Of a stretch of DNA of 64,000 nt, positions 1 to 64,000 are shown piece after piece. The position numbers were made by a program, and so were the translations under genes. Position 1 is the stretch's first letter. Each line of letters starts with the position of its first letter. Below the pieces are notes generated by a model. That model worked only from the letters and a program-made list of their open reading frames with translations, was not told the DNA's origin and ran no database searches. The stretch is from Deltaproteobacteria bacterium (GTDB lineage Bacteria > Myxococcota > Myxococcia > Myxococcales > 40CM-4-68-19). The stretch covers positions 1-64,000 of the forward strand of contig JANYKT010000114.1 of the NCBI GenBank assembly GCA_025358085.1. Direction: 5' to 3'.

Positions 1-942
1 TTCTGCGACGTCATTCACGAGCGGATGAAGCAGAAGCCCTATGACGAACTGATCTCCGGCTGCGATACCTTGTCGAGCGTGGTGCCGCGGCAGCAGGCCG
101 AAAAGCTGGCGGTGATTCAGGAGATCATCAATGAATTGCCCAACAGCGTGATCGCCCGCGCGCCTTCGGACCAGCGGGAGCGCCTGCGCACCGTCCGCGA
201 TCAGCTCGCGGCGCAGCGGCAGGTGTCCCCCGCCGATGTGGAGAAGCAGGCGCCGTCCCTGATGGATCGCTTCCGCGAGCGCGACGGCGCCATCGGCAAC
301 CTGGCTGTGGTCACCGCCGCGCCCAACGCGAAGACCGAGCTGGCGGAGAACCTGCGCAACTTCGTCAAAGGGGTCCGCAACGTGCAGGTCGCCGGCCGGA
401 GCTGGGACGCCACGGGTGAGAACGTCATCTTCGCCGACCTGCTCGACAACATCGATCGCGAAGGTCCCCGGACTACTTTTCTCTCTTTCGCAGGCGTTTT
501 TCTTCTGGTGTTCATCTTCTTCCGCCGCATCCGCACCAGCGTCGAAGTGGTAGGAACGTTGACCGTCGGAATCATCTTGATGTGCGGCGCGGCCACCCTG
601 CTTGGATTGAAGATCAACTTCTTCAACTTCATCGTCTTTCCGATCACCTTCGGTATCGCCGTTGATTACGGCGCGAACGTCGCGGCTCGTATTCACGAGC
701 GAGGCGGACAGGTGCTCGCCTCGCTGGCGGAAGTCGGCCCCGCGGTCGCTTTGTGTTCGTGGACTTCAATCATTGGCTATGGGTCTCTTTTGCAAGCAGC
801 CAATCGCGCACTGAGGTCTTTTGGCTGGTACGCGATGGTCGGCGAAGTAACGACGATTGCCACTGCGCTGATCCTGCTTCCTGCGCTTCTGCTGCTCGCC
901 CGTCCACGCGGGCCCGTCGCGCGCCCCGACGAACAGGCCTGA
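1..942 (+). CDS. MMPL/RND-family exporter, C-terminal part (5' end outside window)
   Basis: The reading frame is open from base 1, so this is the 3' end of a longer gene; about 313 residues are visible. A periplasmic loop is followed by a run of hydrophobic helices in the last 150 residues. The segment FGIAVDYGANVAARI matches the conserved G-x-x-x-D-Y region of transmembrane helix 4 in MMPL/RND exporters, which normally drives proton-coupled export of lipids or hopanoid-type molecules. The substrate cannot be told. The last 240 bases matter for the neighbourhood, because parts of them recur in degraded form at 8671-8780, beyond the nos operon. Confidence 0.8.
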   Translation, partial: FCDVIHERMKQKPYDELISGCDTLSSVVPRQQAEKLAVIQEIINELPNSVIARAPSDQRERLRTVRDQLAAQRQVSPADVEKQAPSLMDRFRERDGAIGNLAVVTAAPNAKTELAENLRNFVKGVRNVQVAGRSWDATGENVIFADLLDNIDREGPRTTFLSFAGVFLLVFIFFRRIRTSVEVVGTLTVGIILMCGAATLLGLKINFFNFIVFPITFGIAVDYGANVAARIHERGGQVLASLAEVGPAVALCSWTSIIGYGSLLQAANRALRSFGWYAMVGEVTTIATALILLPALLLLARPRGPVARPDEQA

Positions 943-1231
943 CGCTGCTGTTGTCGCAGGACGCGAAGGCGCGAATTCGCGCAACAAATGCGTGGGTGCA
1001 AACCTTGCGCGCCAACTAGCACCCATCACGCGGAACGCAGAGTGCGCGCGGCAAAAGAGCCCCTCGCGCGATGCTGCGCGAACCAGAGCCTTGGCAATTG
1101 CCGCATCAGTCTCTCCTCGGGCGCAACGGATGCGCAGCGCCAATGCCTCTCCTGCGCGGATCTCATAGACGAAACGTTTTTGGCGCAAATAATGCAGCCC
1201 GGAAGCCGAAGCACTCCTGAGAAGGGACCCT
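943..1231. other. Intergenic region upstream of nosZ
   Basis: No convincing gene. It contains a perfect 14-bp palindrome (GCGCGAATTCGCGC, 969-982), a possible 8-bp hairpin (GTGGGTGC 992-999 with GCACCCAT 1019-1026, no T tract) and a 10-bp palindrome GGCAATTGCC (1093-1102). One of these could be an operator for the nos operon, but none matches the FNR consensus TTGATnnnnATCAA. A Shine-Dalgarno-like GAAGG lies at 1221-1225. Confidence 0.35.
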
Positions 1232-3271
1232 ATGACTTCGCTTCATTCCCGAACAACGGTTGTCGTCGCTGCTGTGGCTGTCGCAGCGCTCCTGGCCTGG
1301 TCGCGGACGAATAGCGGCTCACTGATACCCGTGGCCCATGCGAGCGCTTCGAATCCGCTGGACCAGATCATCCAGGCGCGGGGCCTGACCCCCGACGAGG
1401 CGGCGGCTGCACTCAAGGTCTTCGTGCCACCCGGCAAGTACGATGATTTCGTGATGATCACCTCCGGCGGTCACCGCGGCTCGGTCATGCTTTACGGCAT
1501 TCCTTCAATGCGGCTGCTGAAAGAGATTCCAGTCTATTCCCCCGACTCCTGGCAGGGCTATGCGCAGGGCGGCACCGACTCAATGGAACTTCTTAAGAAG
1601 GGCTCGTTCGGGCCCGGCCTGCCCACGCTCACCTGGGGCGACCTGCACCATCCCCAACTCTCCTTGACCAATGGCAAGTATGACGGTGAATGGATTGCCG
1701 TTTCGGACAAGGCCGCCGGCCGCGTTGGAATCATTTCAATGAAGGATATGCGCACCAAGACCATCTACAAGACGCCGAATACGGTCAGCGACCACCACGC
1801 CGTCTTTACCGATGACAGCGAATGGCTGGTGCAAAGCGCGTACTTCCCCATGCCCTTCAATGAGAAGAATGGCTATGCCCCGATCGAGCAGTTCAAGGAC
1901 AAATACCGGGGCAGCGCCAGCTTCCTCAAGTTCGACAAGGTGCACGGCGCCATCGAGGTCGCAAAATCTTTCCAGATTGAGCTGCCGCCCTACTTTCAGG
2001 ACTTGAGTATCCTCGGCCGGGGACCCAGCGATGGCCTCTTCTTCATCAACTCGATGGACACCGAGCTGGCCTACGGTGGAGACCTGGAAGGCCGGCCGCC
2101 ACTGGAAATCGGCGCCTCGATGCGCGAAATGGATTACCTGCATGTGATCGACTGGCACAAGGCTCTCGAGCTTTCCGCTAAACCCGGCATGACTCATATG
2201 ATCAATGGGATCCGGGTCATGCCGCTCGCTACCGCGGTGGCTGAGGGAATCATCTATTTCGTTCCCGAATCAAAGAGTCCGCACGGCGTCGATCTCACGC
2301 CGGGAGGCGAGTACCTCGCCATCTCCGGCAAGCTGGACCCGCACGTGTCGGTCTTCAGCGTGGAGAAGATCAAGAAGGCCATCGCCGACAAGAATTTCGA
2401 GGGCAAGGATCCGTATGGCGTCCCGGTCCTCAAATATGATGCCTGCCTCGAGGCCCACGTCGCGGTCGGCCTGGGGCCGTTGCACACGGTCTTCGACGAC
2501 AAGGGATATGCATATACCTCCCTGTTCCTCGACAGCGCGGTGGCCAAATGGTCGCTGGGCGGCGCCTATGCGGCGAAGAACAAGGAGAAGGAGTCCTGGA
2601 AGCTGGTGGACAAGGTCTCCATCCATTACAACGTCGGGCATCTCCAGGCCCCCGGCTCGAATACCCGCCACCCTTATGGGAAGTATCTCGTCGCTCTCAA
2701 CAAGTGGTCTGTCGATCGCTTTCCTCCGCTGGGACCCCTGCACCCGCAAAACCTCCAGTTAATCGATATCAGCGGGCCAAAGATGGTGCTGTTGAGTGAC
2801 ACGCCCACCATCGGCGAGCCGCACAACGCGATGATCCTTCCGATCGAGCTCATGCAGGCCTGGCGCACCTATCCGGAGACCGGCTTCGACGCTGCGAAGA
2901 TGACCCACAGCGCGTATGCGGTCACACAGGGCAAGGAAAGAATCGAGCGCAAGGGCAACGTGGTCACCGTCTTTGGAACGGTGATGCGCTCGCACTTCAC
3001 GCCCGACACGGTGCGGGTGAAAGAGGGCGACAAAGTCGTCTTCAACTGGACCAACGTGGAGACGGCCGAGGACGCGACGCATGGGTTCGGCCTGCACGGC
3101 TACAACATCAATCTCTCCATTGACCCGGGCGCGACCGAGCGCGCGGAGTTCGTGGCCGTCAAGGGCGGGGTCTATCCCTTCTATTGCACCGAGTTCTGCT
3201 CGGCACTGCATATGGAAATGACCGGCTGGCTTTTGGTCGAGCCCAAGGGTACCAAGCTGGCGGAGAAGTAG
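1232..3271 (+). CDS. nosZ: Nitrous-oxide reductase, Sec-dependent (clade II type)
   Basis: Periplasmic copper enzyme that reduces N2O to N2; 679 residues. The N terminus is an ordinary Sec signal peptide (hydrophobic residues about 9-22, AHASA near 35-39) with no twin-arginine motif, which marks the clade II (atypical) form. CuZ-type histidines are visible, for example DHH at 187-189. The C-terminal cupredoxin domain carries the complete CuA site C652-x3-C656-x3-H660-x2-M663. The start is supported by GAAGG at 1221-1225. The GTG start of the next gene lies 2 bases after the stop, so nosZ heads a tight operon of six genes, all on this strand. Confidence 0.97.
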   Translation: MTSLHSRTTVVVAAVAVAALLAWSRTNSGSLIPVAHASASNPLDQIIQARGLTPDEAAAALKVFVPPGKYDDFVMITSGGHRGSVMLYGIPSMRLLKEIPVYSPDSWQGYAQGGTDSMELLKKGSFGPGLPTLTWGDLHHPQLSLTNGKYDGEWIAVSDKAAGRVGIISMKDMRTKTIYKTPNTVSDHHAVFTDDSEWLVQSAYFPMPFNEKNGYAPIEQFKDKYRGSASFLKFDKVHGAIEVAKSFQIELPPYFQDLSILGRGPSDGLFFINSMDTELAYGGDLEGRPPLEIGASMREMDYLHVIDWHKALELSAKPGMTHMINGIRVMPLATAVAEGIIYFVPESKSPHGVDLTPGGEYLAISGKLDPHVSVFSVEKIKKAIADKNFEGKDPYGVPVLKYDACLEAHVAVGLGPLHTVFDDKGYAYTSLFLDSAVAKWSLGGAYAAKNKEKESWKLVDKVSIHYNVGHLQAPGSNTRHPYGKYLVALNKWSVDRFPPLGPLHPQNLQLIDISGPKMVLLSDTPTIGEPHNAMILPIELMQAWRTYPETGFDAAKMTHSAYAVTQGKERIERKGNVVTVFGTVMRSHFTPDTVRVKEGDKVVFNWTNVETAEDATHGFGLHGYNINLSIDPGATERAEFVAVKGGVYPFYCTEFCSALHMEMTGWLLVEPKGTKLAEK

Positions 3272-3273
3272 CC

Positions 3274-5247
3274 GTGGCCGGAGACGCCGACATTCGCCGT
3301 CCCGATCGCGTTGCCAGCCTGACCCTGCTGGTGGTGGCTCTGTTGGCGCTGGGCTGGTCCTGGTCGGCACCCTGGTGGGAAATGCAGGCGCGAGCGCCGC
3401 AATATGGGCAGCGCACGTTGATCGTCGAGGTCAATCCGCGCGGCGTCGTGGGCGACGTCTTCGAGATCGACACGCTCGGGCATTACGTCGGCATCAGCAA
3501 GATGGAGAACTTCGCGCCCTTCGAGCGGCGACTGGCCCCGTTCGGGCTCATCGCCGCCATTCTGGGAATGTTCGCGGCGCCGTGGCTGCGGCGACCCTGG
3601 CAGCGCCTCCTGGCGGTGCTGCCGACGGTGGCCCTGCCGACGCTCTTCCTCCTCGATCTCGACTTGACCATGGCCCGCGCAGCCAACGACCGCGACCCCG
3701 ACGCGGCACTCAATCTGGTCCTCGGGCACGTGGACACCCGCCTGTTCGGCGAATACGTGCTCGCACAGTTCAAGGTGACCGCGCGTCCCGGTATCGGCCT
3801 CTTCCTCGCTGCCATTGCCGCACTGCTCGGACTGGGACTGGTCTTCGCGGTGCCCCTGCAACTCCGCAGGCGCAAGCTGCAGGCGACGGTGGCCGGAGCG
3901 GTGGCCGCCGCGCTCTGCCTGGTCGTGAGCGGCAGCGCGCAAGCGGCGGACCTCATCGTCAAAGAGGGCCAGAGCCTCGTGACAGCGATCGAGGGGGCCC
4001 GTGCTGGAGACACCCTCTTGATCGCTGGCGTGCACCGCGAGCGCGTGACCGTCAACAAGCGATTGCGCCTGTTGGGCTCCGACGGCGCAGTGCTTGACGG
4101 TGGTGGCGCTGGCACCGTGCTGCGCATCGAGGCCGACGGCGTCGAGGTAGAGGGCCTCGCCCTCCGCGGCAGCGGCGACGTCTACACTTCTGAGGACGCA
4201 GCGGTCCGCATCGAGCGCGCCGCGGGCGTACAGCTTCGACGGCTTCGCATCGAGGACACGCTCTTTGGTATCTTCGCGGTGCAGGCCGACCGCTGCCTCG
4301 TCGAAGGTTCGACCATTACCGGCAAAGACCTGCCCACTGAGCGCCGCGGCGATGGCATCCGCCTCTGGTACTCGGGCGGCTGCAAGCTGCTGGGGAACGT
4401 GCTTGATCGCAGCCGCGACCTCGTCATCTGGTATTCGTCGAACACGCTGGTTGAGAACAATGTCGTGCGTCACAGCCGCTATGGCCTTCATTACATGTTC
4501 TCGGACGACAACGTCTTCCGCGGCAATCGATTCGAGGACGATGAGGTCGGTGCAGCCATCATGTACAGCCGCCGCATCCTGCTGGAGGGGAATGCTTTCT
4601 CGTTCGCAACCGGGGTCTCGGCAAATGGTGTCTTGATCAAGGATGCAGACGACGTTTTCATCCGGGGAAATCGCTTCGTTGGAAACGCCATCGCCCTGTT
4701 TCTCGACAGCGCGCCACAGTCGCGGGGCGGAAAGCTGGAGGTCCGCGGCAACCTCTTCGCCCGCAACGACGTCGCCGTTGCGCTGCAGCCAAGCGGGAGC
4801 GGAGCCGCCTTCTGGGAAAACGCTTTCATCGGTAATCACACCCAGGTGCAGATACAAGGGACCGGCACCGCCGCCCATACACAGTGGTCGGTGGGCGGCC
4901 GGGGCAACTACTGGAGCGACGCGTTGGTGTACGACAGCGCGGGAACTGGAGTGTCGGCGCTGCCCTATCGCCCCGAGAGCAGCTACGAAGTGCTGGCGGA
5001 CCGCTATCCGTCGCTGGCTTTCTTCGACGGCACGCCCGCGGCCGACGCCATTGACATGGCCTCGCGGCTGTTTCCCCTCTTCCCGCCCCGGCCCAAACTG
5101 ATTGATGCGCATCCGTTGGTACGGCCGCCGCTGGACGATTGGACTCTGAATCGCGGCGAGCGCTCCGGGCACCTGGCTTTTGCCGGAAGTTCAGTCTTCG
5201 CGCTGGCGGCAGCGCTGCTTTGGGGGGCACGAAGGGCAGTGTCATGA
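3274..5247 (+). CDS. nosD: Fused NosB-like membrane domain and NosD copper-maturation protein
   Basis: One uninterrupted frame of 657 residues starts at GTG 3274, 2 bases after the nosZ stop; an ATG at 3184 would lie inside nosZ and is unlikely. Residues 1-200 form a membrane domain with helices near 13-31, 88-104, 111-127 and 172-193. A periplasmic loop containing GDVFEIDTLGHYVGISKM resembles NosB of clade II clusters. Residues 203-224 look like the former NosD signal peptide (ending SAQA), now an internal helix. Residues 226-620 are the parallel beta-helix (CASH/NosD) repeats that help assemble the CuZ centre. A final helix lies near 637-655. No stop or frameshift separates the two halves. 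NosB and NosD are normally separate proteins, so the fusion is unusual. Confidence 0.88.
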   Translation: MAGDADIRRPDRVASLTLLVVALLALGWSWSAPWWEMQARAPQYGQRTLIVEVNPRGVVGDVFEIDTLGHYVGISKMENFAPFERRLAPFGLIAAILGMFAAPWLRRPWQRLLAVLPTVALPTLFLLDLDLTMARAANDRDPDAALNLVLGHVDTRLFGEYVLAQFKVTARPGIGLFLAAIAALLGLGLVFAVPLQLRRRKLQATVAGAVAAALCLVVSGSAQAADLIVKEGQSLVTAIEGARAGDTLLIAGVHRERVTVNKRLRLLGSDGAVLDGGGAGTVLRIEADGVEVEGLALRGSGDVYTSEDAAVRIERAAGVQLRRLRIEDTLFGIFAVQADRCLVEGSTITGKDLPTERRGDGIRLWYSGGCKLLGNVLDRSRDLVIWYSSNTLVENNVVRHSRYGLHYMFSDDNVFRGNRFEDDEVGAAIMYSRRILLEGNAFSFATGVSANGVLIKDADDVFIRGNRFVGNAIALFLDSAPQSRGGKLEVRGNLFARNDVAVALQPSGSGAAFWENAFIGNHTQVQIQGTGTAAHTQWSVGGRGNYWSDALVYDSAGTGVSALPYRPESSYEVLADRYPSLAFFDGTPAADAIDMASRLFPLFPPRPKLIDAHPLVRPPLDDWTLNRGERSGHLAFAGSSVFALAAALLWGARRAVS

Positions 5248-5915
5248 TCGATATCAAGGAAGTCAGTCTCGACCTGGGCGAGCGCCGGGTGTTGGAGTCC
5301 GTCTCCTTCCACGTCGCGCTCGGCGAGTCGGTCGCGCTGGTGGGGCCGAACGGCTCGGGGAAGACCAGCGTGCTCCGCTGCATTCTCGGCCTGCTCCCGT
5401 ACTCGGGGAAGATCACTGTGGGCGGGCACGACGCGTTCTGCGAGCCGGTCGCGGCGCGGACGCTGATTGGCTACCTGCCGCAGCGCTCTGCTTTCGGCGA
5501 CTCGACCGCGGTGGAGACGCTGCGCTTCACCGCGCGGCTGCGCGGCCTCGACCCCGGGCGATCGCTCGCGGCGCTCGAGCGAGTAGGTCTGGCAGCCGTC
5601 GCTCACCAGCGCGCGCGCACCTTCTCAGGCGGCATGCAGCAGCGTCTGGCGCTCGCAGCGGCGCTGCTCTCGAGCCCCAAAATTTTGCTCTTTGACGAGC
5701 CCACCGCCAGCCTCGATCGCGCCGGCCAGAAGAGCTTTCTTGCCTTGGCCGCGAGCCTGCGAGGAGAGGGGCGCACGCTGGTGCTCGCCTCGCACCGCGC
5801 GGAAGAAATTGATCAGCTGGCCGATCGCGTACTTGAGTTGGACTTCGGGCACCTTCTGCCGGAGCGCGCGGGGTCTGCGGTGCTGCCACTCTTCCCGCAG
5901 CGAGCGCAGTCATGA
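5244..5915 (+). CDS. nosF: NosF, ABC ATPase for nitrous-oxide reductase maturation
   Basis: 223 residues. Walker A GPNGSGKT (34-41), ABC signature FSGGMQQ near 130, Walker B ILLFDEP and switch histidine in SHR are all present, so it should hydrolyse ATP. In the family, NosF powers NosY in moving a sulfur or copper-linked factor needed for the CuZ cluster. The ATG at 5244 overlaps the upstream stop (ATGA, 5244-5247), indicating translational coupling; a longer open frame starting at 5139 would lie inside nosD. Confidence 0.93.
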   Translation: MIDIKEVSLDLGERRVLESVSFHVALGESVALVGPNGSGKTSVLRCILGLLPYSGKITVGGHDAFCEPVAARTLIGYLPQRSAFGDSTAVETLRFTARLRGLDPGRSLAALERVGLAAVAHQRARTFSGGMQQRLALAAALLSSPKILLFDEPTASLDRAGQKSFLALAASLRGEGRTLVLASHRAEEIDQLADRVLELDFGHLLPERAGSAVLPLFPQRAQS

Positions 5916-6745
5916 GGCTGCGCGAGACTTCCCTCATCGCCGCCCGCGAAATCCGCGAAGCGCTGCGCAGCCGGTGGTTCGCCGCAGCTGCCGCAAGCTT
6001 CCTGGTGCTGGCGCTGGCGCTGTCGTGGCTTGGGCTCGCCGGGGCGCAGCGCTCGGGCCTGGCGGGCTTCGACCGGACCACCGCGGCGCTCCTCAACCTC
6101 GCCCTCCTCTTCGTACCGCTGATCGCGCTCAGCCTGGGCGGGCTCGGCATCGCGGGAGAGCTGGAGGACGGCTCCCTCGCAGTGCTGCTCGCCAATCCGG
6201 TCACGCGTGCCGAGGTTTTTTTCGGCAAGTACCTGGGCATGATCGGGGCGGTCGGCGCCGCCGTCGTCGCGGGCTTCGGAACCGCGGGCGTGGTCGTCGG
6301 GCTGCTCGCCGGCGGCGGCGAGGTGCGGCCTTTCTTGCTCTTGATCGTGCTGACTCTGCTGCTCGCGGCCGCCATGCTCGCGCTCGGGACGCTAATCTCA
6401 GTGGCCACCCGCAGCCGGGCCCGCGCGGTTGGCGCCGCCTTCGCCGCCTGGCTCGCGCTGGTCTACCTGTGCGACCTCGGGGCCATCGGCCTCGCCATCG
6501 CGCGCGCGCTTTCGCCCGGACAAGTCTTCGCGCTTTCGCTGGTCAACCCGGTCGAGCAGGCGCGCGTGCTGGGGACACTGGCCTTGACCAGCCGGCCCGA
6601 GGTGCTCGGACCCGCGGGCCTCTTCGGCGCCGACCACTTTGGGCCGCTCGGGCTCCAGCTGCTGCTCTTCGGCGCGCTCGTCTTCTGGTCGCTCGCCTCG
6701 CTCGCCGCGGGCTTTTCCCTCTTCCGCAGGGCGGTGGTGTCATGA
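5912..6745 (+). CDS. nosY: NosY, ABC permease for nitrous-oxide reductase maturation
   Basis: 277 residues with about six membrane helices, of the ABC-2 type. The sequence GGLGIAGELEDGSLAVLLA followed by NPVTRAEVFFGKY is typical of NosY-like permeases. It starts by an ATGA overlap with nosF and ends by an ATGA overlap with nosL. It should form the inner-membrane channel partner of NosF and act together with the periplasmic NosD domain. Confidence 0.92.
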   Translation: MRLRETSLIAAREIREALRSRWFAAAAASFLVLALALSWLGLAGAQRSGLAGFDRTTAALLNLALLFVPLIALSLGGLGIAGELEDGSLAVLLANPVTRAEVFFGKYLGMIGAVGAAVVAGFGTAGVVVGLLAGGGEVRPFLLLIVLTLLLAAAMLALGTLISVATRSRARAVGAAFAAWLALVYLCDLGAIGLAIARALSPGQVFALSLVNPVEQARVLGTLALTSRPEVLGPAGLFGADHFGPLGLQLLLFGALVFWSLASLAAGFSLFRRAVVS

Positions 6746-7296
6746 AGCTCTCGCTGATGGTTGCCGCCGTAGCCGCCATCCCCGCCGCCGTGCTGCTCTT
6801 TGGCGGCAGCCCCAAGCCCACCGCGGGACCCGAAGCCATCCAGTACGGCCACGAGGCGTGCGCGCGCTGCCACATGCACTTCGCCATGCCGGGCTTTGCC
6901 GGCGAGCGCCGCGGGCGTGACGGCCGGCTGGCGAAGTTCGACGATCTCGCCTGCCTTCTGCAGGCCATCGCCAGCGCTCACGAGGAGACCACCGAGGCGT
7001 GGGTCGCGGACCACGACGACGGTTCCTGGGTGCCGATCGCGAGCGCTGTCTTCGTGCGCGGCACAATGATCAGCACGCCGATGGGCTCGGGGTTGGTCGC
7101 GTTCAAGGATCGCGCCGCCGCTGCGCGCCTGGCGCGGGCGGCGATCGCGCGCATCGTTCCGCTGGAAGAATTGCTTCGCGACCGCTCGTTGCTGGAGCCG
7201 GGCGCGACTCATGCGGAGGCTGTCCCAGCTCAAGTGCAGCCTGTCCCGGCTCGAGCGGCGCCGATTGCGGCCCGCGCAGAGGAGGCACGTCCATGA
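6742..7296 (+). CDS. nosL: NosL-like copper chaperone
   Basis: 184 residues, start ATG 6742 overlapping the nosY stop. After an N-terminal hydrophobic segment the protein carries C-A-R-C-H-M (about residues 37-42), matching the C-x2-C-x-M copper(I) motif of NosL, followed by the family's D-D-L-A-C-L region. Most NosL proteins are lipoproteins with a Cys at the signal-peptide cleavage site; here that stretch (AAVLLFGGSP) has no cysteine, so the protein is either a membrane-anchored or soluble periplasmic form. The C-terminal 30 residues are Ala/Pro/Val-rich and probably disordered. In the family NosL delivers Cu(I) to apo-NosZ. Confidence 0.88.
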   Translation: MKLSLMVAAVAAIPAAVLLFGGSPKPTAGPEAIQYGHEACARCHMHFAMPGFAGERRGRDGRLAKFDDLACLLQAIASAHEETTEAWVADHDDGSWVPIASAVFVRGTMISTPMGSGLVAFKDRAAAARLARAAIARIVPLEELLRDRSLLEPGATHAEAVPAQVQPVPARAAPIAARAEEARP

Positions 7297-8651
7297 AGCG
7301 CTCGCCAATTGCATTGCTCTGCACGATCTTCTCAACCGTGGGCGGAGGCGCGGCCCGGGCCGAGGGAACACGGCCGCCCCGACCGATCTCCGAGGCGGAC
7401 ATCAAGGCCGGCAAGCCGCTCTACATGCGCGAGTGCAGTGCCTGCCACGGCGAGCGCGGCGACGGAAAGGGTCCGGCGTCGGCCTTCGTTGACCCGGCGC
7501 CGCGAAATTTCCTGCTGAAGCAATTCAAGTTCCGCACCACCGCGTCGGGCGACCCGCCGGCCACCGCCGACATCCTGCGCACCATCGAGCGCGGGTTGCC
7601 CGGTTCGGCGATGCCCTCGTTTGCCTTCCTCCCCGAGCAGGAGCGGAAACAGATTGCCGCCTGGGTGCTCAACATCGCCGACCTGATCGACGACGGCGAG
7701 CCCGCGCCCATCGCCGACCCCGGCACGCCCCCTCCCGCCACGCCAGCATCGGCCGCGCGTGGCAAGGAGCAGTACGCGGCGCTGGGCTGCTTCAACTGCC
7801 ACGGCGCGCTGGGCAAGGGTGACGGGCCGGCAGCGAAGGGCCTCGCCGATGACGATGGCCATCCCATTCCCGTGCGCGACTTCACCGGCGGCATTTTTCG
7901 CGGCGGCAGCGACAGGAAGGATCTCTATTATCGATTCACGGATGGAATGAATGGCACTCCGATGCCTTCATTCGCCGACGGTGTCTCGGATGCGGACCGC
8001 TGGGCCCTGGTCGACTATGTGCAGACTCTGCGGGTCCCGTTGGCAGCCGTTGTTATGTCTAAAGACCCAATCAAGGCGGGGCGCATGGTGACGGCCAGAT
8101 ACAGTTGCCGCGGCTGCCACGTGCTTGACGACGGGAAGGGCGGCGCGGTGGGCCCCGACCTGCGCGTTTCGGGGGCCAAGCTCGGCAGCGACTGGGTGCG
8201 GGCCTTCGTCCAGAAGCCGCGCGAGACGGGGAAGATTTATCCCTGGCGCGTTTGGCGGATGCCGCACCTGGGCGTGACGCCCGAGGAAGCTGAGGTGCTT
8301 GCGAGCTATCTCTCCGCGATGGGCCACCGCAAGCCCGGGCCGGCGACGACGCCGGAGATGGCCTCTGCGACAAAAGAAAAGCTGGATGAAGGCCAGTTGT
8401 ATTACACGGTCAAATGCGCCCAATGCCACGCGCTCGGCAAACTGATCGAGACGCCCCTCGCTGCGCAGCAAGGTCCAGACCTGATCAAGGTCGCCGGCCG
8501 GGTGGACTATGCCTTTGCGCGCAAATGGATTCTCGATCCGAAGAAGATTGATTCGAACAGCCGCATGACCATTCCGGGTCTCACGCCCGGGCAGGTGGAG
8601 GCGGTGCAAACCTTCGTCTGGAGCGCCTCGCTGGCAGCTAAAACCCCCTGA
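7293..8651 (+). CDS. Periplasmic tetraheme c-type cytochrome of the nos operon
   Basis: 452 residues with a signal peptide (cleavage near ARA, 21-23) and four c-heme motifs: CSACH 48-52, CFNCH 166-170, CRGCH 272-276 and CAQCH 375-379. Spacing suggests four class I cytochrome c domains in one chain, each followed by candidate axial methionines such as GSAMPSF and GTPMPSF. The start overlaps the nosL stop (ATGA) and is preceded by GGAGG (7281-7285). Clade II clusters commonly encode one or two small cytochromes c thought to feed electrons to NosZ; here one long protein takes that place. The direct role as NosZ electron donor is inference from operon position. Confidence 0.85.
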   Translation: MKRSPIALLCTIFSTVGGGAARAEGTRPPRPISEADIKAGKPLYMRECSACHGERGDGKGPASAFVDPAPRNFLLKQFKFRTTASGDPPATADILRTIERGLPGSAMPSFAFLPEQERKQIAAWVLNIADLIDDGEPAPIADPGTPPPATPASAARGKEQYAALGCFNCHGALGKGDGPAAKGLADDDGHPIPVRDFTGGIFRGGSDRKDLYYRFTDGMNGTPMPSFADGVSDADRWALVDYVQTLRVPLAAVVMSKDPIKAGRMVTARYSCRGCHVLDDGKGGAVGPDLRVSGAKLGSDWVRAFVQKPRETGKIYPWRVWRMPHLGVTPEEAEVLASYLSAMGHRKPGPATTPEMASATKEKLDEGQLYYTVKCAQCHALGKLIETPLAAQQGPDLIKVAGRVDYAFARKWILDPKKIDSNSRMTIPGLTPGQVEAVQTFVWSASLAAKTP

Positions 8652-8670
8652 AGGTTTGCCACGATCAGCG

Positions 8671-8780
8671 GCGGACAGATGCTCGCCTGGCTGGCGGAAG
8701 TGACGCGCTGGTCCTGCTTCTCGCGCTTCTGCTGCCGCCCGTAGACGCGGGCCCGTGGCCCCTCCGACGAGTCGGCCTGA
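8671..8780 (+). pseudogene. Internally deleted copy of the MMPL gene tail
   Basis: Bases 8671-8701 match 704-734 of the exporter gene with 2 differences in 31. After a 3-base junction, 8705-8780 match 865-942 with about 65 of 78 aligned columns identical, including the stop codon. The 130 bases between these two parts are missing and the frame is broken. The copy begins about 20 bases after the stop of the nos-operon cytochrome gene and has the same orientation as the intact gene. It is therefore a decayed direct repeat that, with the first copy, brackets the nos operon. Confidence 0.8.
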
Positions 8781-8850
8781 CTTCGCGGTTGCGACGCGCC
8801 CTCCGCGAAGATCGGGGGAGTCTCAATTGACCGGGCGGTAGAGTGTCGCA

Positions 8851-9042
8851 ATGGACCGGCTGCGAGGCGATAAGACCGAGGGTCCGTCCAAACCGACGCT
8901 CGAGGAGAAAGCCGAGCAGGCGCTGGAGATGGCCGATACCGCTATCTGGCTCGAGCAAACGGGATTGCGAGCGCGGTATCCGGACGAGAGCGACGCGCAG
9001 ATCGAGCAGCGCTTGCGTGATTGGCTTTCAAGCGATGCGTGA
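8851..9042 (+). CDS. Small helical protein paired with a nucleotidyltransferase
   Basis: 63 residues, charged and predicted helical (EKAEQALEMADTAIWLEQTG, then DESDAQIEQRLRDWL). Similar short proteins commonly precede AbiEii-like nucleotidyltransferase genes in Myxococcota and resemble the smaller partner of a toxin-antitoxin pair; that role is not demonstrated. The last 8 bases overlap the start of the following nucleotidyltransferase gene, which is broken here. Confidence 0.6.
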   Translation: MDRLRGDKTEGPSKPTLEEKAEQALEMADTAIWLEQTGLRARYPDESDAQIEQRLRDWLSSDA

Positions 9043-9434
9043 GACCACCATCAAGGACGCGCTGGCGCACGTCGCCGGGGAGCTGCGCCGGCTACGCAAG
9101 AACTTTGCGCTCGTAGGTGGACTTGCGGTCTCGGTCCGCGGGGACGTCCGGACCACGCGCGACGTCGACCTCGCGGTCGCCGTTGCCGATGACGCCGAGA
9201 CGGAGGCGCTTGCGGCAAGCGAGGACCTTCTGGCGATGAAGCTGCTCTCCGCTCGCGAAGGACGGGCGCGCGATTGGGACTACGCGAGAGGGCTTGTCAG
9301 GGAGAATCCGGTGCTTGATCTTGCGCTCGTCCGCGAGCGGCTGGGCTTGATTTGTATCGCGAGGCTTCTCTCGGAATCAGGATCTCGGGGCAAAGCTTGA
9401 CCAGCTGCTCGCCACGCTTCGAACGACGCGCTGA
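9035..9434 (+). pseudogene. Decayed AbiEii-like nucleotidyltransferase
   Basis: The N terminus keeps the nucleotidyltransferase signature GGLAVSVRG followed by TTRDVDLAV (the GG and D-x-D elements). The expected central region is absent: the sequence jumps from DDAETEAL straight to the C-terminal SEDLLAMKLLS element. Near 9350 the frame is then lost. The typical C terminus (RGFSRNQDLGAKLDQLLATL) is still readable in another frame, ending at TGA 9432-9434, while the original frame stops at about 9400. One internal deletion plus one frameshift make it nonfunctional by appearance. Confidence 0.75.
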
Positions 9435-9565
9435 AAACCAGGGCGTGCGCGCAGCCGATGCGCGCAGGCGCAGGCTTTGCGCGGGACGTGGCCCGTTCTT
9501 TTGGGAGCGGAGCTGCCGTGACAATTTCATGGCACGGCGCGCGCAGGGATCGGCCCGGAGGTCAC

Positions 9566-11323
9566 ATGCATCTCTTCCATATTCCGGTCATGGGAATTGG
9601 TTTCACGGTCGACTCGGCGTTGCGGGTCGCGCGATTCGGTATCTCGACCGTCATCTCGCTGGCCGACGACCGGCTGATCGAGCGGGTCCGCCGGCACTAC
9701 TGCGGGCTGCATGGACTCGAGTTCCAGCCAATCACCGCCCACGATCCCGACGCGCGCGCCAATCGGGTCACCGCCTGGCTCGATCTCATCGACGACCTGG
9801 TCACGCGACAACTCGACGAGCTGCGCGCGCAGCCCTACCAACCCGGCACCGACAAGTGGCGCTACGTCGCGCTGCTGCCGGCCTCCTCCACAGTCAAGCA
9901 GCGATTCCTGCGCGGCGAGGATGCGAGTCAGGATCTTCAGCGCGGCGCTATCGACGTCAACATCATGACCAAGGTGGACAGCGCTGCCTGGGCGTCCGAC
10001 GGCACCCGGCGCCCCCCCGAGTACAGCCTGGCGAAGGCCGCGCTGCGCGGCTTTGCGCGCTCGAAGCTCGCGAGCGGCCTGGTGCTTTCCGCCGGGGTGA
10101 ATCCGTCTCTCTTTGGCTATCTCGAGCAGTTCGACGGATTCCATCGCGACGCGAAGGGCCACGTCGCGAAGCCTACCATCCTCAAAGTCTCGGACCTCCG
10201 CTCCGCGGTGATTCAGGCAAAATTCCTCGCCAAGAAGGGCGTCGAGATCGCGGAGTTCCGCGTCGAGTCGGGCCTCAATTGCGGAGGTCACGTCTTCCCC
10301 ACCGACGGCGCGCTGATGGGCCCCATCCTGCAGCAGTTCAAAGAAGAGCGCGCCTCGTTTCCCGCGCAGTTCGAATCGCTGTTGGAGAGCTGGTATGCGG
10401 CTCGCGGCCGGACGCTGCACGCCTCGGGGCGGGGCCGGCGCATCCTCGTCACCGCCCAGGGCGGCGTCGGGACGGCCGGCGAAATGCGACGGCTCAGCGA
10501 GCATTACGGAATGGACAGCGTCGGCTGGGCTACGCCCTTCCTGCTGGTGCCCGAAGTCACGCTGATGGACGAGGCGACCCGCGTGCAACTCTCGGCTGCC
10601 ACCGAGGACGATCTCTATGTCAGCAACGCATCACCGCTGGGCGTGCAGTTCAATAACCTTCGCGGCTCGTCGTCCGAGGTGTGGCACCGCACCCGCGTGG
10701 CCGAGGGCAAGCCCGGGTCGCCCTGCCCCAATGGGTTACTGGCAATGAATTGCGAATTCAACGGTGAGGGAAAGCCGCTCTGCGTGGCCTCGGCGGCGTA
10801 CCAGGAGAAGAAGCTCGCGACCCTCGGCTTTGCCAGCCCGCCCGTATGGAATGCCGCGAAAGCAGTCTACGAGAAAGCTTGCATTTGCGTGCACCTCGGC
10901 AACCCCGCGCTGCTGGGCCTCGGGATCGAGACCCGCGCGCTGCCGGTCGCCGTCTGTCCGGGCCCGAACCTGGCTTATTTCGACCGGACCTATCGATTGG
11001 AGGAGATGGTGGACCATATCTATGGTCGCAGGGAGAGCCTGGTGCCTGCGAACCGTCCCCACTTCTTTGCCAAGGAGCTGCAGCTCTATGTCGACCATTG
11101 CGAAGGATTAGAAGGAAAGAAGGCCGAGGCCTTTCGCGACAAGCTCCTGGAGGGGATCGCCGTCTATCGCGCGCTCTGCAAGCTGCCCGCGTTTCCGGGA
11201 GAGAATCTGGATTCGCTGCGGACCGCGCTGGACGCTGAGGAGGCCCGCTTGCGGGCGCGCGCTCCGGTTGACGCGTCAATGACAGATGCACCGGCAGCCC
11301 GCCCTCGGGCGCAGGCTTTTTAG
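9566..11323 (+). CDS. Uncharacterised 585-residue protein, possible FMN-binding TIM-barrel oxidoreductase
   Basis: Start ATG 9566 is preceded by GGAGGT (9557-9562); the frame is open further upstream without a better start. The protein is not recognised as a named enzyme. It begins MHLFHIPVMGIGFTVD, and residues near 295-325 (VTAQGGVGTAGE followed by GWATPFLLVPE) resemble the phosphate-binding loop of nitronate monooxygenase/PfaD-type FMN barrels. The C-terminal third is cysteine-rich (SPCPNG, AMNCEF, PLCVAS, KACICVHLGN), which could hold a metal or an Fe-S cluster. I recall similar unnamed proteins in Bacteroidota, but the function is unknown to me. It stands alone between a decayed gene and a convergent operon. 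Confidence 0.8.
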   Translation: MHLFHIPVMGIGFTVDSALRVARFGISTVISLADDRLIERVRRHYCGLHGLEFQPITAHDPDARANRVTAWLDLIDDLVTRQLDELRAQPYQPGTDKWRYVALLPASSTVKQRFLRGEDASQDLQRGAIDVNIMTKVDSAAWASDGTRRPPEYSLAKAALRGFARSKLASGLVLSAGVNPSLFGYLEQFDGFHRDAKGHVAKPTILKVSDLRSAVIQAKFLAKKGVEIAEFRVESGLNCGGHVFPTDGALMGPILQQFKEERASFPAQFESLLESWYAARGRTLHASGRGRRILVTAQGGVGTAGEMRRLSEHYGMDSVGWATPFLLVPEVTLMDEATRVQLSAATEDDLYVSNASPLGVQFNNLRGSSSEVWHRTRVAEGKPGSPCPNGLLAMNCEFNGEGKPLCVASAAYQEKKLATLGFASPPVWNAAKAVYEKACICVHLGNPALLGLGIETRALPVAVCPGPNLAYFDRTYRLEEMVDHIYGRRESLVPANRPHFFAKELQLYVDHCEGLEGKKAEAFRDKLLEGIAVYRALCKLPAFPGENLDSLRTALDAEEARLRARAPVDASMTDAPAARPRAQAF

Positions 11324-11348
11324 CGGAATGGCTCCGAGGTAACGGGTT

Positions 11349-12149
11349 CTACCCGCAAGCGGCCGCCACTGCTTTCGATACGTCGTACAGCATCGCCCCA
11401 CGGTCGGAAACGGCGAGCTCCGGAGCCGGCATGCCGCTCTGCTTCAGCAACGAATTGTAACCGAGCTCCGCGAGCGGCTTCAAGTGGAAGACATCGTAGA
11501 GGTTGTATTCGACCAGCCGGCGCAACGCGACCGGATCTCCCTGCCGCTGCGCTTCCCAAAGCCAGAGCGCGTCAGTGCCGGAGAGTTGCGCAAGGTGGGG
11601 CGGCCGGAAGAGCCCAAAGCGAGGCTCCACTTTCTTGAGGCCGCCGGGCATGCGCAGCTTCTGGAAGACGTGGCGCAGGTCGATGTGCACCGGTGGCGGT
11701 GTCCACGAGGGAAAGGCGCGGCGCAGGATCGGCAAATCAAAGACGGTCCCATTGAAGGTGACGAGTGCTTTCCAGCTGCGCGCACGCTCGGGGAAGTCGT
11801 CGAGATCGCGACCGCGGATGAAGCAATGAATGCCCCGCGCATCCATGATCCCGACGACCGCGACATCGTGCGCCCATTCGATATCGAGGTAGGCGGCGCC
11901 GTCGATCACCTGCGGCAGCAAACGCCAGTGCTCGGTCGTGGCCAACGCGTTGGCGAAGTAGTTCAAATCCCCGGCAAGCAAATGTTCCCTGCTTTGCGCG
12001 ACGCCTTCTCGCAGCCGCTCGTCGAAGCGATGCGCGAGGATTTCCCCAGAGGCGGTGACGTCGTCCCAGGAGCGCACGCCCGCAAGCCAGAGCTGCCGCT
12101 CGCGCATTCCGCCCACTCCTCCGATGTGCCGGAAGGAGGCGGTGATCAC
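11349..12149 (-). CDS. HhH plus RNase H-fold DEDDy exonuclease, YprB-like
   Basis: 266 residues if started at GTG 12149, which overlaps the mutT stop (GTGA); starting at the internal ATG (12107) would cut off a helix-hairpin-helix-like N terminus (FRHIGGVGGMRERQLWLAG). The catalytic fold shows the DEDDy pattern: LDIEW (D and E), TFNGTVFDLP (D) and YNLYDVFHL (Y and D). Family members are YprB-type ribonuclease H-like proteins, probably 3'-5' exonucleases acting on DNA or RNA. It is the last gene of a coupled four-gene minus-strand operon. Confidence 0.82.
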   Translation of the reverse strand: MITASFRHIGGVGGMRERQLWLAGVRSWDDVTASGEILAHRFDERLREGVAQSREHLLAGDLNYFANALATTEHWRLLPQVIDGAAYLDIEWAHDVAVVGIMDARGIHCFIRGRDLDDFPERARSWKALVTFNGTVFDLPILRRAFPSWTPPPVHIDLRHVFQKLRMPGGLKKVEPRFGLFRPPHLAQLSGTDALWLWEAQRQGDPVALRRLVEYNLYDVFHLKPLAELGYNSLLKQSGMPAPELAVSDRGAMLYDVSKAVAAACG

Positions 12150-12574
12150 CGCTGCTCGCCCGCAGGCGTGCGCCGGAGTTCTTCTTCGGCCAGGAGCGAG
12201 AGCACCGGCACGTCGGCCTCGCAAAATGGCAGCGCGGGCAGGTCGCGCCGGGCGACCCAGCGGACCTCCTGCGCCGAGAGCGGTCGCGGCTCCTCGCCCT
12301 GGTGCAGCGTGCAGCGATAGAGAGCCAGCTCGACTTGCAGGTCGGGATAAATGTGCTCGAGCCGAGCATATTCCTCGCCCACCTGTGCCCGCACGCCAAG
12401 CTCCTCGCGCAGCTCGCGATAGAGCGCGGCGCGCTCGCCTTCGCCCGGCTCGACCTTGCCGCCAGGGAATTCCCACAGGGACGCTCGCTCGCCGTCGGCC
12501 CGCCGCAGCGACACCAGCACCGCGTCTTCCCTTTCGATCACCGCCGCGACGACCAGCACGCGGCGCAGGCTCAC
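12146..12574 (-). CDS. MutT-type Nudix hydrolase (8-oxo-dGTP diphosphatase-like)
   Basis: 142 residues from GTG 12574, which overlaps the stop of the upstream gene (GTGA). The Nudix box is complete: GGKVEPGEGERAALYRELRE followed by ELG. The pre-box LWEFPGGKVEPGE is typical of MutT proteins that cleanse oxidised nucleotides. A C-terminal segment with SAQEVRWV and DVPVLSLLA also fits. Both ends overlap neighbouring genes, so it is translated as part of the operon with the downstream nuclease. Confidence 0.88.
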   Translation of the reverse strand: MSLRRVLVVAAVIEREDAVLVSLRRADGERASLWEFPGGKVEPGEGERAALYRELREELGVRAQVGEEYARLEHIYPDLQVELALYRCTLHQGEEPRPLSAQEVRWVARRDLPALPFCEADVPVLSLLAEEELRRTPAGEQR

Positions 12575-13677
12575 GGGAGCAGGCCCAGCGAAAACAGCGA
12601 GCCGGAATTCGAGATGATGTAGACGACGCCCGGTATGGCGAGCGGCGCCATCGAAAATCCGCTGCCGGGATCGAAAGCGCCGCGGGGCGAACCGCTCTGC
12701 GCGTCCAGCGCCAGCAACGGCCCGCGGTCTTCCGCCAGCAGCACCAGGCCATTCATGGCGACCGGCTGCGTGGTGTAGTGGTCGCCGCTGAGCTTGAGAC
12801 GCCACAATTCGGCGCCGCTCTGGCGGTCGAGAGCGAGCAGCAGGCCGCGCCCACCAGCGAAGATGCGCGGACCATCCACCAGCACATGATTGGCCCCCGG
12901 CAGCGCGGCGCTCCAGCTGCTCTCACCCGTGGCGGCGTCGAGGGCCAGCGCGCCCAGCTTGGCGCTCGCCACGTAGACCCGCGTATCGGCTTCCGGGGCC
13001 TCGAGCCAATCGACATCGAGGTACTCGCCGGTCCCGCTCACCTGGCGCGACCATTTCAGTGCGCCGTCAGCCGGATTCAAGGCCGCGACCGTGCCGTCGG
13101 CAAAGGCCGCGAACACCAGGCCGTGCGCCACTTGCGGCCGCGCGTTGCCGCGGATGGTGAAGCCGCCCGGCGGGTCGCGATGGAACTTCCATAGACTCTT
13201 ACCCTCTTTGGCATCAATCGCGGTCAGCGACTCTTCGCTCGACATGACGAACAGCCGGCCGTCCGCGATGGTGGGCGTGGTGGTCAGCTCTTCATGCAGG
13301 TCCAGCTGCCAACGCTTTTCGCCGGTAATGCGATTCAATGAGGTCAGCGTGCCGTCGGCCGAGGTGACGTAGAGCGACTCGCCGTCGAGCAACGGCGCCG
13401 CCAGAATGGCGTTGCGGGCGCGCCAGTTCCACGCGGTCTTGCCGCGAAACAGACAGCGCACCACGCCGTCATAGGTGCCGACGTACATCCGGCTCGCGGA
13501 CCCGTCGAGCACCGGCGACGCCGTCTCGCGCGGCTGAAAGGGCAACTTCTGCAGCGGGACCAGCCGCAGCATATCGCCGACGAAGAAGGGGCGGTCCAGC
13601 TGCGACGCCCGCACGGCGGGCCGCGGCGAGTGCCCCAGCGGGATGGACGAAAACGCGAGCAGGAGCGCCAGCACCAT
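12571..13677 (-). CDS. BamB-like PQQ/WD beta-propeller protein
   Basis: 368 residues with an N-terminal hydrophobic signal segment and repeated PQQ-like blades (for example LYVTSADGTLTSLNRITGEKRW, read here as YVTSADGTL..TGEKRW, and GLVFAAFADGTVAALNPADG). This is the fold of BamB, the outer-membrane protein assembly lipoprotein, although no lipobox cysteine is visible. The gene upstream encodes a YfgM-like protein, reproducing the yfgM-bamB pair of gamma-proteobacteria, which supports an envelope assembly role. Periplasmic location is inferred. Confidence 0.72.
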   Translation of the reverse strand: MVLALLLAFSSIPLGHSPRPAVRASQLDRPFFVGDMLRLVPLQKLPFQPRETASPVLDGSASRMYVGTYDGVVRCLFRGKTAWNWRARNAILAAPLLDGESLYVTSADGTLTSLNRITGEKRWQLDLHEELTTTPTIADGRLFVMSSEESLTAIDAKEGKSLWKFHRDPPGGFTIRGNARPQVAHGLVFAAFADGTVAALNPADGALKWSRQVSGTGEYLDVDWLEAPEADTRVYVASAKLGALALDAATGESSWSAALPGANHVLVDGPRIFAGGRGLLLALDRQSGAELWRLKLSGDHYTTQPVAMNGLVLLAEDRGPLLALDAQSGSPRGAFDPGSGFSMAPLAIPGVVYIISNSGSLFSLGLLP

Positions 13678-13680
13678 TGC

Positions 13681-14544
13681 CTACTTCTTTTTGCCCGCGG
13701 GCTTCGCCGCAGGCGTGGCCACAGTCTTTGGCGCGGGCTTGGCGGCGGGCTTCGGTGCGCCCTTCACGAACAGCGTGGCCTTGTTCTCAGGCGCAAGTGT
13801 TGGCGGCGCGGGTTGAACCGGCTCCGCCTTCGGCATCGACGCAAGCTCGAGCCGCTCGTTGGCCGCGGTCGCGACCGGATCCTTCGGGTAATCTTTCGCT
13901 ACCTGCTCGAGTTGCTGCTTTGCCTCGGGCTTCCCTTCCTCGAGCGAAAGCCGCGCCGACTGGAACGCCGCGCGCTCCGGCGCGCCTGCCTCGGCCAGCT
14001 TGGCGAAGGTGGTGCGTGCGTCGTCGAACTTCTTCTGTCCCTCGTACGCATAGCCCAACGACTCGAGCGCAAACGCGCGGAGCGGGTGCCGGGCGTCGGA
14101 CTTGTCGAGGAACTCCTGCAGATCCTTTTGTGCAGGAGCGTAATCGCCGGACTTGACCTTCTGGAAGCCCAGCTCCGCCTGCGCGGTCTGCGCGGCGAGC
14201 GTGCCTTTGTTCTCGCTGCGCACCTTCTCCAGCGCCGCGAGCACGGCCTTCTGGCGCTCCTCCTTGCTGGGAAAAGTCTCGGTGCCGGCGGGAGCACCCG
14301 GCGCCTCGCTGGCGATGGGCCGCGAGGAGATCTCGAGTGCCTCGGAGAGCGACGCGCCCGCCCTGGACTCGCGCGAGGATCTGTAGACCGACGCGCCCCA
14401 GGCGAGCAGCACCACGGCGGCGACGCCCGCGAGGACGATCAAGAGCATCCGCTGGTTCGCGGCCGCCCACCCCATGGCTTTGCCGGCGACGACCTGGAAT
14501 TCGTCGGGCTTGCGTAGCTCTTTGCGGTCGGTCTTCTGCGTCAA
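13681..14544 (-). CDS. YfgM-like membrane-anchored TPR protein
   Basis: 287 residues from TTG 14544, which has an ideal GAGGAGG 4-5 bases upstream; the longer open frame beginning at 14694 has no such site. A single helix (about residues 32-52, MLLIVLAGVAAVVLLAWG) is followed by a periplasmic TPR-like region, with repeats such as SLGYAYEGQKKFDDARTTF, and a Lys/Pro/Ala-rich tail. The arrangement is that of YfgM/UPF0070 proteins, which work with SecYEG and periplasmic chaperones. The BamB-like gene starts 3 bases after this stop. Confidence 0.75.
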   Translation of the reverse strand: MTQKTDRKELRKPDEFQVVAGKAMGWAAANQRMLLIVLAGVAAVVLLAWGASVYRSSRESRAGASLSEALEISSRPIASEAPGAPAGTETFPSKEERQKAVLAALEKVRSENKGTLAAQTAQAELGFQKVKSGDYAPAQKDLQEFLDKSDARHPLRAFALESLGYAYEGQKKFDDARTTFAKLAEAGAPERAAFQSARLSLEEGKPEAKQQLEQVAKDYPKDPVATAANERLELASMPKAEPVQPAPPTLAPENKATLFVKGAPKPAAKPAPKTVATPAAKPAGKKK

Positions 14545-14615
14545 GCTGCCTCCTCGAGGACGTGTGTACCTGCCGGAAAGCCCCCGCGAAGTCAATCGCC
14601 GTGTAAGGTGCGTCC

Positions 14616-15128
14616 GTGCTCCGCGCTTTCGCCGTTTTCGCGCTCGCGGCCCTGCCTCTTCGCGCTGCCCCGCTGCGGTCCGGTTTGCCCGCACTCTCGC
14701 TGCGGCTCGAGGGGATCTTCGGCCAGCCCACCGGTCTCCTGGGCGTGCGAGGCGGCGGCGGCATCGGCGTGGGTTATCGGCTCAGCGATCAACTTGCCAT
14801 CATCGCCGACGCGGCGCAGAGGGCGGGCCCGGGCGGCGGCATCGGGTCATTGGCTTTCGGTATCCAGGCAACGCTCGACGCCACGCCGGTCTCTCCCTAT
14901 ATCGAGTTCGCCGTGGTCGACCTGACTCCGCAGAAGACCCTCGGATACTCGCTCGCCACGCGGACCGGGCTGGGCGCCGACTATCACCTATCCCGCTCCT
15001 GGTTGATTGGACTGGTCGTCCGCACCCTGATTGCGGTGAACGCTGACTCGGACCTCAGCCGCAACCTGGTTACGACCGGCGGCACCGAGGCGGCACTGCG
15101 CTTCACTTACCTGCCGGGAGACAATTGA
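14616..15128 (+). CDS. Small outer-membrane beta-barrel-like protein
   Basis: 170 residues from GTG 14616, with a signal peptide (VFALAALPLRAAP). The mature part has alternating amphipathic strands and glycine-rich turns (GVRGGGGIGVGYRLSD, GIQATLDATPVSPYIEF) and ends in aromatic-rich RFTYLPGDN, resembling small outer-membrane barrels. No named family is recognised. It is transcribed divergently from the YfgM-like gene, with a 71-base shared promoter region. Confidence 0.6.
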   Translation: MLRAFAVFALAALPLRAAPLRSGLPALSLRLEGIFGQPTGLLGVRGGGGIGVGYRLSDQLAIIADAAQRAGPGGGIGSLAFGIQATLDATPVSPYIEFAVVDLTPQKTLGYSLATRTGLGADYHLSRSWLIGLVVRTLIAVNADSDLSRNLVTTGGTEAALRFTYLPGDN

Positions 15129-15129
15129 T

Positions 15130-16143
15130 ATGCGCGCCATTCGTCTGGAAAAGCAGGGCGGCCCCGAAGAGCTGCAATTGGTGGAGTTGCCCGACCCCGT
15201 CGCCGGCCAGAACGAAGCAATCGTGCAATTGCACGCTGCCGGTATCAATCACCGGGAGGTATGGATCCGCAAAGGGCTCTATGCGCGCATCCAGCTGCCT
15301 TGCGTTCTGGGGTCCGACGGTGCGGGCGTGGTGCTTTCCGTGGGGCCGGGCGCCGCTGCGTCCTGGGTCGGCAAGCGGGTGGTGTTGATTCCTTTTGAGG
15401 GCTGGGGCCCGGATCCGCGGACGCAGGACCTTAAAACTTTCCTGATCCTGGGAATGCCGCGGCAGGGGACCATGGCGGAGCAGATCGCCATTCCGGCATC
15501 GATGCTTTGCGAGATCCCGGAGCATTTGAGTTTCGCCGAGGCGGCCGCCCTTCCCTGCGCCGGGATCACCGCTTATCGCGCGGTGACGACCCGCGGCGAA
15601 GTCAAAGCTGGCGAGCACGTGCTGGTCACCGGAATCGGCGGCGGCGTGGCCACGCTCGCACTGCTCTTCGCCAAGGCGCTCGGCGCGCAGGTGTCCGTCA
15701 CCAGCAGCAGCGAAGAGAAGCTCGCCAAGGCGCGCTCGCTCGGCGCGATTGCGGCCGTGAATTACAACCGCAAGGGCTGGGAGAAGGAGTTGGTCGCCGA
15801 GGCGGGGCGGCCGCCGTCCGTCATTATCGACGGCGCGGTGGGCGATACTTTCAATTCGCTGATTTCACTTGCCGCGCCGGGCGCGCGCATCGTGGTCTAT
15901 GGCGCAACGAAGATGCGGCCAAAGGATCTGGATATCCAGCGCGTCTTTTTCAAGCAGCTCGATATCCGCGGTTCCACCATGGGAAATGACGCCGAGTTCC
16001 GCGACATGCTGAAGCTGATCGATCGCGAGAAGCTCCGGCCGGTGGTGGACAGCGTGCTGCCGCTCTCGCAGGCGCGGGAGGCGGACCGCCTGCTCTCGGA
16101 GTCCGCGCAGATGGGCAAAGTCGTCCTCGACTGCACCCGATAG
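15130..16143 (+). CDS. MDR-family zinc-type/quinone oxidoreductase
   Basis: 337 residues of the medium-chain dehydrogenase/reductase superfamily. The N-terminal GroES-like domain includes GINHREVWIRKG and LGSDGAGVV; the Rossmann domain carries VLVTGIGGGVATLALLFAKALGA. The structural-zinc cysteine cluster of true alcohol dehydrogenases is absent, pointing to an NADPH:quinone or enoyl reductase-type enzyme. It starts 1 base after the barrel protein gene, so the two may be cotranscribed. The substrate is unknown. Confidence 0.85.
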   Translation: MRAIRLEKQGGPEELQLVELPDPVAGQNEAIVQLHAAGINHREVWIRKGLYARIQLPCVLGSDGAGVVLSVGPGAAASWVGKRVVLIPFEGWGPDPRTQDLKTFLILGMPRQGTMAEQIAIPASMLCEIPEHLSFAEAAALPCAGITAYRAVTTRGEVKAGEHVLVTGIGGGVATLALLFAKALGAQVSVTSSSEEKLAKARSLGAIAAVNYNRKGWEKELVAEAGRPPSVIIDGAVGDTFNSLISLAAPGARIVVYGATKMRPKDLDIQRVFFKQLDIRGSTMGNDAEFRDMLKLIDREKLRPVVDSVLPLSQAREADRLLSESAQMGKVVLDCTR

Positions 16144-16210
16144 CCGTTTTGAATGCACTGTCGCTGCGATGGCGGTGTGAAAAGCGCGTCGATGAGGCTA
16201 GGCTTCGTCT

Positions 16211-16663
16211 GTGTTGGATCTCTACGAAGAGCTTCGAGCTCTCGCGCTCGCCTTCGACGCCGCGGGTGTGGAGTTCGCGCTCTGCGGGGGGCTCGCGCTC
16301 GCCGTGCATGGGCACCCGCGCGCCACCAGGGACATCGATTTGCTCGTGCCTCGCGAGCAGGTCCCGCTCGCCAAGAGCGTCGCGCGCTCCTGCGGCTTCG
16401 TTCTTTCCGCGCTGCCGATGAAGTTCCCGAATTCTGGAATCGAGATCGAGCGAGTCTCCAAGATTGTCGGCACTGACGTGTTGATGCTGGATCTATTGAT
16501 AGCGAATGGTGTGTTGGCTCCGGTCTGGCAAAGCCGCCTGCGGATGCCGTGGGGCCCCGGAGAGTTGCCGGTCGTCTCGCGCGAGGGCCTGATTTCGATG
16601 AAGCTCGCTGCCGGACGTCCGCAGGATTTGGCGGACCTGGCAAAGCTGCAGGAGAGTGAGTGA
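16211..16663 (+). CDS. AbiEii-like nucleotidyltransferase (intact copy)
   Basis: 150 residues from GTG 16211. The nucleotidyltransferase signature is complete: GGLALAVHG followed by ATRDIDLLV (GG plus D-x-D). The C-terminal EGLISMKLAAGRPQDLADL element is that of the AbiEii/AbiGii toxin-like family. It is the intact counterpart of the broken gene at 9035-9434. Its stop overlaps the GTG of the next small gene (GTGA at 16660-16663), which suggests a coupled two-gene module. Confidence 0.75.
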   Translation: MLDLYEELRALALAFDAAGVEFALCGGLALAVHGHPRATRDIDLLVPREQVPLAKSVARSCGFVLSALPMKFPNSGIEIERVSKIVGTDVLMLDLLIANGVLAPVWQSRLRMPWGPGELPVVSREGLISMKLAAGRPQDLADLAKLQESE

Positions 16664-16842
16664 TCGACTACTCCCGGGAGGCCATTGAACGGCGGCTGAA
16701 GCTTTCAGCCGGCTTGAGCGCGACCCTGTCCTCGGCCACTCCGCGCGTCTTGATGACGGGCGCGGCGATCGATCTCCGGTTGCGCCAGGCTTCCGGGCTG
16801 AACCGGGCTTGCCTGCAGCTCATGAGCCTGGCCCGCCGTTGA
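16660..16842 (+). CDS. Small helical partner of the nucleotidyltransferase
   Basis: 60 residues from GTG 16660. Two related short segments are visible (EAIERRLKLSAGLSA and AAIDLRLRQASGLNRACL), suggesting an internal repeat of a helical unit. Length and position fit the small partner of nucleotidyltransferase modules that are frequent in Myxococcota; the function, possibly antitoxin-like, is inferred. It ends 1 base from the convergent egtD stop. Confidence 0.55.
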   Translation: MIDYSREAIERRLKLSAGLSATLSSATPRVLMTGAAIDLRLRQASGLNRACLQLMSLARR

Positions 16843-16843
16843 T

Positions 16844-17872
16844 TCAGAGTCCGCGCAGCGCGTCGCGGGCGCGCCCGAGGCCCAGGCCGAAGCGGCCGTC
16901 GGGAGATTCAAACCAGCGGTCGGGGGTAAAACCGGCGGCGTCGAGCAGGCGGAGCACGTCGTCCCGGCGGAAGCGGCGGGAGATCTCGGTGCGGATGCCT
17001 TCACCCTGCGAAAGCCGCAGCGTGCCACCCATGCGACCCAGGTCGACTTCGAGTGCTCGCCGCGCCACCAGCCACATCTCGATGCGGCGCTTCTCTACGT
17101 CATAGGGCGCGTGGTGGTCGAAGTCGGCCGGGTCGAAGCGGCTCTGCGCGAGCGCATTGATTGCAATCAAGACGTTGCGATTGAACGCCGCGGTCACTCC
17201 CTGCGCGTCGTTATAAGCGAGGTGGATGACTGCCGGATCGGTGACCAGGTTCGCACCCAGAAGAATGGTGTCGCCCGATTCGAGGTGCTCGCGCACGCGG
17301 GTCAGGAACTCAATCGCTTCCGCGTCCTCCTCATTGCCAATGGTGCCGCCGAGGAAGAGCGCCAGCCTGCGGCCCTGCGCGGGCTTTCCGGGCAACTCAT
17401 AACTGCGCGAGTAATCGGCGAGCACGGTCTCGACCGTCACGTCCGGCCGGGCTTGCGCGATGATCTCGCGGGTTCGGCCGAGTGCGTGCGCACTGATATC
17501 GACCGCGACATAGCGCGGCGTACCAGCGGCAGTGAGCAGCGGCAAGGTCTTGGTGGCGGCACCGCTGCCCAATTCGACGATATCGCAGAGCTGGGCGCCG
17601 CCCGCGGCCTCGACTATCTGCCCGGCCTGCGCCGCAATCAACGCCCGCTCCGTGCGCGTCGGGTAATACTCGTCGAGCGCGGTGATCTGCTCGAACAGGG
17701 CCGATCCGCGGTCATCATAGAAATATTTGCAGGGGATCTCGCGGGGCCTGCCGCCGAGTCCCTCGCGCAGCTGCTCCAGCGCGGGCGCGAGCGATACCAG
17801 CTCCGCGGCCGGCGTCGTGATCGCTTCAGGAAGCAGCTTTGCCCGGATGCGCGGCATGGGTCGTCTGCTCAT
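16844..17872 (-). CDS. egtD: EgtD, histidine N-alpha-trimethyltransferase
   Basis: 342 residues. SAM-dependent methyltransferase that converts histidine to hercynine, the first committed step of ergothioneine synthesis. Family hallmarks are CKYFYDDRGSALFEQI near the N terminus, DIVELGSGAATKT (SAM-binding loop), LFLGGTIGN, and the C-terminal EMWLVARR and GEGIRTEIS elements. The start ATG overlaps the egtB stop (ATGA), so the order of transcription is egtC, egtB, egtD. Confidence 0.95.
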   Translation of the reverse strand: MSRRPMPRIRAKLLPEAITTPAAELVSLAPALEQLREGLGGRPREIPCKYFYDDRGSALFEQITALDEYYPTRTERALIAAQAGQIVEAAGGAQLCDIVELGSGAATKTLPLLTAAGTPRYVAVDISAHALGRTREIIAQARPDVTVETVLADYSRSYELPGKPAQGRRLALFLGGTIGNEEDAEAIEFLTRVREHLESGDTILLGANLVTDPAVIHLAYNDAQGVTAAFNRNVLIAINALAQSRFDPADFDHHAPYDVEKRRIEMWLVARRALEVDLGRMGGTLRLSQGEGIRTEISRRFRRDDVLRLLDAAGFTPDRWFESPDGRFGLGLGRARDALRGL

Positions 17873-18864
17873 CTGGCGAGTTCTCCGGCGCAGCGAAAGC
17901 CACTCGGGATCTCGCGGAATCCCGGTTCATACCAGTTGCGCATCGTCCTGCGCCGCAGGCGCTGTGCGGTGGCCCACGAGGCGCCGCGCAGCACTCGATG
18001 GGTGCGCCCGAACCAGGGCGTCGAATAGCCATCGTAGGGATAGGGCCGAAAGCCGGGATAAGGCTCGAACCAGCTCGAGGTCCACTCCCAGACTCCTGCC
18101 GAGTGAGGCGCGGCGGACTCGTACTCTTCTTCCGTAGGCAAGCGCGCGCCGCAAAAGCGCGCATACGCGTCGGCGTCGAACCACGAGACGCAGGTCACCG
18201 GGGCCTCGGGGTGCTGCTCGTCGAGCTTGTCCGGACCGCCGCGGTAACCGGTGGCAGCGACAAAGGCGCGGAATTCACGCGCGGTCACCGGCGCGCTGTC
18301 CATCCAGAACGGTAACAGTGCTACCTGGTGCCGCGGGCTCTCGTTGTCCGCTGCCTGGGGTGAATCGGCAGAGCCAATCGGCACCGTCCGCCCGGGAAAT
18401 TCCAGCCGCCGGGCCGCGCGCAGAGGCAGCGGGAGCGGCATGCGGTGCAGGCGGTCTTCGAGCAACGCCGCGATCACCTGGATGTGCTCGGCGTGGTGCA
18501 ATTCGTGCTGCGCGACGTGACGCAGCAGGAACTCCGGCGGCAGTCCGGGCAGCCGCGGCGGCGCTCGCAGGGCGCAGACCCGCTCGAGAACGTCAGCGAG
18601 AAAGCGCCGCACCTCGCGCGGCGGCGGCTGGTCGGTGCGCTGGTCCTTCGGCGTCTGGAATGGATCGAAGAAGGCGTGCCGTTCGTCACCCAGCAGGAAG
18701 CGAGCCTGGATGGCAGCGACGTGCCCCGCGTGCCAGCCGACGGGGCTGTACACCTGGCCCGGCCTTTCGGACCAGCGCGCTTCCGGCAGGAGCAAAAGCG
18801 CGCGCTCGAGGAACTGGCGCGCGGCAATCAATTCGCTCTCGACCAGACGCCTCGCAGGGATCAT
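17869..18864 (-). CDS. egtB: EgtB-type sulfoxide synthase (short form)
   Basis: 331 residues, shorter than the usual 400-450. The N-terminal DinB-like domain holds the iron-ligand candidates H45/H48 (GWHAGHV) and H120, H124 in HELHHAEHI, equivalent to the HxxxH of EgtB. The C-terminal formylglycine-generating/lectin-like domain includes VTCVSWFDADAYARFCGARL, LPTEEEYE, GVWEWTSSW and RVLRGASWAT. It should catalyse oxygen-dependent C-S bond formation on hercynine using gamma-glutamylcysteine or cysteine. ATGA overlaps join it to egtC and egtD. Confidence 0.92.
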   Translation of the reverse strand: MIPARRLVESELIAARQFLERALLLLPEARWSERPGQVYSPVGWHAGHVAAIQARFLLGDERHAFFDPFQTPKDQRTDQPPPREVRRFLADVLERVCALRAPPRLPGLPPEFLLRHVAQHELHHAEHIQVIAALLEDRLHRMPLPLPLRAARRLEFPGRTVPIGSADSPQAADNESPRHQVALLPFWMDSAPVTAREFRAFVAATGYRGGPDKLDEQHPEAPVTCVSWFDADAYARFCGARLPTEEEYESAAPHSAGVWEWTSSWFEPYPGFRPYPYDGYSTPWFGRTHRVLRGASWATAQRLRRRTMRNWYEPGFREIPSGFRCAGELAR

Positions 18865-19655
18865 AGCGGGCCTACCAGGACGCTGTCGCCGGGGCGAGCA
18901 ATCGCCACATGGGCTGCAGGGACCTCGCTCCAGCGCGCGCCATCGATCGGTTCGGAGGCCATGCAGAACCCTGCAGCACGAGCGCCCGGAGCGGGAGGCC
19001 AGGGGGTGACATAAAGCGAAGCAGGAGACAGTTCGTACGCCCAGCGCGCGCCGACCAGTTGGGCGCCATCGGAGAGCAGGACCGTCGCCACCGCGCTGCG
19101 CTGGTGCTGTTCGCAGGCGCGGCGCAGGACAGCGAAGGCTGCGCGCAGGGCCGCACCCAGGCTGTCCGCGCCACGATCGAGAGCGTCGAGAATGAGCGCG
19201 AAGATGACTTCGGAATCGCTGTTGCCTTCAATGCTTTCGTAAGCGGCGGAGCCGAGGTGTTCACGCAGCGCCCGCTGCATCCCTTGCCGAAACCCGGTGA
19301 TGAAGCCGTTGTGCGCGAAGGCGAGCGGCCCGCGCGCGAAGGGCTGCACGTTTGCAATGCTATAGCCGATGCCGGGCGTTGCGCTGCGGACCGCGGCGAT
19401 CAGGGCCCGCGCGCGCAGCCGCTCGCCCATCCAGCCCAGGTTTTGATCGGCCCAGATGGGCGCTTCGCCGCGGTACACAGCGGGGTCCGGCTTGCCATCG
19501 TCGAGCCAGAACGCCGCCCCCCAGCCGTCGGCATTGACTACGCCGGAGGTCATCTCGCGCGGGCGGTAGCTCTGGACGAGCAGCGAGTGCGGCGGCGCCG
19601 AGATCAATGTGCCAGGGGCGACAGGCGGACCTGCGTAGGCGAGCATCCGGCACAT
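18861..19655 (-). CDS. egtC: EgtC-type class II glutamine amidotransferase
   Basis: 264 residues. Cys2 of MCRMLAYAG is the N-terminal nucleophile of class II amidotransferases. NADGWGAAFW, FAHNGFITGF and EGNSDSEVIF are conserved in EgtC, which removes the gamma-glutamyl group from the hercynyl sulfoxide conjugate. First gene of the egtCBD operon. No egtA or egtE is seen nearby, so gamma-glutamylcysteine supply and the final lyase step must be encoded elsewhere or done by a general enzyme. Confidence 0.92.
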   Translation of the reverse strand: MCRMLAYAGPPVAPGTLISAPPHSLLVQSYRPREMTSGVVNADGWGAAFWLDDGKPDPAVYRGEAPIWADQNLGWMGERLRARALIAAVRSATPGIGYSIANVQPFARGPLAFAHNGFITGFRQGMQRALREHLGSAAYESIEGNSDSEVIFALILDALDRGADSLGAALRAAFAVLRRACEQHQRSAVATVLLSDGAQLVGARWAYELSPASLYVTPWPPAPGARAAGFCMASEPIDGARWSEVPAAHVAIARPGDSVLVGPL

Positions 19656-19697
19656 GAGCTCAAAAGCCTGCGCCGTGGACTCCGCGGGCGCAAGCGA

Positions 19698-20645
19698 TCA
19701 AGCGGACTTTGACTTGCCCAACGAGACAACCAGCGCAATTGCGAGGATGCCCAGGATGATCGAGAGCGAGGTGCCGGTTGGCAAGGTCATCCACCGCCAC
19801 AGCATCATCTTCAAGCCCACGAAAGTCAGGATGGCCGCAAGTCCGGGCTTGAGATAGCGCAGCTTGAGCAGCGCGCCGCGGACCACGAAATAGAGCGCGC
19901 GCAGGCCCATCACCGCGCAGATGTTGCTGGAGAAGACCAGGAACGAGTCGTCGGTGACTGCGAAGACGGCAGGAATGGAGTCGAGCGCGAAGACCAGGTC
20001 GGCGGTCTCGGCGGCGACGATGGCGAGGAGCAAAGGCGTCGCCAACAGCTTGCCTGCGCGCCGGACAAAGAATTCCGGACCGTCGATGGTGCCGGTCATC
20101 GGCACATGCGTGCGCACCCAGCGGACTATGCCGTTGTCGATGGGTAACCGGTCGTCTTCTTCGCTGGTGAAGAGGATTTTCCAGGCGGTGTAGACGAGCA
20201 CGAAGCCGAAGACGGCGATGATCCAGTGGAGGCGGTGAACCAGCGCCATGCCCGCAAGGATCAGCGCGCCGCGCAGCACGATGGCGCCCAGAACTCCCCA
20301 GAAGAGCACGCGGTGCTGGTATTGCGGCGGGATGGCGAAGCTGCGGAACAGCACCACGAAGACGAACAGGTTATCGACCGAGAGCGACTTTTCCAGCAGG
20401 TAGCCGGCGAAGAATTCGAGACCCGCCTGGCCCCCGTGGCGCACCCAGATGTAGCCGCCGAAGCCGAGCGAGAGCGCCACCCAGAACAAGCTCCAGCTGA
20501 GGGCCTCGCGAAAGCCGGCCTCCTGCTCGCGCTTGCCGGCGATGCGGAGATCGAAGAGGAGCAGCAGAACGACTCCGCAAACAAAGCCGGTCCACAATGC
20601 GGGAGAGTTGATGTTGCTCGCGCCGAGATCGGCGGCCGCGATCAT
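19698..20645 (-). CDS. TerC-family integral membrane protein (Alx-like)
   Basis: 315 residues with about nine helices. Acidic membrane motifs typical of TerC/Alx are present: LEKSLSVDNLFVFVVLF and AAETADLVFALDSIPAVFA. Family members are linked to metal (Mn2+) export and to pH or tellurite stress. The start ATG overlaps the der stop by ATGA, so it is probably cotranscribed with miaB and der. Confidence 0.9.
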   Translation of the reverse strand: MIAAADLGASNINSPALWTGFVCGVVLLLLFDLRIAGKREQEAGFREALSWSLFWVALSLGFGGYIWVRHGGQAGLEFFAGYLLEKSLSVDNLFVFVVLFRSFAIPPQYQHRVLFWGVLGAIVLRGALILAGMALVHRLHWIIAVFGFVLVYTAWKILFTSEEDDRLPIDNGIVRWVRTHVPMTGTIDGPEFFVRRAGKLLATPLLLAIVAAETADLVFALDSIPAVFAVTDDSFLVFSSNICAVMGLRALYFVVRGALLKLRYLKPGLAAILTFVGLKMMLWRWMTLPTGTSLSIILGILAIALVVSLGKSKSA

Positions 20646-21994
20646 TTCTCGCGGCTCCCTCGAGGGGTGGCGCCGCTCTTCTTCTTGAAGAGCAGCCGCA
20701 CCGGCACGCGCAGCTTGAAGCGCTCGCGGAAACGATTGACCAGGAAGCGCCGGTACGAGTCGTCGACCGCCTGCGGCCGGTTGGTCTGGATGGCGATGGT
20801 CACCGGCTGCTCAGCCACCTGGTACGCATAAGAGAAGCGCACCGGATAGCCGTGCCAGAGCGGCGCGGGGTGCTCGTCCTGCATCTCCTGCAGCCAGGTA
20901 TTGAGCTGCGGCGTCGGGAGCCGCGTGGAGGATTCCGCGTGCAGCTCGATGGCGAGGTCGAGGATCTTGGTGAGCCGCGTGCCCTCGAGCGCGCTGACGA
21001 AGAGCAGCGGCGCGAAGTCCACGTGCTGCAGGTGGCGCGCAGCCTCCTCGCGCAGCTTCTTCGCCTCCGCGGGCTTGTCTTGCACCAGGTCCCATTTGTT
21101 CACGCAGAGCACGATGGCGCGACCGCGCTCCTCGGCCTGCGCGGCGATGCGCGCGTCCTGCTCGACGCCGAGCTCGCTCGCGTCGGTGAGCACCACCACG
21201 ACGTCGGATTCCTCGACAGCGCGGAGCGCCTTCTGCGCGGAGAACACCTCGACCCGGTCGATCACCTGGCGCTTTTTGCGCAGGCCGGCGGTGTCGGTGA
21301 CCACGAAGGTCTTGCCGCCATACTCGAATCGCTCGTCGACCGCGTCCCGCGTGGTGCCCGGCATCGCCGAGGCGACGAAGCGTTCCTCGCCCAGCAGCTT
21401 GTTGAGCAACGTGCTCTTGCCGACGTTCGGCCGGCCCAGCACCGCGAGGTGAATGGTGTTCGGGTCGTCCTCGACTTCTTCTTCTCCCGGGTCGGACTTG
21501 GCGAAATCCTTGGTCGCCACATCGAGCAGGTCGGAGACGCCGCGGCCGTGCTCGGCGCTCAACGGAAAGACGTCAAAACCAAGCGCGTGCAATTCATTCA
21601 GATCGAGGTTGTCGTGGCGCCGGTTGCTATCAATCTTGTTCGCCGCAAGCAGCACCGGCTTGCCGCCCTTGCGCAAAATCTGGGCGAGCTCGCGGTCCGC
21701 GCCGGCGATCCCCGCCTCGGCATCGACGACGAAGACGATGACGTCGGCCTCGGCAATGGCGATCTGCGCTTGCTCGCGAACGGCGAGCACCAACTTTTCA
21801 TTGGTCTTGGTGGTAAAGCCACCGGTGTCCACGGCGCGAAAGTGGCGGCCCTCGTACTCGGCCTCTTGATACTGCCGATCGCGGGTGACGCCCGGGACAT
21901 CCTCGACGATGGCGATGCGCCTGCCGATGATGCGATTGAACAAAGTAGACTTGCCCACGTTGGGGCGGCCGACGAGCGCGAGGAGAGGGAGCAC
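20642..21994 (-). CDS. der: Der (EngA), tandem-domain ribosome-assembly GTPase
   Basis: 450 residues. Two GTPase domains, each with a P-loop (GRPNVGKST near residue 8 and again near 190), DxxG (DTGG and DTAG) and NKxD (NKID and NKWD), followed by a KH-like C-terminal domain and a basic tail. Essential for maturation of the 50S subunit. The GTG start directly follows the miaB stop (TGAGTG). In E. coli der neighbours yfgM-bamB; here that pair lies about 7 kb away. Confidence 0.96.
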   Translation of the reverse strand: MLPLLALVGRPNVGKSTLFNRIIGRRIAIVEDVPGVTRDRQYQEAEYEGRHFRAVDTGGFTTKTNEKLVLAVREQAQIAIAEADVIVFVVDAEAGIAGADRELAQILRKGGKPVLLAANKIDSNRRHDNLDLNELHALGFDVFPLSAEHGRGVSDLLDVATKDFAKSDPGEEEVEDDPNTIHLAVLGRPNVGKSTLLNKLLGEERFVASAMPGTTRDAVDERFEYGGKTFVVTDTAGLRKKRQVIDRVEVFSAQKALRAVEESDVVVVLTDASELGVEQDARIAAQAEERGRAIVLCVNKWDLVQDKPAEAKKLREEAARHLQHVDFAPLLFVSALEGTRLTKILDLAIELHAESSTRLPTPQLNTWLQEMQDEHPAPLWHGYPVRFSYAYQVAEQPVTIAIQTNRPQAVDDSYRRFLVNRFRERFKLRVPVRLLFKKKSGATPRGSREK

Positions 21995-23347
21995 TCAGGC
22001 ACTCACCACGGCGAGGTGCCGGCGCGGCCGTACTTCAGTGAAGGGTGCCTGATTCAAGATGCCAGTCTGGGTTCCGTCGAGCGCCATCAGTCCTGTCTTC
22101 TCGACGCTCACGCGGACCACGTCGCCGACCTGTGCGTCGCCTTCAAAGTGAGCGGCGACGTTCTCGCGCGTGCGGCCGAAGCGCTTCGGGCCCTGCGCGT
22201 TTTCGACCAGCACCTCGACCTCGGTGCCTGTTAGAGCCGCGTGCCGCTGCAGCGTGCGCGCGCGCTGGAGTGCCTGGACTTCCTCGAGCCGCTGGAGCGC
22301 CAGCTCGCGCGGGATCTCGGCCCACTCGGTCCCGGACCCTAACTTCAACAACGCTCCCGTATGCGGCCGCGGGCTATAAATGAAAGAAAACAAGCTGTCG
22401 TAGTGAGTGCGCCGCAGGAAGGCCAGGTTCTGGGCGTGCTCGTCGTCCGTCTCGCCGGGAAAGCCGCAGATGATGTCGCTCGTCAACGCAACACCGGGGG
22501 GCAGCTGCGCAATCCGCGCTTCATATTGCGCGATGGTGTACTTGCGCCGCATCCGCGTCAGCACCGTGTCGGCGCCGTGCTGCACCGGCAGATGGAAGTG
22601 CGGCATCAACCGCTTGACCTCGAAGAAGCAGCGCACGAGCTCGGGCGACAGGTCCATCGGGTGACTGGTGGTAAAGCGGATGCGCTGCAGGCCGGGCACT
22701 TCGTCCACGCGGCGGATGAGGTCTGCGAAGCTGCAGCCGCCAGAATACGAGTTGACGTTCTGGCCAATCAACGTCACCTCGCGCACGCCGACATTCACCA
22801 GCGCCGCGATCTCGCGAATGATCTCCGCATACGGCCGCGAAACTTCTCGTCCGCGCGTATACGGCACGACGCAAAAGGAGCAGACGTTGTCGCAGCCTTT
22901 CATGGCGGTGACGAAGGCGGTGGCGCGGCCGCGTGAGCTCTGCGGGTCCGCCTGCGGAAAAACATATTCCTCCGAATCGACCCAGCCAGTCTCGACGCCG
23001 CCCTGCTCTGCCAGATCCGGCACGCGCGCGAGCTGGTCGGGGCCGAGCACGAAGTCCACGTAAGGTGCGCGCTGCAGCAGTTTCTCCTTCTCTTGCTGCG
23101 CCACGCAGCCGGCCACGCCAATGCGCGTCCCGCGGCTGGCCTTGAGCAGCCGGTAGCGGCCCAGCGCCGAGTAGAGCTTGTCTTCCGCCTTCTCGCGAAT
23201 GGCGCAGGTGTTGACCAGCACGAGGTCGGCCGACTCCGCAGTTTCGGTCGGACCCCAGCCGGCGCGCGCGAGGGCTTCACCCATCCGCTGCGAGTCGGAC
23301 TCGTTCATCTGGCAGCCGAATGTGTGAATGAAGTAACGCTTTGCCAC
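21995..23347 (-). CDS. miaB: MiaB, tRNA 2-methylthio-N6-isopentenyladenosine synthase
   Basis: 450 residues from GTG 23347. N-terminal MTTase domain cysteines C12, C48 and C81 (FGCQMNESDS, NTCAIREKAED, AGCVAQ), the radical-SAM motif C152-x3-C156-x2-C159 (GCDNVCSFC) and a C-terminal TRAM domain. It methylthiolates A37 of tRNAs reading U-starting codons. First gene of the miaB-der-terC group. Confidence 0.96.
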   Translation of the reverse strand: MAKRYFIHTFGCQMNESDSQRMGEALARAGWGPTETAESADLVLVNTCAIREKAEDKLYSALGRYRLLKASRGTRIGVAGCVAQQEKEKLLQRAPYVDFVLGPDQLARVPDLAEQGGVETGWVDSEEYVFPQADPQSSRGRATAFVTAMKGCDNVCSFCVVPYTRGREVSRPYAEIIREIAALVNVGVREVTLIGQNVNSYSGGCSFADLIRRVDEVPGLQRIRFTTSHPMDLSPELVRCFFEVKRLMPHFHLPVQHGADTVLTRMRRKYTIAQYEARIAQLPPGVALTSDIICGFPGETDDEHAQNLAFLRRTHYDSLFSFIYSPRPHTGALLKLGSGTEWAEIPRELALQRLEEVQALQRARTLQRHAALTGTEVEVLVENAQGPKRFGRTRENVAAHFEGDAQVGDVVRVSVEKTGLMALDGTQTGILNQAPFTEVRPRRHLAVVSA

Positions 23348-23616
23348 GGGGTGCGGGGTATCGCAGAGGGAGCGGGCTCAGTCAATGCAATCACGGCGCA
23401 TCCACGAGCGATCCGCTGCGGTCGCAGACACTCGCCCCAACCAGCCGCGGCGCCAGATGCCCAGGCGACCCCCGGCGCGAGACATTGCACGGCCCAGGGT
23501 GCGCGAAAATCGCGGCCACGGCGCGCGAAACTTTGGTGGTACCCCTCACTCGCACCTTGACTGGGTGCCGCCACCTGCGCCACGGTCCCGCAAACTTCGA
23601 CGCTGCCGGAGTATGC

Positions 23617-24360
23617 ATGCGCCTGACCATCCTTTCTTCAATCCTCCTCGCCGCCGCCACAGCCGCCTCCGCGCAGGGCCTCGATCGCGACAGCCTGCTG
23701 ACCGATGCCCCCGCCACACCGGCCAAGGGGACCGTGCGAGTGAGCGGCGGCGGAACCGGCGTCTCTTCCGCCACCGACTCCAGCGGCGCAACCACGGGCG
23801 CATCGGGCGTGACCGGCTCAATCTCGTACACGCCCTTCGAGCACGTCTCTGCCGACGTCGGGATCTACACGCAAGTCGGCGCTTCCGGCCCCTCGGCGCG
23901 GGTCCGCTACCAACTCTTCTCGCAGGACCAGCTCGGCCTCGATCTTTCCACCGGCGTGCGCTTCAAGACGGTAGGCTTCCACCCCGACGCCGGCGAGGTC
24001 GAGTTCCTCATCGCCGCCGGCCGCCGCTTCGGCAAGTTCGAGCTCGTGCTCAACGGCGTCTTCGGCGTCGAGACCAACAACGGCGGCGGCAAGGACCTGG
24101 AGGCCAAAGGCTTTGCAGGCTACCGCTTCAACCAAGCCATCCGCGCCGGCATCGACAGCCGCCTGCAGGCCGAGGTCTCCGATCAGGAGGCTGCACCAAA
24201 GATCGCCGGGATGCGCGACTACGACCTCACCGCCGGACCGGCTGTCTCCTGGATGATCACGCCGACCATCCAGATTCAAGGCCTGGTCGGCGTCGCGCAG
24301 CCCAAGAAGACGAACCTCACTGCGCCCGTCGGCGTCGTCTCCGCCAGCATCGACTTCTAG
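23617..24360 (+). CDS. Outer-membrane beta-barrel-like protein, signal peptide
   Basis: 247 residues from ATG 23617 with a signal peptide (ILLAAATAASAQ). A Ser/Thr/Gly-rich segment follows, then alternating strands (SADVGIYTQVGASG, LDLSTGVRFKTVGFHP, FELVLNGVFGVET, AAEDR-type turns) and a terminal SASIDF ending in Phe, as in outer-membrane barrels. No named family is recognised. The 269 bases upstream, shared divergently with miaB, show no other gene. Confidence 0.6.
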   Translation: MRLTILSSILLAAATAASAQGLDRDSLLTDAPATPAKGTVRVSGGGTGVSSATDSSGATTGASGVTGSISYTPFEHVSADVGIYTQVGASGPSARVRYQLFSQDQLGLDLSTGVRFKTVGFHPDAGEVEFLIAAGRRFGKFELVLNGVFGVETNNGGGKDLEAKGFAGYRFNQAIRAGIDSRLQAEVSDQEAAPKIAGMRDYDLTAGPAVSWMITPTIQIQGLVGVAQPKKTNLTAPVGVVSASIDF

Positions 24361-24363
24361 CGG

Positions 24364-24879
24364 TTGCTGCCGCTCGGCCACCTCGGCATCGGCTCGCGGC
24401 TGCTGGGACCGTACCGGACCCGCTTCGACTGGCGTCTGCTCTATCTCGGCTGCCTGCTGCCGGACCTGATCGACAAGCCGCTCTACTATGCATTGTCGCT
24501 CGCGACAGGCCGCCACGGGGCCGCGCTGGGCCTCTTCAGCGGCTCGCGCACGATCGGCCACACGCTGCTCTTCTTCTTCCTGCTCGCGGCGCTATCCTTT
24601 GGTTATCGCGGCTTCGCGGCAGTCGCCGCCGGTGTCGCGACGCACCTCTTTCTCGACAACCTGGGCGACCTCTTCGCACCGCAGGCCCCGCTGGAACGGC
24701 TGACCGTCGTCGCGCTGGTGTTTCCCTTGCTGGGCGTGCGTTTCCCGGTCGCGCCCTTCGCAGATTTCGCCGACCTCCTGATGCGCGATCTGACCAGCAT
24801 CTACTCGATTGCGGGTGAGCTGATCGGCGGCGCAATCCTGCTCGCTGCCTGGTTCAAACAAAGGCGTCAATCTTCGTAG
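24364..24879 (+). CDS. Membrane-bound YdjM/DUF457-like predicted metal-dependent hydrolase
   Basis: 171 residues, apparently from TTG 24364. Pattern PLGHLGIG, DLIDKPLY, GHTLLFFFLL and HLFLDNLGDL gives His/Asp pairs placed beside membrane helices, as in the DUF457 (YdjM) family of predicted membrane hydrolases. Four or five helices are visible. It begins 3 bases after the barrel gene and its end overlaps the convergent era gene by 13 bases. Confidence 0.7.
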   Translation: MLPLGHLGIGSRLLGPYRTRFDWRLLYLGCLLPDLIDKPLYYALSLATGRHGAALGLFSGSRTIGHTLLFFFLLAALSFGYRGFAAVAAGVATHLFLDNLGDLFAPQAPLERLTVVALVFPLLGVRFPVAPFADFADLLMRDLTSIYSIAGELIGGAILLAAWFKQRRQSS

Positions 24880-25790
24880 CCGGCGCGCCGCATTCCCTTT
24901 TCACTTTGGGTCCAGCCGGGCTCGACGCGCACGTGCAGCTGCAGAAAAACCTTGGCTCCCAGCAGCCGCTCGATCTCCTTGCGCGCCAAGGTGCCGATCT
25001 CTTTCAGTCGCGATCCGCCCTTGCCGATGATGATGGCCTTCTGGCTGTCCCGCTCGCACAGCACGGTCGCCAGAATGCGCACCAGACCGTGCTTGCCTTC
25101 CTCGCGCTCGGTCTCGTCGAACTCTTCAACCAAAACCGCCGTCGAGTACGGCACCTCTTGTTCCGTCTGCCGCAAGATCTGCTCGCGCACCAGCTCGGCG
25201 CAAAGCTTCTGCTCGGACACGTCGGTCCAGATCTCCTTGTCGAACATCCGCTCACCTTCGGGCAGGTGCTTGATCAAGGCGGGCAGCAGGCCCTCGACGT
25301 TCTGACCGGTCAGTGCCGAGAGCGGATAGATCTCGGTCCAGTCGTACTCGCTCTTCCAGCGCTCGATGAGCGGCAAGAGCTCGTGCTTGCGGACCGCGTC
25401 GATCTTGTTGATCACCAGCAGCGTCGGCTTCTTCGCTGCCTTCACCTGGTCCAGCGCCTTGCGCATCGCGGTGTCGATGGCCGGCCCTTGCGCTTCAATC
25501 AGGAAGAGCGCGGCGTCGGCGTCGGCCAGCGTCTGCAGCGCCCGATTGACCATGCGCGCGTTCAGCCCGCCCTTCGCGGCGGTGTGCAAGCCGGGCGTGT
25601 CGAGCAGTGCGATCTGTGCGTCTTCGAGCGTGAGGATCCCCAGAACCTTGCCGCGGGTGGTCTGCGGTTTCGGGCTGACGATGGCGACTTTCTGCCCGAT
25701 CAGCCGGTTGAGCAAGGTGCTCTTTCCGACGTTGGGCCGGCCCACGATGGCCACGAACCCTGCTCTGTGGGCCGGCTTTTCGTCAGGCAC
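24867..25790 (-). CDS. era: Era, ribosome-assembly GTPase
   Basis: 307 residues from GTG 25790. GTPase motifs GRPNVGKST, DTPG and NKID, followed by a KH RNA-binding domain containing IIGKGGSRLKEIG. It binds the 3' end of 16S rRNA during 30S maturation. The start overlaps the stop of the upstream cyclophilin gene by 1 base. With the RNase III gene upstream it keeps the widespread rnc-era order, interrupted here by the cyclophilin. Confidence 0.96.
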   Translation of the reverse strand: MPDEKPAHRAGFVAIVGRPNVGKSTLLNRLIGQKVAIVSPKPQTTRGKVLGILTLEDAQIALLDTPGLHTAAKGGLNARMVNRALQTLADADAALFLIEAQGPAIDTAMRKALDQVKAAKKPTLLVINKIDAVRKHELLPLIERWKSEYDWTEIYPLSALTGQNVEGLLPALIKHLPEGERMFDKEIWTDVSEQKLCAELVREQILRQTEQEVPYSTAVLVEEFDETEREEGKHGLVRILATVLCERDSQKAIIIGKGGSRLKEIGTLARKEIERLLGAKVFLQLHVRVEPGWTQSEKGMRRAGYED

Positions 25791-26500
25791 TAGGGGGCCT
25801 TTTCGCTGCGGACGATCTCGAGGGTGTCGAGCTTGGTGGTGGCGTTGCCCGCGCGGCCGATCTGCGGGACGAGCTCGAAGCCTTTGGTGACCTCGCCGAA
25901 GATGGTGTGCTTGTTGTTGAGGTGCGGCGTCGCGACTTCCGTGATGAAGAACTGCGAGCCGTTCGTGCCCGGGCCGGCGTTGGCCATGGCGAGCAGGCCC
26001 GGCTTGTCGAACTTCTTGCCCGAACCGAACTCGTCCTCGAAGCGGTAGCCGGGGTCGCCGGTGCCGGTGCCGAGCGGATCGCCGCCCTGGATCATGAACT
26101 GCGGGATCACGCGGTGGAAGACGGTGCCGTCATAGAGCTTGGCCTTGGTCTTCGCGTGCGTGCGTGGATCGGTCCACTCGCGCGAACCGGTCGCAAGGCC
26201 GACGAAGTTGGCGACGGTGATGGGCGCCTCCTTCTCGAACAGCTTGACGACGATGTTGCCGCGGCTGGTGTGGAAGATTGCGTAGAGATCGCCACTGCCC
26301 TGCGGGATACCGGAGGTCGACATGATCTGCTCCTTGGAGATGCTCGAGGAAGGTTGCTCAAAAGACGGCGGCGGGCGCTGCGGGGGCGGCTGCACAGGTG
26401 GGGTCTGGGTGGCCGCGGCAACGTCGCCGGGCCGGTTGTCCTTGCAACCAACGAGGGCCACAGCGCAGAGGACTGCGAGACCGATGTTCTGCTTGTTCAT
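25790..26500 (-). CDS. Cyclophilin-type peptidyl-prolyl isomerase, lipoprotein
   Basis: 236 residues. Lipobox at ALVGC (Cys19), then a Gln/Pro-rich linker and a cyclophilin domain: FHTSRGNIVVKLFEKEAP, FHRVIPQFMIQGGDP, ANAGPGTNGSQFFIT and HTIFGEV. The catalytic Arg (FHRV) and the Q-F-F-I core are present, so the enzyme should be active on periplasmic or outer-membrane proteins. It lies between rnc-grpB and era. Confidence 0.92.
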   Translation of the reverse strand: MNKQNIGLAVLCAVALVGCKDNRPGDVAAATQTPPVQPPPQRPPPSFEQPSSSISKEQIMSTSGIPQGSGDLYAIFHTSRGNIVVKLFEKEAPITVANFVGLATGSREWTDPRTHAKTKAKLYDGTVFHRVIPQFMIQGGDPLGTGTGDPGYRFEDEFGSGKKFDKPGLLAMANAGPGTNGSQFFITEVATPHLNNKHTIFGEVTKGFELVPQIGRAGNATTKLDTLEIVRSEKAP

Positions 26501-26540
26501 GCGTTCATTTCTCCCAAAGGGCGCGCACCATAGCCAAAAG

Positions 26541-26643
26541 AAACTGGGGACACCATACGGATTTCCCGGCAGAAACTGGGACGAGAAGCTGGGACACCCT
26601 ACGGATTTTCCTCAGAGTCGGTCCTAATGCGTATGGTGTTCCC
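26541..26643. repeat. REP-like short repeat cluster (two direct copies, one inverted)
   Basis: Copy 1 at 26541-26566 reads AAACTGGGGACACCATACGG plus ATTTCC; copy 2 at 26586-26611 is the same with minor changes (AAGCTGGGACACCCTACGG). A third, inverted partial copy (GTATGGTGTTCCC) lies at 26631-26643. GGGACACCATAC-type sequences are often found beside REP-associated Y1 transposases, but no transposase is present here. Copy 2 and the inverted copy lie inside the end of the RNase III-GrpB gene. Confidence 0.6.
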
Positions 26644-27804
26644 ATCTTGTTCGTATTTCGCGAGGAGAGGGGCCTTCTCCTGGTCGTAGCGCAGGGAGCC
26701 GGTCGCGCCAGCTGAGATCAGGGCCCGCTTGTCGGCTGCGTAGCGCAAAGCTTCTTCCGGGTGTGCCCGCAGGAAGTCGCGCAGCCGCGCGTGGTCCCGA
26801 AGAATGTCAGGCTGCACCAGGCGCAGATTGAACGCGCCGCGCGGGCCTCGCTTGCGGAAGGCGCCCGGACCGGCGGGCTCGTACTCCGGCAGCCGTGGCA
26901 GAGGCGCCAAGCGGCAAATGTCTAAATCGATGATGGGCCTCGCGGCCAGCCCCGGCACGGCCGTGCTGCCGACGTGCTCGATCTCGACGTCTTCGCCGAG
27001 CAGCGCGTGCAGCCGCGCGATCTCTTCCGCGGCAAGAACGGACCAGCGCAGGTCACCCTCCTCCAGCGCGACCGGCTCGTCCAGCAGCGCGCGCTCGAGC
27101 AGCTCCGGCTGCTCCAGCGCGATCCGCGCCGCCGCCTGCTCCGCCTCTTTTTTGGACTTCCCGATCCCGCGCGCCAACGGCACGCTGTCGAGCCGGGCCT
27201 CGATCTCGTACTCGCGCGCGTGAGGCGGACCCAGCGCCGCGATCACGCAGTACTGCGGCGCGCGCCGCCGAGCTTGAAAGAAATGCTGCAGCTCGGTCTT
27301 GGGGTCGCGCCCGAGCGCCACTGTTTGCGCGAACAACGGCGCGAGCAGGCGCTCCAGCAACGCTTGCGCCGCCGCCATGCCGCAACTGAGGAAGACCGCC
27401 GCCAGCACCGCTTCCAGCGCGTCGGCCAGCCGCGAGGGATTGTCCCCCACCCCGTCGCCACGGCCCACCAGCAGCAGGTCGCCGAGCAAAAGGCTCCGCG
27501 CCACGATGGCGAGCGACTCCTCCCGCACCAGCGACGAGCGCAGCCGGGTGAGTTCCCCTTCGGGCGCGTCGGGGAACCGCTCGTAGCAGCGCTGCGCGAT
27601 GGCCATGCCCAGCACTGCATCGCCGAGAAATTCGAGCCGCTCATTGGAGCGCAGGCTCTCGCGCGAAGGCGGCAACGCGCGCTCGTTGACGTAGCTGGAG
27701 CTGCGCAGCGCTTCGAGGGCAAGCTCCGGCCTGAGCGAACCCGCAGGCAGCCCCAAACGTTCGGTCAAGAGCGCGATGCGCTCGTGATCAGGGAGCTGGG
27801 CCAT
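26599..27804 (-). CDS. rnc: Ribonuclease III fused to a GrpB (UPF0157) nucleotidyltransferase-like domain
   Basis: 401 residues in one frame. Residues 1-150 are the RNase III domain with signature NERLEFLGD (54-62) and all four catalytic acids: E55, D62, D128 and E131. Residues 168-232 form the double-stranded RNA-binding domain (GKSKKEAEQAAARIAL). Residues 245-386 are a GrpB/UPF0157 domain: HVGSTAVPG (277-285) and IIDLDI (D293, D295), the GS...D-x-D pattern of pol-beta-type nucleotidyltransferases. The last 15 residues are encoded by the short repeats at 26586-26643. RNase III normally ends after the dsRBD at about 230 residues. era lies downstream in the usual order. Confidence 0.93.
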   Translation of the reverse strand: MAQLPDHERIALLTERLGLPAGSLRPELALEALRSSSYVNERALPPSRESLRSNERLEFLGDAVLGMAIAQRCYERFPDAPEGELTRLRSSLVREESLAIVARSLLLGDLLLVGRGDGVGDNPSRLADALEAVLAAVFLSCGMAAAQALLERLLAPLFAQTVALGRDPKTELQHFFQARRRAPQYCVIAALGPPHAREYEIEARLDSVPLARGIGKSKKEAEQAAARIALEQPELLERALLDEPVALEEGDLRWSVLAAEEIARLHALLGEDVEIEHVGSTAVPGLAARPIIDLDICRLAPLPRLPEYEPAGPGAFRKRGPRGAFNLRLVQPDILRDHARLRDFLRAHPEEALRYAADKRALISAGATGSLRYDQEKAPLLAKYEQDGNTIRIRTDSEENP

Positions 27805-27828
27805 GTTGCTCTTGGCGAAGCGCGGCGG

Positions 27829-28785
27829 CTACAGCCGCGCCGCCTCGTCCGCGATGGTGTACGGGTCGGTCTCGCGCCGGGCGATCCGCAGCGCCAGGTC
27901 ATCGAGCTGCGCGCCTTGCTTGCCGAGCTTCGCCAACGCCACCCGCATCAGCCGCTCGCGCAGGATCTCGATCAGCTCCGTCCTGGCCCGCAGCTTCTCG
28001 CGCTCCAGCAGCTCGCCCGAGGTTTTCAAATATTGATAATGCGCGGCTATCGAATTCCACAATTCGATAATCCCTTCGTCGCGCGAGGCAACGCATTTGA
28101 GGATCTGCGTCTCGTAAGGCGCCTGATCGTCGGCACCCAGCATGGCGTGGTTCAGCTCCAGCATCGAGCGCAAGTCGCGCACCGTGCGGTCGGCTCCCTC
28201 CCGGTCGCTCTTGTTGACCGCGAAAAGATCAGCCACTTCGAGGATGCCGGCCTTGATGGCCTGGATGTCGTCGCCCAGGCCGGGCACCACCACGACGCAG
28301 GTCGTATGCGCGAGCCGGCAGACTTCGATCTCGTCCTGTCCGACGCCCACGGTCTCGATCAGCACCACGTCCTTTCCCATGGCGTCGAGCACGCGGGCGC
28401 AGTCAGACGTGGCCCGCGAAAGTCCGCCCAGCTGGCCGCGAGTGGCGAGCGAGCGGATGAAGACGCCGGGGTCGAGCGCGTGGTCCTGCATCCGGATGCG
28501 GTCGCCCAGGATGGCGCCCCCGGTGAAAGGACTGCTGGGATCGACCGCGAGCACTCCGACCGTCTTGCCGAGCTTTCTCAGATGAGCCACCAGCCGGTCG
28601 ACGAGCGTGCTCTTCCCGGCGCCTGGGTTGCCGGTGATTCCGACCAGCTGCGCGCGGCCGGTGTGCGGGAAAAGCGCCTTGAGCTCGGCTTCGGCCGAGG
28701 GCTGCGCGTCGTCGATGAGCCGCATCAGGCGCGCGGCGGCGCGAACATCGCCTTGCAACACCCGTTCGGCAAGCGAGGCCGTCAT
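27829..28785 (-). CDS. meaB: MeaB/ArgK-type G3E GTPase, methylmalonyl-CoA mutase chaperone
   Basis: 318 residues from ATG 28785; an in-frame TTG at 28809 is possible but weaker. P-loop GNPGAGKST, VLAVDPSSPFTGGAILGDRIRM, IETVGVGQ and VNKSD are typical of MeaB, which protects and loads methylmalonyl-CoA mutase with adenosylcobalamin. No mutase gene is within the window. The gene follows an acyl-CoA dehydrogenase on the same strand, and a carboxyltransferase gene lies 5 kb upstream, so a propionate/branched-chain acyl-CoA context is plausible. Confidence 0.93.
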   Translation of the reverse strand: MTASLAERVLQGDVRAAARLMRLIDDAQPSAEAELKALFPHTGRAQLVGITGNPGAGKSTLVDRLVAHLRKLGKTVGVLAVDPSSPFTGGAILGDRIRMQDHALDPGVFIRSLATRGQLGGLSRATSDCARVLDAMGKDVVLIETVGVGQDEIEVCRLAHTTCVVVVPGLGDDIQAIKAGILEVADLFAVNKSDREGADRTVRDLRSMLELNHAMLGADDQAPYETQILKCVASRDEGIIELWNSIAAHYQYLKTSGELLEREKLRARTELIEILRERLMRVALAKLGKQGAQLDDLALRIARRETDPYTIADEAARL

Positions 28786-28854
28786 TTCAGTGGCCCTCGC
28801 CAGCGCCAATGGTCAAAGCGGCGGTCAGAGCGGCCGCGAGCGCGGGGCGCCCCA

Positions 28855-29997
28855 TCACGCCTTGAGCAGGTCGCGCGCGATGACCAGCCGCTGGATCTCG
28901 CTCGTCCCTTCGCCGATGGTACAGAGCTTCACGTCGCGATAAATGCGCTCGACCATGAACTCGCGAGTGAAGCCATACCCGCCGTGGATCTGCACCCCGT
29001 TGGCGGCCGCGCGACACGCAGCCTCGCTGGCGAAAAGCTTGCCCATGGCTGCCTCGGTCGTGAACGGCCGGCCCTGATCGCACAGCCAGGCCGAGCGCAA
29101 CACCAGCAACCGCGCAGCATCCAGCTCGGTGGCCATGTCGGCCATCATCCAGCGCAGCGCCTGAAAATCGCCGATGCTCTGCCCGAAGGCCTTGCGATCC
29201 TTCGAGTAGGCGATGGATTCCTCGAGCGCCCCGCGGCCTAGGCCCACGCTGAGCGCGCCGATGGTGATGCGGCCCTTATCGAGGATCTGCAAGGTGTCGA
29301 TGAAGCCGCGGTTCACCTCGCCGATGCGCATGCCGTCGTCCACGTAGACGTCTTCCATCACCAACTCCGCCGTGTCCGAGCTGCGCATGCCGAGCTTCCC
29401 GTGCAGCTGCCGCTGCGAGAAGCCTTTCTGTCCCTTTTCGAGCAGGAAAGCGGTGATGCCTTTTTGCTTTTTCTCCGGCTCGGTGAGCGCGAGCACCACG
29501 AAAGTGTCGCCGACTGACCCCTGGGTGATGAACATCTTCGAGCCGTTCAGGACCCAACCCGCGCCCTTGCGGACAGCGGTCGAGCGCAGCCCCGCCGCGT
29601 CCGAGCCCGAGCCCGGTTCAGTCAGTCCCCAGGCCGCGAGCTTCTTTCCGGACGCGATGTCGGGGATGAACTTCTGGCGCAGCTCATCGCTGCCGAAGCG
29701 GAGCAGATGGCTGGTGCCGAGCCCGTTGTGCGAGGCGACCGTCAGCGCGAGCGAGCCGTCCCAGCGCGCGATCTCCTCCACCACCACGGCAATGGAGACG
29801 GCATCGAGCTGTGACCCGCCCAGTTCCTCGGGGACCGCCATGCCCAGCAGGCCCAGCTCGCCCAGCTGGTGAACCACCTCGATGGGGAAGCGCTCGTCGC
29901 GGTCCCACTCAGTCGCGTGCGGCTTGACCTCGCGCACGCAGAAGTCACGCACCATCGCGACCAGCTTGCGCTGGCTCTCATTCAACTCGAAGTCCAT
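28855..29997 (-). CDS. Acyl-CoA dehydrogenase (short/branched-chain type)
   Basis: 380 residues from ATG 29997. FAD-binding and catalytic signatures are present: LTEPGSGSDAAGL, WVLNGSKMFITQG, DRKAFGQSIGDFQALRW, IHGGYGFTREF and the C-terminal IGEGTSEIQRL holding the catalytic-base Glu. It is most like short-chain or branched-chain acyl-CoA dehydrogenases acting in amino-acid or fatty-acid breakdown. It lies between the kinase gene and meaB, all on the minus strand. Confidence 0.93.
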   Translation of the reverse strand: MDFELNESQRKLVAMVRDFCVREVKPHATEWDRDERFPIEVVHQLGELGLLGMAVPEELGGSQLDAVSIAVVVEEIARWDGSLALTVASHNGLGTSHLLRFGSDELRQKFIPDIASGKKLAAWGLTEPGSGSDAAGLRSTAVRKGAGWVLNGSKMFITQGSVGDTFVVLALTEPEKKQKGITAFLLEKGQKGFSQRQLHGKLGMRSSDTAELVMEDVYVDDGMRIGEVNRGFIDTLQILDKGRITIGALSVGLGRGALEESIAYSKDRKAFGQSIGDFQALRWMMADMATELDAARLLVLRSAWLCDQGRPFTTEAAMGKLFASEAACRAAANGVQIHGGYGFTREFMVERIYRDVKLCTIGEGTSEIQRLVIARDLLKA

Positions 29998-30013
29998 GCG
30001 TCTCCCGAAAAGA

Positions 30014-31675
30014 TTACCTGCGCAAGGTGAGCTCGCCGGCGGCGAGCGGCTCGGGATTCTCGGCTTCTTCCGACTGCCGGTAAATCCAGATATCGATCGT
30101 ATGCTTGCCAGGCGACAGCTCCGCAAACCTTTGCTGCTGCCGCTTGCCGATTTCCATGCCGAGCTGATCCTCGTCATTGGGCAGCGCTGGGTCAAAAAGG
30201 AGCTGGGCGCGCTTCGTCCCGTCGATCCAGAGATCCTGCCAGACCTCGCCCGCCTTGTTGGGCCCGACCTGGTGCGCGAAGTAGCAGCGCGCGAACATGG
30301 GCTCGTCGCCCGAGAAGATGTTCCGCAGGGCGCCCGCCTCCTCCTTGCCGCGCGCAAGCTCCCTGGTAGAAAAGACACAGTTCCCGTAGCCGCCGCTCGA
30401 CTGCACGCGCTTCAGCGGCGCGGCCGGCGCCCCCGGATAGATCCAGCCCTTGGCCGGCACCCGCCAGGCGCCCGGGAGGTTGACGTTGCGCTGCCAAAGG
30501 ATCAAGCCGGCCGCACCCAACGCGAAGATGCCGGCACACGACCCGAGAATCACGCCCAGCCATGCCTTCGATGAACGCTGGGAAACCACGGGCGGCGGGG
30601 CCCGGCGCACTTCGGGTCGAGCTGGTGCTGAACGCCGGGTCGGCCGGCCCGGGGTCTGCGGAGCGGGGGTCGCCGACGCGGGCGTGCGTTTGAATTGCGA
30701 AGCCTGCGGCGGCACAGCGCGGGGCGTCGGACGCAACGCAGGACGGGGCGGCGGGGCGGCGACCTCAGGCTCCTGCAACGGTGTTGGCGGCACCCCCAGC
30801 GGCGCGGAGGCCATGGTGGGCGAAGTCGTCTGCTTGCCACCGAGCTCGCGCGGCAGCGCATCGAGCGCGTCGACCAGGTCCTGACAAGTCTGGTGCCGCG
30901 CGGACGGCTGCTTCGAGCACATCTTCTCAACGAGCTGTTGGATGCGCCCGTCGACCTCGATGAAGTCGGCCAGCGACGGCAGCGGGCTCTTCACCTGCAT
31001 CAGCATCACGTCCACTTTGCTCTTCGCCTCGAACGGCCGGCGGCCGGTGAGCAGGTGGAACGCGGTGATCCCGAGCGAATAGATATCGGTGCGCCCGTCG
31101 ATGGGCTGCCCCATGGCCTGCTCGGGGCTCATGTAATAGGGCGTGCCGAGGACGGTCTGGCCGGTGAGATCTTTTTTCGCGTCCGTCGCCTTGGCAATAC
31201 CGAAATCAAGGATCTTCGCGTCGCCATTGGCCGCAATCATCAGGTTGGCCGGCTTGATATCGCGATGAATGACGTTGTTGGCGTGCGCTTTCCGCAAGCC
31301 TTCCGCGGTCTGGCGCATGATGGACACCACCTGGCGCGCGCTCATCGGACCCATCTTCAGCGCGCTGTCGAGCGGCTTGCCCTCGAAATACTCCATCACG
31401 ATGTACGGATCGGAGCCGTCTTCTCCCGAGTCCGAGCCGACGATCTCGTAAATCTGGATGATGCTGGGGTGCATGATCTTCGCGAGAACCTGCGCTTCGC
31501 GCCGGAATCGCTCGACGTACCGGGGCTCGCGGTGGGTCAACACCTTGATGGCGACGAATCGGTCGAGCGATGGATCGGTCGCTTTATAGACGGCGCCCAT
31601 TCCTCCGGCCCCGAGCATCACCGGATCGCGATAGCGACCGAACGATGGAATCGGCTGGCCCCCGGGTTCGGACAT
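30014..31675 (-). CDS. Transmembrane serine/threonine protein kinase
   Basis: 553 residues from ATG 31675. An N-terminal Hanks-type kinase domain shows LGAGGMGAVYKA, VAIKVL (ATP Lys), VIHRDIKPANL, ILDFGIAK and GTPYYMSPEQAMG, so it should be active. A Pro/Ala/Arg-rich linker (about 290-410) leads to one helix (AWLGVILGSCAGIFALGAAG). The outer C-terminal region of about 115 residues has two cysteines (NCVF, RCYF) and beta-rich sequence that I do not recognise. This layout is common in Myxococcota sensors; the signal and targets are unknown. Confidence 0.93.
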   Translation of the reverse strand: MSEPGGQPIPSFGRYRDPVMLGAGGMGAVYKATDPSLDRFVAIKVLTHREPRYVERFRREAQVLAKIMHPSIIQIYEIVGSDSGEDGSDPYIVMEYFEGKPLDSALKMGPMSARQVVSIMRQTAEGLRKAHANNVIHRDIKPANLMIAANGDAKILDFGIAKATDAKKDLTGQTVLGTPYYMSPEQAMGQPIDGRTDIYSLGITAFHLLTGRRPFEAKSKVDVMLMQVKSPLPSLADFIEVDGRIQQLVEKMCSKQPSARHQTCQDLVDALDALPRELGGKQTTSPTMASAPLGVPPTPLQEPEVAAPPPRPALRPTPRAVPPQASQFKRTPASATPAPQTPGRPTRRSAPARPEVRRAPPPVVSQRSSKAWLGVILGSCAGIFALGAAGLILWQRNVNLPGAWRVPAKGWIYPGAPAAPLKRVQSSGGYGNCVFSTRELARGKEEAGALRNIFSGDEPMFARCYFAHQVGPNKAGEVWQDLWIDGTKRAQLLFDPALPNDEDQLGMEIGKRQQQRFAELSPGKHTIDIWIYRQSEEAENPEPLAAGELTLRR

Positions 31676-31682
31676 AGGGTCC

Positions 31683-32879
31683 TTATACCGCAAGAACTTT
31701 GCGAGGGAGGACCTGCGAGAAAGCCCACGCCGCACAGACGAGAAGCGCTGCGTAGCGCAGGCCCACCGTCGGCCAGAAGAGCGTGTCGCGGAACCAGCGC
31801 ACCTGTTCCCAGGCGCGGTCGGACTGCAGGTGCAGAAAACTGAACGACACCACGTAATCGGCCACGGCGATGCAGGAGACGGCGGTGGCAAGAATCGTGG
31901 GGGCGGCCGCCAGCGAAAGGAGCAGCACCACCCAGAGCCAGTATTGCGGCGAATAGACCTTGTTGACGGCGAAGAAGATGCAGATCAACGCGCAGGCGGC
32001 CTTCATGGCGTCGAGGCGGCGGGTGCGCAATTCCAGGAACGCGATGGCGCCGGCCGCGGCCAGCGTCACCAGGGCCGAGACGGTATTGGCCGTGGGCACG
32101 GAGCGGCGCGCATCCCAGCCTGCTATCAGGTAGAGGCTGGGCTCGATGTCGCGCACGCGGTTGTAGCGAAAGAATTCAAGCCAATTGTCGCGGGCGAGGA
32201 GCGCGAACGGCAGGTTCAAGAGCAGTGTCACGCCGCAGAAGATGGCGAAGAGTTCGAGAGAGCTTCGCAATCTTTTCCGCAATGCGACCAGCAGCAAGAT
32301 GCCGAGCACCAGCACGGGAAAGAATTTGGTCCAGACGGCGACGCTGAGCACGACTGCGGCCCAGCGGTCCCTGCCGCGCGCCCAGAGCCAGACGCCCAGA
32401 GCGAGTGGCAGGATGCCAAAGAGATCCCAATTGAGACCTGCGTAAACGATCAGCGAGGGAGACGCAGCCCAGATCCACGGTGACGCCCAGGGCATGGAGC
32501 AGAGCAGCCAGAGCGTGCCCAGCGCGCACAGCGAAAGGCCGGCGAAAGTGAGCGCGAAGTAGCCGGGGGTCCTGGGCAGAAGCAGGCTCGGCCACCACAT
32601 GCCGAGGCCCAGCAGCACCGGATATTCGATCTTGTCCTCGAGATAAGGCAGGCGGTGGCGCGTGGCGCCGCGATCCTCGTGGAGCGCGATGATGTCTGAA
32701 TAGGCGAGCGCCCCGAATGCCCAGGTCCGGTAGCCCCAGGGCGATGGATGACTGTTGCCTTGCGCCGTGCGCGCGTAGGCGACCGTCAAAAGCGCAAGAC
32801 AGAGGGCGGCGGGCAGCCAGAAGCGGCGGGCGGTCGCCGTGCGGTCGAGCGGTGTCTCCATGAGCATCGCCATGAGCAT
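31683..32879 (-). CDS. GT87-like polyprenol-phosphate mannosyltransferase family membrane protein
   Basis: About 398 residues; the exact start among several in-frame codons (GTG 32891, ATG 32879 to 32861) cannot be fixed. Nine to eleven helices. An acidic loop after the first helix (EDKIEYPVLLG) and NWDLFGILPLALGVWLWARGR with KFFPVLVLG match the DUF2029/GT87 glycosyltransferase family. Probably a lipid-linked sugar transferase in the envelope; donor and acceptor unknown. It ends 7 bases before the kinase start. Confidence 0.75.
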   Translation of the reverse strand: MLMAMLMETPLDRTATARRFWLPAALCLALLTVAYARTAQGNSHPSPWGYRTWAFGALAYSDIIALHEDRGATRHRLPYLEDKIEYPVLLGLGMWWPSLLLPRTPGYFALTFAGLSLCALGTLWLLCSMPWASPWIWAASPSLIVYAGLNWDLFGILPLALGVWLWARGRDRWAAVVLSVAVWTKFFPVLVLGILLLVALRKRLRSSLELFAIFCGVTLLLNLPFALLARDNWLEFFRYNRVRDIEPSLYLIAGWDARRSVPTANTVSALVTLAAAGAIAFLELRTRRLDAMKAACALICIFFAVNKVYSPQYWLWVVLLLSLAAAPTILATAVSCIAVADYVVSFSFLHLQSDRAWEQVRWFRDTLFWPTVGLRYAALLVCAAWAFSQVLPRKVLAV

Positions 32880-32943
32880 CGATCGTGACACGGAAGAGTC
32901 GCGCGGGGTAGTTCCGGGCGCCCGGGGTGGTTACGCTACCGGT

Positions 32944-33510
32944 ATGCGCACAGGTCTTGCTCTACTTCTCCTCTGCTGCGCCTGCGGTCGCGCGGACCGC
33001 GGAGCCGCGGCGGGCGGCCCCACGGGACGCAGCGACGCCCAGGGCACGTTGCAAGGGCGGCCATTCACCGCCAGCGATTCGCTCAGCTACGTCGGTACTG
33101 ACGCGGCCGGCAACTCGTTCCTGACCGTCTGGGTGTCTTCATTCCCCAGCGCTTGCGGCCTCGCGTCGCAAAACGCGGGCATCCCCAATGCCTCGGTGCT
33201 GGTGTTGAACCTGCAAGGACAGCGCTCGGCCGCCACGCAGCCGGGCGTGTACACGATCGGCGCTGCGCCCGAAGGCCGGACCGCGCAAGCAGCGGCGCTG
33301 CGCACTGACGAGACCTGCCGCGCCACTCCGCTGGCCGTCGGCGCCGCGTCGGGTACGGTCACCATCGCCAGCATCGGCGCGAGCGGCGCCAGCGGCACCT
33401 TCGACCTGCACCTTGGAGACGACCGCATCTCTGGCGGCTTTGAGGGAGTCGCCTGTCCCGCCGCGCCGCTGTCGGCGCGCGCGCCAGCAACCAGCTGCCG
33501 TGTGCGCTGA
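32944..33510 (+). CDS. Putative lipoprotein of unknown function
   Basis: 188 residues from ATG 32944. The N terminus (GLALLLLCCACG) is a short hydrophobic signal with a lipobox-like cysteine. The mature domain begins with GTLQGRPFTASDSLSYVG and contains three further cysteines that could form disulfides; it resembles small secreted beta-sandwich proteins of Myxococcota, but I cannot name a family. It ends 4 bases before the convergent carboxyltransferase gene. Confidence 0.65.
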   Translation: MRTGLALLLLCCACGRADRGAAAGGPTGRSDAQGTLQGRPFTASDSLSYVGTDAAGNSFLTVWVSSFPSACGLASQNAGIPNASVLVLNLQGQRSAATQPGVYTIGAAPEGRTAQAAALRTDETCRATPLAVGAASGTVTIASIGASGASGTFDLHLGDDRISGGFEGVACPAAPLSARAPATSCRVR

Positions 33511-33514
33511 CGTT

Positions 33515-35044
33515 TCAGACCGGCGTGACGCTGCGGCGCTTGGGACTCACCGGACGTTGCCGGCGGGCCGCCGCGTCGAACCGTGCAATGATCTCCGCGC
33601 GTAGCCGATCGCCGGGGACGATAGAATCAATCACCTGCTCGGAAGCGAGCTTGAAGATATCGATATCGGCTTTGTAATCGTCGCGCAGCTTCTGCACATA
33701 AGCAGCGCGCTCGGCCTCGGGCTTCTCGGCAATCTTGTTCGCATAGACCGCATTGACGGCTGCTTCCGGTCCCATCACCGCGACCATGGCCTGCGGCAGG
33801 GCGATGGTCGCATCGGGCTCGAACGCCGGCCCGCCGAAGGCATAGAGCCCGGCGCCATAGGCTTTGCGGATGATCACGCAGAGCTTCGGCACCGTCGCCT
33901 CGCTCACCGCCATGATCATCTTCGCGCCGTGGCGGATGATTCCTTCTCTCTCTACCTTGGTGCCAATCATGAATCCCGGGACGTCGGGTAGATAGAGCAG
34001 CGGCACACCGAATGCGTCGCAGAGGGTAATGAACCGCGCCGCCTTGTCGGCCGAGTCGACGAACAGCACTCCTCCCTTGTGCTTGGGCTGCGACGCGACG
34101 ACACCCACCGGCCGGCCCTCGATGCGGGCGAAGCAGGTAATGACTTCGGGCGCGAACAGTTTCTTGATTTCGAAGAGCGAGTCCGCGTCGACCAGCTCCT
34201 TGATCAGCGCGAACATATCGAAGAACTTGTTTTGATCGGGAGGGATGATCTCCTCGAGTCGCTTGCCGGACGCGGCCGGCGCGATGGGCTGTGCAATCGG
34301 GATTGGTAAACTAAAGTTCCCCGGCAGATATCCCAGGTAACGCTTGCCGGCCTCGATGGCCTCCTGCTCGGTCTTGACCAGCACGTCCCCGCAGCCACTG
34401 ACCGCGCAGTGCATGCGCGCCCCACCCAACTCCTCCAGCGAGACTTTCTCACCGATGACCATCTCGGCCATACGCGGTGAGCCGAGGTACATCGATGCAT
34501 TCTTGTCGACCATGACGACGATATCGCAGAAGGCCGGGATATAGGCCCCGCCCGCTGCGCTGGGTCCGAAGAGCAGACATACCTGCGGCACCAGTCCACT
34601 CAGCTGGCATTGCAGAAAGAAGATGCGGCCTGCACCGCGGCGACCCGGGAACATCTCCAGCTGGTCAGTGATTCGAGCGCCGGCGCTATCGACCAGATAG
34701 AGCATCGGGCAGCGGGCCTTGAGCGCCTGCTCCTGGATGCGGACAATCTTTTCCACCGTACGGCGTCCCCACGAGCCCGCCTTGACGGTGCTGTCATTGG
34801 CCATCAGCGCCACCAGCCGTCCGGCAATCTTGCCCAGTCCGGTGATCACGCCATCGGCGGGAAGGTCCTTGTCGGAAGCGTTGGCGAGCGCGCCGTCCTC
34901 GATGAAGCTGCCTTGATCGAGCAGGAGCCGGACGCGCTCCCGGGCGAAGAGCTTGCCGGTCTCGGCATTCTTCTGGTGGTACTTGGGCGCGCCGCCCTGC
35001 TCGACTCGCGAAAGCTCCGCTTTGACCTTGTCGTCGAATGCCAT
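33515..35044 (-). CDS. Acyl-CoA carboxyltransferase (biotin-dependent, PccB/MccB-like beta subunit)
   Basis: 509 residues with both crotonase-like carboxyltransferase halves: LVDSAGARITDQ, FGPSAAGGAYIPAFCD and GSPRMAEMVIGEKVSLEELGG in the N half; PDVPGFMIGTKVEREGIIRHGAKM and KAYGAGLYAFGGPAFEPD in the C half. The G-G-A-Y-x-P and VPGFM regions fit propionyl-, methylcrotonyl- or geranyl-CoA carboxylase beta subunits. No biotin-carboxylase partner lies adjacent, so the alpha subunit is elsewhere. Confidence 0.92.
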   Translation of the reverse strand: MAFDDKVKAELSRVEQGGAPKYHQKNAETGKLFARERVRLLLDQGSFIEDGALANASDKDLPADGVITGLGKIAGRLVALMANDSTVKAGSWGRRTVEKIVRIQEQALKARCPMLYLVDSAGARITDQLEMFPGRRGAGRIFFLQCQLSGLVPQVCLLFGPSAAGGAYIPAFCDIVVMVDKNASMYLGSPRMAEMVIGEKVSLEELGGARMHCAVSGCGDVLVKTEQEAIEAGKRYLGYLPGNFSLPIPIAQPIAPAASGKRLEEIIPPDQNKFFDMFALIKELVDADSLFEIKKLFAPEVITCFARIEGRPVGVVASQPKHKGGVLFVDSADKAARFITLCDAFGVPLLYLPDVPGFMIGTKVEREGIIRHGAKMIMAVSEATVPKLCVIIRKAYGAGLYAFGGPAFEPDATIALPQAMVAVMGPEAAVNAVYANKIAEKPEAERAAYVQKLRDDYKADIDIFKLASEQVIDSIVPGDRLRAEIIARFDAAARRQRPVSPKRRSVTPV

Positions 35045-35113
35045 GGGGCGCGGGTCTTAGCAGCAACCGGTCGCGGCTGCAGCAAGCGGTTGGTCGCGCT
35101 TGCCGGCGGCGCT

Positions 35114-36037
35114 CTAGGCGACGTGGTCTGGGAGTTCGTCGAACTGGACCAGGGACTTGAACGACGAGTAGCGCTGGCGGACATCAGCGAGCGAGAGCGT
35201 GCGCAGGCGGTCGAGCGAGAAAGCTTCGACGGTGAAGGAAGCGATGGTGCAGCCCATGACCACGGCCTGCCGCAGCGAGCGGACGGAGCCGTCCTCGAGC
35301 CGGTCGAGCAGTCCAAGGAAGCCGCCCGCAAAGGTATCGCCGGCGCCGGTGGGATCAATGACCTCGGACAGCGGATATGCGGGCGCATAGAAACTCTCGT
35401 CGCGCGAGACCAGTAAGGCTCCATACTCGCCGCGCTTCACGACCACCGCGCGCGCGCCGAGACGCAGTATCGCGGCGGCGGCGCGCATGACATTCGATTC
35501 GCCGGCGAGCTGCCGCGCTTCTCCATCATTGACCATCAAGACATCGACGCGCGGCAAAAGCTTCAGCAGCGTCTCGCGCTTTGAAGTGATCCAGTAATTC
35601 ATCGTATCGGCGCAGATGAGCTTCGGCCGCACCACCTGGTCCAGCACGCGCAGCTGCAATTCAGGATCGATGTTGCCGAGGAAAATGCGTTCAGCCGCGC
35701 GCGCCCGCGCATCGAGCTTGGGCTGGAAATGCTCGAAGACATTGAGTTGCGTATCGAGTGTCTGCGCGACGTTCAGGTCGTAGCCGTATTTGCCTTTCCA
35801 GCGAAAAGTCTTCCCGGTCACCTTTTCGAGGCCATCGAGCGCGACTCCGCGCTCTTTCAAAAACTCGAGCTGCTCAATCGGAAAGTCGTCGCCCACCACC
35901 CCCACCACTGACACCTTGGTCAAGAGCGAAGCACTGGCCGAGAAGTAGGTGGCGCTGCCGCCGAGCACGTTTTCCCGGGCACCAAAAGGGGTCTCGACCG
36001 AGTCCAACGCGACGCTTCCGACAACGAGCAGGGACAT
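35114..36037 (-). CDS. PfkB-family sugar/nucleoside kinase
   Basis: 307 residues. PfkB features: LGGSATYFSASASLL near the N terminus and DPTGAGDTFAGGFLG with the catalytic Asp of the GAGD anion hole. Substrate motifs are not decisive. It starts 1 base after the MTA phosphorylase stop, so the two genes are coupled. A purine or methylthioadenosine salvage role (for example acting on adenosine or a methylthio-sugar) is inferred from that pairing. Confidence 0.85.
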   Translation of the reverse strand: MSLLVVGSVALDSVETPFGARENVLGGSATYFSASASLLTKVSVVGVVGDDFPIEQLEFLKERGVALDGLEKVTGKTFRWKGKYGYDLNVAQTLDTQLNVFEHFQPKLDARARAAERIFLGNIDPELQLRVLDQVVRPKLICADTMNYWITSKRETLLKLLPRVDVLMVNDGEARQLAGESNVMRAAAAILRLGARAVVVKRGEYGALLVSRDESFYAPAYPLSEVIDPTGAGDTFAGGFLGLLDRLEDGSVRSLRQAVVMGCTIASFTVEAFSLDRLRTLSLADVRQRYSSFKSLVQFDELPDHVA

Positions 36038-36038
36038 A

Positions 36039-36905
36039 TCAGCTCCGGTACCGATCGCCGAGCAGCAGCGAGAGCCGCTCGCGAGCGGCTGCGGGGATCT
36101 GCGAAGGCGTGGTCATCACCGCGTGGTCGAGCGCGTGCGCGCAGTCGCACGCGCCGCGGTCGAGCCGGCTCAAGGCCAGCGCGGCCGCGCGCAGCACGTC
36201 GCGCGCAATGGCGACGTTGCTCTTCATGGTCTCGACCACCTGCGCGACGCTGACGCTCTCGTGGGCGTCGTGCCAGCAGTCGTAATCGGTGGCGAGCGCG
36301 ATGGTGCCGAAGCAGAGCTCGGCTTCGCGGGCGAGCCTGGCCTCGGGCATCCCGGTCATGCCGATGACGTCCACATGCCAGCTCCGGTACAGCTCGCTCT
36401 CGGCGCGCGTGGAAAACTGCGGGCCTTCGATGCACAGATAAGTTCCGCCCGCGTGCACGGTGGCGCCGGCCGCGAAACAGGCCGCCTTCAAGTGGTCATG
36501 CAGGTGCGGGCAGACCGGGTCGGCAAAGGCGACGTGCGCGGCCACCCCTTCGCCGAAGAAGGTGCGCCGCCGCTCGAAGGTCCGGTCGATGAACTGGCGC
36601 GGCAGCACCAGGTGGCCGGGCGCGATCTCTTCGCGCATCGAGCCCACCGCGCTGACCGAAATGAGGTGCGTGACGCCCAGCTGCTTCATGCCGTGGAGAT
36701 TGGCGCGGTAGTTGATTTCGCTGGGGCTGAGCCGATGACCTTGCCCGTGCCGGGGAAGAAACACCAGGTCCTGATCGCCGAGGCTGCCTAGCACAAAAGC
36801 ACAGCTGGGGTCGCCGAAGGGTGTCTGCACCGTTTCGCGGCGCACGTCGTGAAGTCCAGGAAGATCGTAGAGACCGGATCCGCCGATGACGCCGAGAATG
36901 GCCAA
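36039..36905 (-). CDS. mtaP: S-methyl-5'-thioadenosine phosphorylase
   Basis: 288 residues from TTG 36905, chosen because GGAGGAG lies 6-7 bases upstream and the protein then begins at the conserved LGVIGGSGLYDLPGL. Further motifs are FLPRHGQGHRLSPSEINYRAN, SVSAVGSMRE, CIEGPQFSTRAES and IGMTGMPEARLAREAELCF, all typical of the MTAP branch of purine-nucleoside phosphorylases. It splits methylthioadenosine to adenine and methylthioribose-1-phosphate. Second gene in the unit is the PfkB kinase. Confidence 0.9.
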   Translation of the reverse strand: MAILGVIGGSGLYDLPGLHDVRRETVQTPFGDPSCAFVLGSLGDQDLVFLPRHGQGHRLSPSEINYRANLHGMKQLGVTHLISVSAVGSMREEIAPGHLVLPRQFIDRTFERRRTFFGEGVAAHVAFADPVCPHLHDHLKAACFAAGATVHAGGTYLCIEGPQFSTRAESELYRSWHVDVIGMTGMPEARLAREAELCFGTIALATDYDCWHDAHESVSVAQVVETMKSNVAIARDVLRAAALALSRLDRGACDCAHALDHAVMTTPSQIPAAARERLSLLLGDRYRS

Positions 36906-36998
36906 GAGACGCTCCTCCAGAAAAGCCGCTCGCCGCAGCGGCGCGCGGATTTGCCATGAGACAGCGGCAAAATCAACCATCCGTTAAAGTGCGCCGCC

Positions 36999-37616
36999 AT
37001 GGACTTCTACTACGGTCGGATCTCCGGGAACTCGTCGCGCGCCGCCTTCGGCCTCTACGAGTCAGGCGCACCGTTCGTTCCTCACCTGCTGGACACGCGC
37101 GCAGGCGAGAACAAGGCCGCGACTTATCTGGCGGTCAATCCGATGGGTAAAGTGCCTGCGCTCGTCGACGGCGAATTCCGGCTCTGGGAGTCGAATGCCA
37201 TCAATCTCTACGTGGCCGAGAAGCAGGGGCGGCTCATTCCCAACTCGCCCGAGGGCCGTGCGTCGATGATGCGCTGGCTCTTCTTCCAGGCGTCGCACGT
37301 CACGCCGGCCTGCGTGCAGTATTTCCGCGCGAGCCATGCGCGCGTGCTCGAGCACTATGGCCTTGCCGCCGATCCGCCGGCAGCCGAGGCGGCGCACAAG
37401 GAGCTCTCGCGGTATCTGCCCGTGCTCGAGGCGGCGCTTCCCGGGCGCGATTTTCTCGAGGGCGCCTTCTCGCTGGCGGACATCGCCTATGCGCCGCACT
37501 TGTGGCTGGTCCGCGAGAGCGGACTTGACCTTTCGCCGTGGCCGCTGGTCTCGGCCTGGCTGGACCGGACCCTGGCCCGGCCCGCCTGGCAGAAGGCCGC
37601 GGCGCTCATCTTCTGA
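36999..37616 (+). CDS. Glutathione S-transferase family protein
   Basis: 205 residues. A thioredoxin-like N-terminal domain contains SGNSSRAAF (catalytic Ser/Asn position), NPMGKVPALVDG (cis-Pro) and ESNAINLYVAEK (glutathione-binding E-S); the helical C-terminal domain has FSLADIAYAPHL. Substrate unknown. Divergent from mtaP across a 93-base gap. Confidence 0.9.
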   Translation: MDFYYGRISGNSSRAAFGLYESGAPFVPHLLDTRAGENKAATYLAVNPMGKVPALVDGEFRLWESNAINLYVAEKQGRLIPNSPEGRASMMRWLFFQASHVTPACVQYFRASHARVLEHYGLAADPPAAEAAHKELSRYLPVLEAALPGRDFLEGAFSLADIAYAPHLWLVRESGLDLSPWPLVSAWLDRTLARPAWQKAAALIF

Positions 37617-37703
37617 GCGCTGCGGTCATAAGGATGTCCGGCAGATCCGCTTTGCAACGCCGGAGCCATTCAGTTGCGACCCGCGGCTGTCGAAAGGTTC
37701 AAT

Positions 37704-37717
37704 TCAATTCAATGCCC
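37704..37717. repeat. Left arm of an inverted repeat bracketing the mod operon
   Basis: TCAATTCAATGCCC at 37704-37717 is the exact reverse complement of GGGCATTGAATTGA at 41076-41089, just beyond the mod promoter. The left arm covers the modC stop codon and lies in a run of TTCAA repeats (37698-37712). AT-rich 14-mers are rare in this GC-rich sequence, but a chance match cannot be excluded. Confidence 0.4.
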
Positions 37718-38410
37718 GGAGAGGAAGTCGGCGACGAAGCGGGTGGCCGGCGCCGCTCGAAGTTCATCCGGCGTCCCCAATTGCACGAGCGCGCCGTTCT
37801 CGAGCACGGCGATCCGCTCGGCCAGCGCGCAGGCATCGCCCGCGTCGTGCGTGATCAGGAGCGTCGGCAGCGCGAGCGTGCGCAGCCGCGCCGCGAGGAA
37901 GTCGCGCACCTGTCGCCGCGCGCCCACGTCCAGCGCGGCGAGCGGTTCGTCGAGCAGCAGCGCCTTCGGTTCAGCCGCCAACGCACGCGCGAGCGCCACT
38001 CGCTGCCGCTCTCCTCCCGACAGCGCCGCGGGCCTGCGACCGGCCAGGTGCGCGACTTCCAGCGATTCGAGCAGCGCCAGGGCGCGCGCCGGACGGCTTA
38101 GGCCCCGGGGCATGCCGAACTCGACGTTCGCCAGAACCGAGAGGTGCGGGAAGAGTGCGTAGTGCTGCGGGACGTATCCGAGGCGACGCTGCTCGGGCGG
38201 CAACTCGATGCCGCGCGCGGTATCGAGCAATGGAACGCCGTCGAGCGCGATGCGCCCCCGCGCGGGCCCGAGCACCCCCAGCAGCACGCGCAGAAGCGAG
38301 GTCTTGCCCGCGCCATTTGGACCCACCAGCGCGAGAGGACCGGAGGCGATGGAAAAGTGCGCGCGCAGAGGGAGCGGCCCGATGCGCGCGTCGAGATCGA
38401 CCTCCAGCAT
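37709..38410 (-). CDS. modC: ModC, molybdate ABC-transporter ATPase
   Basis: 233 residues from ATG 38410, overlapping the modB stop (ATGA). Walker A GPNGAGKTS, Q-loop LGYVPQHYALFPHLSV, signature LSGGERQRVALARAL and Walker B ALLLDEPLAALD are intact. The C-terminal molybdopterin-binding (TOBE) domain of many ModC proteins is absent, making this the short form. Provides energy for molybdate or tungstate uptake with ModB and ModA. Confidence 0.9.
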   Translation of the reverse strand: MLEVDLDARIGPLPLRAHFSIASGPLALVGPNGAGKTSLLRVLLGVLGPARGRIALDGVPLLDTARGIELPPEQRRLGYVPQHYALFPHLSVLANVEFGMPRGLSRPARALALLESLEVAHLAGRRPAALSGGERQRVALARALAAEPKALLLDEPLAALDVGARRQVRDFLAARLRTLALPTLLITHDAGDACALAERIAVLENGALVQLGTPDELRAAPATRFVADFLSGH

Positions 38411-39195
38411 CAGCGCGGCACGCGGGGGGCGCCAAACAGCGCCGGACCACCGGAGCGGACAATCAGCAAGAGCACGAACGCGGCCAGGACCAGCAAGAGC
38501 GAGAGCGACTGCGCCGCGCCCAGGTCCGACTCCATCGCGGTGTAGATGGCGAGCGGCAGCGTCTGGGTGCGGCCGCTCAGGTTGCCGGCGAACATGAGCG
38601 TGGCACCGAACTCGCCGAGCGCGCGCGCCCACGACATCGCAGCGCCGCTCACCAGGCCGGGGAGTGCGAGCGGCAAGGCTACCCGGGCAAAGCTGCGCAG
38701 CGGCCGCGCGCCGAGCGTGCGTGCGACCAGCAGCAGCTCGGTGTCCACGCGGCGGAATGCGGCCGTCCCTGCCTGGAGGTAAAATGGCGCGGAGACAAAA
38801 ACCTCGGCCAGCACGACGGCCGCGGTGGTGAAGGCGAGTTGCAGGCCAAGCCCGCCCAGCAAGCCTCGGCGGCCGAATGCGAGCAGGAGCGCGAGGCCTG
38901 CCACCGCGGGTGGAATCACCACGGGGAGCTGCACCGCGGTCTCCACCGCGCGCGCGAGCCGGCTGGTGCTGCGCGAGAGCAGCCACGCGAGCGGAGTGCC
39001 GAGCGCGACCACGATGGCGAGGCTGGCGGTGGTGGTGAAGAAGCTGAGCCGCAGCGCCGGTCCCACCAGCGGCGCGCGCAGGCCGAGCAGAATCTCGCTT
39101 GCGGAAGTCGTGACGAAAAGCGCGACCACCGGCAGCGCGAGGAAAAGAACCAGCAGCGCCGCCGCCGCGCCGAAGCCGAGCTTGAACAGGCTCAT
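38410..39195 (-). CDS. modB: ModB, molybdate ABC-transporter permease
   Basis: 261 residues, about six helices. The EAA-type cytoplasmic loop ([20 protein letters not shown] following [11 protein letters not shown]) and [20 protein letters not shown] are typical of ModB. Its start overlaps the modA stop by ATGA. Forms the membrane channel of the importer. Confidence 0.92.
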
Positions 39196-39902
39196 GGCGG
39201 GAGGAAGCCGTGCCGCGAAAGCGTCGCGCGGCCGCGCGGGGAGAGGACGAGCCGCAAGAAGTCCGCGGCGAGCCCGGGTTGCGGGGCTGCTTTTAGCTGC
39301 GCGATTGGATAGACGGCGAAGACATTGTCCGCGGCTGCGATGCGCGTCGCACGCACCCGGGTGCCGCCCGCGATCGCGTCGGTGCGGTAGACGATGGCTG
39401 CGTCCGCTTCCCCCAGCGCCACCTTGGCCAGCACCTGCCGCACGTTGAGTTCGCGCGAGACCACCTGCGCCTCGACGCTGCGCCGGAAGGCGGCGCCGCG
39501 CTTCGCGAGCATGCGATCGCTGTAGGCGCCGACGGGCACCGCCTTGTCGCCCAGCACGATGCGCCTCGCCCGCGGCAGATCGTCGAGCGCGAGCGGCGGC
39601 GCGTTCCCGGGCACGATCACCACCAGTTCATTGCGCGCGAAGACAGCGGGCGCGAGCACCAGCGTGTGCCGCGCGAGACTGTCCATCTGCACCTCGTCGG
39701 CCGACGCAAACAGGTCTGCCGAGGCGCCGTGATCGAGCTGCGTGCGCAGCTCCTGGCTGCCGCCCAGATCGAGCCGCACCTTCGCGCTCGGGTGCTCCTT
39801 CTCGAAGAGCGCGCCCAGCTCTTCGAATGATTCTTTCAAGGATGCTGCGGCAAAGACCACGACGTCGCCCGCCAGGAGCGCGGCCAGCAAGAGGGCCATC
39901 AC
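39192..39902 (-). CDS. modA: ModA, periplasmic molybdate-binding protein
   Basis: 236 residues with a very short signal peptide ([12 protein letters not shown]). [41 protein letters not shown] and [11 protein letters not shown] are the ligand-binding elements of ModA (the two Ser and the Y-x-T-D region). It overlaps the regulator gene stop by ATGA, placing the transporter genes under the same promoter as the regulator. Confidence 0.92.
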
Positions 39903-40987
39903 GCGGCGACCACTTCCGCCCTGCCCGCCTGGTAGCCCTTCAAAGCTTTCAAATCGCGCTGGAAGTTGCGGCTGCGCAAAGACGCGAGCAGGCGGCCGAT
40001 ACGCTCGTCGTCGAGGGCGCCCGCGGGGAGGACCAGATCGAAGCGCTCCTCGCTGAGCGGCAGGAACTGCAGGCCGAAGGTGTCAGCCGCGCCGCGGGTG
40101 GCGATGCCGGCGTCGGCCGCGTCGAGCGCGATGGCTTGCGCGACGGCGTGGTGGCCGCGCGCGAGCAGGTCGTAGCCGCGCACCGTGCGGACGCGCGACT
40201 TGCGCAGCAGCGCGTCCAGCAGTTTGCGCGCGCCGGCCCCGGGCTCGCGATTGACGATGCGCACGTCGCTGCGCGCGAGATCGTGCGCGGACCGGACTCC
40301 GCGCGGATTGCCTTTGGCGACCACGAAGCCCAGCTCCCAGCTCGAGAGAGCCACGAGCGACGAACCGGGCAGCACGGCGCGGGCAAAGGGCGCGTTGTAC
40401 TCGCCTGAGGTCTCATCGCGAAGGTGAATGCCGGCGAGGTGTGCTTCGCCGCGCGCGACGGCCGCGAGCGCCGACTCGCTGGCGGCGTGCAGCCAGGTCA
40501 GGTGAGCGCGGGGATGGTCTTCGCTGACGCGGGCCGCGAGCAGGCCCAGCGCGGGGTCGCAGCCCAGCACCAGCAAACTGCCGCGCAGGGATTCGAGGCT
40601 GCGCAGCGGCATCGCGCGGACGCGGCGGCCGCGGTGCGAGTCGAGCAGCGCATCGGCGGGGCGGTCGTCGGCCACCGGATGGGCTACCCAGCGGTCGCCG
40701 ACCTGCGCGAGAGCGACGCGGGCTCCGGAGGGCCGAGCGTCGCCTCTCTCCGCGCCCGGCGGGCCGGCGAAGTCGGCCGGCAGCAGATCCTCATCACCAA
40801 GGGAGAAAAGATCCTCGACGCGGCACTCAAGGGCGCGCGCGAGCTTGAGCGCCACGGAGGTCGACGGCACACTTCGGCCGTGCTCCAGCCCGCTCAACGT
40901 CTGGCGAGAGAGCCCGGCGAGAGCGGACAACTGGCCCTGTGAGAGGCCCCGCAAGAGCCGTCGTACCTTCAGGTCGCTGCGCAGCAT
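39899..40987 (-). CDS. XRE-type HTH regulator with PBP-like sensor domain, mod operon
   Basis: 362 residues. Residues 1-65 are an XRE helix-turn-helix (KVRRLLRGLSQGQLSALAGL, SRQTLSGLEHGRSVPS). Residues about 115-355 are a periplasmic-binding-protein-like domain of the type found in one-component molybdate/tungstate regulators (LLVLGCDPALGLLAARV, AGIHL, VNREPGAGARKLLDALL, DLVLPAGAL). It heads the mod operon, so oxyanion-dependent autoregulation is the natural inference. Three palindromes in front of it (41010-41056) are candidate operators. Its first nine codons recur at 43504-43529. Confidence 0.88.
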   Translation of the reverse strand: MLRSDLKVRRLLRGLSQGQLSALAGLSRQTLSGLEHGRSVPSTSVALKLARALECRVEDLFSLGDEDLLPADFAGPPGAERGDARPSGARVALAQVGDRWVAHPVADDRPADALLDSHRGRRVRAMPLRSLESLRGSLLVLGCDPALGLLAARVSEDHPRAHLTWLHAASESALAAVARGEAHLAGIHLRDETSGEYNAPFARAVLPGSSLVALSSWELGFVVAKGNPRGVRSAHDLARSDVRIVNREPGAGARKLLDALLRKSRVRTVRGYDLLARGHHAVAQAIALDAADAGIATRGAADTFGLQFLPLSEERFDLVLPAGALDDERIGRLLASLRSRNFQRDLKALKGYQAGRAEVVAA

Positions 40988-41054
40988 GAGGCGTTGATGT
41001 CGCGCGAGCTTGACTGATTGTCAAATGCGCTTGACATTCAAGCCGCTTCAATTG
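40962..41054. repeat. Direct repeat R1: start of the mod regulator plus its promoter
   Basis: Nearly identical to R2 at 43504-43598: about 88 of 96 aligned columns agree, with four single-base indels. R1 covers the first nine codons of the regulator (MLRSDLKVR on the minus strand), the start codon and about 67 bases of upstream region. The two copies face the same way and flank the 2.4-kb decayed segment at 41106-43503. Confidence 0.85.
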
Positions 41055-41056
41055 AA
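41010..41056. promoter_or_regulatory. Three palindromic operator candidates upstream of the mod regulator
   Basis: TTGAC-tgatt-GTCAA (41010-41024), CTTGA-cat-TCAAG (41030-41042) and TTCAATTGAA (41047-41056) lie 23 to 69 bases upstream of the regulator start, centred about 19 and 15 bases apart. Inverted TTGAC/TTGA half-sites at regular spacing suit an XRE dimer. The first two palindromes recur in R2 with intact arms and one extra base in each spacer (43551-43566 and 43572-43585). Confidence 0.6.
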
Positions 41057-41075
41057 TCAAGAATGGGATGGCGGG

Positions 41076-41089
41076 GGGCATTGAATTGA
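41076..41089. repeat. Right arm of the inverted repeat bracketing the mod operon
   Basis: GGGCATTGAATTGA, exact reverse complement of 37704-37717. It lies beyond the regulator promoter, 17 bases before the end of the broken glycosyltransferase gene. With the left arm it encloses regulator, modA, modB and modC. Could be terminal repeats of a former cassette, or coincidence of AT-rich sequence. Confidence 0.4.
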
Positions 41090-41105
41090 TTGAGCCCGCT
41101 CTCTC

Positions 41106-42797
41106 TCAGGGCGCCGGCGCCTTCTTTTCGCGGTCGGCGTACCGGCGAGCCAGGTCCAGATATCTGCGGTACACTTGATTGTCAGGGTCGCGTTGGAGGG
41201 CCACTTCGATGTCGGCAATCGCTTCTTCGAACCGATGGGTCTGGAGCAACAGCAGACCATAGGCATTGTGAGCGTCGCCGGTGTCGAGGTGTTGGGCGGC
41301 GAATCGAAGATGCCCTTCCGCCTCCGCAAGCCTTCCTTCTCGGAGTAAAACGAACCCGAGGCCCGAGATGGGCGATCCCCATCGAAGGCGACGCCGCGAG
41401 CGCTTTTTGCAGATGCGCTTCCGCGCCCGGCAGATCGCCCTCTTCCACGGCGAGTCGGCTCAGGTTGTTGTGGGCCATGAATGAATTCGGGTTCCTGCTG
41501 AGCACCAGGTCCAATAGGTCGCCGACGAGCGCCACACCTGGCACTGTTGGGAGGTGGCGATGCCGAGACCGAAGAGCAGAGCCATGGCGAGGGTCCCCGC
41601 GGCGAGCGCTAGCCTTGGCCGGTCCATCCGGGCTCGCCTGGCCAGCGCGTCCAGTCCGCCAACGATTCCCACCGAAAGCGCGATTGAAGGGAGGTAGCTA
41701 AAGCGATCTGCGGCGAGTTGAGCACCAAAGCGGACCACTCCGGCCACCGGCGCGAGGAGCCCGAGGAACGCCGCCCAGCAGGCCAGCCACCCGGGGGCGG
41801 CACGGCGCCGGACCACAAGCAGTGCGGTTACCGCCGCGACGAACAGACCGCAGCCAATGAATTGCAGCGTGTACGGCGCAAGATCGATTGGCCGCTCGGA
41901 ATAGGTCAGGCCAAAAGGGATGACGGTCTTTCCCAGAAGCAGTGCGATCGAATAGGCAGCAAGCCCAATCCCTGCCGGCCCATCACCCTGATCCGAGAAC
42001 GGACCTGTCGCGGCCTTGGCGTGGATGGCTAGACCGCCGGCCACCATCGCCAATACGAGCAGAGGCAGCGGCGAGAGCAGTTCCTGCCGCGAAGGAGACG
42101 TCCACTTTCTCCTCCACGCCGACAAGAGAAGGAGGACGAAGGGAAGCGCCAGCGCGACGGGCTTCGCAGCCACCGACAGTCCGAACAGCGCGGCGGCAGC
42201 GAGGCACCAGAGGGCTCGGCGGCGCGGGTTGCCCTTCCCGTCCTCCACGCGCAGCCAGGCGAGCACGCACAGCAGGCCGAAGAAGGTCGCCAACACATCG
42301 GCGCGCGCGCTGACCCAGGCGACCGCCTCCACGCGCAAAGGATGGAGCGTGTAAAACAAAGTCGCGAACAAGGTGAGGGCTGGACGTTTGGGCCACAGCG
42401 ACCTGAGGAGCAAGAGAAGGAGCAGCCCGTTTGCGACATGAAAGACGATCGAAGTTAAATGAAACCCATGCGGCTGCAACCCCCAGAGCAGATAGTCAAA
42501 CGCATAGCTCATCCAGGTAACGGGCCGATATTGCCCAATGGAGAAGGTCGTCCACATCCATTCGAGTTGCTTCCACCCGAGGCCGCGCCACTCCTTCTGC
42601 TGCAGCAATGCCGCCGCGTCATCCCAATCGAGGAACTCGTTGCGCAGCGCCGGAGCGAACGCCACTGCAGCGGACAGCAGCACGAGCAGAGCGCTCGCCC
42701 AGGGTCCCGGATGCGGTCGCTCTTTCCACGGGGTAGTCCCCACGCGCCTCACCGCCCGGCCTTCTTTCATAGGTCGCGCAGACTTTAGGAACTGCAC
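41106..42797 (-). pseudogene. Multi-membrane TPR glycosyltransferase (TMTC-like), broken by two frameshifts
   Basis: The 5' part (42797 to about 41540) encodes about 420 residues with ten or more helices, starting with a PMT/TMTC-like segment (DWDDAAALLQQKEW, QYRPVTWMSYAFDY, GFHLTSIVFHVANGLLL, LHPLRVEAVAWVSARADVL). Near 41535 the frame is lost; the TPR region continues in a second frame (NSFMAHNNLSRLAVEEGDL, GAEAHLQKALAASPS). Near 41370 it shifts again, into a third frame (LREGRLAEAEGHL, HNAYGLLLLQTHRFEEA) ending at TGA 41106-41108. All pieces are collinear, so this was one gene of about 560 residues. It is flanked by R1 and R2. Confidence 0.8.
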
Positions 42798-43503
42798 GTC
42801 TCACGACCCTTCACTGTGACGGCGACCGCTGCGAGAGACGGCGCCCGGAAAACGACCGTCGCATGCCACGTTTCCGCCCGCACCTTGTTCATAACCAGCG
42901 CTTGGCGTCGCGCCCTCGTCGACGACAAGGGCCAGATCGATTGTCTGTGGCAAATCGCGCTGGCGTTCGTCGAACGCGACGCATGAGCGTTGAAGCCGGG
43001 GCTGCCCTTCGGCCCCTCCACCTCAGCTCTTCGAGCCGATTGTCAGGATTTGCGCCTCGACCCGAACATGAACCGGCTCGTCATTGTCCCAAAGGAGATC
43101 GCGACATTCAAGCGGGCCAAACAGCGCGCAGCCGACGTCGTGGCAGACAAGATCCACCGAGTGCCCGAGCCCCGACTGCAAGAAGGAGCGGTCGATGCCG
43201 CTCGCCACTAACTCGTCTCGGCCAGCTGCGCGATGCCACCTCGCGCGGACCCGCGCGATCTTTCGCTGCGCTTCGTCGTGCAGCGCTCCGTGACCCCTCT
43301 GGCACGTTCCCCGCGTCGTGATTGCGTGAGGTTGATAGAGGTAAACGGAGCTTGCCAGGGTACTGAGTCCCATTCACACGGCAGGGGTCCCGGATCAGTA
43401 GAATCCTGTATTGCGCACCATGCAGTCACACCGGAGTTAGAAGCGTGGGCGGCGGGGTGTTGAAGTCTCACCGGAGCAGCGTTTCGTCAATTTTGACCAG
43501 CTC
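42798..43503. other. About 700 bases without a convincing gene; likely gene debris
   Basis: No frame gives a recognisable protein. Two overlapping open frames are possible: minus 43023-43373, whose last 60 residues (SVDLVCHDVGCALFGPLE...) look protein-like, and plus 42990-43211 (NRLVIVPKEIATFKRAKQRA). They occupy opposite strands of the same bases and neither has a clear start site. The stretch lies between the frameshifted glycosyltransferase gene and R2, so degraded coding sequence is the likeliest content. Confidence 0.4.
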
Positions 43504-43598
43504 CGTACTTTCAGGTCGCTGCGCAGCATAGGCGTTGATGTCGCGCGGGCTTGACCTGGTTGTCAACTGCGCTTGACCATTCAAGCCTGCTTCAATTG
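43504..43598. repeat. Direct repeat R2: second copy of the mod regulator start and promoter
   Basis: Copy of 40962-41054 with about 92% identity. It still contains CAT of the regulator start codon and codons for MLRSDLKVR on the minus strand, but no regulator gene follows. Palindrome arms TTGAC...GTCAA (43551-43566) and CTTGA...TCAAG (43572-43585) are kept. Its end overlaps the stop codon of the downstream-encoded Mg2+ ATPase gene (43592). Confidence 0.85.
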
Positions 43599-46222
43599 TA
43601 CCCGTATCGCTTGACGAACCAGGTCTTTACCAACTGCGCGAGCGCGGCGTAGGCGAGCAGGATGAAGAACAGCCAGACGAAGAAGATGCCCGGGAGCGGC
43701 ACCATTCCAATGGACCTGCCAAAGGCGGTGAATGGAATCACGATACCAACCGCCATCACCGCGAGGGTGGCGAGCGCGAGCGACGGCGCGGGGCTGCTCT
43801 GGAGAAACGGGATCCGGCGGGTGCGGATCATATGGACGATGAGAGTCTGCGAAAGCAGGCCCTCGACGAACCAGGCCGATTGGAAGAGCGCCTGGTGCTG
43901 GGGTGCGTTGGCCTTCAGCGCGAAGAAGAGCAAGGCAAAGGTGACGTAATCAAAGACCGAGCTCACCGGGCCGAACCAGATCATGAAACGGCGGATATCG
44001 TCGATGCGCCACTTGCGCGGCTTGAGCAGGTATTCGTCGTCTACGCGATCGAAGGGGATGGCGAGCTGCGAAAAGTCATAGAGCAGATTCTGGGTGAGGA
44101 GCTGAATCGGCAGCATGGGCAGGAAGGGCAAGAAAGCGCTCGCGCCCAAGACGGAGAACATGTTTCCGAAGTTCGAGCTGGTGCCCATCTTGATATATTT
44201 GGTGATGTTGCCGAAGACGCGCCGGCCCTCGAGAACGCCGTCTTCCAGCACCAGCAGATCCTTCTCCAGCAGGATCAGGTCAGCGGACTCCTTGGCGATG
44301 TCGACCGCGTTATCGACCGAGATCCCCACGTCGGCGGCGCGCAAAGCCGGAGCATCATTGATTCCGTCACCCATGAAGCCGACCACATGGCCATTGCGCT
44401 GCAGCGCCCGGACCACCCGCTCCTTGTGCGCGGGCGAGAGCCGGGCAAACAGATTCGCTTCCTCCACCAGCTTTGCCAACTGCTCGTCGGTCGCGGCCTC
44501 GACGTCGTTTCCGAGCACCACGCGGCCGACCGAGAGACCGACATCGCCGCAAATCTTTTTAGCCACGATGTCATTGTCGCCGGTGAGCACCTTGACGTGG
44601 ACGCCGTGCTTTTCCAGCGCCGCGAGCGCTATGTGCGTAGAGACTTTCGGCGGGTCGAGGAAAGCCACATAGCCGCGCAGCACCAGGTCCTGCTCGTCCT
44701 CCTTGGAGAACACGCTGCGGTTCGACGGCACGTCCTTGTAAGCGACAGCCAGGACGCGAAAGCCCTGCGCCTGCAGTAGGTCCAGCTCGCCGACCAGATC
44801 GGGAAGCAGCAGCGGATCCAGCGCCTCGATCTCGCCATTGACCTCCACCCGCCCACAGCGCTTGAAGACGGACTCCGGCGCTCCCTTGGCAATCAGCTTG
44901 CGTGTCCCATTGACGTCGAGCACCACCGACATGATGCGCCGGGAGAAATCAAAGGGGATCTCGTCGATCTTCACCACGTTCGCGGTTGGGACTGCTTTGT
45001 GCGCCAGCACCGCTTTGTCGAGCAGGTTCTTGAGACCGGTCTGGTGGAATGAATTGTAATGGGCGAGCTCGAACACGCCCTCGTCCTCGTCGCGGACCAC
45101 GTCGCAATACTTTTCCAGAACGATGCGGTCCTGCGTGAGCGTGCCAGTCTTGTCGGTGCAGAGCACGTCCATGGCGCCGAAGTTCTGGATCGAATTCAAG
45201 CGCTTGACGATGACCTTCTTCTTCGACATGGCCACCGCCCCGATGGCGAGCGTGCCAGTGACGATCATCGGCAGCATCTCCGGGGTGAGGCCCACCGCGA
45301 TGGCAAGCGCGAAAAAGAAGGCTTCTTTCCAGTCGTGCTTGGTGACCCCATTGATGAGAAAGACAATCAGGGTCATGACCGCCATGAAGCGCAGCAGCAG
45401 GAGCGAGACGCCCTTGATGCCGCGCTCGAAGCTGGTCTCGGCGCGACGGCCGACGAGGCTCCCGGCAATGCTTCCCAGATAAGTATCGTCGCCGGTATTC
45501 AGCACCACCGCCGTCGCGGTTCCGCTGGTGACGTTGGTTCCCAGAAAAGCGATGTTGGACAGCTCGAGCGGGTTGAAGGCCGGCGTCTGCGCGGGCAGCG
45601 GCGTCTTCTCCACCGGGAGCGCCTCGCCGGTCAAAGTCGATTGCGCGACGAAGAGGTCTTTCGCCGACAGCAGCCGCACATCGGCTGGAATCATGTCGCC
45701 CGCCGAGAGCCGGACGATGTCGCCGGGAACCAGCTGCCGGATGGGGATCTCCGATTCTCGCGAAATTCCCGTCTCGTCGCGGCGGACAACCGTGGTGGTG
45801 ACGCGCACCATCTCCTGCAGCTTTTCAGCGGCCAGGCTGGCGCGGCGCTCCTGGGAGAAGCGCAGCATGCCGCTGATCAGCACCATGACCGCAATGATGA
45901 GTGCGGACTCCCGATCTCCGGTCGCCCAGGAGACAGTGGCCAGCACCATCAGCAGCGCCGAAAAAGCATTGGCGAAGCCGTGCCACAGTTGCAGGTACCA
46001 GGCCGGCGGCCGTTCGTGCGCGACCTGGTTGCTCCCGTGCTCCTCCAGTCGCTGTGCAGCCTGCTCCGTCGTCAGGCCGGTCGCGGAAGTGGACTGCGAG
46101 TGGAGGACCTCGTCCGCGCCGCTGCCCGAGGCCTGCCGGAGATTGGCGGCGGCCGCACGGGCAGCGCCCGCGGGGGCTTTTCCGTTGCGGCCGGCGACCG
46201 CGGACAGCGTCTCTCGAAGCAT
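43592..46222 (-). CDS. mgtA: Magnesium-transporting P-type ATPase (MgtA/MgtB, P3B type)
   Basis: 876 residues. Actuator loop TGEALPVEK (TGE at 198-200), phosphorylation site D357 in CTDKTGTLT, PGD-type QLVPGDIVRLSAGDMIPAD, and GDGINDAPALRAADVG hinge are complete. GLTPEMLPMIV in helix 4 and FDYSQLAIPFDRVDDEYL-type C-terminal sequence (here FSQLAIPFDRVDDEYL) are characteristic of Mg2+ importers. Ten helices expected. The 292-base upstream region was read for a leader peptide, but none stands out. Confidence 0.95.
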   Translation of the reverse strand: MLRETLSAVAGRNGKAPAGAARAAAANLRQASGSGADEVLHSQSTSATGLTTEQAAQRLEEHGSNQVAHERPPAWYLQLWHGFANAFSALLMVLATVSWATGDRESALIIAVMVLISGMLRFSQERRASLAAEKLQEMVRVTTTVVRRDETGISRESEIPIRQLVPGDIVRLSAGDMIPADVRLLSAKDLFVAQSTLTGEALPVEKTPLPAQTPAFNPLELSNIAFLGTNVTSGTATAVVLNTGDDTYLGSIAGSLVGRRAETSFERGIKGVSLLLLRFMAVMTLIVFLINGVTKHDWKEAFFFALAIAVGLTPEMLPMIVTGTLAIGAVAMSKKKVIVKRLNSIQNFGAMDVLCTDKTGTLTQDRIVLEKYCDVVRDEDEGVFELAHYNSFHQTGLKNLLDKAVLAHKAVPTANVVKIDEIPFDFSRRIMSVVLDVNGTRKLIAKGAPESVFKRCGRVEVNGEIEALDPLLLPDLVGELDLLQAQGFRVLAVAYKDVPSNRSVFSKEDEQDLVLRGYVAFLDPPKVSTHIALAALEKHGVHVKVLTGDNDIVAKKICGDVGLSVGRVVLGNDVEAATDEQLAKLVEEANLFARLSPAHKERVVRALQRNGHVVGFMGDGINDAPALRAADVGISVDNAVDIAKESADLILLEKDLLVLEDGVLEGRRVFGNITKYIKMGTSSNFGNMFSVLGASAFLPFLPMLPIQLLTQNLLYDFSQLAIPFDRVDDEYLLKPRKWRIDDIRRFMIWFGPVSSVFDYVTFALLFFALKANAPQHQALFQSAWFVEGLLSQTLIVHMIRTRRIPFLQSSPAPSLALATLAVMAVGIVIPFTAFGRSIGMVPLPGIFFVWLFFILLAYAALAQLVKTWFVKRYGYN

Positions 46223-46514
46223 GGCGTTATCCCTCGAACCGCACGGACCAATGAGCTTTTTGAATCAGGCGGACAGGGCCTGCGCTGGTGTGCCCACCTG
46301 CCCAACACCCTCGACCAGGCCAGCGCGAACGACTCAAAAATCCGGGCGGAAGTAACAGCGGATCTGCACCGGGTCAAGCGCTGCGTCGGCCTCGACTACC
46401 TTGGGCTCCGCACAGAGGGCCGTTGACGAAGGCCAGCCTACTGCGTCGAACCGGCCAGGGAGCGATATCGAAATGAGTGGTGAGACCGAACCGCTCGCGC
46501 GGTATTCAGTGTCC
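46223..46514. other. Intergenic region between mgtA and a divergent barrel gene
   Basis: 292 bases containing both divergent promoters. No leader ORF, strong hairpin or riboswitch-like element could be identified by eye. A plus-strand open frame ending at 46426 (TADLHRVKRCVGLDYLGL) runs in from antisense of mgtA and has no start of its own. Confidence 0.3.
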
Positions 46515-47324
46515 ATGCGTTCCCCAGGTTGCCTTGGTCTCTGCATCGCGCTGGCCTCGTTTGCCGCTGCCGCCCAGGATCGGTTCGAGATCCAGGTCTA
46601 TGACTCGGAAGTAGCGGAGGCCGGGCACTTCGGCCTCGAGCTGCATACCAACTATGTCGTGCAGGGCAGCCGGGAAACTTCGCCTGACGGCATGCTCGGC
46701 ACCGAGCATGTCCTGCACACCACGCTGGAGCCGCACCTGGGCGTTTTCGGCTGGGGCGAGCTGGGCGGGTATCTGCAAGGCGCGCTGCGGCCCGACGGCT
46801 CGTTCGACTATGCGGGCCTGAAGCTTCGCTTCAAGGCGAAGTGGCCGCACAAATTCTTCGACGATCGACTCGGGCTCTCGATAAACTTTGAGCTCTCCCG
46901 CATTCCCAAGCGCTACGAGCCGAACGCCTGGGGGAGTGAGATCCGGCCCGCCATCGACCTGCGCCTGGGGCGCCTCTATGCGTCGGTGAATCCAATCGTC
47001 ACGACCGATCTCCAGGGACCGCAGGCCGGCCATCCGCAATTCGAGCCCGCTTTCAAACTCGCGATCTTCGCCGTCCCCGAGTTTTCAATTGGCAGTGAGT
47101 ACTACGCCGCATTCGGGCCATTTGATTCAATCCTTCCCGCGGCTGAGCAGAATCACCGCCTCTATGGCGTGGTTGACTTCGCCAGCACATATTTCGATCT
47201 GAACGTCGGTGTCGGGCGCGGCTTCGCCACCGCGGAGCCGTGGGTGGCGAAAGCCATCTTCGGAATCCATCCCCCAGGCACACCGCCATCGCACACTCCC
47301 CCGCCGGAGACCGCCCCGCGCTGA
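46515..47324 (+). CDS. Outer-membrane beta-barrel-like secreted protein
   Basis: 269 residues from ATG 46515 with signal peptide (GLCIALASFAAAAQ). Strand-rich sequence (FGLELHTNYVVQGSRE, VFGWGELGGYLQGALRPDG, LRFKAKWPHKFFDDRLGLSI, IGSEYYAAFGPF, FDLNVGVGRGF) resembles outer-membrane porin-like or MetA-pathway barrel proteins. The Pro-rich end (HPPGTPPSHTPPPETAP) may be a tail. Function unknown. Confidence 0.65.
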   Translation: MRSPGCLGLCIALASFAAAAQDRFEIQVYDSEVAEAGHFGLELHTNYVVQGSRETSPDGMLGTEHVLHTTLEPHLGVFGWGELGGYLQGALRPDGSFDYAGLKLRFKAKWPHKFFDDRLGLSINFELSRIPKRYEPNAWGSEIRPAIDLRLGRLYASVNPIVTTDLQGPQAGHPQFEPAFKLAIFAVPEFSIGSEYYAAFGPFDSILPAAEQNHRLYGVVDFASTYFDLNVGVGRGFATAEPWVAKAIFGIHPPGTPPSHTPPPETAPR

Positions 47325-47405
47325 GCCTGCGGCCTTTGGTCCGGGCAGAGGACTCTGCTGCCCCCGCGCCGAGCGCACAGCCTGGGACGGGGATACAACG
47401 CGCGG

Positions 47406-47880
47406 ATGATGCCGCCTCTCGAGGACATCACCGTTCTGGACCTGTCTCACGCGCTGGCGGGCCCGACCGCCTCCACCGTGCTGGCCGACTATGGCGCGCG
47501 GGTGCTGAAGCTGGAGCCGCCCGACGGCGGAGAGATGTCGCGCGGCTGGGGGCCGCCATTCTACGGCGAGGAGTCTGCTTACTTCGTCAACCTGAACCGC
47601 AACAAGGAAAGCGTCGTCGTCGATCTCAAGCACCCCGAAGGCAAAGAGCTCTTCTTTCGCCTGGTGGAGCGTTGCGACGTGGTGCTGGAAAACTTTCGCG
47701 TCGGCACCCTCGCGAACCTGGGCCTCGATTACGAGCCGGCGCGAGACACCGGGTGCGATCCGGATGCCGTCGCCGCTCCTCGACGAGCACACCGACCGGG
47801 TGCTGGGCGAGCGTCTGGGCCTGGGGGGCGCCGAACTGTTGCGGTTACGAACGAACAAAGTGATTGGCAAGTCGATTTGA
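47406..47880 (+). pseudogene. CaiB/BaiF (class III) CoA-transferase with central deletion
   Basis: Residues 1 to about 118 are a good class III CoA-transferase N terminus: LEDITVLDLSHALAGP, VLADYGARVLKLEPP, LNRNKESVVVDLKHPEG and VLENFRVGTLANLGLDYE. The sequence then jumps to the C-terminal end of the family, which appears in another frame (MPSPLLDEHTDRVLGERLGL, ending at TGA 47878-47880). Roughly 250 central residues, with most of the active site, are missing. The frame of the N-terminal part happens to stay open into livM, but this is not a fusion gene. Confidence 0.82.
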
Positions 47881-47931
47881 GCGTCGCATTGGCGCGTGCT
47901 ACGGATCCGCCGTCCTGTCAGCGGAGGCGAA

Positions 47932-48870
47932 GTGGAGTTCGGTCTCATTTCGCTGCTGAACGGCGTCACTTACGGCCTTCTGCTGTTCATGTTGTCAAGC
48001 GGTCTGACCCTCATCTTCAGCATGATGGGCATCCTGAACTTCGCTCACGCGAGCTTCTATATGCTCGGGGCATACTTCGCGTACCAGATCAGCGCGCTCA
48101 TCGGCTTCTGGCCCGCGCTCTTCCTCGCCCCGCTCCTCATGGGGGTGGTGGGCGCCCTGGTCGAGCGGTACGGCCTGCGCAAGGCGCACAAGTTCGGCCC
48201 CGTTCCCGAGCTGCTCTTCACTTTTGGACTGAGCTTTCTGGTGGTCGAAATCGTCCAGCTCATCTGGGGCAAGGCGGTCGTCGATTATCGCGTTCCGCCG
48301 TCGCTCTCCGGAACGCTGTTCACCCTCTTCTCGACCAGCTTTCCCGTTTACAAGGGTTTCATGATGATGGTCTCGGTCGGCATGCTGGTCGCGCTTTACG
48401 TGCTGCTGACCCGCACCCGCATTGGTCTGATCATTCAAGCGGCGCTCTCGCGGCCGGACATGGCGCAGGCGCTGGGTCACAATGTGCCGCGCATCTTCAC
48501 GCTGGTCTTCGGCGGTGGCGCCGCGCTGGCCGGCCTCGCCGGAGTGATCGGTGGCAACGCGTTCGTGACCGAACCCGGAATGGCCGCATCGGTGGGGCCC
48601 ATCGTCTTCGTCGTCGTGGTGGTCGGCGGGCTCGGCTCGCTGGGGGGCGCCTTTGTCGCTTCCCTGCTCATCGGCATCCTGCAGACTTTCATGGTGGGGT
48701 TCGACTATTCGCTGCTCGACCTCGCGCGCTCTCTCGGCATTCATCTCCAGTCGAGCCCGGCCCTGATGCGGCTCTCCGTGACGCAACTCGCGCCGATCAT
48801 GCCTTACGCGCTGATGGTGGCGATCCTGATCTTCAGGCCGCGCGGCCTGATGGGCGCCCGCGAATCATGA
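47932..48870 (+). CDS. livH: LivH-type branched-chain ABC permease
   Basis: 312 residues from GTG 47932, with GGAGG about 6 bases upstream. Typical LivH sequence: GVTYGLLLFMLSSGLTLIFS, MGILNFAHASFYMLGAYFAY and the cytoplasmic loop ALSRPDMAQALGHNVPRIF. Eight to nine helices. Works with LivM, LivG, LivF and the binding protein encoded downstream. The substrate of this transporter family may be branched-chain amino acids, amides, or aromatic or dicarboxylic acids; the surrounding acyl-CoA genes favour an organic acid. Confidence 0.92.
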   Translation: MEFGLISLLNGVTYGLLLFMLSSGLTLIFSMMGILNFAHASFYMLGAYFAYQISALIGFWPALFLAPLLMGVVGALVERYGLRKAHKFGPVPELLFTFGLSFLVVEIVQLIWGKAVVDYRVPPSLSGTLFTLFSTSFPVYKGFMMMVSVGMLVALYVLLTRTRIGLIIQAALSRPDMAQALGHNVPRIFTLVFGGGAALAGLAGVIGGNAFVTEPGMAASVGPIVFVVVVVGGLGSLGGAFVASLLIGILQTFMVGFDYSLLDLARSLGIHLQSSPALMRLSVTQLAPIMPYALMVAILIFRPRGLMGARES

Positions 48871-50183
48871 GCGCACCTTCCCGTATGGCTGGCCGCACGC
48901 TTTTAGGTCCTATCGTCCGTGGCGTCAGCCAAGCCTGGGCAGGCTGGGTTGCCTGGGCTGCCGTGATCGTCGTCGTCGTGGCAGCGCCGCTGTTCATCAA
49001 CAAGAGCTTCTTTCTCTCCTTGCTCTGCAGGATCGGGCTGATGACGATCTTCGCGCTCTCCTACAACATGCTGCTCGGCCAGACGGGGCTGCTCTCGTTC
49101 GGCCACGCCGTCTATTACGGCCTGGGCGCGTTTGCCACCATGCATGTGCTCAACGCGGTCCACGGCGGCATCCCCATCACCTTGCTCCCGCTGGCCGGCG
49201 GCGCGGGTGCGCTGCTCTTCGGCGTCGTCTTCGGCTACGTGACCACGCGAAAAGCCGGGACCACGTTTGCAATGATCTCGCTGGGCCTTGGTGAAATGGT
49301 CGCCTCGAGCTCGCTGATGTTTCCCCATTTCTTTGGAGGCGAGGGAGGCATCTCGGGAAACCGGGTCACCGGCAAAGGCTGGTTTGGAATCAACTTCGGT
49401 ACCCAGCTGCAAATGTATTATCTAATCGCCGCCTGGACGGCGGTCTGCATCGCTGCCACCTGGTCGCTCACCCAGACGCCGCTGGGCCGGATGGCCAACG
49501 CAGTCCGGGACAACCCCGAGCGGGTGGAGTTCGTCGGCTACAGCCCGCAATGGATCCGATATCTCATGGTAGTGCTCTCCGGCTTTTTCGCGGGCATCGC
49601 CGGCGGGCTGACCGCTCTGCAGTACGAGATCGTCACCGCCGAAGTCCTCAGCGACTACACCTCCGGCATCGTCATCTTGATGGCCTTCGTCGGCGGGGTC
49701 GGCTCGTTCTCGGGCCCCATCATCGGCGCGGTCTTGATCACCATCCTGCAAGTTGCCGTCGCCTCGGTGACTCCGGCCTGGCCCTTCTACTTCGGCCTCT
49801 TCTTCCTGATCATGGTGCTCTATGCGCCGGGCGGGATCGCCAGCATCGTCGCTGAGCACCGGGCGGTCTGGCGCGCGCACCTGCTTTCGCGACTGCTGCC
49901 CTCTTATCTATTGGCGGCATTGCCCGTCACCCTGCTCGTGGCGGGCATCATCGCGATGGTGGAGATGGCCTACGCCACCGTCAACGCGGTGGAACGCGGC
50001 ACGGCCGAGCTGCACATCCTTGGCGTACCGTTGGACGGCGCGGCCGCGCTGTCGTGGGTGGAGGCGGCCGCGAGCATCGCCGCTGGGCTCTTCCTGCTCA
50101 GCCTCGCGGGAAAAAAGGTCTCACAAGGCTGGCAAGACGTAAGCGCGGTGCTGCGCGCTGTCGCCGTGGAGACGGGTCCTTGA
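48867..50183 (+). CDS. livM: LivM-type branched-chain ABC permease
   Basis: 438 residues from ATG 48867, which overlaps the livH stop (ATGA). Signature NMLLGQTGLLSFGHAVYYGLG and AVRDNPERVEFVGYSPQWIRYL. About 110 C-terminal residues beyond the usual LivM length include two further helices (LLPSYLLAALPVTLLVAGI and LSWVEAAASIAAGLFLLSLA), so this is an extended form. Confidence 0.92.
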   Translation: MSAPSRMAGRTLLGPIVRGVSQAWAGWVAWAAVIVVVVAAPLFINKSFFLSLLCRIGLMTIFALSYNMLLGQTGLLSFGHAVYYGLGAFATMHVLNAVHGGIPITLLPLAGGAGALLFGVVFGYVTTRKAGTTFAMISLGLGEMVASSSLMFPHFFGGEGGISGNRVTGKGWFGINFGTQLQMYYLIAAWTAVCIAATWSLTQTPLGRMANAVRDNPERVEFVGYSPQWIRYLMVVLSGFFAGIAGGLTALQYEIVTAEVLSDYTSGIVILMAFVGGVGSFSGPIIGAVLITILQVAVASVTPAWPFYFGLFFLIMVLYAPGGIASIVAEHRAVWRAHLLSRLLPSYLLAALPVTLLVAGIIAMVEMAYATVNAVERGTAELHILGVPLDGAAALSWVEAAASIAAGLFLLSLAGKKVSQGWQDVSAVLRAVAVETGP

Positions 50184-50938
50184 GCACCCTCGCGCTCCGA
50201 CTGAATGGCGTTTGCAAGAAGTTCGGCCGCGCGACGATCCTGCAGGACGTAACCCTCGATATCCCCGCTGGAGAGCGACATTGCATCATCGGACCCAACG
50301 GTGCCGGCAAGTCCACGCTCTTCAACCTGATCAGCGCGCGCCTTCCAACCAGTGCCGGTCAGATCGAGCTCAAAGGCGAAAACGTGGTCGGCTTGCCACC
50401 TCTGGAAATCAATCGGCGGGGCTTGAGCCGAAGCTTCCAGATCACCAACATCTTTCCCAACTTGAGCGTCTTCGACAACGTCCGCTGCGGCGTCCTCTGG
50501 ACGCTTGGATACCGGTACTCGTTCTGGCACCGGCTGGGAAAGCTTCGCGACGCGCGTGAGCGCACCGAGCAGGTCCTTGAACAGATCGGGCTCTCGCAAC
50601 GAAGGGACACGCTCGCGGGAGTGCTCTCCTACGCCGAGCAGCGCGCTCTGGAGATCGGCATCACCATCGCGGGCGGCGCCGACGTGATCCTGCTCGACGA
50701 GCCGACCTCCGGCATGAGCCGCTCGGAGAGCGACGACGCGGTGGCGCTGATTCGCCGCGTGACCGAAGGCAAGACCCTGGTCATGGTCGAGCACGACATG
50801 AGCGTTGTCTTCGGCTTGGCCGATCGGATCTCGGTGCTGGTCTACGGGAAGATCCTTGCCACCGGCGTCCCGACGGTGATCCGCGCGAATCCGGCTGTCC
50901 AGGAAGCGTATCTGGGAAAGAGCCTGTCCCGTGCTTGA
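50180..50938 (+). CDS. livG: LivG-type ABC ATPase
   Basis: 252 residues from TTG 50180, overlapping the livM stop (TTGA). Walker A GPNGAGKST, Q-loop SRSFQITNIFPNLSV, signature LSYAEQRALEIG (a degenerate LSGG as often in LivG), Walker B VILLDEPTSGM and H-loop VEHDM. Intact ATPase subunit of the importer. Confidence 0.92.
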   Translation: MSTLALRLNGVCKKFGRATILQDVTLDIPAGERHCIIGPNGAGKSTLFNLISARLPTSAGQIELKGENVVGLPPLEINRRGLSRSFQITNIFPNLSVFDNVRCGVLWTLGYRYSFWHRLGKLRDARERTEQVLEQIGLSQRRDTLAGVLSYAEQRALEIGITIAGGADVILLDEPTSGMSRSESDDAVALIRRVTEGKTLVMVEHDMSVVFGLADRISVLVYGKILATGVPTVIRANPAVQEAYLGKSLSRA

Positions 50939-51626
50939 GGTCCGCGACCTGCACGCTTTCTACGGCAAGAGTCACGTCCTGCACGGCGTGCACTTCCGCG
51001 TGGGCAGCGGCGAAATCGTCAGCCTGCTCGGGCGCAACGGCGTTGGCCGGTCGACCGCCATCAAGGCGGTGATGGGCCTCGCCACCGCGCGGGGCAGCGT
51101 ACGCTTCAAGGGTGAGGAGATCCTCGGGCTCCGGGCGCACCGGATCGCGCGACGCGGGCTCGGCTACGTGCCCGAGGACCGCGCCATCTTTCCCGACCTG
51201 ACCGTGCGCCAGAACCTCTTGCTCGGAGTCAAAGGCAGGAAGCAGGAGGGCCACTTCCAGCTGGAAGACACCTTCGCCTTGTTCCCCCGCCTGCGCGAGC
51301 GGGAAGATACACCGGGCGGCTTTCTCTCAGGCGGCGAGCAGCAGATGCTGACGCTGTGCCGCACGCTGATGGGCAATCCGGATCTGGTGATGGTCGACGA
51401 GCCGACCGAGGGCCTCGCGCCGCAGATGGTCGCGCAGGTGGCGAGTTTGCTTTGCGAGATCCAGAAACGTGGCATCTCGATCTTGCTGGTCGAGCAAAAG
51501 CTCGCCATCGCGCTCGACATCTCGCAGCGGCTCTACGTGATGGGCCACGGGAGAATTGTCTTCGAGGGCACGCCGCAGGATCTACGGGCGAACGAAGCGA
51601 TCCGCAAGGAATGGCTGGAGGTGTAA
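50931..51626 (+). CDS. livF: LivF-type ABC ATPase with Arg in Walker A
   Basis: 231 residues from GTG 50931, overlapping livG by 8 bases. Signature LSGGEQQMLTLCRTLMGNP, Walker B LVMVDEPTEGLAPQ and H-loop VEQKLAIAL. The Walker A reads GRNGVGRST, with the usual invariant Lys replaced by Arg (codon CGG). Arg at this place is also known in some LivF relatives, so the subunit may work, but weaker nucleotide handling is possible. LivG keeps the normal Lys. Confidence 0.9.
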   Translation: MLEVRDLHAFYGKSHVLHGVHFRVGSGEIVSLLGRNGVGRSTAIKAVMGLATARGSVRFKGEEILGLRAHRIARRGLGYVPEDRAIFPDLTVRQNLLLGVKGRKQEGHFQLEDTFALFPRLREREDTPGGFLSGGEQQMLTLCRTLMGNPDLVMVDEPTEGLAPQMVAQVASLLCEIQKRGISILLVEQKLAIALDISQRLYVMGHGRIVFEGTPQDLRANEAIRKEWLEV

Positions 51627-51639
51627 GGATTACGAAACT

Positions 51640-52881
51640 TCAGGGCCGCTCCATCTTGCAAGTGGTCGCCATCGCGGTCTTGGCTCCCTCGATCTTGACG
51701 TCCTCGCGGAATCCGAACTCCGTCGTCCCGTCCGCGCCTAGCTTGACCTTCTTGCCGTCCACCTTTGCGAACGTCGAGACGAACAGCGGCTGGATCGTCT
51801 GGTGGTCTTCCGCCCGCATCTCGATCTCCCCGAAGTAACCCTCGATCTTCATGCCCTCCATCGCCTTGGCCACCTTGACCGGATCGGTGCTCTTCGCCTG
51901 CGTCATCGCTCGGGTCAGCATCTCCAGCTCGACCACCATCGCGGTCGTGTACGGGTCGTCGGTGGGCTTGTACTTCTTCTTGAACGCCTGGATGTGCTTC
52001 ACGCCCTCGGCCGAGGCCTGGTTCGGACCGTAGTAGGTGACAACCTTGACGCGATCGACACCGGCCTCGCCAATGGCGGTCGGCGAACCGATCACGCCCG
52101 CATAGAACGTATAGAAAGTCACCTCGAGCCCCGCGTCCTTGGCCGCACGGATGAGGAGCGCGAGATCGCTGCCCCAGTTTCCCGTGATCACCGTGTCCGC
52201 GCCCGAGGCCTTGATCTTGGCAACGTAGGGCGAGAAGTCCTTCACCTTGGCGAGCGGGTGGAACTCGTCGCCAACGATCTCGACCTTCGGCAGCTTCTCC
52301 TTCAGCAATTCCCTGGCGGTCTTCGAGACCTGGTGCCCGAACGAGTAGTCCTGCCCGATGATGTAGACCTTCTTGATCTTCTTGTCCGAGACCATGGAGC
52401 TCGTGATCGCCTGCAGCTTCATGTCGCTGTTGGCGTCGAAGCGGAAATGCCAGAAGCTGCATTTCGAGTTGGTGAAATCCGGATCGACCGCCGCATAATT
52501 CAGGAAGAGCACCGTCTTGTCCGGAGTGCGCGAGTTGTTCTTCTTGATGGCCTCAATCAGCGCCGCGGCCACGCTCGATCCGTTGCCCTGCGTCACGTAG
52601 TGGATGCCCTCGTCGACCGCCCGGGTGAGCAAGGACGCGCTCTCCTGGGGCGACAGCTTGTTGTCCATCGCGACGACCTCGAGCTTTTGCCCGAGGACTC
52701 CGCCTCGTGCGTTGATCTCCTCGGCGGCGAATTGCAGCTCGCGCAAGCCGTGATCGCCAGTCGCGGCCATCAGACCGGAGAGCGGGTCGATATAGCCAAT
52801 CTTGATCTGGGCGCGAGCTGCTCCGCTCGCGAGCGCAAGTACCACGACCAGGGTCCACGGTAAGAAGCTGCCACGGCGCAT
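51640..52881 (-). CDS. livK: LivK-type periplasmic substrate-binding protein
   Basis: 413 residues from ATG 52881 with a signal peptide (LVVVLALASGAARA). IKIGYIDPLSGLMAATGDHG and VAAALIEAIKKNN, YYGPNQASAEGVKHIQAFKKKY fit the class I periplasmic-binding-protein family for branched-chain amino acids and related acids. It is convergent with livF, 13 bases away. Ligand unknown. Confidence 0.92.
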   Translation of the reverse strand: MRRGSFLPWTLVVVLALASGAARAQIKIGYIDPLSGLMAATGDHGLRELQFAAEEINARGGVLGQKLEVVAMDNKLSPQESASLLTRAVDEGIHYVTQGNGSSVAAALIEAIKKNNSRTPDKTVLFLNYAAVDPDFTNSKCSFWHFRFDANSDMKLQAITSSMVSDKKIKKVYIIGQDYSFGHQVSKTARELLKEKLPKVEIVGDEFHPLAKVKDFSPYVAKIKASGADTVITGNWGSDLALLIRAAKDAGLEVTFYTFYAGVIGSPTAIGEAGVDRVKVVTYYGPNQASAEGVKHIQAFKKKYKPTDDPYTTAMVVELEMLTRAMTQAKSTDPVKVAKAMEGMKIEGYFGEIEMRAEDHQTIQPLFVSTFAKVDGKKVKLGADGTTEFGFREDVKIEGAKTAMATTCKMERP

Positions 52882-52994
52882 GTCCGCCTCTTTATGATGG
52901 GAAGGGGTGTCCAGCTGGACTGGATATCGCAAGCTTCCGGATATTCCAATGCCAGCCAACACTGCAATGCTATCGATTTGATACCCTGGCGCGC

Positions 52995-54217
52995 ATGGAC
53001 TTCGATTATCCGGATCGGACTCTGGCGCTGCGAAACAAGCTGTCCGCGTTCATGGAGGAATTCGTCTATCCCTCCGAGGAGAAATTCTTCGCGGAGGTGG
53101 ACGAGAATCGGCGCCAGGGCAATGCCTGGGTGGCCACCCGGGTCATCGAGGAGCTGAAGAAAAAAGCCCGCGCCCAGGAGTTGTGGAACCTGTGGCTTCC
53201 CCGGTCAGAGCACGGCGCCGGCCTCAACAACCTGGATTACGCGCCCCTCTGCGAGATCATGGGCCGCTCCCCGATTGGGCCCGAGACGTTCAATTGCAGC
53301 GCGCCCGACACCGGCAACATGGAGGTGCTGGTCCGGTATGGCTCGCCCCAGATCCAGGAAAGCGCTGGCTCGGGCCGCTGTTGCGCGGCGAGATCCGCTC
53401 CGGTTTCGCCATGACCGAGCCTGCGGTCGCATCCTCGGACGCGACGAACATCCAGGCCCGCATTGAAAGGGACGGCGACCACTACGTGCTCAACGCCCGC
53501 AAGTGGTGGACCTCGGGCGGAAATGACCCGCGCTGCGCGGTGCTCATCTTCATGGGCAAGACGAACCCGGAAGATCCCAATCGGCACCGCCAACAGTCGA
53601 TGATCGTGGTGCCGATGAACACCGCGGGAGTCAAAGTAGTGCGGCACCTCCCGGTGTTCGGCTACGACGACGCGCCGCATGGGCACGCCGAGATCGCGTT
53701 CGAAAACGTGCGCGTTCCCAAGGACCACCTGCTGCTCGGCGAAGGCCGCGGCTTCGAGATCGCGCAAGGCCGTCTGGGCCCCGGCCGGATCCATCACTGC
53801 ATGCGGCTCATCGGCGTGGCGGAGCGCGCGCTGGAAAAGATGTGCCGCCGCACCCTGGGCCGGGTCGCCTTCGGCCGCCCCATTGCCGAGCAGACCGTGA
53901 CGCGGGAGCGCATCGCTGACGCGCGGATCCTGATCGACTCGACCCGCCTTCTGGTGCTGAACGCAGCCGACAAAATGGACCGCCTGGGCAACAAGGTCTC
54001 CGCGAAAGAGATCGCGATGATCAAGGTCGCGGCGCCGATCATGGCCTGCCAGATCCTCGACTGGGCCATCCAGGCGCACGGCGCCGCCGGGGTCTGCGAC
54101 GACTTCGGCCTTGCCCAGGCCTACGCGCACGCCCGCACGCTGCGCCTCGCCGACGGTCCGGACGAAGTGCATCGCAACCAGATCGGGAAGCTCGAGCTGG
54201 CGCGATACCGGACATGA
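52995..54217 (+). pseudogene. ACAD10/11-like (LvaC-like) acyl-CoA dehydrogenase with one-base frameshift
   Basis: The first frame (52995 to about 53358) gives [20 protein letters not shown] through [15 protein letters not shown]. The rest (from about 53361, [20 protein letters not shown] to [11 protein letters not shown]) is in the next frame. The expected continuation [10 protein letters not shown] is restored if a four-A run (GAAAAG) had lost one A at 53358-53361 (now GAAAG). All other family elements are present: [39 protein letters not shown]. The missing base is either a real mutation or a homopolymer sequencing error. Adjacent genes encode an APH-like kinase and an SDR. Confidence 0.85.
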
Positions 54218-54256
54218 CGGCACCGGGCTAAATCAAAGCTCGCGGTTCGGGCGCGT

Positions 54257-54964
54257 TCATCCGCGCAACCTGCCGTCGCGGAGGCTGGGCACGACGTCGA
54301 AGCAGCTCTTCCGCGCGGCGAAGCGGACTTCCGCCTCGAGCCCCCGCGAAGCCATCATCCTGCCCAGCGCGCTCTGCGAGAGGACCTCCACCGCGTCGGC
54401 GCCATCGTGCAGGAGGAGAGCCGCCCGGGCCGCGTCGCTGAGATCGTGCTCGCGCGAGAAGAGCGAGATCAGGTACCCGGCGCCATAAAAGTCCTCGAGG
54501 TTGAAGCTGCCTCCCGAGCCCGCGCAGACGATGAGCACCGTCTGATCCGTGAAGCTGCGCTCGATCAGCTGAACGACCGCTTCGCCGTTGACCAGCGCGC
54601 CAGCGAAGACGTGGTCCGCCTCCACGGCCTTGCGCAGCGCCACCGTGCCATTGGTGGTCGAATAGATAACGGTCTTGCCGCGCAGGTCCTCCCGGAGAAG
54701 AGCCAGCGGCGTCGGGTGCGAGAAGCCATCGAGGGTGCTCGCGTTCAGTTCGCCCGAGAGCAGGAACGAGCCAACCGCACGACCGCGCGCCTCGAGCAGC
54801 GCCGCGGGGCCGTCCAGAGTGGGTATTACTTCGGCAGCGCCGTGCTCCAGCGCGGTCACGATGCTGGAGGTCGCAAAGAGCACGTCGAGAACGACGACGA
54901 CCTTGCCCGGCAGCCGCTCGCCATCGAGCTCCTCCTTTTTCAGCAGGACGTGGATCTTGGCCAT
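54257..54964 (-). CDS. comB: ComB-family phosphatase (2-phosphosulfolactate phosphatase-like)
   Basis: 235 residues. VLDVLFATSSIVTALEHGA, GKTVIYSTTNGTVALRKA and LIVCAGSGGSFNLEDFYGAGYL are the conserved blocks of ComB, an Mg2+-dependent phosphatase first known from coenzyme M synthesis. No other coenzyme M gene is present, so its bacterial substrate is probably another phosphorylated hydroxy acid. It lies 23 bases downstream of the APH-like kinase gene on the same strand, which suggests linked kinase and phosphatase functions. Confidence 0.85.
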   Translation of the reverse strand: MAKIHVLLKKEELDGERLPGKVVVVLDVLFATSSIVTALEHGAAEVIPTLDGPAALLEARGRAVGSFLLSGELNASTLDGFSHPTPLALLREDLRGKTVIYSTTNGTVALRKAVEADHVFAGALVNGEAVVQLIERSFTDQTVLIVCAGSGGSFNLEDFYGAGYLISLFSREHDLSDAARAALLLHDGADAVEVLSQSALGRMMASRGLEAEVRFAARKSCFDVVPSLRDGRLRG

Positions 54965-54987
54965 GGTCTGGAGTCCGCGCGCTTCCG

Positions 54988-56085
54988 TCAGCCCAGCCCG
55001 TGGATACGACCCTTGTCGATCGCGCGGGCCGCCTGGGCGCTGAGCAACCGCACTGACTGGAGCAGGGTCCCGAAGCGAGGGTCGCGCGTCTTGCCCTCGA
55101 CGAAGCGCTTGTAGATCTGCTGCAGGATGACGGCGATCTTGAAGAGCGCGAAGACGTAATAGAAGAGGACGCTCGCGGGCACGCGTCCGGTGCGCTGCGC
55201 ATAGCGCGCGACGATCTGTACCCGCGAGAGGCTGCCGCGCAGGAAAGTCGGGCCGTAGGGCCGGGCGCGGAACTCGCGCGGATCATCGGGATCGATCCAG
55301 TAACCGAGCAGACCACCCAGGTCCATCAGCGGATCGCCGATGGTCGCCATTTCCCAGTCGAGCACCGCGCAGATGCGCGAGACATCCTTCGGGTCGAACA
55401 TGACGTTGTCGTATTTGTAGTCGTTGTGAATCAGCGCCGGCTGGCTCTCGGCTGGCAGGTTCGCGGCAAGCCAGGACGCCGCGGAATCGACTTCGGGGAT
55501 CTCGTTGGTTTTCGCCTTCGCATAGCGATCGGTCCAGCCCTGGACCTGGCGCGGGACGTAACCGTGCGGGTGGCCCAGCGACGAGAGGCCCGCAGCGTTG
55601 AAGTTCACCGCGTGCAGGTCGGCGAGGTTGTCGACCAGCGCAGTCGAGCATTGGCGCAGCACCTCGGGCGTAAAAGCCACGCCAGGCGGAGGCGTCTCCC
55701 CGCGGAAGACAATGCCCTCGACGCGCTCCATCAGATAGAACCGGGCGCCCAGCACCTGCTCGTCCTCGCAGAAGGCGATCGGCCTCGGAGCCTTGGGATA
55801 GAACCCCTGCACTGCGGAGAGAATGGTGAACTCCCGCTTCATGTCGTGCGCGCTCTTGACCGTGACGCCGAACGGCGGCCGCCGCAGCACCGCGGATCGA
55901 GGGCCCATCTGCACCAGGTAAGTCAGGTTTGAGTGCCCCCGCTGGAACTGCAGGACCGTGATGGGTCCGGTTTTCCCCGGAAAGCTCCGCTCCAGAAAGG
56001 GGCGAAGCCGCTCGGTGTCGAGCCGCTCGTCCGCCCGCGTCTCCGACGGCTCGTCCAGGATCAAGACTTCCGCTGCTTCGCTCAC
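54988..56085 (-). CDS. APH-like phosphotransferase of the ACAD10/11 N-terminal (LvaA-like) type
   Basis: 365 residues from GTG 56085, chosen for GGAGGAAG 5 bases upstream. Kinase-like motifs: QFQRGHSNLTYLV, VLRRPPFGV, LIHNDYKYDNVMF (catalytic loop H-x-D-x-x-x-x-N) and AVLDWEMATIGDPLMDLG (metal-binding D). Such kinases pair with acyl-CoA dehydrogenases; in mammals the two are fused (ACAD10/11), and in Pseudomonas LvaA phosphorylates 4-hydroxyacyl-CoA. An acyl-CoA dehydrogenase and an SDR lie on either side here. Confidence 0.88.
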   Translation of the reverse strand: MSEAAEVLILDEPSETRADERLDTERLRPFLERSFPGKTGPITVLQFQRGHSNLTYLVQMGPRSAVLRRPPFGVTVKSAHDMKREFTILSAVQGFYPKAPRPIAFCEDEQVLGARFYLMERVEGIVFRGETPPPGVAFTPEVLRQCSTALVDNLADLHAVNFNAAGLSSLGHPHGYVPRQVQGWTDRYAKAKTNEIPEVDSAASWLAANLPAESQPALIHNDYKYDNVMFDPKDVSRICAVLDWEMATIGDPLMDLGGLLGYWIDPDDPREFRARPYGPTFLRGSLSRVQIVARYAQRTGRVPASVLFYYVFALFKIAVILQQIYKRFVEGKTRDPRFGTLLQSVRLLSAQAARAIDKGRIHGLG

Positions 56086-56166
56086 GCGAACTTCCTCCCT
56101 CCCGCGGTTCAAGCTTGTCAAGGGCCCGCATGCCAGTCTCACGAAAGGGTGTTAGAGGCCCTTTTC

Positions 56167-56943
56167 ATGAGCTTGAAAAAGCTATTCGACCTCAGCGGAC
56201 GTAGCGCTCTGATCACCGGCGGCTCACGAGGTCTGGGATTGCAGATCGCCGAGACGCTGGGCGAGCTGGGCGCGCGGGTCGCGCTGACGGCGCGCAAAGC
56301 GGGCGAGCTTGCGGATGCGGCGGCGCATCTCAAGACGCTCGGGATCGAGGCGCTCGCCTTCCCCGCCGATCTCTCCGAGCCCGCGCAGGTCGACGCTACC
56401 GTCCGCAAGGTGATCGAGGCGATGGGCCCCATCGACATCCTGATCAACAACGCCGGCGCCAGCTGGGGGGCGCCGATGGTCGATCATCCACTCGAGGCCT
56501 GGAACAAGGTGATGAACCTCAACCTCACCGCGCTGTTCCTCGTCAGCCAATCGGTCGGCAAGCGCTGCATGGTGCCGCGGCGCAAGGGCAAGATCGTCAA
56601 CGTCGCCTCGATCGCCGGTTTGAAGGGCAGCGACGCAAGCTACATGGCGACCATCGGCTACAACACCAGCAAGGGTGGCGTGGTGAATTTCACGCGCGCG
56701 CTCGCGGCCGAGTGGGCGCAGCACGACATCAACGTCAACGCCATCGCGCCCGGCTTCTTTCCCACCAGGATGACCAAGGGGCTCCTCGCCACCGCGGGGG
56801 ATCAGATCGTCGCCGGCTGCCCGCTCAAGCGCGTTGGCGGTCCCGAGGACCTCAAGGGAGTGACAGCGCTGCTGGCCTCCGACGCCGGCTCTTTCATCAC
56901 CGGGCAGATCATCGCCGTTGACGGCGGCGTGATGGCGGTCTGA
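56167..56943 (+). CDS. Short-chain dehydrogenase/reductase
   Basis: 258 residues from ATG 56167. TGGSRGLGLQIA (NAD(P)-binding), NNAGAS, VASIAGLKG with catalytic Ser, Y-x-x-x-K as YNTSKGG, and FITGQIIAVDGG. Classical SDR, FabG/LvaD-like; it may act on a 3- or 4-hydroxy/keto acyl-CoA. Divergent from the APH-like kinase gene; the hotdog thioesterase gene follows 1 base after its stop. Confidence 0.92.
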   Translation: MSLKKLFDLSGRSALITGGSRGLGLQIAETLGELGARVALTARKAGELADAAAHLKTLGIEALAFPADLSEPAQVDATVRKVIEAMGPIDILINNAGASWGAPMVDHPLEAWNKVMNLNLTALFLVSQSVGKRCMVPRRKGKIVNVASIAGLKGSDASYMATIGYNTSKGGVVNFTRALAAEWAQHDINVNAIAPGFFPTRMTKGLLATAGDQIVAGCPLKRVGGPEDLKGVTALLASDAGSFITGQIIAVDGGVMAV

Positions 56944-56944
56944 G

Positions 56945-57355
56945 GTGGCGACCGTCACCGTCTCGGAGGCCGTTGGCCATCCTGTTCCCTTCGCGGAGCT
57001 GCTCGGCCTGGAGGTCACCGAGCGTGGAGCCGGCAGCGCACGAGCCGAGCTCGCGCTGCGCCCCGAGCACATGAACAGCTGGGACGTCGCGCATGGCGGC
57101 GTGGTGATGACCCTGGCGGACGTCGACCCGGCCGTGGCGGCGCGCACCTTGGACGCATCCGCGAGCGGCGCCATCACGGTCGGGATGAACCTGACGTTCA
57201 TCGGCACGGGCAAAGGCCGCCTGATCGCGGACGCGCGCTGTCTTCGCTACGGAGCCTCGCTGGCGTTCTGCGAAGGCGAGATCCGCGACGGCGACAGCAC
57301 CCTGGTCACGAAAGCGGTGGGAACTTTCAATGTGCGGCGCGGGAAAGGGCGATGA
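56945..57355 (+). CDS. PaaI-type hotdog thioesterase
   Basis: 136 residues from GTG 56945. Hotdog features: MNSWDVAHGGVVMTLADV (H-G-G-x-x-x-x-L-x-D), NLTFIGTGKGRLIADARCL and FCEGEIRDGDSTLVTKAVGTF. Predicted acyl-CoA thioesterase, probably relieving trapped acyl-CoA intermediates. The stop overlaps the start of the remnant that follows (ATGA). Confidence 0.88.
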   Translation: MATVTVSEAVGHPVPFAELLGLEVTERGAGSARAELALRPEHMNSWDVAHGGVVMTLADVDPAVAARTLDASASGAITVGMNLTFIGTGKGRLIADARCLRYGASLAFCEGEIRDGDSTLVTKAVGTFNVRRGKGR

Positions 57356-57540
57356 CGATCAAAAACAATCAGCCGCTCCTGGCGCGGCGGCCGGCGGGCC
57401 GGTGGAGGAGAGCCACTTCCGCTTGGTCGAGACAACGGTATTAGCGCTCGAGGACGGAAAGTTGCTGGTCAAGGTCCACTACCTCTCGCTCGACCCGCAT
57501 GCGAGGGCGATGGACGACGCGAAGCTCTACGCGGTCGTGA
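57352..57540 (+). pseudogene. N-terminal remnant of a PTGR/CurA-like NADP-dependent oxidoreductase
   Basis: Starts ATG 57352 (MTIKNNQPLLARRPAGR), then the frame is lost near 57401, where one G is missing. The next frame continues VEESHFRLVETTV, LLVKVHYLSLDPHARA and MDDAKLYAV, the recognisable N terminus of this MDR subfamily. After about 60 residues similarity ends abruptly at about 57534, close to the 3' end of the convergent thiolase gene. The remaining roughly 270 residues are absent. Confidence 0.75.
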
Positions 57541-57562
57541 CGTGCGTGACCTTGTGTCGCTT

Positions 57563-58741
57563 TCAAGCCACCTCGAAGAGCCCCGCGGCGCCCATGCCGC
57601 CGCCGATGCACATGGTCACGACCACGAACTTGACCCCGCGCCGCTTGCCTTCGATCAGCGCGTGGCCCACCAGGCGCGCGCCCGAAGTGCCGTACGGATG
57701 GCCGACCGCGATGGCGCCGCCGTCGACATTGAGCTTGTCGTCGGGGATGCCGAGCCGGTCGCGGCAGTAGATCACCTGCACCGCGAAAGCCTCGTTCAGC
57801 TCCCAGAGTCCGATGTCCTGCAGCTTCACGCCGGTCCGCTCGAGCAGCCGGGGCACCGCGAAGGCCGGACCGATGCCCATCTCGTCCGGCTCGCAGCCCG
57901 CCACGGCGAAGCCGCGAAAGATGCCGAGCGGCTTGAGGCCGCGCTGCTCGGCGAGCTTCGCGTCCATCACCACGCAGGCCGAGGCGACGTCGGAGAACTG
58001 GCTCGCATTTCCGGCCGCGATCACTCCGCCCGGCATGGCCGGCTTGATCCTCGAGACTCCTTCCAGCGTCGTGTCTTTGCGAATTCCTTCGTCGGATGAA
58101 AGCGTGACTTCCCGGGTGGAGAGCCGGCCGGAGTCCTTGTCGGCGACTCCCATCCTCGTCACAAACGGCACGATCTCGTCCTGGAACCGCCCCGCTTCCT
58201 GCGCTGCCGCGGCACGCTGCTGGCTGCGGGCGCCGTATTCATCCTGCTTCTCGCGCGAGATACCGTACCGCTTGGCCACGTTCTCCGCGGTCTGCAGCAT
58301 GCTGTCGTAGATGGCCGGCTTGTGCTCGAGCAGCCAGGGGTCGCGCGACATGTGGCGGTTGCCTTCGTTCTGCACGCAGGAAATCGACTCGACTCCACCG
58401 GCGACCAGTACCGGCACCCGGTCGACGATCACCCGCTGCGCCGCCATGGCAATGGACTGCAGCCCCGACGAGCAGAAGCGGTTCACGGTGGTGCCGGCGC
58501 AAGTCACCGGCAGCCCGGCTCGCAGCACAATTTGCCGGGCGATGTTTCCGCCGGTGGTTCCTTCGGGGAGCGCGCAGCCCATGATCACATCCTCGACCTC
58601 GGCGGGATCGATCCCTGCCCGCTCGACGGCGGCGCGGACCACGTGGCCGCCGAGCGTTGCGCCGTGGGTCATGTTGAGCGCGCCCTTCCACGACTTGGCG
58701 AGGCCGGTGCGGGCGGTGGAGAGAATCACTGCGTCCGTCAT
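57563..58741 (-). CDS. Acetyl-CoA acyltransferase (thiolase)
   Basis: 392 residues. Active-site Cys in [17 protein letters not shown], the general-base His in [17 protein letters not shown] and the second Cys in [16 protein letters not shown]. Catalyses the last step of beta-oxidation. Directly follows the hydratase/dehydrogenase gene with no gap; last gene of a four-gene minus-strand operon. Confidence 0.95.
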
Positions 58742-60829
58742 CTAGTCTCTCCCGTTGAAGGTCGCGCCTTGCGCGGCGAGCCTGGAAAGCAGCGGCGCCG
58801 GCGTCCAGAAGCCGGGGACCGCTCGCGGATTGGCCGCGAACCGCTTCATCGCGCGCTCGACGTTGAACAAGCCAACGGAGTCCGCATAGAACATGGGGCC
58901 GCCGCGCGAGGACGGAAAGCCGTAGCCTGCCAGATAAACAAGGTCGATGTCCGAGGCGCGCTGGGCGATGCCTTCGTCCAGGATCCGCGCGCCCTCGTTG
59001 ACGAGCGCGAAGATGCAGCGCTGGACGATCTCCTCGTCGGAGATCTTGCGCCGCTCGATTCCGGCCTCTTTCGAGTACGCCACAATCAAGTCCTCCACCA
59101 GCGGGTCCGGAATCGCGTCGCGCTTGCCCGGCTCGTAGCGATACCAGCCGACGGAAGTCTTCTGTCCAAAGCGCCCCAGTTCGCAGAGGCGATCGGCGAT
59201 GACCTCGCGCCTGGCACCGGGATTCTCGGCATAGCGGCGCTTGCGAATGGACCAACTGATGTCGCCGCCGGCCAGGTCGCTGACGCGGAGCGGGCCCATC
59301 GCCATGCCGAAGCTCTCCATCGCTCGATCAATCTGCTTCGGCAGCGCGCCTTCTTCGAGGAGCGCCAGCGCCTGACCGGCATAGCGCGCAAGCATCCGGT
59401 TGCCGATGAAGCCATCACAGACGCCGGAGATCACGCCTGTCTTTTTGATCTTTTTGGACAGCGCCATGGCCGTGGCGAGCACGTCTTTCGACGTCTTCTT
59501 TCCGCGCACGATCTCGAGCAGCTTCATGACGTTCGCGGGGCTGAAAAAGTGGGTGCCAATCACGTCCTGCGGGCGCCCGGTGAAAGCGGCGATCTTGTCC
59601 ACGTCCAGCGTTGACGTATTGCTTGCCAGGATGGCGCCCTGCTTCATCACCTCGTCCAGCTTCTTGAAGACAGTCTCCTTGACCCCGATTTCTTCGAACA
59701 CAGCCTCGATGACGATGTAGGCTTGCGCGAGGTCCGCGTAGTTGAGCGTCGGCGTGATCAGCCCCAGGCGCTCCTGCACCTGCGCCGCGGTGAGCTTTCC
59801 CTTCTTCGCGCTCGCCTCGTAGTTCTTGCGAATGGTGACGACGCCCTTGTCGAGCGCCTCCTGCTGCATCTCGAGCAGCGTCACCGGAATGCCGGCGTTG
59901 GCGAAGTTCATTGCGATACCGCCGCCCATGGTGCCCGCGCCAATCACCGCCGCTGCCGCGATTGGCCGCGTCTTCGTGTCCTCGGGAACGTCGGGGATGC
60001 GTGAGGCCGCGCGCTCGGCGAAGAAGGCGTGCCGGAGCGCCGCCGACTCGGGCGTCTGGATCAATTGCATGAAGAGCTCGCGCTCCAACCTGATGCCTTC
60101 GTCAAACGGCATTGACACCGCGGCCGCAACCGCCTCGATGCATTTCGCCGGGGCCGGCGCTCCCTTGGCGACAGCCGCCACCAGGTTGCGCGCGAAGCCG
60201 AAGAAGGCGTCCGCGCCGGGATAGTGCAGCGGCAAATCGCGCACCAGCTTGAGCGGGTGTCCCTCTACTTTTCTGGCGAAGGCCACGGCGCCGCGGAGCA
60301 GATCTGCTTCAATCATTTCGTCGACAAGTCCTTTGAGTTGCTCCGATGGTACTGCCGCGCCCGAGAGGATCATGTTGAGTGCAGTCTCGACCCCAACCAG
60401 CCGCGGCAGGCGCTGCGTGCCGCCCGCCCCGGGCAAAAGACCCAGCTTCACTTCGGGCAGCGCAATCTGCGCACCCGCCAGCGCGACCCGGTAATGACAG
60501 GCCAGGGCGACCTCCAGGCCGCCTCCCATGCAGACACCATGTATCGCCGCGACTACCGGCTTCTTGCTCTGCTCGATGGCGGTGATGAGCGTGCGCACCG
60601 TCGGCTCCGCCAACGCCTTCGGGGTGTCGAACTCCTTGATGTCCGCTCCCCCGGAGAACATCTTGCCCGCACCGATCAGGACGATGGAGCGGATGGCCGG
60701 ATCTGCCGCGGCCTTGTCGAGCCCCGCGAGGATCCCGGCGCGCAGGCCGTGACCGAGCCCGTTGACAGGTGGATTGCTCATCGTGATGACGGCTGTCGCG
60801 CCGTCGGTCGAATAGATCGCCTCGCTCAT
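58742..60829 (-). CDS. Enoyl-CoA hydratase / 3-hydroxyacyl-CoA dehydrogenase fusion (FadB/FadJ-like)
   Basis: 695 residues. The N-terminal crotonase domain (1 to about 190) includes [20 protein letters not shown] and [20 protein letters not shown], with both catalytic Glu positions. The middle Rossmann domain starts near 290 ([21 protein letters not shown]), followed by [31 protein letters not shown] and the C-terminal helical domain, ending in the [17 protein letters not shown] repeat. It hydrates enoyl-CoA and oxidises 3-hydroxyacyl-CoA. The ATG overlaps the upstream gene (ATGA). Confidence 0.95.
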
Positions 60830-61965
60830 AATCCCTCGCTGCGCATGAACTTCTCGAGGTGGTGCTCGGTGTCTCCGAGCGTCAGCTCAATGGCCGTCAG
60901 CCGACGGAAGTGGTGGCTGATCATCAGCTCGTCGGTCATGCCCATTCCGCCGTGGAGCTGGACCGCCTGCTGCCCGACGAAGCGGCAGGCCTGGCCGATC
61001 AACACCTTGGCGGCGGAAAGGCTCTTTCCCCGAACCTTTGCATTGGTTTCTGTGCACCGCACTGCCGCGAGGTAGCTCATCGAGCGCGCCTGCTCGACGT
61101 GCATCAGCATGTCGGCCATGCGGTGCTGAAGGGCCTGGAACTTCCCGATGGGCTGCCCGAATTGCTTGCGGGTCTTGGCATACTCGATGGTCGCGTCGAG
61201 GCTCGCCTGCAGCGCGCCTGTGGCCTCCGCGCAGAGGGCTGCTATCCCCACGTCAAACGCCGCTGCGAGCGCGGAGAATGCTTCACCTTCCGGGCCGAGC
61301 AATGCGTCGCGCGAGACTTTGACTTCCTCCAATCGAACTTCGGCCGCGCGCTGGCCGTCGAGCGTTGGATAGGCCCTGAGCGTGACGCCTTCCCGATCGC
61401 GGGGCACCAGGAAAAGAGAGATGCCCGCTTCGCTGTCGATGCTTCCGCTGGTGCGCGCCGAGACCAGCAGCAGATCGGCGGACGGCGCGTGGAGGACAAC
61501 GGACTTCTCCCCGGTGAGGACGTAGCCGTCGCCGTCGCGGCTGGCCGAGGTCGAGACGTGCGCGAGCTCATAGCGCGCGGTGGGCTCGCCGTGCGCCGGG
61601 ACCGCGATCAGTTCGCCTGCGGCCATTTTCGGCAGGTGGTTTTCTTGCTGGGTGGAAGAGCCCAGCTCGCGGATCAGCACCGTCGAGAGAATGGCGCTCG
61701 GCAGGAACGGCTCCACCAGCAGGCCGCGGCCGAACGCGGTCATGGTGAGCAGGGTCTCAATCGCTCCCGCGCCGATGCCGCCGTGCTCCTCGGGCACCTG
61801 GAGACCCAGCAAACCGAGCTCTGCGAGCCCGGCCCAGATCTCGCGGCTCCAGCCATCTTTGGATTTCAGGATGGCCTTGCGCGATTCGAATGGATACTGC
61901 CGTGCGACGAACTTCTGCACGGTGTCGCTGAGCTGCTCCTGCTCTTTGGTCAGATTGAAGTCCAT
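60826..61965 (-). CDS. Acyl-CoA dehydrogenase subunit, likely heteromeric partner
   Basis: 379 residues. It has the acyl-CoA dehydrogenase fold (LGLQVPEEHGGIGAGAIE, TGEKSVVLHAPSADLLLVS, TRKQFGQPIGKFQALQHRMAD, LHGGMGMTDELMISHHFRR), but the C-terminal segment reads TLGDTEHHLEKF in place of the usual G-G-T-x-E-I region, so the normal catalytic Glu is not obvious. Such pairs with the adjacent gene form alpha2beta2 enzymes for bulky substrates such as steroid side chains. It starts 3 bases after the neighbour stop. Confidence 0.9.
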   Translation of the reverse strand: MDFNLTKEQEQLSDTVQKFVARQYPFESRKAILKSKDGWSREIWAGLAELGLLGLQVPEEHGGIGAGAIETLLTMTAFGRGLLVEPFLPSAILSTVLIRELGSSTQQENHLPKMAAGELIAVPAHGEPTARYELAHVSTSASRDGDGYVLTGEKSVVLHAPSADLLLVSARTSGSIDSEAGISLFLVPRDREGVTLRAYPTLDGQRAAEVRLEEVKVSRDALLGPEGEAFSALAAAFDVGIAALCAEATGALQASLDATIEYAKTRKQFGQPIGKFQALQHRMADMLMHVEQARSMSYLAAVRCTETNAKVRGKSLSAAKVLIGQACRFVGQQAVQLHGGMGMTDELMISHHFRRLTAIELTLGDTEHHLEKFMRSEGL

Positions 61966-61968
61966 GCT

Positions 61969-63144
61969 TTAGAGCCTCAGGAGCCACTGCGAGATGATGT
62001 TCTTCTGGATCTCATTGGACCCGCCGTAGATCGACGTCTTGCGAAAGTTGCAATAGGTGGCCGCGAGCTGCGGCGCATACGCGGGACCGGCCGCCTCGCC
62101 CTCGTCCTGGAGAGGCAAGGCATAGGGACCCACCGCTTGCATCATCAGCTCGGAGAGGGCCTGCTGGATCTCGGTGCCCTTGATCTTGAGCAGCGAGGCC
62201 TCGGGTCCGGGAGCCTTGCGCGCGGCATCGGCCGACACCACGCGAAGGCTCGTGATCTCCAGCGCCATCAGCTCGATTTCCACCTGCGCCACCCGCGCGC
62301 CAAACCAGGGATCCTCGAGCAGCGGCTTGCCGTGCTTGCGCTCGGAGGCAGCGATGTTCTTCAGCCGCTGGAGCTCGCGCTTGGAGCCGCCCACGCCGGC
62401 GATGTTGGTGCGCTCATGGCCGAGCAGGAACTTGGCGTAGGTCCACCCGCTGTTCTCCTCGCCCACCAGGTTCTCGATTGGAACGCGCACGTCCTCGAAC
62501 CAGACCTCGTTGACCTCGTGGCCGCCGTCCATGGTGATGATGGGCCGCACGGTGATACCTGGCGACTTCATGTCGATGAGCAGGAACGAGATGCCCGCTT
62601 GCGCCTTGACCCTGGGGTCTGTCCGGACCAGGCAGAAGATCCAGTCCGCGTGCTGCGCGAGCGTGATCCAGGTCTTCTGTCCATTGACGACGTATTCATT
62701 TCCCTCGCGAATCGCCGAAGTCTTGAGCGAGGCCAGGTCCGAACCTGAGCCGGGCTCGGAGTATCCCTGACACCACCAGTCCTCGGCGGAAGCGATCCGC
62801 GGAAGGAAGCGCTGCTGCTGGGCGACATCGCCGAAAGTCATGATCACGGGGCCCACCATGCGGAGCCCGAACGGGAGCAGCCGTGGCGCGCCAGAGCTCG
62901 CCGACTCCTCCTCGAAGATGTACTCGCGGACCGGGTCCCAGCCGGTGCCGCCAAAGTTCGTCGGCCAGCTCGGCGCCCCCCAACCGTGGGCACCCAGGAT
63001 GCGGTGCCAGGCGATGTGATCGTCGCGGGAGATGGGGACGCCGTTCAGGACCTTGCGGCGAATCTCCGGAGGAAGGCCTTGGTGGACGAACGCCCGCACC
63101 TCCTCGCGAAAAGCCTGCTCCTCCGGCGTGAAATTCAGATCCAT
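61969..63144 (-). CDS. Acyl-CoA dehydrogenase subunit with canonical C-terminal Glu region
   Basis: 391 residues. GWGAPSWPTNFGGTGWDPV, YSEPGSGSDLASLKT, YVVNGQKTWITLAQ and the C-terminal TSIYGGSNEIQKNIISQW. The G-G-S-N-E element carries a Glu as in the active subunit of heteromeric acyl-CoA dehydrogenases. First gene of the operon continuing with the second dehydrogenase, the hydratase/dehydrogenase and the thiolase. Confidence 0.92.
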   Translation of the reverse strand: MDLNFTPEEQAFREEVRAFVHQGLPPEIRRKVLNGVPISRDDHIAWHRILGAHGWGAPSWPTNFGGTGWDPVREYIFEEESASSGAPRLLPFGLRMVGPVIMTFGDVAQQQRFLPRIASAEDWWCQGYSEPGSGSDLASLKTSAIREGNEYVVNGQKTWITLAQHADWIFCLVRTDPRVKAQAGISFLLIDMKSPGITVRPIITMDGGHEVNEVWFEDVRVPIENLVGEENSGWTYAKFLLGHERTNIAGVGGSKRELQRLKNIAASERKHGKPLLEDPWFGARVAQVEIELMALEITSLRVVSADAARKAPGPEASLLKIKGTEIQQALSELMMQAVGPYALPLQDEGEAAGPAYAPQLAATYCNFRKTSIYGGSNEIQKNIISQWLLRL

Positions 63145-63274
63145 TTCAATTCCTTAGCGAGGCTCCAGGAAGCGCTGGAGGCAAAGGGCGCGGAAGATAC
63201 GCCGCGGTCGTCAGGCGTTCAAGAAGCGCTGCACCCGTGGTGCAATGCCGCACAAATTGCGTTAGACGCCGGGC

Positions 63275-64000
63275 ATGAGCGCATCGACTGCCGAGCCACG
63301 GTTCGCCTGGGAAGACCCCTTGTTGATCGACGATCAGCTCGCCGAGGACGAAAAGAAAATTCGGGACCTTGCTCGCGGCTACGCGCAAGACAAGCTGATG
63401 CCACGGGTGCTGGAGGCGAACCGGCACGAGCACTTCGACCGCGAGATCATGAACGAGATGGGGGCGCTGGGGCTGCTCGGTTCAACCCTGCAGGGGTACG
63501 GCTGCGCGGGCGTCAATTACGTCTCGTATGGCCTGATCGCGCGCGAGATCGAGCGGGTCGACAGCGGCTACCGCTCGGCGCTCAGCGTTCAGTCGAGCCT
63601 GGTGATGTGGCCCATCCATGCGTACGGGTCCGAGGCCCAGAAGCAGCGCTTCCTGCCGGGGCTAGCCACTGGCGAACTGGTGGGCTGCTTCGGACTCACC
63701 GAGCCGAATCACGGCTCCGACCCCGGCAGTATGGAGGCGCGCGCGCAGAAGACCGCCGGGGGCTATTTGCTGCGAGGCGAGAAGTCCTGGATCACGAACT
63801 CCCCCATCGCCGATGTTTTCGTGGTCTGGGCCAAAGACGACAGCGGGAAGATTCGCGGCTACCTGCTGGAAAAGGCAATGAAGGGCCTGACCGCTCCGAA
63901 GATGCAGGGCAAGTTCAGCCTGCGCGCCTCGAGCACCGGAATGATCGTCATGGACGACGTGCTGGTGCCCGAGGAAAATCTGCTGCCCGGTGTCTCGGGA
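63275..64000 (+). CDS. Glutaryl-CoA dehydrogenase-like acyl-CoA dehydrogenase (3' end outside window)
   Basis: Open from ATG 63275 to the end of the window (242 codons, no stop). N terminus [20 protein letters not shown], then [40 protein letters not shown] and [18 protein letters not shown] are hallmarks of glutaryl-CoA dehydrogenases, which form crotonyl-CoA from glutaryl-CoA in lysine, tryptophan and aromatic acid breakdown. The catalytic Glu lies beyond the visible part. Divergent from the beta-oxidation operon across a 130-base gap. Confidence 0.9.

Follow-up and report, generated by a model that had tools for sequence, protein, structure and literature searches.

A clade II nos module bracketed by an exporter gene end and its decayed copy in a myxococcal genome

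In a draft genome of the Myxococcales (Deltaproteobacteria bacterium, GCA_025358085.1), all genes of a nos module are located between two copies of the 3' end of a neighbouring exporter gene, the second copy being short and diverged. The window, meaning here the whole stretch of 64,000 nucleotides analysed, occupies the beginning of contig C26 (89,214 bases), in an assembly of 5.4 Mb and 217 contigs. The reading proposed for this locus, which is given about an even chance of being right, is an old insertion in one piece, by gain or by relocation, of nosZ, nosD, nosF, nosY, nosL and a cytochrome c gene together with their promoter, duplicating the 3' end of the exporter gene. The features concerned are listed in Table 1.

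Table 1. Features at the exporter–nos locus of the window
Feature	Coordinates	Strand	Evidence and remarks
MMPL-family (RND-type, HpnN-like) exporter gene, 3' part	1..942	+	Pfam MMPL PF03176, E 2.4e-15
Repeat block 1 in exporter gene	703..734	+	30/32 identical to 8670-8701
Repeat block 2 in exporter gene, stop codon included	865..943	+	66/79 columns identical to 8705-8781
Candidate sigma-54-type -24/-12 promoter of nosZ, GG-N10-GC	1181..1195	+	8/11 consensus positions; 36 nt before ATG
nosZ, Sec-dependent (clade II) nitrous-oxide reductase	1232..3271	+	TIGR04246, 745 bits, cut-off 625; nos_propeller
nosD, N-terminal extension of about 230 residues	3274..5247	+	TIGR04247, 358 bits, cut-off 300, residues 236-617
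nosF, ABC ATPase	5244..5915	+	PF00005; position
nosY, ABC-2 permease	5912..6745	+	PF12679; position
nosL	6742..7296	+	PF05573, E 6.9e-9
Multihaem cytochrome c, last module gene	7293..8651	+	PF00034, three stretches
Copy of block 1	8670..8701	+	Start possibly 8660 (blastn, one gap)
Copy of block 2, in another frame than the block 1 copy	8705..8781	+	
Rv0078B-type antitoxin-like ORF, outside bracket	8851..9042	+	PF18993, E 1e-7
Broken AbiEii-like nucleotidyltransferase (toxin) remnant	9032..9400	+	AbiEii, E 6.6e-4 (cut-off not reached)
ORF of about 585-621 codons, family not recognised	9569..11323	+	
RNase H-like exonuclease gene (about 11349-12149 in ORF; right landmark)	11349..12752	-	PF13482, PF14815

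The earlier note on this DNA had claimed that two blocks of the exporter gene recur in order behind the nos genes, that the stop codon is included and the piece between the blocks deleted, and that the copy starts about 20 bases after the last nos gene and points the same way. Alignment bears this out. The blocks themselves stand; their limits are corrected to those in Table 1, with a possible start of the copy at 8660 and an end at 8781. The 79 columns of block 2 against its copy comprise 66 identities, 11 mismatches and 2 single-base gaps. A long-gap alignment of 601-1000 with 8641-8850 scores 115, against a maximum of 43 (mean 21.8, sd 3.8) in 1000 dinucleotide-preserving shuffles. With blastn, 8641-8850 finds the two exporter blocks at E 8e-17 and 1e-8, the next best match in the whole window having an E of 0.036. 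Searched with 600-1000, the whole assembly yields, besides the exporter gene and both blocks of the copy, one paralogue piece on contig C55 (61 bp, 82%, the tail not being covered) and nothing more. The repeat takes in the TGA stop codon plus one further base, and no similarity is found beyond that point. A hairpin or terminator as the reason for the repeat was rejected, folding being no better than that of shuffles (z 0.55 for block 2 and 0.20 for its copy), and Rfam gave no match.

With a length of only about 110 bp, the copy is a decayed gene end. Just 3 of the 130 inter-block nucleotides remain in it (about 127 are lost), single bases have been lost as well, and the blocks are spaced 35 nt apart in the copy as against 162 nt in the gene, so that the reading frame is broken. 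Deletions aside, roughly every seventh or eighth position differs between the two copies. The exporter carries a C-terminal extension (RPRGPVARPDEQA) with no counterpart in its orthologues (12 other exporter loci in relatives), and the copy preserves this stretch at the DNA level; its possession of a lineage-specific extension indicates an origin in the exporter gene of this same lineage, after the split from the sampled relatives, or in the gene of a very close unsampled relative. A foreign donor was considered and rejected, the window's own exporter being far more alike to the copy than any of the 12 other tails. A single ancestral-looking site bears on the age of the copy, which there shares a Val codon with most orthologues, against Ile in the gene; this is too little for dating.

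Because the contig starts inside the exporter gene, only the last 313 codons are visible, and the N-terminal half has no match anywhere in the assembly. The visible part matches the NCBIfam HpnN model TIGR03480 at E 2.5e-27, a value under the model's cut-off that refers to a fragment only. Between the exporter stop and the nosZ start lie 289 bp (943-1231).

The genes behind the exporter form a set predicted to serve the destruction of nitrous oxide. NosZ scores above the curated cut-off of the Sec-dependent family and nosD, nosF, nosY and nosL lie beside it, nosF and nosY being assigned by family plus position. As in clade II nos clusters generally, nosZ, nosD, nosF, nosY, nosL and the cytochrome c gene run in one direction; the cluster differs in its genome position and in its nosD, which has the N-terminal extension in one frame. 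This extension, which precedes the NosD domain, contains membrane-like stretches, and the NosD proteins of G010, a member of the same family, and of G015, from another family of the order, also align across it. The order nosZ–nosD–nosF–nosY–nosL–cytochrome c is identical in all three genomes.

A nosZ promoter was sought after a divergent sigma-54 activator gene had been seen adjoining nosZ in G010 (L088 11105-12307), and the candidate is thus a post hoc hint. It was scored against the sigma-54 -24/-12 consensus. Similar GG-N10-GC elements lie 37 nt (G010) and 45 nt (G015) before the nosZ start. When the 90-nt upstream pieces were shuffled, 8/11 was reached in 98, 140 and 215 of 5000 cases, and all three elements jointly at like spacing in none of 5000. 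This suggests that the nos unit moved together with its own promoter.

The site was compared in the nine family genomes with an exporter orthologue of at least 60% identity (G001-G005 and G007-G010); G006 and G011, which hold distant exporter homologues only, were left out. None of the nine has nos at the exporter site. An RNase H-like gene follows the exporter on the same contig in seven; in G003 a NUDIX gene takes that place, and in G010 a glycosyltransferase-like gene behind the exporter is the last on the contig. The empty site that the earlier note had anticipated is thus seen, with exporter and RNase H gene nearly touching in two genomes (exporter stop and RNase H match lie 8 nt apart in G005 and 6 nt in G001). 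Elsewhere an AI-2E-type permease occupies a gap of about 1.06-1.07 kb (G002, G008, G009) and a glycosyltransferase-like gene one of 1.5 kb (G007, the same gene as in G010), and in G004 the gap measures about 1.9 kb; the permease and glycosyltransferase names come from reading the sequences, without a family search. The permease lies upstream of the exporter in G005, G007 and G010. The corresponding gap in the window spans 10.4 kb. The exporter–RNase H/NUDIX boundary (window 943-11348; L080-L087, L090) thus holds differing inserts among the relatives, and this varied cargo indicates that the boundary tolerates insertions, nos being one of several. At the nucleotide level, 943-1231 and 8781-9460 have no useful similarity to the relatives' flanks. 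The comparison supports the view that nos is an extra block inserted at the exporter site.

Under the proposed one-piece insertion, the nos module (about 944-8660) would have entered an ancestor directly behind the exporter, between convergent genes, and the joining would have duplicated roughly the final 250 bp of the exporter gene. On the left, the exporter would have kept its intact end; the second copy would have come to lie after the cytochrome gene where, being functionless, it would have decayed by deletions and point changes. A single event of this kind would place the junctions at 943/944 and about 8660-8669; the observed homology stops at the exporter stop codon on the left and, on the right, shortly after the last nos gene. 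One possible route would be the integration, by a single crossover, of a circle that bore nos together with the exporter 3' end. Another would be the joining of a nos fragment between the unequal ends of sister chromosomes. Both routes give the same product. Some observations weigh against this reading: the copy is short, the DNA right of the bracket is extra too, neither flank reveals the old downstream sequence through similarity to the relatives, and no integrase or transposase gene was found between the copies, nor a tRNA gene in the window.

An identical product would also arise if the exporter, or its end, had first been duplicated in tandem and nos inserted later, or if exporter and nos had been duplicated together and the second nos lost. 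Exporter paralogues do exist, as in G005 where a second copy (68%) lies on another contig, and gene order around the exporter varies. However, no strong tandem copy or tail remnant was found in the 12 loci, which yielded weak matches with a best E of 7.6e-4; at least two events would be needed, and the end of the copy at the stop codon would be due to chance. Tandem duplication is accordingly considered unlikely, if still the best placed of the rivals. Single crossover, insertion with a staggered break and tandem duplication with deletion all fit the locus.

Somewhat less likely again is that the tail copy has no bearing on nos, having arisen by a separate local duplication at a later time in decaying intergenic DNA. 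The DNA right of the bracket does contain another gene remain, the broken toxin, in which about 190 bp are missing internally relative to G009 (split match to L097), and a junction signature was not found. Against such a duplication, the copy begins only 9-19 nt past the last nos stop (8649-8651), in the same orientation, and brackets exactly the nos set; it is also already strongly diverged and therefore not recent. Further right, the ORF at 9569-11323 has no match in Pfam, NCBIfam or PDB, and occurs in 2 of the 40 genomes searched, its own and G010 (77%, in a different place). The 5' part of the ORF holding the RNase H gene, which is convergent with the exporter, overlaps a NUDIX gene in another frame. 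The DNA from 8782 to 11348 is also extra, and therefore the repeat bracket does not delimit all of the added DNA.

Direct repeats of a gene 3' end including the stop codon, with cargo between them, are what a site-specific integrative element would leave if it used the exporter 3' end as its attachment site, supplied a replacement 3' end and later lost its integrase. Such attachment sites are known at the 3' ends of other genes, for example e14 at icd, and a tRNA target is common, if not obligatory, for these elements. Of the marks of an integrative element or genomic island, the direct repeat is present, and neither an integrase among the genes between the copies nor a tRNA gene anywhere in the window was found. 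A tRNA-associated island was on the latter ground rejected. PMC4174501 mentions the guaA 3' end. Pfam detects neither integrase nor transposase between the copies, where the six nos-type genes fill 1232-8651 and leave no room for an integrase, so that a recombinase-driven element is improbable; nor is anything element-like seen at the exporter end in the relatives. Transposons leave terminal inverted repeats and a short target duplication of constant length; the stretch duplicated here covers about 240-250 bp of target, much more than is usual. Least probable of all is an artefact of the draft assembly, for which the 217 contigs, the contig start inside the exporter and the missing N-terminal half might speak, since copies that differ to this degree and by deletions are not created by assembly, and nos and its flanks share one 89-kb contig.

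The earlier note had also proposed that the whole module was gained as one unit, to be checked by comparing a NosZ tree with a species tree. The extra block, the conserved six-gene order and the promoter candidate that stays with the genes agree with one unit; horizontal arrival is not shown. Two of the 12 family genomes carry NosZ, the window's own and G010. In the NosZ tree these two are sisters (support 100/99) and form one clade with G015 (100/100); in the RpoB tree G015 groups with the family (92/89), giving the same order for the three genomes and hence no conflict. The base of the NosZ tree is unsure, as long branches meet there. A search of 195 genomes of the phylum, 25 of them with E ≤1e-150, puts the next NosZ at 51% identity. 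Identity to G010 at four-fold sites is 0.59 for nosZ, 0.52 for nosD, 0.44 for nosF, 0.49 for nosY, 0.50 for nosL and 0.53 for the cytochrome gene, a range of 0.44-0.59 as against 0.47-0.66 for other genes of the locus (exporter 0.47, PQQ-repeat-like gene 0.57, the next gene 0.56, and the RNase H ORF 0.66 with a partly overlapping frame), all values being near saturation. The nos genes have thus diverged from G010 like their neighbours, and there is no sign of recent exchange; trees and four-fold sites alike lack the mark of recent horizontal transfer. GC3 is likewise alike, at 0.79-0.90 in the nos genes and 0.68-0.86 in the neighbours.

Other phyla were sampled through plasmid and viral records. 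A plasmid source was rejected: matches in 145 plasmid records are all below 60% identity, the best being a Thermomicrobium replicon at 51%, and viral contigs contained no nos. In the window genome, G010 and G015, nos occupies three unrelated genome positions, and no MMPL exporter tail was found beside nos in G010. An attempt to locate an old nos site through the neighbours of nos in G010 was unsuccessful, as no G010 nos gene matched near either neighbour's match; the best own-genome match of the regulator by G010 nosZ is on C91 (L186 1436-2473), beside a ScdA/hemerythrin gene, and that of the asparaginase by G010 nos is on C139. A long-standing trait of the family that most members have lost would fit as well as an old acquisition, and the data appear to favour neither arrival of nos from outside nor movement within the same lineage. 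Gene loss is treated in PMC4250227.

A literature search for the exporter–nos locus found no paper, an absence that is no proof. Related systems are nevertheless known. According to PMC4174501, the Pseudomonas stutzeri nitrogen-fixation island, which lies between cobS and gshP, resembles the present locus in placing nitrogen-metabolism genes at one chromosomal site with flanking repeats and no integrase or transposase. Its repeats, however, are short and intergenic, whereas here the repeat is a neighbour gene's 3' end, and its site is common to many strains, whereas nos is at the exporter site in one genome only. In Castellaniella, according to PMC11046850, the nos locus adjoins an arginine tRNA gene and, as here, the presence of nos varies among close relatives through insertion at one locus; there, by contrast, a conserved nos locus is replaced by an incoming island, while here nos is itself the insertion and no tRNA gene is near.

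The event at the exporter is of an ordinary kind, cleanly preserved. The repeat is a readable scar of insertion and no proof of a foreign source. Nitrogen-cycle genomics has yet to explain why nitrous oxide reduction is distributed so patchily over closely related organisms, and a scar with a defined empty site makes gain, loss and relocation separable at one locus. As a tentative extension, with a modest chance of being correct, nos in this family may be a self-contained, sigma-54-promoted cassette which has repeatedly moved between insertion-tolerant boundaries without a recombinase, leaving behind a duplicated end of a neighbouring gene; patchy nitrous oxide reduction in the family would then reflect relocation and loss rather than import.

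Follow-up and report, generated by a model that had tools for sequence, protein, structure and literature searches.

The analysis of the window, that is, the whole 64,000-nucleotide stretch of contig JANYKT010000114.1 of a Deltaproteobacteria bacterium, identified a gene in which a bona fide RNase III is fused to a bona fide but divergent GrpB (UPF0157) domain. This rnc::grpB gene lies on the minus strand at positions 26599–27804, with an ATG start codon at 27804 and a TAG stop codon at 26601–26599, and encodes a protein of 401 residues. The best explanation of the data is that the protein is a class-1 RNase III of the ordinary type, to whose C-terminus a GrpB domain is rigidly joined. To our knowledge, GrpB/UPF0157 proteins are widespread and have no settled biochemical function. 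The original prediction had proposed the same frame, comprising RNase III, a dsRNA-binding domain (dsRBD) and GrpB, without giving its strand, and the ORF, Pfam and TIGR02191 results confirmed it.

The RNase III part was recognized by Pfam as Ribonucleas_3_3 and Ribonuclease_3 (E-values of 3.5e-23 and 1.8e-22, respectively), and the protein passed the NCBIfam equivalog TIGR02191 (ribonuclease III) with 184.6 bits, the curated cut-off being 166.25. According to Pfam, TIGR02191, the alignment and the residue check, the catalytic domain comprises residues 1–160 (27325–27804, minus strand, as are all genes and domains given below). It contains the RNase III signature NERLEFLGDAVLG with the four metal-binding acids E58, D62, D128 and E131, which are conserved in the relatives. 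These acids are the equivalents of E41, D45, D114 and E117 of E. coli RNase III, and E55 of the fusion protein is that of E38. The claim that the RNase III is catalytic was thus sustained, as all the acids are present and conserved, but the residue list that came with it had to be corrected, because E58 and not E55 is the metal ligand. The dsRBD follows at residues 168–232 (27109–27303; Pfam dsrm, E-value of 2.1e-14), and its KKxAEQ motif, here KKEAEQ, was found at residue 218. Other class-1 bacterial RNases III (TIGR02191; structures 1o0w, 7r97, and 2nug) have the same catalytic domain, four acids and dsRBD, and are likewise encoded by a single-copy gene in an rnc-era neighbourhood; the fusion differs from them by the extension of 160 residues with GrpB after the dsRBD.

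Residues 233–241 (27082–27108) form a linker, identified from the AlphaFold2 model, where it is a high-confidence helix, and from motif distances in the relatives. The GrpB domain occupies residues 244–386 (26647–27075) and matched positions 1–158 of the 159 of the Pfam profile PF04229 (E-value of 6.2e-22; score of 78.9 bits, the cut-off being 25.5). The whole protein was modelled with a mean pLDDT of 92.5. Profile searches of the genome of the window's species gave a single RNase III match and a single GrpB match.

Full-length fusions were found in four species of the genus g3 (G002, G005, G007, and G008), with identities of 60–64%. In a fifth relative (G010), the RNase III part exits one contig end within the dsRBD and the GrpB part begins at another contig end. 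By contrast, in the sister genera g2 (G001 and G004) and g4 (G003 and G006) the RNase III, whose identity by alignment was about 52–59%, stops after the dsRBD and lacks GrpB, and no GrpB was detected elsewhere in these four genomes either. The distance between the KKEAEQ and EHxGST motifs was 57 residues in the four full-length g3 species and 58 in the window. Both parts of the protein gave one fused clade in phylogenetic trees, with SH-aLRT supports of 98 for RNase III and 93 for GrpB. In the latter tree, the sister group was formed by the free-standing GrpB of G086, G088 and G089 (support of 97), which belong to another family in the same order. These trees contradict a history of separate rnc and grpB genes in all close relatives, a condition that the original prediction had named as able to overturn it. 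The simplest history, and the one that both trees support, is that rnc was fused once, in frame, with grpB in the common ancestor of the genera g1 (that of the window) and g3. The phylum of these genomes, all of one family, was inferred to be Myxococcota and the order Myxococcales, since the rnc DNA of an Archangium record (L073) matches loci of the order with identities of 74–80%.

The gene neighbourhood was also informative. Upstream of the fusion gene and 24 bases away lies meaB (27829–28809; Pfam MeaB, E-value of 2.9e-93), and downstream are the genes of a cyclophilin-type peptidyl-prolyl isomerase (25790–26500; Pfam) and, in the same cluster, of the era GTPase (24867–25790; MMR_HSR1 plus KH_2), all three in conserved order. 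In the fused genomes this order is STK-ACAD-meaB-rnc-ppi-era-miaB-engA, where STK is a protein kinase and ACAD an acyl-CoA dehydrogenase. The unfused g2 genome G001, with a bare rnc, keeps this order between ACAD and engA, which means that GrpB was added to the housekeeping rnc already present in the ancestor. The single match in the genome and the conserved order indicate that the fusion is the single-copy housekeeping rnc in its rnc-era neighbourhood. A plasmid origin was also considered and rejected, as coverage of the query did not reach 80% in any plasmid record. As a separate observation, the fused gene and the cyclophilin match are 1.4–2.1 kb apart in G007 and G005 (L112, about 3470–4940; L115, about 4405–6550), against approximately 0.1 kb in the window.

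Among the matches listed for about 1,380 genomes, drawn from four phyla, there was no other RNase III-GrpB fusion. The own phylum was represented by 195 genomes, of which 186 gave a match; the phyla of Alkalicoccus and Geobacter contributed 399 and 395, and that of a Candidatus Kapaibacterium 386. These scans covered the best matches of each list (approximately 150), a fusion split into two matches may escape them, and Actinomycetota and Pseudomonadota are outside the sample. A scan of a contig collection gave RNase III matches only, with identities of at most 47%. As far as seen, the architecture is restricted to one lineage. It also looks undescribed, as had been anticipated: the literature collection searched gave no description of an RNase III-GrpB fusion, and the 2009 list of UPF0157 architectures in PMC2765170 has GrpB either by itself or joined to CoaE, acetyltransferases or a deaminase, and never to RNase III.

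Because the fold search with the full-length protein gave mainly RNase III, the GrpB part was modelled alone, with a mean pLDDT of 92.5. The best structures in the search with this model were those of its own family, 2nrk (GrpB of Enterococcus faecalis; TM of 0.72) and 6n39 (mycobacterial CoaE with GrpB). The next neighbours, with E-values of 0.03–0.5, were almost all nucleotidyltransferases, namely URT1, CutA, TUT7, an aminoglycoside nucleotidyltransferase, the CCA-adding enzyme and Cid1. Therefore, the fold of GrpB is nucleotidyltransferase-like, and it includes the GS motif; the structure prediction that had been suggested as a check of the domain thus gave the fold expected of it.

Six fused copies were then compared, residue by residue, with 43 free-standing GrpB proteins. 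H277, G279, S280, T281, D293, R342, Y355 and K359 were invariant in all the fused copies and in the free-standing proteins, so that the HVGST motif (residues 277–281; 26962–26976) varies only at V278. Like the E. faecalis protein, members of this family (PF04229, COG2320) share the fold and these residues with the fusion, but they are normally free-standing. K377 is kept in five of the six fused copies and K289 is replaced by R in two. The HVGSTAVPG stretch, D293 (26926–26928) and D295 are located where they had been announced, but the use of the last two as a catalytic D-x-D did not hold. Among the fused copies, D295 is an aspartate only in the window's species and a leucine in the other five, and only 6 of the 43 free-standing proteins have D there. 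For this reason D295 was not inherited as a catalytic residue, and an inherited DxD active site was rejected.

The near-invariant histidine of the third strand is present in 36 of the 43 free-standing proteins, and its absence from the other seven indicates that it is not an absolute requirement. At the corresponding position 328, the window has R, four fused copies have Q and one has H, so that five of the six have lost the histidine; A stands at this position in each of the three sister proteins that are free-standing. From these sequences, the histidine was probably already dispensable in this GrpB branch before the fusion, even though one fused copy retains it. The conserved acidic triad (DxD plus a third acid) is consequently absent, the third position being R, Q or H in the fused copies. 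With respect to other members of the family, mycobacterial CoaE-GrpB (6n39) lacks the arginine at the position of R342, which is invariant in the 43 free-standing proteins; hence the pocket residues lost by GrpB fusions differ from lineage to lineage. Separately, a group of GrpB proteins that stand alone, from a different family of the order (L192–L197), share a conserved N-terminal extension of approximately 50 residues (RxxRxLKxRxxxExxGGExxxxLVxRxxRL).

Since the pocket-like residues are kept and an inherited acidic triad is lacking, we favour a cis-acting and probably non-catalytic role of GrpB as a ligand- or RNA-binding module that would tune or stabilise RNase III, a reading to which our analysis gives an even chance. 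The RNase III part, with its catalytic residues intact, would cut dsRNA as usual. The GrpB pocket formed by the invariant residues would still bind a phosphate-bearing ligand, be it a nucleotide or the end of an RNA. The domain would thereby give the RNase III dimer more affinity, better positioning or a more stable fold, while performing no nucleotidyl transfer. Within this cis role, GrpB might act by binding nucleotides or RNA ends, by making extra contacts with dsRNA, or by stabilising the enzyme. A comparable arrangement is found in the NF90/NF45 DZF proteins, where a pseudoenzyme domain with the nucleotidyltransferase fold also stands beside dsRBDs; the DZF domain of NF90 raises the affinity of its dsRBDs for dsRNA more than 10-fold (PMC11952958). 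However, these proteins are eukaryotic heterodimers with another domain order and without an RNase III domain. Neither this precedent nor that of CoaE is more than an analogy, as the homology with NF90 does not extend to the details and the residue lost from CoaE-GrpB is another one. It also counts against a non-catalytic GrpB that the retained invariant residues could equally form a working active site of another chemistry, and that the GrpB family lacks the canonical acidic triad and yet is widely conserved.

The GrpB part could also act only as an intramolecular chaperone that aids the folding or solubility of RNase III without any ligand, which we regard as rather unlikely. This has been proposed for mycobacterial CoaE (PRK03333/NF002879; 6n39), where GrpB is also placed at the C-terminus of a housekeeping enzyme and, according to PMC2765170, is needed in M. 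tuberculosis for folding and for obtaining a soluble, active kinase. The rigid linker helix predicted in our model would fit such a function. However, the RNase III of the sister genera manages without GrpB, and selection preserves the pocket residues and not merely the core. In the CoaE protein itself, the partner of GrpB is a dephospho-CoA kinase and different residues have been lost. The model NF002879 reached only 40.9 of 215 bits on the fusion, in the GrpB stretch alone, the N-terminus being RNase III and not dephospho-CoA kinase. If GrpB only aided folding, the CoaE result would be generalised.

It had been suggested that the GrpB domain may act on the RNA products, for example by nucleotidyl transfer. 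In the form given, with the D-x-D as argument, this proposal was not supported; the nucleotidyltransferase fold agrees with it. We consider it unlikely that GrpB is an active nucleotidyltransferase adding nucleotides to, or otherwise modifying, the ends made by RNase III. It keeps some weight because the nearest foreign folds of GrpB are RNA tailing enzymes: after 2nrk and 6n39, the best neighbours of the model were URT1 and TUT7, both RNA-terminal uridylyltransferases, CutA and the CCA-adding enzyme, although weakly (E-values of 0.03–0.3). The invariant GS motif and D293 also agree with it. In addition, a conserved gene cluster of Mimiviridae (Mimivirus and Megavirus) is reported in the abstract of PMC4402537 to pair a hairpin RNase with poly(A) polymerases of this fold, coupling RNA hairpin cleavage to a nucleotidyltransferase, but there the proteins are separate and viral and the polymerases canonical and active. 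The second acid of the DxD, besides being L in most fused copies, is absent from most free-standing GrpB proteins, and the third-strand position holds no acid. Moreover, the GrpB domain has only approximately 140 residues, and Pfam detected no nucleotidyltransferase-associated domain further towards the C-terminus of the fusion protein. M. tuberculosis CoaE-GrpB showed neither methyltransferase nor phosphopantetheinyl transferase activity (PMC2765170), and the section reporting these assays has none of nucleotidyl transfer. The more specific version, in which a single protein cuts and modifies, seems to us slightly less probable still; here GrpB would rely on HxGST, D293, basic residues and a non-canonical chemistry to add nucleotides or phosphates to the RNA ends made by RNase III, or to remove them. 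Were it true, a biochemical activity would for the first time be assigned to GrpB proteins. More generally, if GrpB modulates RNase III or modifies its products, the family would be linked to RNA metabolism.

GrpB might also be a nearly neutral passenger, a tail tolerated after rnc had lost its stop codon and become joined to an adjacent grpB; to our judgement this is distinctly improbable. At least six species from two genera have retained the fusion although they have diverged substantially, the dS of GrpB among the g3 species being about 0.8–1.1. Pairwise dN/dS ratios (Nei-Gojobori), which are rough because dS was 0.6–1.3, were similar for the two parts among the four g3 species, ranging from 0.18 to 0.30 for GrpB and from 0.13 to 0.26 for the RNase III domain. 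Comparison of the window with g3 gave 0.36–0.51 for the former and 0.19–0.26 for the latter. GrpB is thus under purifying selection in g3 and evolves faster in the window's species, where its end branch is 1.06, about 8 residues have been lost and K289 has changed to R. On account of these changes, the function of GrpB may be weakening there; this faster evolution, the deletions and the repeat-derived C-terminus are what speaks for a passenger. The idea that GrpB is also made by itself, from an internal start, was rejected, since the linker before the domain has no start codon common to all the species; the domain is therefore probably produced solely within the fusion protein. Finally, an assembly or sequencing artefact has practically no probability, since four other genomes carry the identical fusion from end to end with a constant linker length, which excludes a lost stop, the sequencing error feared between residues 230 and 250 was not seen, and nothing was found in its favour.

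As a selected natural fusion to an enzyme of known substrate, with sister genera that lack GrpB, the protein makes the function of GrpB testable.

Some repeated sequences were observed around the end of the gene. A REP-like repeat, GGGGACACCATACG(C/G)AT, is present in the window at 26547–26567, 26591–26611 and 26626–26651. The genome of the window's species has 86 sites with at most 2 mismatches, against 0 for the reversed control, and head-to-head pairs are frequent. One repeat arm (26626–26651) has become part of the coding sequence at the C-terminal end of the fusion, where it encodes part of the tail DGNTIRIRTDSEENP (residues 387–401; 26602–26646), which is absent from the relatives. The same genome contains 15 matches to Y1_Tnp (PF01797) transposase-like proteins (for example L215–L222), 11 of them above the curated cut-off, and the REP-like repeats may stem from these proteins, acting as RAYTs.
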